Positions 1 through 19,164 of a stretch of DNA of 19,164 nucleotides are shown in pieces. Each line of letters starts with the position of its first letter. Position 1 is the first letter of the stretch. The stretch spans positions 10,935 to 30,098 of the forward strand of contig PMAK01000258.1 in NCBI GenBank assembly GCA_003153655.1, read 5' to 3'. The notes beneath the pieces are model-generated. The model had not been told where the DNA came from. It saw only the letters and a list, made by a program, of their open reading frames with translations, and ran no database searches. The position numbers were made by a program, and so were the translations under genes. This stretch comes from Phycisphaerales bacterium. GTDB lineage: Bacteria; Planctomycetota; Phycisphaerae; Tepidisphaerales; Tepidisphaeraceae.

Positions 1-641
1 AGTTCATGAGCGAATCGGTGAACCTCAAACCACCGGTCCTCCCGAACTTTTCCCTTGAATACCTCATCATGAACCCGATCGTCAAAAATCTCCGCGCCGC
101 CACCCGGCAGACTCCCGAGCCCTGCCTCCCGAAGAGCAGCCAGTACTTCGCGGACACCCAGATGTGCGATCCGGCCCAGATGAATAATCTCAATCGCGGT
201 GAACGCCTTGATATGCAATTGCGGACACTCGCGCCGAATGCCGCTGAGCATCTGCAGGTAGTAATCAAATTTCAGCCAGGGATGCAGCCCGCCGACGATA
301 TGCACTTCCGTCGCCCCGGCCTCGGCCGCGCGAACCGCCGTCGCGATCACCTGCTCAACGGGCATCTCATAAGCCCCGTCCTCGCCGCGTTTGCGATAGA
401 ACGAACAGAATTTGCAGGAGAGCGCGCAGACGTTCGTGTAGTTGATATGCCGATTGCGATTGTAAAACGTCTTATCCCCGTGCAGTTTTTCCCGAACATA
501 ATTTGCCAGCCGCCCAATGCCATGCACGTCCCGGCTGGCGTAAAGCGCAGCCCCATCCTCAGCCGAAAGCCGCCGGCCCGCGGCCAAACTGTCCGCCACC
601 GGCTGTAGGGCGGGATCGTTTACTTTCAACTCGGACGGCAT
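1..641 (-). CDS. mqnE: Aminofutalosine synthase MqnE (radical SAM), 3' end outside window
   Basis: The first 213 residues are visible and the gene runs off the left edge. MqnE joins the enolpyruvyl ether of 3-carboxybenzoate (made by MqnA) to SAM-derived adenosine, giving aminofutalosine in the cytoplasmic futalosine route to menaquinone. The radical-SAM 4Fe-4S motif CxxxCxxC is at C72, C76 and C79, just after HINYTN. MqnE-specific stretches follow: EVHIVGGLHP (about 112-121), IKAFTAIE (144-151) and SLPGGGAEIF (177-186). These separate it from the paralogue MqnC, which usually has GAGAE at the last site. The ATG at 641 has no Shine-Dalgarno sequence, and a -10-like box lies 8 nt upstream, so the transcript may be leaderless. 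It has the same orientation as the ubiA-ubiX-menG run, but a toxin-antitoxin pair on the other strand separates them. The family call is firm; only the C-terminal part is unseen. Confidence 0.93.
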   Translation of the reverse strand, partial: MPSELKVNDPALQPVADSLAAGRRLSAEDGAALYASRDVHGIGRLANYVREKLHGDKTFYNRNRHINYTNVCALSCKFCSFYRKRGEDGAYEMPVEQVIATAVRAAEAGATEVHIVGGLHPWLKFDYYLQMLSGIRRECPQLHIKAFTAIEIIHLGRIAHLGVREVLAALREAGLGSLPGGGAEIFDDRVHDEVFKGKVREDRWFEVHRFAHE

Positions 642-647
642 GGTAAG

Positions 648-675
648 TAAGTATATGGAATGAGATACGGGTCAA
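648..675 (-). promoter_or_regulatory. Candidate mqnE promoter, near-leaderless
   Basis: On the minus strand TTGACC (670-675) is followed by TATACT (650-655, spacer 14) or TACTTA (648-653, spacer 16). The nearer box ends only 6-8 nt before the mqnE ATG at 641, so transcription would start at or next to the start codon. The -10 match is good, but the 14-nt spacing is short, so the -35 assignment is weak. Confidence 0.4.
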
Positions 676-684
676 CCAGCCCGC

Positions 685-698
685 CGCATGCACATGCG
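685..698. promoter_or_regulatory. Candidate ParD operator (inverted repeat)
   Basis: CGCATG, a 2-nt spacer (CA) and CATGCG form a perfect inverted repeat. It lies in the 87-bp gap between the divergent mqnE and parD starts, over the position where the parD -35 would lie. Antitoxins of the ParD/ribbon-helix-helix type commonly bind such repeats to repress their own operon. Its location suggests it could also influence mqnE. No binding evidence is visible beyond symmetry and position. Confidence 0.45.
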
Positions 699-713
699 AA
701 AGGCCGCATTTGA

Positions 714-722
714 TGGTATAAT
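714..722 (+). promoter_or_regulatory. Extended -10 promoter of parDE
   Basis: TGG directly precedes a perfect TATAAT (717-722), giving the extended -10 form TGnTATAAT. No good -35 lies 16-18 nt upstream, which extended -10 promoters tolerate. The -10 ends 6 nt before the parD ATG at 729, so the expected transcription start coincides with the A of the start codon. This points to a leaderless mRNA, in keeping with the absence of a ribosome binding site. Confidence 0.6.
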
Positions 723-728
723 CCGGGC

Positions 729-977
729 ATGCAGGTCCAACTTAAAAAGCCTGAACTCGAAAAATTCATTGACGACCAAGTGAAGGCCGGTCATTTTCCG
801 ACCCCCGAAGCCGCCGTCGAAGCCGCCGTTCAGCAAATGATGCTTGAACAGATGCGTGAGTTGGATGACGACACGGTGAATGCCATCAATCGTGCGGAGG
901 AACAAATCGACGGCGGACAAGGCGTGGACTTCAAAAAGTTTGCTGCCGATATGCGAAAGAAATTGGCCGCCGGTTGA
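729..977 (+). CDS. parD: ParD-like antitoxin
   Basis: An 82-residue acidic protein encoded directly before a ParE-like toxin. The N-terminal half (about residues 6-45) has the ParD layout: a helix with FIDDQVKAGHF, the phrase TPEAAVEAAVQ and then a long helix, as in ribbon-helix-helix or ParD-type dimerisation domains. The C-terminal tail (FKKFAADMRKKL) would be the toxin-binding segment. Type II antitoxins of this kind neutralise the toxin and repress their own promoter. The stop codon is one base from the toxin ATG, so translation is probably coupled. The ATG at 729 is chosen because the residues from it fit the family and no in-frame upstream start has a ribosome binding site. The pair runs opposite to the flanking menaquinone genes. 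Confidence 0.8.
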   Translation: MQVQLKKPELEKFIDDQVKAGHFPTPEAAVEAAVQQMMLEQMRELDDDTVNAINRAEEQIDGGQGVDFKKFAADMRKKLAAG

Positions 978-978
978 C

Positions 979-1305
979 ATGCCACCGGTGTTTCATCTTA
1001 TTCTCTCCCCCGAAGCAACTGCTAACCTACAGGAAATTCACGAACATATCCGCATAAGTTCTCCTCAGAATGCGGCCCGAATGGTTGACCGGATTCTTAA
1101 TGTCATCGAAAAGTTGGAGGACTTTCCGCATCGGAACGTCGTCGAATATCAGAGCAAAAAACTAAAGCATCCGGTTCGCTCGATCGTTGTTAAGCCATAT
1201 CTCATCTTTTTTCGCGTAATTGAATCCCAGCAGGTGGTTCGAATTCTTTCCGTCCGTCATGCGGCAAGGAGACGGCCAGCACAATTTGATACGCCGAAGC
1301 AATAA
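979..1305 (+). CDS. parE: ParE/RelE-fold toxin
   Basis: A 108-residue protein of the ParE-type toxin family. The N-terminal region (FHLILSPEATANLQEIHEHI) gives the first strand and helix. A middle helix has ARMVDRILNVIEKLEDFP. The C-terminal core reads HPVRSIVVKPYLIFFRVIE, then VVRILSVRHAARR, matching the family pattern of an Arg-rich strand, a Tyr-containing strand and a terminal H-x-R-R. ParE toxins usually poison DNA gyrase, while RelE relatives cleave mRNA; the sequence alone does not settle the target. The open frame extends upstream to 880 inside parD, but the ATG at 979, one base after the parD stop, gives the family length. It converges with ubiA, with 18 nt between the stop codons and no clear terminator. 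Confidence 0.82.
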   Translation: MPPVFHLILSPEATANLQEIHEHIRISSPQNAARMVDRILNVIEKLEDFPHRNVVEYQSKKLKHPVRSIVVKPYLIFFRVIESQQVVRILSVRHAARRRPAQFDTPKQ

Positions 1306-1323
1306 TCCACCGCTCGTAAGGCT

Positions 1324-2229
1324 TCATCTCGTCAGGTCAATGATCCCCAATGTCGCCACCAAAAGGCTAATTATCCCATTGATTGTGAAAAACGACAGGT
1401 TCACCTTGGACAGATCATTCGGCTTGACAAGGCTCTGCTCGACGATGAGAAGCACGATCGCCGTCCCCGCGCCAATAAAATAGAGCAACCCGAATTGCGG
1501 AACGACAAACCCGAGCACGATCAGCATCGCCGCCGCAATGAAATGCGTTAGCCGGCTCACCCGCAGAGCTTTGGCTATCCCGATCTTCGCCGGAACCGAA
1601 TACACGCCACATTCCAGATCACTGGAAAAATCCTGGCACGCGTAAATGATGTCGAACCCCGCCGTCCAACTTGCGACGATGATGAACATAACGAGCGGCG
1701 GCCAATCCACGCGCCCGACCACCGCGACCCACGCGCACACCGGCGCCAGCGCGAGCGCAACGCCTAAATAATAATGACATAGCCGCGTGAATCGCTTCAT
1801 GAACGGATACCCGCACAGATACGCCAGCACTGGCAACGAAAGCAGCAGCGGCCAGATATTGCGATAGAGAATTTCAAACCCAGCCGTCGCGGCAATAAAT
1901 CCGCAGCAGCAGATCATTAGGATCGCAACGACAAATCGCCGCGAAAGCGACCCCGAAGGCAACGCCCGGCGGGCAGTACGCGGATTTCGCGCGTCGAGTT
2001 CCGAATCAATAATCCGATTGGCGGCCATGGCAACCGTCCGCGCCGTCACCATGCACACAAGAATCAGCCCGATCTTCCCAGCCGTCAGCGATCCCGGAAA
2101 CGCCCGGCCCGCGATCGCCGCGCTCAGAATCGCCCATGGCAGCGCGAAGACGGTGTGATGAATCTTGATGTCGTCGGCAAAGACCCGCAGTCTGCCGCCG
2201 AATGTCGCCGGAGCAGCAGCGGGGGGCAT
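1324..2229 (-). CDS. ubiA: UbiA-family prenyltransferase (MqnP-type, menaquinone)
   Basis: A polytopic membrane prenyltransferase of 301 residues from the chosen ATG. It holds both Asp-rich motifs that bind the Mg-diphosphate of the prenyl donor: NRIIDSELD (N71, D75, D79) and DFSSD (D200, D204) after DIIYACQ. Hydrophobic helices alternate along the rest of the chain. With mqnE in the same window, the likely role is attaching a polyprenyl chain to 1,4-dihydroxy-6-naphthoate or its carboxylated form, the job of MqnP. A 4-hydroxybenzoate substrate cannot be excluded. The open frame extends 38 codons further, into ubiX. The ATG at 2229 lies 31 nt after the ubiX stop and gives the normal family N-terminus before the first conserved HHTVFALPWA. 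It is the last gene of the minus-strand operon. Confidence 0.88.
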   Translation of the reverse strand: MPPAAAPATFGGRLRVFADDIKIHHTVFALPWAILSAAIAGRAFPGSLTAGKIGLILVCMVTARTVAMAANRIIDSELDARNPRTARRALPSGSLSRRFVVAILMICCCGFIAATAGFEILYRNIWPLLLSLPVLAYLCGYPFMKRFTRLCHYYLGVALALAPVCAWVAVVGRVDWPPLVMFIIVASWTAGFDIIYACQDFSSDLECGVYSVPAKIGIAKALRVSRLTHFIAAAMLIVLGFVVPQFGLLYFIGAGTAIVLLIVEQSLVKPNDLSKVNLSFFTINGIISLLVATLGIIDLTR

Positions 2230-2260
2230 GGTTGTATGGCTAGCGGAAGTCACGGTTACA

Positions 2261-2875
2261 TCAGCGAGTTTGGCCCGAGGCGCCGCTCGGCGGCCGGATA
2301 TTCTTTGGATCCCACCGCGTATCCAGCGCATGTGCCACGCCAAGCAGGTCCATCAATTTTCCCGCAACGAAATCGACGATCTCCCCGACAGATTCCGGAT
2401 TAAGATAAAACCCCGGATTCGTCGGCGCAAGAATTGCCCCGGCATCGCCGAGAATCTTGTAATTATTGATATCGATAGGCGACAGCGGCATCTCACGATG
2501 AGCCAGGATCAGCCGCCGACGCTCCTTGAGCGTGACCGCCGCGGCCCGGGAGATCAGATTGTCCCCAAGCCCGTGCGCAACTTCCGCCAGCGTATTGCTG
2601 CTGCAAGGCACGATCACCATCCCCTGATGCAAAAAACTTCCGCTGGCCGGCTTCGCCCCGACATCGTTGTAATTGTAAAGCGTGACCGTGTGCTCGGCCG
2701 TCCCCGCCAGCGCGGTGAGATCGACCGTCTCCATCCCCAGTTCATCATGCAAAAGCCGTCGCCCGAGTGGCGAGACGATCAGATGGACCTTCACACCAGC
2801 CGCGACAAGACCCTGAATAAACCGCTGCGCGTAAAGCGCGCCGCTGGCCCCGGTGATGGCGGTGACTAAATCCAT
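2261..2875 (-). CDS. ubiX: Flavin prenyltransferase UbiX (MqnM-type)
   Basis: This 204-residue protein matches full-length UbiX. UbiX prenylates FMN to the cofactor needed by UbiD-type decarboxylases; in futalosine-pathway organisms the UbiX/UbiD pair acts on the naphthoate ring. The N-terminal flavin loop TGASGALYA is at about 8-16. The conserved YNYNDVGAKPASGSF stretch comes next, then PCSSNTLAEVAHGLGDNLISRAA and KERRRLILAHREMPLS, the signature of the FMN- and phosphate-binding face. PTNPGFYLNP completes the active site near the C-terminus. It begins 17 nt after menG ends and stops 31 nt before ubiA. No UbiD partner is visible in the window. Confidence 0.95.
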   Translation of the reverse strand: MDLVTAITGASGALYAQRFIQGLVAAGVKVHLIVSPLGRRLLHDELGMETVDLTALAGTAEHTVTLYNYNDVGAKPASGSFLHQGMVIVPCSSNTLAEVAHGLGDNLISRAAAVTLKERRRLILAHREMPLSPIDINNYKILGDAGAILAPTNPGFYLNPESVGEIVDFVAGKLMDLLGVAHALDTRWDPKNIRPPSGASGQTR

Positions 2876-2892
2876 ATCTCAAATGATACCTG

Positions 2893-3678
2893 TCAGGGCC
2901 GAACTCCGCGATAACAAACGCAAATGCCGAAGGTCATTGGCTTCTGCATCACGCTCTGAAATCCCGCCCCCGCCAGCATTTCCATCATCGTTTCACGGCC
3001 GATGAACGTATTGACGGATTGCGGAAGATATCGGTACGCCCCGGTCTTATCCCCGCTGATCCATGTCGCAGTTCGCGGCAGAATCTGCCTGAAGTAAAAG
3101 TTGTACATCGCGCGAAGCAGCGAATGGGTCGGCAATGAAAACTCAAGAATGATCAACCTGCCGCCCGGGCGCAGGATGCGGAAGAACTCGCGGATGGCCG
3201 CCGCCGGATCGACAACGTTGCGGATGCCAAAGGCAATTGAAACGACGTCGCAACAGGCGTCGGGCAGTGGCAGCGCCAGAGCATCGCCGTTAATGAATCG
3301 AACGCTTTGAGCCGTAGTTTGTCGATCTGTCGAAACCCGCGTCCACTTCGCGATGGCCAGCGGAAGCATTTGATATGTGAAGTCGATGCCGATGACCTGG
3401 GATGAACTTGCCGCACTCTGCATACGGCGCAAGCCATCAAAAAACGCCAGCGTCAAATCGCCCGTGCCACAGGCGACATCCACAACGCGATCAGATGGCT
3501 TGAGTTCCGCGAGCTTCACCGCCTTGCGCCGCCAGCTCTGATCCATCCATGCGCTATGCAGCCGATTATTCAAATCGTAGCTGGGCGCAATAGCCGCGAA
3601 CATCCCCTGCACGCGCCGGCGTTTGTCCGTCACCGCGTGCGGATCGACTAGCGTTGCATCGTTCCAGAGATCGGTCAT
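2893..3678 (-). CDS. ubiE: UbiE/MenG-type quinone C-methyltransferase
   Basis: A 261-residue class I SAM-dependent methyltransferase that probably converts demethylmenaquinone to menaquinone. SAM-binding motif I is VVDVACGTGDLT (starting about residue 65). The family motifs YDLNNRLHS near the N-terminus, DALALPLPD, FGIRNVVDPAAAIREFFRILRPGG and the later FYFRQILP follow in order. An ATG ten codons upstream (3708) is open, but it lies inside the preceding DUF190 gene. The ATG at 3678 is preceded by AAGGA at good spacing and starts 7 nt after the DUF190 stop, so I chose it. A run of Ser and Ala between motif I and the next Asp-containing strand (about 86-90) looks like a small loop insertion. 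The context with UbiX, UbiA and MqnE supports menaquinone rather than ubiquinone. Confidence 0.92.
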   Translation of the reverse strand: MTDLWNDATLVDPHAVTDKRRRVQGMFAAIAPSYDLNNRLHSAWMDQSWRRKAVKLAELKPSDRVVDVACGTGDLTLAFFDGLRRMQSAASSSQVIGIDFTYQMLPLAIAKWTRVSTDRQTTAQSVRFINGDALALPLPDACCDVVSIAFGIRNVVDPAAAIREFFRILRPGGRLIILEFSLPTHSLLRAMYNFYFRQILPRTATWISGDKTGAYRYLPQSVNTFIGRETMMEMLAGAGFQSVMQKPMTFGICVCYRGVRP

Positions 3679-3685
3679 TGATTCC

Positions 3686-4447
3686 TTAACAGGTTCCCGC
3701 GCGTCCATGACGGTAAAGCAGGATCTTCACATACTCCATGGTGATCATCCCTTCCGCCACCATCGCTTCCAGATGCGGCAACAGACGATTCACGTTGTCC
3801 TGCCCATCCACGATCTCAATGACAATCGGCAGATCGGAAGACATCTCAAGCAGCGCCGCCTTATGCACCACGCTGCGCGCGCCAAATCCCTCCGAGCCGC
3901 GCAGTACCGTCGCGCCGGCAAGCCCAAGCTCCCGCGTTTTCTGCACGATCGCCTCATAAAGCGGCTGATTGTTGAATCGATCGGATTCCCCAATGAATAC
4001 CCGAAGAAGAACGCCATTGTCGTTAGTGGTCATATGAGTTCCCGGTTCGATTTGCGGGATAGTTGAAAGAGGCTGCGTTGCCGGAGCCAGTTGGAGGTTT
4101 TCGGATTTCTCCTGATCGCGATGGCGATACATCATCACGGCGGCCCGTTCCAGCGTAATCATGCCGCCGACCATGATCTCGTCCAGTGGCCCGCGAATAA
4201 ACGCGGCGATTTTTTCGGCGCTGTCCACGATCTCCACGATGATCGGTTCGTGCTGCACGAGCGATAACGGGGCTCTTTCGATGATGCCGTGATAGCCCGC
4301 CCCAAGAATGCCGCGAAGAACAGTTGCGCCCGCGAGCTTTTGCCGTCTGGCTTCCTGAACGATCCGCTGATAACTCGGCGTGAAGGGCGCGCGATCGGCG
4401 CTTTGGAGAAAGATCCGCAGAAGAACCTGTTCGCGGGCAAAATTCAC
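3686..4447 (-). CDS. Tandem DUF190 protein
   Basis: A 253-residue protein of two DUF190 domains in one chain: about residues 6-110 and 144-248. A Pro/Gln/Thr-rich linker joins them. Both copies have the same landmarks: AGATVLRG (39-46 and 177-184), an IVxIVD or IVEIVD strand, then GGMITLE in copy 1 and EGMITME in copy 2, each ending in a YRH. DUF190 folds like PII-type ferredoxin-like proteins. Genes of this family are often next to crcB, so a role in fluoride or anion stress is plausible but unproven. The usual protein is a single domain of about 110 residues, so this is a fusion or tandem duplication. The start is a GTG at 4447 with GGA a few bases upstream, 26 nt after crcB. It ends 7 nt before the methyltransferase start. 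Confidence 0.85.
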   Translation of the reverse strand: MNFAREQVLLRIFLQSADRAPFTPSYQRIVQEARRQKLAGATVLRGILGAGYHGIIERAPLSLVQHEPIIVEIVDSAEKIAAFIRGPLDEIMVGGMITLERAAVMMYRHRDQEKSENLQLAPATQPLSTIPQIEPGTHMTTNDNGVLLRVFIGESDRFNNQPLYEAIVQKTRELGLAGATVLRGSEGFGARSVVHKAALLEMSSDLPIVIEIVDGQDNVNRLLPHLEAMVAEGMITMEYVKILLYRHGRAGTC

Positions 4448-4473
4448 TTATGTTCCATTGTACGCGTTTTGGT

Positions 4474-4851
4474 TCAGGTCAATCGACCCAGCCAGATTCC
4501 CAGACGAACCGCCACTAATCCCAGGGCCAGACTTCCAAAGAGATTCAGGCAACTCTTGATGATCGCGCCGTCGTCCAGCAGCGCGTTCGATTCAAATATA
4601 TACGTGGAGAAGGTGGTATACGTTCCGATGAATCCGACAGCGATGGCGATGCGAGTTGCGTCGGAAAACTGATGCCGGGTGGCGTGGGTGAGAAACCAGC
4701 CAAGAAACAGGCTGCCAGTGATATTGATGACGAGCGTCCCAAACGGGAAATAAGTATTGAACTGACCGAAGAGTCTTCCGACTAACCACCGCGCCATAGC
4801 GCCGACGAAGCCGGCCAATCCGATCAGCAAAGACATCATCAGCGGATTCAT
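4474..4851 (-). CDS. crcB: Fluoride channel CrcB/Fluc
   Basis: A 125-residue membrane protein with four predicted helices, the normal size for CrcB. CrcB forms a dual-topology dimer that exports fluoride across the inner membrane. The conserved GGxxGAxxR pattern appears as GLAGFVGAMARWLV (about 12-25). Then come FPFGTLVINITGSLFLG, with the channel Asn, and GFIGTYTTFSTYIFE, with the Phe-box and the Na-site region. The open frame continues upstream to 5043, but that part would translate the riboswitch and terminator. The ATG at 4851 has AAGGA 6 nt before it and begins exactly at the family N-terminus. It is the first gene after the fluoride aptamer, which strongly supports the call. Confidence 0.96.
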   Translation of the reverse strand: MNPLMMSLLIGLAGFVGAMARWLVGRLFGQFNTYFPFGTLVINITGSLFLGWFLTHATRHQFSDATRIAIAVGFIGTYTTFSTYIFESNALLDDGAIIKSCLNLFGSLALGLVAVRLGIWLGRLT

Positions 4852-4878
4852 TCCATTTCCTTTCGCGGCGGGACCAAC

Positions 4879-4911
4879 AAAAAAGCCCCGGCGTTTTAGT
4901 ATCGCCGGGGC
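4879..4911 (-). terminator. Intrinsic terminator in the crcB leader (riboswitch expression platform)
   Basis: On the minus strand GCCCCGGCG (4903-4911) and CGCCGGGGC (4885-4893) pair perfectly over 9 bp around a 9-nt loop, followed by six U (4879-4884). It lies between the fluoride aptamer and the crcB ribosome binding site. An upstream segment CGCCGGG (4928-4934) could pair with CCCGGCG in the 5' arm (4903-4909) over 7 bp, forming an antiterminator that excludes the terminator. This is a typical OFF-without-ligand design, though the direction of switching is inferred. Confidence 0.88.
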
Positions 4912-4944
4912 ATTGCTTGATAGCGCTCCCGGCGGGTGATGCCC

Positions 4945-5001
4945 GACAGGAGTCATTGGTCCCAACGAATCAGGACGGTTCAGGCGGACTCCACCGCCCT
5001 T
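4945..5001 (-). promoter_or_regulatory. Fluoride riboswitch aptamer (crcB motif)
   Basis: The leader RNA matches the crcB-motif consensus: GGCGGUGGAGUCCGCC, GAACC, a short hairpin, then CAAUGACUCCUG. The diagnostic pseudoknot is GGAGUC (4987-4992) with GACUCC (4949-4954), 6 bp. GGCG/CGCC (4983-4986 with 4995-4998) closes the first helix, and GUCC/GGAC (4973-4976 with 4959-4962) the second. The known class binds Mg-chelated fluoride and turns on crcB. Here crcB starts about 100 nt downstream, beyond a terminator. No computed covariance score was available, but the combined motif and context make the call firm. Confidence 0.92.
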
Positions 5002-5081
5002 GGAAATCTCGAAACAAGCTATCACTAACGGCAAAGAACGCACTTTTTACCCGAAAAAGGAGGTCGATGCACGGGATTAAG

Positions 5082-5110
5082 TTGACAATCGGGCTGAGCC
5101 GATACTAAAT
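5082..5110 (+). promoter_or_regulatory. Candidate tetR/efflux operon promoter
   Basis: A perfect TTGACA (5082-5087) is followed at 17 nt by CTAAAT (5105-5110), a weak -10, in an AT-rich stretch. The palindrome at 5116-5129 would overlap the transcription start, and the tetR ATG is at 5151. The -35 is convincing; the -10 choice is uncertain. Confidence 0.45.
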
Positions 5111-5136
5111 ATATGACTGACGCGTCAGTTATTTAA
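5108..5136 (-). promoter_or_regulatory. Candidate crcB-operon promoter
   Basis: On the minus strand TTAAAT (5131-5136), a 17-nt spacer and TATATT (5108-5113) form a possible sigma-70 promoter for the fluoride leader. The -10 matches five of six consensus bases; the -35 only three. The 14-bp palindrome lies wholly inside the spacer, so a repressor bound there would block this promoter. Confidence 0.4.
5116..5129. promoter_or_regulatory. Palindromic TetR-type operator
   Basis: ACTGACG followed directly by CGTCAGT is a perfect 14-bp palindrome, 21 bp before the tetR start. TetR-family dimers usually bind palindromes of this size next to their own gene. It sits between the divergent tetR and crcB transcription units, inside the spacer of the candidate crcB promoter. 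Autoregulation is the simple reading; effects on crcB are inference. Confidence 0.65.
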
Positions 5137-5150
5137 TTCAAGGCGGCCAA

Positions 5151-5789
5151 ATGGTAGTTGAAAAACGACAGCCTGGAAGACCCAGGGACGAAGCGCTCCA
5201 GCAGCGGCGGCGCGAGGCAATTCTCGCCGAGGCGGCCAAGTTGTTCGCTAAGCATGGCTTTACCGACACGGACGTTCAGTGGATTGCCGACGCGCTGAAG
5301 ATCAGCAAGGGGACGGTCTACCGCTACTTCCCGACCAAGGAAAAATTGTTTCTCGCCGCGGTCGAGCGGGGGATCGGCCGGATGCAGCAGCACATCGAAT
5401 CCGCCCGGCGCGGCATGACCGACAAGATCGAGGAAATCCGCGCCGGCGTGGTCGCCTATCTCCAGTTTTTCAAGAAGAACCCGGAACTGGTCGAGCTATT
5501 CATTCAGGAGCGGGCCGAGTTCAGGAGTCGCCACCGCCCGATTTATTTCCAGAACCGCGACCTCCGCCGCGGACCCTGGCGGCAGCATCTGGCCGATCTG
5601 ATGATCGAGGGACGCATTCGCCAGATGTCCGTGGATCGGGTGCTCGATGTGCTCGGCGATGTGCTGTACGGCACGATGTTCACAAATCATTTTGCCGGCC
5701 GGGACAAGCCGTTCGACGCCCAGGCCCAGGACATTCTGGATGTGGTATTCAACGGAATCCTGAGCGATGCCGAGCGGAAAGTGGTTTGA
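5151..5789 (+). CDS. TetR/AcrR-family transcriptional regulator
   Basis: A 212-residue repressor of the TetR fold. The N-terminal DNA-binding domain (about 20-68) has the helix with ILAEAAKLFAKHGF and then the helix-turn-helix with IADALKISKGTVYRYFPTKEKLF, the family signature. The rest is helical and would form the ligand and dimer domain. The ATG at 5151 has AAGG about 7 nt upstream, and the basic KRQPGRPRDE lead is normal for the family. It is 31 nt upstream of an HlyD-type adaptor and an MFS exporter, so it probably represses a drug or metabolite efflux operon and itself through the palindrome at 5116-5129. The inducer cannot be told from the sequence. Confidence 0.92.
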   Translation: MVVEKRQPGRPRDEALQQRRREAILAEAAKLFAKHGFTDTDVQWIADALKISKGTVYRYFPTKEKLFLAAVERGIGRMQQHIESARRGMTDKIEEIRAGVVAYLQFFKKNPELVELFIQERAEFRSRHRPIYFQNRDLRRGPWRQHLADLMIEGRIRQMSVDRVLDVLGDVLYGTMFTNHFAGRDKPFDAQAQDILDVVFNGILSDAERKVV

Positions 5790-5820
5790 GGGTGGGATTC
5801 AAGTTTTACCGGGACAGACC

Positions 5821-7401
5821 ATGCAAAGCGAAGAAACAACAGTTGTCGAAGATGTGAAGCCGCTGTCGGGTCGGGATGCGGGAGAGACGTATCTGACGCC
5901 ATCCGCGCCGACCAGCGTGATGCCGGCCCCGCGCCGTCGATTGTCCAGGCGTTGGATCGTCCTATCTCTGGTGGCCATTGTGCTGGGGGTCGGCCTGATC
6001 CTCGCCGTGCCGCGGGCGATTTACGCGTGGAACCATGTCTCAACTGACGACGCGATCGTGAACGGTCACGTGACATATATCAGCTCGCGCGTTCTCGGCG
6101 TGGCTCAGCAAGTGTTCGTCGATGACAACCAGTTTGTCGAAGCGGGCACGCCGATGGTGCGAATCGATTCGGCCCCATACCAGCTTGCTGTGGATCAGCG
6201 ACAGGCGGAACTGGCGCGAGCCAAGCTTTCGGTCGCCCAGGAAGTGGCCGCACTGGATGTCGCCAATGCGCAGCTCGATCGCGTGCGGTCCGATGTCCGC
6301 TCCAAGATCGCCAGTCTTCGCGGCGATTGGTATCTGGTTGCCACCGTGCAGGATTTCGTGAAATTCGAAACGTCCGCTTTGCAGGGAAATGTCGCAAGCC
6401 TTCACGAAAAAGAAGCCAACCTCCGGCTCGCGCAGGAAGAATATGACCGGGTTGAAAAGCTCAGCCCGCAAAGCGTCAGCCAGGAAGACATCGATCAGCG
6501 AAAGTCAGCCTTGCAGGTGGCACAGGCACAGCTCGCATCGGCGCAAGCCACGCTCGAACAGACCCGGGCGCTGCTGGGGATCGTTGCCGATCCGAACAAT
6601 CCTGCCGCGGTGCCGGCGGACGTGGCCCAGAATTTCAACGGAACGCAATACGCTCTCTCAACATTTCTGGGCGAATTCGCCCAACTCGGATTGGATATGC
6701 CGCCGATGTCCCTGGCCAAGCTTCAGGAGATGAAGGAACGCTTCGCCGGTTTGGATTACTCAATCGTGATTGAGAATTCCCCGAGCGTCAAAGCAGCCAA
6801 GGCACAGGTGGAATCCGCGCGGGCGGCACTCGGCGGCGAACATTTCGATCGGTCGCATCCGGATTTGCAGCCGGAAATCGTCGCGGCCCAGAAAGCGCTC
6901 GAACAGGCACAGCTCGAACTCGGCTACACGGACATTCGCGCGCCGCTTGCGGGTTACGTCAGCCGGCGAAACGTCAATCCCGGCGCATTCGTTTCGGTGG
7001 GACAGCCGCTGCTGACGATTCGTCCGCTGGCGGATGTCTGGATCGACGCGAATTTCAAAGAAACGCAATTGGCCGATTTGCGCCTCGGGCAGAAGGTGGA
7101 GCTTTATGTTGACGCATATCCGGACAAAGTTTTTCACGGCCGCGTTGCTGGTTTCAGCCCGGGCACGGGCGCGGTGATGTCACTCCTTCCGCCAGAGAAT
7201 GCAACCGGGAATTTCGTAAAGGTTGTGCAGCGATTGCCGGTTCGGATTGAGTTAACCGAGCCAAATCCGAAAGAGACGCCGCTCTTCGCGGGATTGTCCG
7301 TCGATCCCGAGGTGGATATTCGAGCGGAACCCCAGGGACCAGATGCCGGGAAGCGATTGCTTAGCGCCGTTCACGCCGATGCCGGAGCGCAGAGCCAATG
7401 A
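5821..7401 (+). CDS. HlyD/EmrA-type membrane-fusion adaptor
   Basis: A 526-residue periplasmic adaptor of a tripartite or EmrAB-like efflux system. After a 44-residue cytoplasmic lead with RRRLSRRW comes one transmembrane helix (about 45-64). STDDAIVNGHVTYISSRV follows, the EmrA-type entry to the lipoyl half-domain. A long Ala/Gln/Glu-rich coiled-coil hairpin covers about 115-390. The second lipoyl half (DIRAPLAGYVSRRNVNPGAFV), the beta-barrel (ADVWIDANFKETQLADLRLGQ) and a C-terminal region complete it. It is well over 100 residues longer than typical EmrA (about 390), the extra being an insert in the hairpin around residues 255-330 (DPNNPAAVPADV and after). The ATG at 5821 follows tetR by 31 nt with GGGA upstream. 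Its stop overlaps the exporter start by 4 nt (ATGA). Confidence 0.9.
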   Translation: MQSEETTVVEDVKPLSGRDAGETYLTPSAPTSVMPAPRRRLSRRWIVLSLVAIVLGVGLILAVPRAIYAWNHVSTDDAIVNGHVTYISSRVLGVAQQVFVDDNQFVEAGTPMVRIDSAPYQLAVDQRQAELARAKLSVAQEVAALDVANAQLDRVRSDVRSKIASLRGDWYLVATVQDFVKFETSALQGNVASLHEKEANLRLAQEEYDRVEKLSPQSVSQEDIDQRKSALQVAQAQLASAQATLEQTRALLGIVADPNNPAAVPADVAQNFNGTQYALSTFLGEFAQLGLDMPPMSLAKLQEMKERFAGLDYSIVIENSPSVKAAKAQVESARAALGGEHFDRSHPDLQPEIVAAQKALEQAQLELGYTDIRAPLAGYVSRRNVNPGAFVSVGQPLLTIRPLADVWIDANFKETQLADLRLGQKVELYVDAYPDKVFHGRVAGFSPGTGAVMSLLPPENATGNFVKVVQRLPVRIELTEPNPKETPLFAGLSVDPEVDIRAEPQGPDAGKRLLSAVHADAGAQSQ

Positions 7402-9002
7402 CCGCGGCCATTGGCGGTATTCCGATCACTCTGGAACGCGACGAGGACCGGGAATTCAATCCTTGGATCATCGCGCTGACGGTGACGCTCTCCACATTCA
7501 TGGAGGTGCTCGACACGAGCATCGCGAATCTGTCGCTGCCGCACATTGCCGGGTCGATGGCCGCGACCATCGACGAAGCGACGTGGGTGCTCACCAGCTA
7601 TCTCGTCGCCAACGCGGTGATTCTTCCGCTGTCGGGCTGGCTGACTCTTCTGATGGGTCGCAAGCGGTTCAACATGACCTGCGTGCTGGTCTTCACGCTC
7701 AGTTCCGCCCTCTGCGGGATGGCAACCAGTTTGCCGATGCTGATCTGCTTCCGCATCCTTCAGGGAATCGGCGGCGGGGGCCTTCAGCCATCCGTTCAGG
7801 CAATTCTTCTCGACACATTTCCCGTCGCCAAGCGCGGCATGGCAATGGCCGTCTACACCATCGCGGTCCTGGTCGCCCCGGTCCTCGGCCCCACACTCGG
7901 CGGCTGGATCACCGACAGCTATTCCTGGCGATGGATTTTCTATCTCAACGTCCCGGTCGGTGCGATGGCGCTATTGCTCACGCAAATCGTGCTACGCGAT
8001 CCGCCCTACCTCATCGCCCAGCGCGCCGCCCGGCGAGCCAAGCCGTTTCACCTTGATTTCGTCGGCCTGGGACTGATCGCCATTGGGCTGGCCTCGCTCG
8101 AAATCGTGCTGGACAAGGGGCAGGAATCCGATTGGTTCAGCTCGCAATTCATCGTCACATTATCCCTCATCGCCGTCAGCGCCCTGATTGTCGCCGTGAT
8201 CTGGGAACTCCGGCAAGCATCGCCGATCGTTAATCTCCGCCACTTCGCCGAGCGAAATTTCATGCTCAGCAGCATCATCTGCTTCGCGGTCTACGCGACG
8301 CTCTATGCCTCGACGGTGCTGCTCCCGCAAATGCTCCAGACCCTGATGGGATATTCAGCAACAAAGGCTGGATTGGTCCTTTCGCCGGCGGGACTCGTGA
8401 CCATGCTGGAGATGCCGATCATCGGCTGGCTCCTGTCGCGCGGCGTGGATGCGCGGAAGATGATCGCCCTGGGACTTTTGATCGCCGCCGCCGCCGCCGC
8501 ATGGATGTCCCGCCTGAATCTTCAGGTTTCGCAGGCCGACGTGATCTGGCCGCGCATCGTTCAGGTACTGGGCGCGGGCATGATGTTTGTGCCGATCAAT
8601 ACCATCGCTTACCGCTTTATCCCCAAGACCGAAACCAACAACGCATCCGGCCTCTTTTCCCTGATCCGAAATGAAGGCTCAAGCATTGGCGTGGCGCTCG
8701 TAACAACGCTGCTTGCCCGACATATCCAGGTCCACCAGGCGGGCCTCGTCGGCCACATCACCATGCTGAATCCGCTGGCTACTGACATGCTCCACCAGGC
8801 GAGCGGAGCATTCGGGCCGGCCGATCTCACCGGCGGTCGCGGGGCGCTGGCGATGGTTTACGCCCTTGTACAGCAACAGGCGGCCATCCTTTCTTATCTC
8901 GATCTGTTCCAGATGTTTGCATGGATAACGGTGCTGGTTGTTCCCCTCGTATTTTTCATGCGACGCCCCGGCGCATCCAAGGACGCGCTATCGGCTCATT
9001 AA
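7398..9002 (+). CDS. EmrB/DHA2-family MFS exporter (14 TM)
   Basis: A 534-residue major facilitator transporter of the DHA2 (drug:H+ antiporter, 14-helix) type, in the inner membrane. The first helix carries [19 protein letters not shown], the DHA2 motif D1. [20 protein letters not shown] and MGRKR give motif A, and [14 protein letters not shown] gives motif [33 protein letters not shown] gives motif C, typical of exporters. Later helices continue to residue 525, ending with a short basic tail. The ATG overlaps the adaptor stop, so the two are translationally coupled and probably form one pump. The substrate is unknown; EmrAB relatives export hydrophobic compounds. Confidence 0.93.
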
Positions 9003-9045
9003 ATGTTTGATTCTCACCGCAAAAGGGATAACTTCCTCGGACCTT

Positions 9046-10674
9046 ATGAGCACAATCTACCTGATCGCTAGCGGTGATTTACGCGTTTCTGCTAATCGCA
9101 AGTGCGAATCCGAGCAATTGAAGATGGAGCAAAGCCTGATCGCCGCGATCGAAAGACTCGGCGGCACGGTGAAGCGCGCCCACGGCTACCGCGAAGAGGT
9201 CGGCCACAGCTTCATCGATTCGCAGAAATATGGGATGGAAGTATTTCGCGGCATTCCCCCCAAAGCCCCTCTCATCGTCGCCGAGGCTGTCTGGCAATAT
9301 TCGCACCATGTCCTGCACGGCCTGCAATTTCACAAAGGTCCTATCCTCACCATCGCCAATTGGAGCGGCACCTGGCCCGGACTCGTCGGCATGCTCAACC
9401 TTAACGGCTCAATGGCCAAGGCAGGCATCAAATATTCAACCCTCTGGAGCGAGGATTTTGAGAGCGACCCGGCATTTCAAAAAAAACTTCGCCGCTGGAT
9501 GAAGGGCCAGAAGGTCTCACATGACACCAGCCACGTTCAACGGCTGAAGTCCGTGAAAATTCCGTCGGAAGCGAAAAGAATCGGCGCTGGATTTGCCAAT
9601 CGCCTTCGCAACGACAAGGCAATCATGGGCGTATTCGACGAAGGCTGCATGGGGATGTTCAATGCGATCATTCCCGATGCGCTGCTTAACCAGACCGGCG
9701 TGTTCAAGGAGCGATTGAGCCAGAGCGCCCTCTACTATGCGATGACCCAGATCAGCGATCCCGAAGCCCGCGCGGTTTTCGATTGGTACAAAGCACATGG
9801 CGTGAATTTCCATTTCGGCTCCGGCGAAGAAAACGACCTGACCGAGCGCCAGGTGCTGGAACAATGCCGGATGTATATCGCGGCCCTTCGCATCGCGGAC
9901 GATTTTGGCTGTCACACGATTGGCATTCAATATCAGCAGGGCTTGAAAGACCTGAGTCCCGCGAGCGATCTCGTCGAGGGAACGCTGAACAACGTCGAAC
10001 GCCCCCCGGTAAAGAGCTCCGACGCCCAGCGCGAACTATACGCCGGCGAGGCATTGCCGCATTTCAATGAAGTAGACGAGTGCGCCGCGCTGGATGGGCT
10101 GGTGACCTATCAGCTTTGGCGCGAGCTTGGATTTGATCCCGAAAATACGCTGCACGATCTGCGGTGGGGCCGTCATTACACCGGCCCCGGCAAGGATGTC
10201 GATGGCAACGAAGCCGAGATCGACGCCTATGTCTGGGTTTTTGAAATCAGCGGCGGCGCGCCCCCGAAACACTTTGTCGGCGGATGGGCCGGCACTCACA
10301 GCTATCGTCAGCCGCCGATGTATTTCCGTCTCGGCGGCGGCACCTGTGCGGGAATCAGCAAATGTGGGCACATCGTCTGGAGCCGGGTGTTTGTGAAAGG
10401 GGAAAAACTTAGGATGGATATCGGGCTCGCCGAGGCAATCGGATTGCCCGACGCCGAGACGCAGGACCGATTGAATCAGACGACGCCGGTCTGGCCGATC
10501 ATGCACGCCGTGCTCAAGGGCGTCACCCGCGATCAAATGATGGGCCGCCATCTGGCGAATCACATACAAGTCGCCTACGCCCCGAGCGCCAAGGAGGCAA
10601 GAAAAGCGCTATTCGCCAAGGCGGCCGCGATGGCGGAACTGGGCCTCAAGGTCTCTATCTGCGGTGAGGTGTAA
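9046..10674 (+). CDS. L-fucose/L-arabinose isomerase-like protein
   Basis: A 542-residue protein that I place with the FucI/AraA-like sugar isomerases (COG2407-type) on motif grounds. [13 protein letters not shown] (E342, D344) resembles the EVDxxAAL segment that holds metal ligands in fucose isomerases, and [22 protein letters not shown] resembles the preceding domain junction. Other conserved-looking stretches are [15 protein letters not shown] (N-terminal domain) and [23 protein letters not shown] (C-terminal domain). The sugar is not determined. The start is the ATG at 9046, 43 nt after the exporter; the open frame extends into the exporter, but those residues are shadow. It is followed at once by a short-chain dehydrogenase, so a carbohydrate or polyol step shared by the two is plausible. 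The family call is moderate. Confidence 0.6.
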
Positions 10675-10678
10675 TTTG
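10666..10678 (+). promoter_or_regulatory. Ribosome binding site choosing a TTG start
   Basis: GAGG (10666-10669), within GGTGAGGTG at the very end of the isomerase gene, lies 6 nt before TTG at 10676. The in-frame GTG at 10664 has no purine-rich site upstream and lies within the isomerase coding end. This favours TTG as the real start of the dehydrogenase. The upstream stop lies between, so the two genes are probably translationally coupled. Confidence 0.6.
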
Positions 10679-11434
10679 CCCGAGAAGGATTTGGCAAATC
10701 GCGTGGCACTCGTGACCGGCGCATCCCGCGGCCTAGGCGCGGCAATGGCGCAATCGCTCGGACATCGCGGCGCAAAGGTCGCCGTTAACTATTTCGCCGG
10801 CGCGGAAAAAGCCGAGGCCGTCGCCGCGGGCATTCGTCACGCGGGTGGAATTGCCCAGCCCTTCGGCGCGGATGTGCGGGATGAAAAGCAGGTCGATCGA
10901 CTCATCGGTGAGGTCACGAAAAAATGGGGGCCAATCGACATCCTCGTCCTCAACGCCACCGGTCCGCAGCCGATGCTGAAAATCGAAGAATTGACTTGGC
11001 AAGCCTGTCTCGATCAACTCGAATTCTTCGTCAAAAGTCCCGTGCTTTTGGTGAAGGCAACCGTCGCCGGGATGAAGGAACGAAAGTACGGCCGGATCAT
11101 TCAGATCGGCTCGGAGGTTTTCGAATCCGGATTGGCCCCGTTCTCGAACTATGTCTCGGCCAAGGGGGCTCAGTTGGGATTGACCCGGTCGTGGGCCAAG
11201 GAATTGGGGCCGTGGGGAATTACCGTCAACATCGTTTCGCCAGGATGGATCCCGGTCGAGCGTCACGCGGATATTCCGGATTCGTCGAAACAGGGTTACG
11301 CCTCGCAGGTTCCGCTCGGCAGGCAGGGCGTGCCGGACGATGTCGCGCAGATGGTCGCGTTCCTGGCATCAGACGCCGCGAATTTCATCACGGGGCAGAA
11401 AATTTCCGTCAACGGCGGCAACACGCTGGAATGA
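10676..11434 (+). CDS. Short-chain dehydrogenase/reductase (SDR), FabG-like
   Basis: A 252-residue classical SDR from the likely TTG start. The nucleotide loop TGASRGLG is at about 16-23. The NNAG-type motif is replaced by NATG (in LVLNATGP). The catalytic triad is S146, Y159 and K163 (YVSAK), and ITVNIVSPGWI plus NFITGQKISVNGG mark the C-terminal structural motifs. Residues after the first strand (NYFAGAEKAEA) do not contain the acidic switch of strict NAD enzymes, so NADP is more likely. The neighbouring isomerase-like gene suggests a sugar or polyol substrate, but acyl reductases share these motifs. The gene ends 6 nt before the TPR protein. Confidence 0.88.
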   Translation: MPEKDLANRVALVTGASRGLGAAMAQSLGHRGAKVAVNYFAGAEKAEAVAAGIRHAGGIAQPFGADVRDEKQVDRLIGEVTKKWGPIDILVLNATGPQPMLKIEELTWQACLDQLEFFVKSPVLLVKATVAGMKERKYGRIIQIGSEVFESGLAPFSNYVSAKGAQLGLTRSWAKELGPWGITVNIVSPGWIPVERHADIPDSSKQGYASQVPLGRQGVPDDVAQMVAFLASDAANFITGQKISVNGGNTLE

Positions 11435-11440
11435 TCGGTC

Positions 11441-13561
11441 ATGCAAGGCAGTCAACAGCTCACCATTCCACAGACGCTGGACCTGGCGCTTGCCCATCAC
11501 CGTCAGGGACGGCTCCGCGACGCTGAGGAAATTTATCGGAAAATCCTCGTAAGCCAACCCGATTTTGTGCCGGCGCTTCACATGCTCGGCGTCGCGATCT
11601 ACCAGACGGGCCGGCACAACGAAGGCATCGCACTCGTTCGCCGCGCAATAGAGCTGAATCCGAATTATGCCGAAGCGATGGCAAACCTCGGTCATCTTTT
11701 GCGCGAACAGGGGCGGATTAACGAAGCGATCGACTGCTGTCGGCGAGCCCTCCAATTGCAGCCGGCTCTTCCCGAAGCACACGTGAACCTTGGCAGCGCG
11801 TTTTTCGCATTGGGAAATTTCCAGGAGGCCGAACGTTGCCATCGCCAGGCGATTGCCCTGCGGCCGAACTATCCCGATGCATATACAAACCTCGGCAACA
11901 CGCTTCAATCGCTCGAGCGGAATGAAGAAGCAGCCGCGGCTCACTTCAGGGCGATCGAGATGCGCCCGGATTTCCCCGAAGGGCACAACAATCTGGCCGC
12001 GCTGTTGCACGGGATCGGGAAGGTGGACCAGGCGATCGATCATTACGAAAGGGCGATCAAGCTCAGGCCCGAATATCCCGAAGCGCTCAGCAATCTGGCC
12101 AATGCGCTTCAGGCCAGGAAACGATATGACGAGGCGATTGCTCTTTGCCGCCGCGCGTTGCAGATACAGCCGAACAATCCGGACGCGTACAACAACATGG
12201 GCAACGCGTTTCAGGAGAAGGGAGACATCCAAACCGCCATCGCGTGTTTCCGCAAAGCCCTCGAATTTCAGCCGAACCATGTTGATGCGATGAACAACCT
12301 CGGCAATTGCATGCAGGAACAGGGCCGATTGGACGAAGCGATTGCTTTCTACCGAAAAGCGATTGAGCTAAGGCCGATATTCGCCAGGGCGTTCGGCAAT
12401 CTCGGCAACGCGCTGCGCGCGCAAGGGAAGATTGACGAGTCGATCATGATATGCAGCCGGGCTGTGGAATTGCAGCCGCGCCTGGAAGAAGCGTATGTGA
12501 ATCTCGGAACGGCTTTGCACATGGCCGGGCGATACGCCGAGGGAATTGCCGCGTGCAGGAAAGCCATTGAGCTTCGCGCGGATTTTCCCGAAGCGCATAA
12601 GGATTTGTCGCTCATGTTGCTTGTGCAGGAAAAGTTTGAGGATGGGTGGAAAGAATATGAGTGGAGGCTGCGCTTGCCCCATTATTTCAATTCCCCGTCG
12701 CGGTTTATCCAACCGATGTGGGATGGATCGGACCTTGCCGGCCGCACCATTTTCGTCCATGCCGAGCAGGGCCTCGGCGACACCATTCACTTCGTGAGAT
12801 TTTTACCCCTGCTGCAAAAACAAGCCAAGCAAGTGATTCTTGAATGCCAGCTGGAACTTGTGCGGCTGATGAAACAGACCGAAATGTTCAGCGGAATGGA
12901 AATCGTCGCACGGGACAAAATGGTTCGCCCGACGGCAGGGTTCGATGTTCATGTTCCTCTATTAAGCTTGCCGCTGCTTCTGCGAAGACTAGCCCCGACT
13001 GACCACGCAGGCGTAGCACAGCCGCCGTACATGAAGGCCGATTCGAGTTTACGGGAGCAATGGCACGCGCGCTTGGCAGGTAGTCATAAATTGAGGGTTG
13101 GGCTGGCATGGGCAGGAAGTCCGGTCAACAAAAATGACCGGCATCGTTCTATCTCGCTATCAGCGCTGACTCCGCTGGCGATGTCCGGTGTCGAATTCTA
13201 CACCTTGCAATTCGGCCAGCCTGCCAAGGAATCGGCTAGTCCTCCAGATGGAATGGATTTGATCGACTTCACCCCAAATATCAGCGATTTTGCGGACACA
13301 GCCGCACTACTTCCGGAACTGGACCTGGTGATCTGCGTCGATACCGCGCTGGCTCATCTCGCCGGCGCCATGGGCAGGCCGGTCTGGGTCCTGCTGCAAT
13401 TCACGCCGGATTTCCGCTGGTTGCTGGAAGGCGAAGAAACGGCGTGGTATCCGTCGATGCGGCTGTTCAGGCAGAAGAAATTTGGTGATTGGGACCAGGT
13501 GATCAACAAAGTTGCCGGAGAATTGAGCAAGTACGCAAAGGAAAACCAGGGCGTCGATTGA
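11441..13561 (+). CDS. TPR-repeat protein with GT-B/glycosyltransferase-9-like C-terminus
   Basis: A 706-residue protein. Residues 9-382 are eleven uninterrupted 34-residue tetratricopeptide repeats in perfect phase, most with the pattern NLGxxLxxxG..EAI..xxRAxxLxP; a twelfth unit (383-416) is degenerate. They should form a superhelix for protein binding. The C-terminal region (about 417-700) has HAEQGLGDTIHFVRFLPLL, GLAWAGSPVNKNDRHRSIS and CVDTALAHLAGAMGRPVWVLL (D634), which resemble the two Rossmann halves of heptosyltransferase/GT9-type and SPINDLY-like transferases. The likely role is scaffolding plus sugar transfer, but the donor is unknown. No signal peptide is seen, so it is probably cytoplasmic. 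The ATG is 6 nt after the dehydrogenase stop. A promoter for fumC overlaps the end. Confidence 0.88.
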   Translation: MQGSQQLTIPQTLDLALAHHRQGRLRDAEEIYRKILVSQPDFVPALHMLGVAIYQTGRHNEGIALVRRAIELNPNYAEAMANLGHLLREQGRINEAIDCCRRALQLQPALPEAHVNLGSAFFALGNFQEAERCHRQAIALRPNYPDAYTNLGNTLQSLERNEEAAAAHFRAIEMRPDFPEGHNNLAALLHGIGKVDQAIDHYERAIKLRPEYPEALSNLANALQARKRYDEAIALCRRALQIQPNNPDAYNNMGNAFQEKGDIQTAIACFRKALEFQPNHVDAMNNLGNCMQEQGRLDEAIAFYRKAIELRPIFARAFGNLGNALRAQGKIDESIMICSRAVELQPRLEEAYVNLGTALHMAGRYAEGIAACRKAIELRADFPEAHKDLSLMLLVQEKFEDGWKEYEWRLRLPHYFNSPSRFIQPMWDGSDLAGRTIFVHAEQGLGDTIHFVRFLPLLQKQAKQVILECQLELVRLMKQTEMFSGMEIVARDKMVRPTAGFDVHVPLLSLPLLLRRLAPTDHAGVAQPPYMKADSSLREQWHARLAGSHKLRVGLAWAGSPVNKNDRHRSISLSALTPLAMSGVEFYTLQFGQPAKESASPPDGMDLIDFTPNISDFADTAALLPELDLVICVDTALAHLAGAMGRPVWVLLQFTPDFRWLLEGEETAWYPSMRLFRQKKFGDWDQVINKVAGELSKYAKENQGVD

Positions 13562-13585
13562 TTCGAGGGTTCCCTGCTCCATAAT
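13558..13585 (+). promoter_or_regulatory. Candidate fumC promoter
   Basis: TTGATT (13558-13563), a 16-nt spacer and CATAAT (13580-13585) match the sigma-70 boxes at most positions. It overlaps the last codons of the TPR gene and lies 26 nt before the fumC ATG, which has GAGGTG at 13602-13607. This suggests fumC can be transcribed on its own. Confidence 0.45.
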
Positions 13586-13611
13586 GCGTGCTTTGCAGAA
13601 TGAGGTGATTC

Positions 13612-15036
13612 ATGGCTGATTCCGTTCGGACAGAGAAAGATTCAATGGGCGAGATGCGCGTCCCGGTCGACGCGTATTACGGGGCGCAGACCGCGCGGGC
13701 GATGGAAAATTTTCCGGTCTCTGATTTACGGTTCAGCCGGCGGTTCATTGCCGCCATGGGGCTCGTGAAGTGGTGCTGCGCACAGGTGAATCATGAACTC
13801 GGATTGCTCGATGACAAGCGGACGCAGTTGATCCAGCAGGCGGCCCAGGAAGTGATCGACGGCAAGCTCGATGCCGAGTTTGTCGTCGATATCTTTCAAA
13901 CTGGCTCCGGCACCTCCACAAACATGAACGCCAACGAGGTCATCGCCGGTCGCGCCAATGAAATCGCGGCGGGAAAGCGCGGCGGCAAAGACCCGATCCA
14001 TCCCAACGATCACGTCAATATGGAGCAAAGCTCCAACGATGTGATCCCAACCGCCATGCACATCAGCGCATCAATGGCGGTCAAAGAATCTCTCTGCCCC
14101 GCGCTCGAGCATCTCGCGGCTGCGCTGAAACGCAAGGCGGACCAGTACGATTCCATCGTAAAGATCGGCCGAACCCATTTGCAGGATGCAACCCCGATCC
14201 GGCTCGGCCAGGAACTCGGCGGTTACGCCCAGCAGGCGAAAATGGGAACAGTGCGCTGCTTAAGAGCAATCTATGCTCTGCGAGAACTTCCCCTCGGCGG
14301 AACAGCCGTCGGCACGGGGATCAATTCACACCCTGATTTCGCGAAGCGGGCCGTGGCTCTTATCGCGCAGAAAACCGGAATCGCATTCGAGGAAGCAACG
14401 AATCACTTCGAGGCGCAATCAGCCAAGGATGCCATCGTCGAGGCCAGCGCCCTGACCAAAACAATCGCCGTCAGCCTGACCAAAATCGCCAACGACATTC
14501 GCTGGCTGGCCAGCGGGCCGCGCTGCGGACTCGGCGAAATTTCGATACCGGCAACCCAGCCGGGCAGCAGCATCATGCCGGGCAAGGTGAATCCGGTGAT
14601 GAGCGAGATGATGCTTCAGGTCGCGGCACAGGTGATGGGAAACGACGCAACCGTAGCCTGGGCCGGCGCAATGGGGAGCACCTTTGAGTTGAACGTGATG
14701 ATGCCGGTGATGGCGTTCAACCTGCTTCAATCAATCGAATTGCTATCCCGAGCGGCCAGAATATTCGCCGACCGGTGCGTGGCTGGATTAGAAGCCAACG
14801 CCGAGCGTTGCGCGGAACTGGTCGAGCAATCACTGGCAATGTGCACAAGCCTCGCCCCGGCGATCGGATACGACAAAGCCGCCGAAGTTGCCAAGGAAAG
14901 CCAGAAGACAGGCAAAACAGTCCGGCAAGTGGCCGCCGAAAAGAAATTGCTGGGCGATGCGGAGTTAAAGAAGGCGCTCGACCCGCTCCGCATGACCCAG
15001 CCGCAAGCGGATATCCTGGGCAGTGGCGGGGGATGA
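13612..15036 (+). CDS. fumC: Class II fumarate hydratase
   Basis: A 474-residue, iron-independent fumarase of the FumC type that interconverts fumarate and malate in the cytosolic TCA cycle; the active enzyme is a tetramer. The order of conserved blocks fits: DIFQTGSGTSTNMNANEVI, HPNDHVNMEQSSNDVIPTAMHI, GRTHLQDATPIRLGQE (catalytic H189) and GSSIMPGKVNP (318-328), the superfamily signature with the catalytic Ser in the flexible SS loop. The THLQDATP block points to fumarase rather than aspartase. The length is normal. The ATG has GAGGTG spaced 4 nt upstream. The C-terminus (LGSGGG) is slightly extended and glycine-rich. It is not in an obvious pathway operon with its neighbours. Confidence 0.96.
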   Translation: MADSVRTEKDSMGEMRVPVDAYYGAQTARAMENFPVSDLRFSRRFIAAMGLVKWCCAQVNHELGLLDDKRTQLIQQAAQEVIDGKLDAEFVVDIFQTGSGTSTNMNANEVIAGRANEIAAGKRGGKDPIHPNDHVNMEQSSNDVIPTAMHISASMAVKESLCPALEHLAAALKRKADQYDSIVKIGRTHLQDATPIRLGQELGGYAQQAKMGTVRCLRAIYALRELPLGGTAVGTGINSHPDFAKRAVALIAQKTGIAFEEATNHFEAQSAKDAIVEASALTKTIAVSLTKIANDIRWLASGPRCGLGEISIPATQPGSSIMPGKVNPVMSEMMLQVAAQVMGNDATVAWAGAMGSTFELNVMMPVMAFNLLQSIELLSRAARIFADRCVAGLEANAERCAELVEQSLAMCTSLAPAIGYDKAAEVAKESQKTGKTVRQVAAEKKLLGDAELKKALDPLRMTQPQADILGSGGG

Positions 15037-15080
15037 CGCGCAGATAAATTGGTGGATTACGGCCCAATTTAGATATTAAA

Positions 15081-15145
15081 TTCCTTCGCGTCTGCCTTCG
15101 CGACCTGTCCCGATGTATCGGGGTCTTGGCGTCTTCGCGATTAAT
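15081..15145 (-). repeat. Intergenic GCGAAG(A/G)C-type repeat with central hairpin
   Basis: Read on the minus strand, this part of the fumC-mutS gap starts with TTAATCGCGAAGACGCCAAG. A short hairpin (CCCGA/TCGGG around a 4-nt loop, 15109-15122) follows, then two further GCGAAG units (GTCGCGAAGG and GACGCGAAGG). Intergenic stretches with repeated CGCRAAGAC-type words are known dispersed elements in several bacterial groups, so I read it as one copy. The hairpin has no T tract, so it is not an intrinsic terminator. The remaining gap (15037-15080 and 15146-15226) holds nothing I recognise. Confidence 0.5.
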
Positions 15146-15226
15146 TCGCATTCAAGCCAAAGTTGAAACACACTGATTATTCTTGCAACCGGATCGCCCG
15201 CCTCATACCTTGACGGCTGCGGGCCT

Positions 15227-17908
15227 ATGCACGAATCAACCAGCAAAGAATCGGCGGCCGTTTCAGAAAAATCGCCGCCAGCTCCCACCGTCGCCGCGCT
15301 CTCCCCAGCCATGCGGCAATATCAGCAGTTCAAAGATCAATACCCCGGCTACGTCCTCTTCTTCCGAATGGGCGATTTCTATGAAATGTTCTGGGAAGAT
15401 GCAAAATTAGCCGCCAAGGTGATGGGCGTCGCCCTCACCAGCCGCAGCCGCGGAGGCCTCGGCGCGGAAGACGCGATCCCGATGGCGGGCGTGCCGTTCC
15501 ACGCTGTGGATGGCTATCTTCGCAAGATGATCGCAGCCGGACACAAAGTCGCGATCTGCGAACAGGCCCTAGATCCCGCTCAGGCGAAAGGCGTGATTCG
15601 ACGAGAAGTTGTCCGCCTGATGACGCCAGGAACATTGACGGACGAACCGCTCCTCGATGGGCGGTCAGACAATTATCTCGCGGCCGTCGCGTTTGGAATC
15701 ACCAAGGCAGACGGATACCGGGCCGCACTGGCGTGGGTTGAGCTTTCCACAGGCGCATGCGTCGCAATGAGCGGCAACGAAGGCCAGGTCCGCGACGAAA
15801 TCGCCCGCCTGCGCCCCGCCGAAGTTCTGATCCCGGAAAAACCATCCGGCAATCCCCACGACTTCGCCAAACAAGTGGAAACCATCGGCTCAATTGCGAT
15901 CACAACTCGCCCGGGTTGGCAATTCTTGCCCCACCACGCCAAGCAACAGCTCGCCGCTCAGTGGAAGATTTCAACAACGGCCGGCTGGGGATTTGCCGAC
16001 GACGATCCGGGCGTTTTCGCGGCCGCGGCCCTGCTGAGCTATTTGCAGGAAACACAGAAGACCGCCTTAGCGCATCTTCGCCCCCTCCGCCGGCACGTTG
16101 TCGAGGATCACCTGTGTATCGACCCGGCAACATGGCGCAGCCTGGAGATCGAACGAACAGTCCGCAGCGGCGGGACCGAAGGCTCCTTGCTCGGCGCAAT
16201 CGATCGCACGCGCACAACCATGGGCGCTCGGATGCTCAGGCAGTGGCTGCGCGCACCCCTGGCTGACCGTGAGCACATCGAAGCGCGCCAGGCTGCAATC
16301 GCCGCCATGCACGGCTCACCATCGGATTTATCGAAAATCGCCGAGTTGCTCGATGATGTATGCGACATCGAGCGGATCATCGCGCGGGTTTCCCTCGGAC
16401 GCGCTAATCCGCGCGATCTGGCCGCGCTGTCGCGGTGTCTGACATCGATGCCGGAGCTTCTCGATCGACTCGGCGCATTACCAGATTCCAACGCGGTAGC
16501 GCCCGAGCTAATGGGTCTGCGCGATTTTTGCGAAGCGCGGGCAAAGTTTCTCGCCGGCGCGATCAAATCCGACCCGGCCCCGCATCTCCGCGACGGCGGC
16601 GTCATCGAAGCCGGCTTCGACGCCGAGCTCGATCGCCTCCGCCAAATCTCCCGCACCAGCCAATCCTGGCTCGGCGAATATCAGGCTCGGCTTGCGCAGG
16701 AATCGGGCATCGCCTCGCTCAAGATCGGATACAACAAAGTCTTTGGCTACTACATCGAAGTAACCGACGCCCACCGTTCCAAAGTCCCGGCCGCCTGGTC
16801 GCGTCGGCAGACGGTTAAAAACGCCGAGCGCTACGTCACGGAAGAACTAAAAACTTTTGAAACCGAAGCGATTGGCGCTCTGGACCGATCAATCGCGCTC
16901 GAGCAACAGTTATTCGAAAAGATCCGCCAGGAACTGCTGATTTACGTCGAAACCTTCGGCGAGCTCGCGCAAGGCGTCGCCCGCGTAGACGTCCTGGCAG
17001 GTCTCGCAACACTTGCAATCGAGCGCCGCTATTGCCGCCCGACACTAGTTGACGATCGTTCGCTCGAAATCATCGACGGCCGCCATCCCGTGCTTGAACA
17101 ACAACTCGGCAGCGAATTTGTCGCCAACGACGTCAAATTTTCACCCCACGATACGCTTTCCCTGATCACTGGCCCGAACATGGCCGGCAAATCAACCTAC
17201 ATCCGTCAGGTAGCGCTCATCGCCCTCATGGCCCAGATCGGCAGCTTCGTCCCTGCCAAAAGCGTCACGCTCGGCATCGCCGACCGGCTATTCGCCCGCA
17301 TCGGAGCCAGCGATGAAATCCATAGCGGTCAATCCACGTTCATGGTCGAGATGACCGAGACAGCCAACATCCTCAACAACGCGACCGATCGCGGTCTGGT
17401 GATTCTCGACGAGATCGGCCGCGGAACCAGTACCCTCGATGGCCTCAGCCTCGCCTGGGCCATCGCCGAGCACATCGCTCTGGAAGTAAAGAGCCGAACG
17501 CTCTTCGCGACGCATTACCATGAACTGACCGATCTGGCTCGCCGCATCAAGGGTGTGCGGAATTTCAACGTGGCCGTCCGCGAGTGGGAAGACCAGGTGG
17601 TTTTCCTGCATCGAATTGTCGAAGGTGGCACCGACCGCAGTTATGGGATTCATGTCGCTCGCCTCGCCGGGATTCCGCCGGAAGTGCTCGCCCGGGCCCG
17701 GCAATTGCTCTCGGAATTGGCCGTCCAGCACGTCGGGTCGGCAACAGTGCCAAAAAATTCGCGTGCTCGCCATCAAGATCAAATGGAGCTATTCGAGAAT
17801 CCTGCGAAAGAGATCGTTAAAATACTGGCCGCGACGGATCTGGCTGGGTTATCACAAGCGGACGCGATAAATCTGCTTCACGAATTGCAAAAGAAGGCGA
17901 CATCATAA
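15227..17908 (+). CDS. mutS: DNA mismatch repair ATPase MutS
   Basis: An 893-residue full-length MutS that recognises mispaired bases and signals through MutL. The N-terminal mismatch-binding motif GDFYEMF is at 49-55, with the intercalating F51 and E53. The core and clamp regions follow (PVLEQQLG and QTVKNAERYVTEELK are recognisable). The ATPase domain has Walker A GPNMAGKST (649-657), Walker B LVILDEIGRG (D728, E729) and FATHYHELTDL in the signature and H-loop region. A Ser/Pro/Ala-rich lead of about 25 residues precedes the first conserved part; it is a little longer than in E. coli (853 residues). The ATG at 15227 has a weak ribosome site, but no better in-frame start gives the full mismatch domain. 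It belongs to the MutS1 repair family. Confidence 0.96.
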   Translation: MHESTSKESAAVSEKSPPAPTVAALSPAMRQYQQFKDQYPGYVLFFRMGDFYEMFWEDAKLAAKVMGVALTSRSRGGLGAEDAIPMAGVPFHAVDGYLRKMIAAGHKVAICEQALDPAQAKGVIRREVVRLMTPGTLTDEPLLDGRSDNYLAAVAFGITKADGYRAALAWVELSTGACVAMSGNEGQVRDEIARLRPAEVLIPEKPSGNPHDFAKQVETIGSIAITTRPGWQFLPHHAKQQLAAQWKISTTAGWGFADDDPGVFAAAALLSYLQETQKTALAHLRPLRRHVVEDHLCIDPATWRSLEIERTVRSGGTEGSLLGAIDRTRTTMGARMLRQWLRAPLADREHIEARQAAIAAMHGSPSDLSKIAELLDDVCDIERIIARVSLGRANPRDLAALSRCLTSMPELLDRLGALPDSNAVAPELMGLRDFCEARAKFLAGAIKSDPAPHLRDGGVIEAGFDAELDRLRQISRTSQSWLGEYQARLAQESGIASLKIGYNKVFGYYIEVTDAHRSKVPAAWSRRQTVKNAERYVTEELKTFETEAIGALDRSIALEQQLFEKIRQELLIYVETFGELAQGVARVDVLAGLATLAIERRYCRPTLVDDRSLEIIDGRHPVLEQQLGSEFVANDVKFSPHDTLSLITGPNMAGKSTYIRQVALIALMAQIGSFVPAKSVTLGIADRLFARIGASDEIHSGQSTFMVEMTETANILNNATDRGLVILDEIGRGTSTLDGLSLAWAIAEHIALEVKSRTLFATHYHELTDLARRIKGVRNFNVAVREWEDQVVFLHRIVEGGTDRSYGIHVARLAGIPPEVLARARQLLSELAVQHVGSATVPKNSRARHQDQMELFENPAKEIVKILAATDLAGLSQADAINLLHELQKKATS

Positions 17909-17911
17909 GCC

Positions 17912-19164
17912 GTGGGCTATTGCGTGGATGAACAAAAAGATTTGAAAATCGGTGGCCTGCGGCGCGGACTGCCACAGACGTTCCGTTTTGTCGTACTGGC
18001 TGCAGCCATCTTCGCATGGCTCGGCGATGTTGCAGGCGCTCTCGCTCGAGCCGGCGGTGGTGAAGGATACAGTGGCGGTGGGGGAGGTGGCGGCGGAGGA
18101 GGTGGGGGCGGCGGAGTAGGCGACATTATCTGGCTCATCTACTGGTGGGTCAGGTTCTGCATTTATTACCCCTACATCGGGCTGCCCATAACAGGCGTCG
18201 TGTTTTTTTTGATTTACCACGGTCATAGGCAAGGAATGGCGGCCTATCAGGGCAGCGTCATTCGTCGCGGAGGAGACGCCGCCGACGACAATCGAATCGG
18301 CGAAGCCGCCGCCGCCATGAGCGCCGCCGATCCGAAATTCAATATCGATCAAATGGGCCAGCGCGTTCGCATGGCTTTCATGAAAATCCAGGACGCATGG
18401 TGTAAGCAAAATCTTTCTACAGTCCGGCCATTCATTTCCGACGGTGTTCACGAGCGATTTTCCCTTCAAATCGAAGAACAAAAAGCGTTTGGCTATCAGG
18501 ATCGCATGGAGAACGTCGCGATCGCCTCGGTGATCCTGGTCGAATTCTTCGAAGGGAAAATATTCGACGTCGCGACCCTGCGGATCGAAGCCCAGGCGGC
18601 TGATTACCGCATTTCGCTGAATGATGGAAAGCGCCTCTCCGGTTCAACCACGGTCACGCCATTCGTGGAAATCTGGTCCTGGCTCCGGCGTCATGGCGTC
18701 AGCCGCGATCCCTCCAAGCCGGGATTGATTGAGGGCCATTGCCCCAACTGCGGAGCGTCGGTCGAGATGAATCAATCCGCCAAGTGCGATCACTGCGGCG
18801 CGCAGCTCCGTAGCGGCGAATTCGACTGGGTCCTGACCGAAATCACGCAACAGAGCGAATGGCGCCGCGGCCGGCATGGTCAGGCCGCCGGCGTCGCCAA
18901 AATGCAGCAGGGCGATCCCGGCTTCAACCGCGCCGACCTGGAAGATCGTGCATCTGTCATGTTTTGGCGAAAAGCGATGGCTGATCGAATCGGAAAAGTC
19001 GACCCGCTTCGCAAGATCGCCTCGGAAGAATTTACTTCCAGCTATGGACAGACACTTACGCCGCAGCCAAATGATTCACGGGAATTCTTCACCGATTGCT
19101 CTCTCGGCGGCACGAATCTCGCCGGTGTCTTCACAGACGACCAGACAAGTTTTGCCGTTGTGGA
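17912..19164 (+). CDS. Tim44-like membrane protein with poly-Gly and zinc ribbon, 3' end outside window
   Basis: The frame is open for 417 codons to the right edge. The first hydrophobic helix (about 24-45) may be a signal or anchor. It is followed by GGGEGYS, fourteen consecutive Gly (55-68) and a second hydrophobic segment (71-101). Then comes a helical Tim44-like domain (about 139-270: MRVAFMKIQDAW-type opening with STVRPFISDGVHERF). A zinc ribbon (C277, C280, C292, C295; CPNCGA and CDHCGA) is next, then a region with MFWRKAMADRIGKVDPL. Bacterial proteins with this Gly-rich hinge plus Tim44-like domain are known but their function is not. The start is uncertain: GTG at 17912 lies 3 nt after the mutS stop, but GTG at 17924 and TTG at 17942 are also open. 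The domain call is moderate. Confidence 0.72.
   Translation, partial: MGYCVDEQKDLKIGGLRRGLPQTFRFVVLAAAIFAWLGDVAGALARAGGGEGYSGGGGGGGGGGGGGGVGDIIWLIYWWVRFCIYYPYIGLPITGVVFFLIYHGHRQGMAAYQGSVIRRGGDAADDNRIGEAAAAMSAADPKFNIDQMGQRVRMAFMKIQDAWCKQNLSTVRPFISDGVHERFSLQIEEQKAFGYQDRMENVAIASVILVEFFEGKIFDVATLRIEAQAADYRISLNDGKRLSGSTTVTPFVEIWSWLRRHGVSRDPSKPGLIEGHCPNCGASVEMNQSAKCDHCGAQLRSGEFDWVLTEITQQSEWRRGRHGQAAGVAKMQQGDPGFNRADLEDRASVMFWRKAMADRIGKVDPLRKIASEEFTSSYGQTLTPQPNDSREFFTDCSLGGTNLAGVFTDDQTSFAVV

Follow-up and report, generated by a model that had tools for sequence, protein, structure and literature searches.

A fluoride riboswitch and crcB stand ahead of menaquinone genes in a Phycisphaerales bacterium, where fluoride stress may be linked to respiration

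In the 19,164-nt stretch of DNA analysed here (the window), a fluoride riboswitch aptamer and its terminator lead a minus-strand run of crcB, a double-DUF190 gene, menG, ubiX and ubiA. An earlier note on this DNA had claimed as much, and the RF01734 score, the terminator and the family models confirm it. We give about an even chance to a transcription switch of the fluoride-ON type with read-through as far as the menaquinone genes, a basal level of their expression being kept. We observed directly the parts, their order, the alternative folds of the leader, and the occurrence of mqnA at the same place in an independent genus. The features are:

4940-5007, minus strand: fluoride riboswitch aptamer RF01734 (39.9 bits, above the gathering cut-off of 34; E 4.3e-8)
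4879-4939, minus strand: expression platform, assigned from sequence and folds
4474-4851, minus strand: crcB, fluoride exporter (Fluc) (TIGR00494, 93.3 bits, cut-off 80.45; PF02537)
3686-4447, minus strand: double-DUF190 protein, crcB partner gene (PF02641 in two stretches; weak P-II match, 25.0 bits)
2893-3678, minus strand: menG/ubiE, demethylmenaquinone methyltransferase (TIGR01934, 217.7 bits, cut-off 158.35)
2261-2875, minus strand: ubiX, flavin prenyltransferase (TIGR00421, 178.9 bits, cut-off 108.9)
1324-2229, minus strand: ubiA-family prenyltransferase, MqnP-like (TIGR01475, 240.1 bits, cut-off 180.8)
729-1305, plus strand: ParD/ParE-like pair between ubiA and mqnE (PF05016, 55.5 bits; TIGR02606, 22.8 bits, below cut-off)
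3-641, minus strand: mqnE, aminofutalosine synthase, truncated at the window edge (TIGR03700, positions 2-199 of 351, 253.1 bits)

The aptamer was the sole match to RF01734 in the genome by covariance-model search. Both of its pseudoknot strands are present, GGAGU (from 4992) and ACUCC (from 4953), and the expression platform lies downstream. The platform holds a hairpin strand that competes for the CUCC of the aptamer, an antiterminator arm CGCCGGG (4934-4928) and an intrinsic terminator at 4911-4885 on the minus strand, read directly as a stem GCCCCGGCG/CGCCGGGGC of 9 pairs with a loop of 9, followed by six T. The terminator is contained in the best fold of the leader (z -3.34; 1 of 200 shuffles was equally good). 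In folding of successive prefixes, the antiterminator formed at 101-116 nt (-12 to -21 kcal/mol) when the CUCC strand was held unpaired; with that strand free, prefixes of 80-100 nt paired it with CGGGAG. As a counter-case to clean switching, the free 105-nt prefix also folded into the antiterminator. The full leader took the terminator fold in both states, CUCC held or free. These modelled folds are compatible with a fluoride-ON antitermination switch, the mode by which the B. cereus crcB switch acts according to the portion of PMC10687018 available to us. A second Rfam match here, anti-hemB (4877-4939), scored below its own cut-off and was rejected; its region covers the terminator.

Like crcB-motif RF01734 operons, the window has an above-cut-off aptamer, a terminator platform and crcB as first gene; it differs from them in the quinone genes behind, and in having G, C and A for the usual A, U and G at aptamer positions 6, 38 and 39, presumably in T. 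petrophila numbering. Among 59 aptamer-like strings, all 10 with G had C, and 46 of the 49 with A had U, at the alignment columns that we took to be those of the window's G and C. Because of this tracking, the A/U contact, whose existence we take from the same portion of PMC10687018, seems to be kept in G/C form in the window aptamer.

The gaps reported earlier between the genes were borne out, at 26 nt (crcB/DUF190), 7 nt (DUF190/menG), 17 nt (menG/ubiX) and 31 nt (ubiX/ubiA). The last is obtained by arithmetic and assumes the ubiA ATG at 2229; the longer TTG start (2343) would overlap ubiX. At the DUF190/menG joint, the menG ribosome site AAGGA overlaps the DUF190 stop, and the menG start agrees with the N-termini of nine relatives. 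The earlier note had also placed no terminator between the fluoride and quinone genes, and two scans found none: one of the minus strand from crcB to ubiX, limited to loops of 3-8 and thus missing the leader's own terminator, and another, with loops to 9, of the 160 nt after DUF190. A promoter consensus scan found no site in 6 kb, even for crcB. By weight matrix, itself a weak method, there was one marginal site before the aptamer, at 10.55 bits (shuffle maxima averaged 9.7, the highest being 13.2), and promoter-like sites at 3849-3819 and 4486-4457, inside or just before DUF190, were not above chance, the best DUF190-internal site reaching 7.6 bits against the mean shuffle maximum of 9.7. The gene order and the tight gaps, together with the failure to detect a terminator, make it likely that transcripts starting at the switch read through into the quinone genes.

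The two DUF190 domains described earlier are present, but in one fused ORF (3686-4447) rather than two genes; its product is 52-65% identical to six double proteins that follow crcB in relatives. Against three MqnP models, ubiA scored 186-244 bits, each time under the cut-off (best 243.6 against 420). The remaining two UbiA-family genes of the genome are a heme O synthase and an EboC-like gene, and ubiX has one match in the whole genome; no further copy of ubiX or of the MqnP-like ubiA was found in this assembly, which is 88% complete. Elsewhere in the futalosine pathway, an MqnA-like protein on contig C157 is 48% identical to the MqnA of genus g71 (see below), among the matches listed, and MqnC/E-like pieces below the MqnC cut-off lie on contigs C169 and C298, in addition to the partial MqnE of the window.

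A synteny check proposed earlier was run, and the crcB-menG-ubiX-ubiA adjacency was seen in this genome only. A GTDB scan gave 80 DUF190 loci, and neither these nor the 22 other ubiX-bearing genomes of the family, whose fetched loci had no crcB match, showed the arrangement; conservation of the adjacency in the family is thus ruled out by the 22-locus comparison. Three of those loci (L097, L104, L108) end at menG or within 320 nt of it, hiding the region upstream. Among the matches listed for short-locus genomes, crcB lies on a different contig in G025 and G024, and none appears in G004. The window shares with futalosine clusters (menG-ubiX-ubiA-mqnE) the order menG, ubiX, ubiA, which also occurs on 7 of the 22 family loci; mqnE comes next in L099 and L101, 59-74 nt from ubiA, and a 459-aa ORF is inserted in the block in L096. 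Six genes scanned ahead of menG in the family had nothing in common: a PDZ protease, a DUF5060/apiosidase, a 3-keto-disaccharide hydrolase and three without a family. Candidate operons in genus g54 were rejected: crcB and ubiX are 5.3 kb apart, start to start, in G065 and G259, with a PKD/cadherin gene between them in G065, and 11 kb apart in G247. Among the matches listed, mqnA and crcB of G005 are divergent and 1.7 kb apart, start to start, without an aptamer over the cut-off, and no mqnC or mqnE lies within 6 kb of crcB in 70 genomes.

Initial screens, which used seven window proteins only, had left the view that there was no menaquinone link anywhere else. This was overturned by mqnA after DUF190 in relatives. 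MqnA is chorismate dehydratase, the first enzyme of the futalosine pathway. In genus g71, of family f5 and not the window's family, an aptamer, crcB and a double DUF190 are followed by mqnA in seven of eight sampled genomes: intact on six loci (L136, L137, L138, L139, L140, L143) and split in a seventh species, G084, with aptamer and crcB on one contig and the DUF190 end and mqnA on another (L158/L222). The L136 protein matched PF02621 (131.4 bits against 26); the g71 gene also matched, with E values to 1.7e-15, solved PDB chorismate dehydratases, but no NCBIfam model. The seven proteins are 84-98% identical to one another. In four of the seven loci an AT-rich spacer of 135-189 nt precedes mqnA and could seat a promoter. 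The g71 operon thus resembles the window's in the kind of switch, the first two genes and a menaquinone gene in third place; it differs in supplying the first step (mqnA) rather than later ones (menG-ubiX-ubiA), and L136 has an ordinary A/U aptamer before crcB where the window has the G/C form. By gene content and family its origin is separate. Since g71 separately carries another menaquinone gene in the same slot, the sequences indicate that menaquinone genes entered the crcB-DUF190 slot at least twice.

The 80 DUF190 loci, 65 of which extend at least 3 kb past DUF190, had mqnA in seven, all of genus g71, and an mqnC piece in none. The parallel is limited to one genus and therefore counts as one event. 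Chance coincidence, judged after the fact, comes to a few per cent at best; the expected values assume even spacing and 4.3-Mb genomes, and the Poisson figure was worked by hand.

Without fluoride, the 3' strand of the aptamer would be caught in the downstream hairpin, the terminator would form and few transcripts would pass. With fluoride, the pseudoknot would keep that strand, the freed arm would pair with the terminator's 5' side, and transcription would then run on through crcB, DUF190, menG, ubiX and ubiA. A basal supply, from leak or from a weak promoter inside DUF190, would persist, as it must because no other ubiX or MqnP-like ubiA was found; simple on/off control would stop menaquinone synthesis without fluoride, so control would be at most a boost. 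Its likely use would be relief of a bottleneck: block of enolase by fluoride would lower PEP and then chorismate, from which futalosine-pathway menaquinone is made, and more pathway enzyme would offset the shortage. We infer this co-transcription, basal expression and metabolic reason. In the parts of PMC11139923 available to us, fluoride inhibits enolase and depletes PEP, chorismate mutase is common near fluoride exporters, and fluoride-switch operons with enolase, pyrophosphatase or formate hydrogen lyase likewise set an enzyme of a fluoride-hit pathway beside the exporter; the word "quinone" occurs nowhere in those parts. Our literature search returned no report linking a fluoride switch to quinone genes; where the papers examined name menaquinone, it is as a putative riboswitch ligand or within the title of a reference.

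Read-through that raises menaquinone synthesis above its basal level under fluoride is our best reading, and accident is a close rival. A rearrangement could have set menG-ubiX-ubiA behind crcB-DUF190, with a DUF190-internal promoter as main driver and fluoride control incidental or nil; we find this quite possible, if short of an even chance. It fits the 22 family loci without a crcB match, the lack of a common family ahead of menG in the six genes scanned, a block that accepts insertions (here the ParD/ParE-like pair, in L096 the 459-aa ORF) and single-copy quinone genes that need expression without fluoride. The 7-nt joint speaks against it, with its ribosome site overlapping the upstream stop and no spacer, as do the mqnA parallel in another family, among the matches listed, and the finding of no above-chance promoter inside DUF190, though that scan was weak.

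The genes that closely follow crcB-DUF190 are of many kinds (mqnA, glyoxalase, enolase, dynamin-like, MFS, unknown), which would suit a switch that is effectively always on: with constant fluoride entry, any housekeeping gene could sit behind it cost-free, and the tail genes would carry no meaning. The record name of L148, SulCav, points in the same direction, to a sulfidic cave, a habitat guessed from the name only. Some tails, such as enolase, are nevertheless relevant to fluoride, and we consider this explanation unlikely; it overlaps the others, so their probabilities need not sum to one. That crcB-DUF190 was wrongly joined to the menG block in assembly we judge very improbable. The assembly is a draft (304 contigs, 88% complete), other parts of the contig contain N gaps, and the joint is absent from every relative examined; against this, the DUF190 end and menG start are complete with a ribosome site at the joint, the window has no N, the joint occurs once in the genome, and GC3 is even across it, at 0.65-0.70.

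The fluoride-quinone link proposed in the earlier note therefore stands in part: likely read-through and the g71 parallel, which the note had not anticipated, favour it, whereas the adjacency is confined to this genome and on/off control is unlikely. If fluoride does control menaquinone enzymes, the fluoride regulon would take in the respiratory chain as well as export and glycolysis, and g71 with its mqnA offers a second, independent test case. We are doubtful of the broader proposal that fluoride riboswitch operons of Phycisphaerae, a class taken from the names of relatives, repeatedly recruited futalosine-pathway genes (menG-ubiX-ubiA here, mqnA in g71) as compensation, menaquinone enzymes rising together with fluoride export to sustain respiration when enolase block cuts the supply of chorismate.

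The earlier note had missed mqnE, which begins at 641 on the minus strand, beyond the plus-strand ParD/ParE-like pair. The pair is outside the proposed unit; mqnE, which continues past the window edge across an assembly gap, may belong to the run.

The earlier note had described a fluoride aptamer and terminator ahead of tightly spaced crcB, DUF190, menG, ubiX and ubiA genes, and this structure is real: the aptamer scores 39.9 bits against a cut-off of 34, and the gaps from crcB to ubiA are, in order, 26, 7, 17 and 31 nt.

Features of the proposed unit
4940–5007, minus strand: fluoride aptamer (RF01734)
3′ of the aptamer, before crcB, minus strand: terminator of 9 pairs with a T run
After the terminator, minus strand, in order: crcB, a fused double-DUF190 gene, menG/ubiE, ubiX and an MqnP-like ubiA

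The ribosome site of menG (AAGGA) overlaps the stop codon of the DUF190 gene. A scan from crcB to ubiX found no minus-strand terminator, though the scan is also blind to the leader terminator (loop 9). Judging by sequence, co-transcription of crcB-DUF190 with menG-ubiX-ubiA is likely. A ParD/ParE-like pair (729–1305, plus strand) separates ubiA from mqnE, a gene of the futalosine menaquinone pathway; the ubiA-mqnE distance is 59–74 nt in two related loci, L099 and L101.

The leader fold beats shuffled sequence (z −3.34; 1 of 200 shuffles equally good). Growing prefixes of the leader were folded either free or with the aptamer CUCC strand held unpaired, a stand-in for the fluoride-bound pseudoknot. 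In energy folding of free prefixes of 80–100 nt the CUCC strand pairs with downstream CGGGAG, breaking the pseudoknot; from 125 nt on the best free fold contains the terminator, and the 105-nt prefix is the sole free one with the antiterminator instead. With CUCC held, the antiterminator CGCCGGG/CCCGGCG appears in prefixes of 101–116 nt. Whether or not CUCC is held, the complete terminator prevails; the switch would therefore need to act in time, during transcription. Without fluoride, sequestration of CUCC by CGGGAG would disrupt the pseudoknot and the terminator would form; with fluoride, the bound pseudoknot would hold CUCC and the antiterminator would form while transcription proceeds. The modelled behaviour fits fluoride-ON antitermination, in agreement with the antitermination mode given for the B. 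cereus crcB switch (PMC10687018). Between the leader and a divergent tetR (5151–5789, plus strand; followed by ORFs resembling HlyD and MFS efflux genes by eye) lies a perfect 14-nt palindrome, ACTGACGCGTCAGT (5116–5129), spanned by the best-scoring minus-strand promoter, whose score is not above chance. TetR might act on the fluoride operon too.

At the site of the usual long-range A-U pair, G and C stand in the window aptamer (positions 6/38/39 follow the numbering of the T. petrophila structure). A pattern search across the fetched loci gave 59 distinct aptamer-like strings, not each confirmed by covariance model. All 10 strings with G at 6 have C at 38 together with A at 39; of the 49 with A at 6, 46 carry U at 38. 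G/C/A in place of A/U/G occurs in the window (4940–5007) and at L013, L025, L026, L137, L140, L148, L152, L153 and L154. Sources of the G strings are Phycisphaerae of two families and three acidobacterial records; kindred sequences were tallied separately, so 10 G strings are not 10 events. Among 33 aligned aptamers found by covariance model, four have the G form. The 6/38 covariation supports a working window aptamer, and the G/C/A form may be a natural version of the reversed Watson-Crick contact.

The menG-ubiX-ubiA genes look like the cell's own quinone genes. The window's draft genome amounts to 4.65 Mb on 304 contigs and is 88% complete. It has a single match to ubiX, and of its three UbiA-family genes (heme O synthase, EboC-like and the window gene) only the last is MqnP-like. 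PF01209 has 13 matches, the second best, on contig C16, at 121 bits, below the MenG/UbiE cut-off of 158.35. An MqnA-like gene lies on contig C157 and MqnC/E-like pieces on C169 and C298. With single copies of ubiX and MqnP-like ubiA, plain fluoride on/off control would halt menaquinone synthesis without fluoride; some basal, fluoride-free route to expression must therefore exist, unless the missing part of the genome holds a further copy.

The synteny search proposed in the earlier note, for crcB beside ubiE/ubiX/ubiA in relatives, went against its claim. Across the 26 genomes of the window's family, own included, ubiX is in 23 and crcB (queried with the window protein) in 15, and the two occur together in the window genome alone. 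The menG-ubiX-ubiA order recurs on 7 of 22 other family ubiX loci, continuing into mqnE on two (L099, L101); none of the 22 has a crcB match, three ending at menG, and no common family emerged among six scanned genes 5′ of menG. Among 80 DUF190 loci from a GTDB genome scan, with flanks of 8 kb at most and often less, a crcB match is present in 75 and menG, ubiX, ubiA or mqnE in none. By that note's own measure, the crcB-menG-ubiX-ubiA joint appears in this genome only, which speaks for an isolated event.

A different menaquinone gene follows crcB-DUF190 in genus g71, of another family, f5. At locus L136 the next gene is a PF02621 member whose nearest solved structures are chorismate dehydratases (MqnA), with no match to NCBIfam models. 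The same mqnA, 84–98% identical, is in the same place at L137, L138, L139, L140, L143 and L158, and a fluoride aptamer lies 5′ of crcB at L136 and at the first five of these. Among the matches listed for 298 sampled genomes of the class, crcB and mqnA are 1.2–1.8 kb apart, start to start and on the same strand, in at least six g71 genomes. A seventh, G084, is split: its aptamer and crcB are on one contig, and a second contig (L158, assigned by identical place) carries the DUF190 end with mqnA; an eighth, G123 (1.5 Mb, 76% complete), has neither gene among the matches listed. In each of the seven, mqnA is the sole match listed. Genes 3′ of mqnA in L136 are on the opposite strand in the ORF list, so mqnA seems to be the last gene of the operon. 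The spacer before mqnA is 42–43 nt by longest ORF in three loci and 135–189 nt, AT-rich and repetitive, in four, where mqnA could therefore have its own promoter. Since g71 belongs to another family and the 12 further f5 genomes for which both genes are listed carry crcB and mqnA on separate contigs, its arrangement is a separate event.

A close rival is accident, menaquinone genes having come to lie behind crcB-DUF190 by chance. Among the matches listed, 7 of 100 genomes (g71, g6) carry mqnA no more than 6 kb from crcB; for ubiX the count is 3 of 95 (the window's genome plus two of g54) and for mqnC/E 0 of 70, against about 0.2–0.3 genomes per marker expected by even spacing. Counted by genus, with the window left out, there are three against about 0.75 expected, a Poisson chance of roughly 4% for a test chosen after the fact; the g6 and g54 cases are not operon-like. 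The evidence favours a link between fluoride switch and menaquinone genes, short of proof, and functional coupling is plausible. According to a review (PMC11139923), fluoride inhibits enolase and depletes PEP, its switches often control enolase, and chorismate mutase is among the commonest neighbours of fluoride exporters; chorismate is the source of futalosine menaquinone (PMC3914697). Extra MqnA or later enzymes could compensate for a chorismate shortage. With subscription papers mostly outside the scope, searches found no report joining fluoride with crcB and ubiE, or fluoride riboswitch with futalosine, and for fluoride with chorismate dehydratase one match, unrelated by its title. For fluoride riboswitch with menaquinone, the matching passages of three papers name menaquinone in just two ways: PMC10043782 and PMC9971707 as a ligand that a riboswitch might bind, PMC8913905 in the title of a reference.

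The window switch is of the ordinary kind; the gene tail behind it is unusual. Ten genes behind crcB-DUF190 were scanned in other genomes, four matching no family.

Genes behind crcB-DUF190 in other genomes
Close behind: mqnA (L136), glyoxalase (L141), enolase (L151, with no fluoride aptamer over the cut-off), dynamin-like GTPase (L153), MFS transporter (L156)
Farther behind: GH43 enzyme (L142), 300 nt off

Of ten chosen first genes behind other aptamers in the class, three encode Na+/H+ exchangers; CLC and dynamin-like genes occur twice each, and phosphofructokinase (L023, 1578–2762), metallophosphatase and cyclopropane-synthase-like genes once each; none was a quinone gene. The dynamin-family GTPases lie directly behind aptamers in two genomes of the class (L011, 1636–2424; L013, 1733–3061), and another follows crcB-DUF190 in an acidobacterium (L153, 3986–5545); we found no literature joining 'fluoride riboswitch' with 'dynamin'. 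Close pairs of divergent fluoride aptamers were noted at L137, L140, L149 and L153 and in genomes G013, G047, G061, G084 and G099; in G084 the second aptamer faces a cyclopropane-synthase-like gene.
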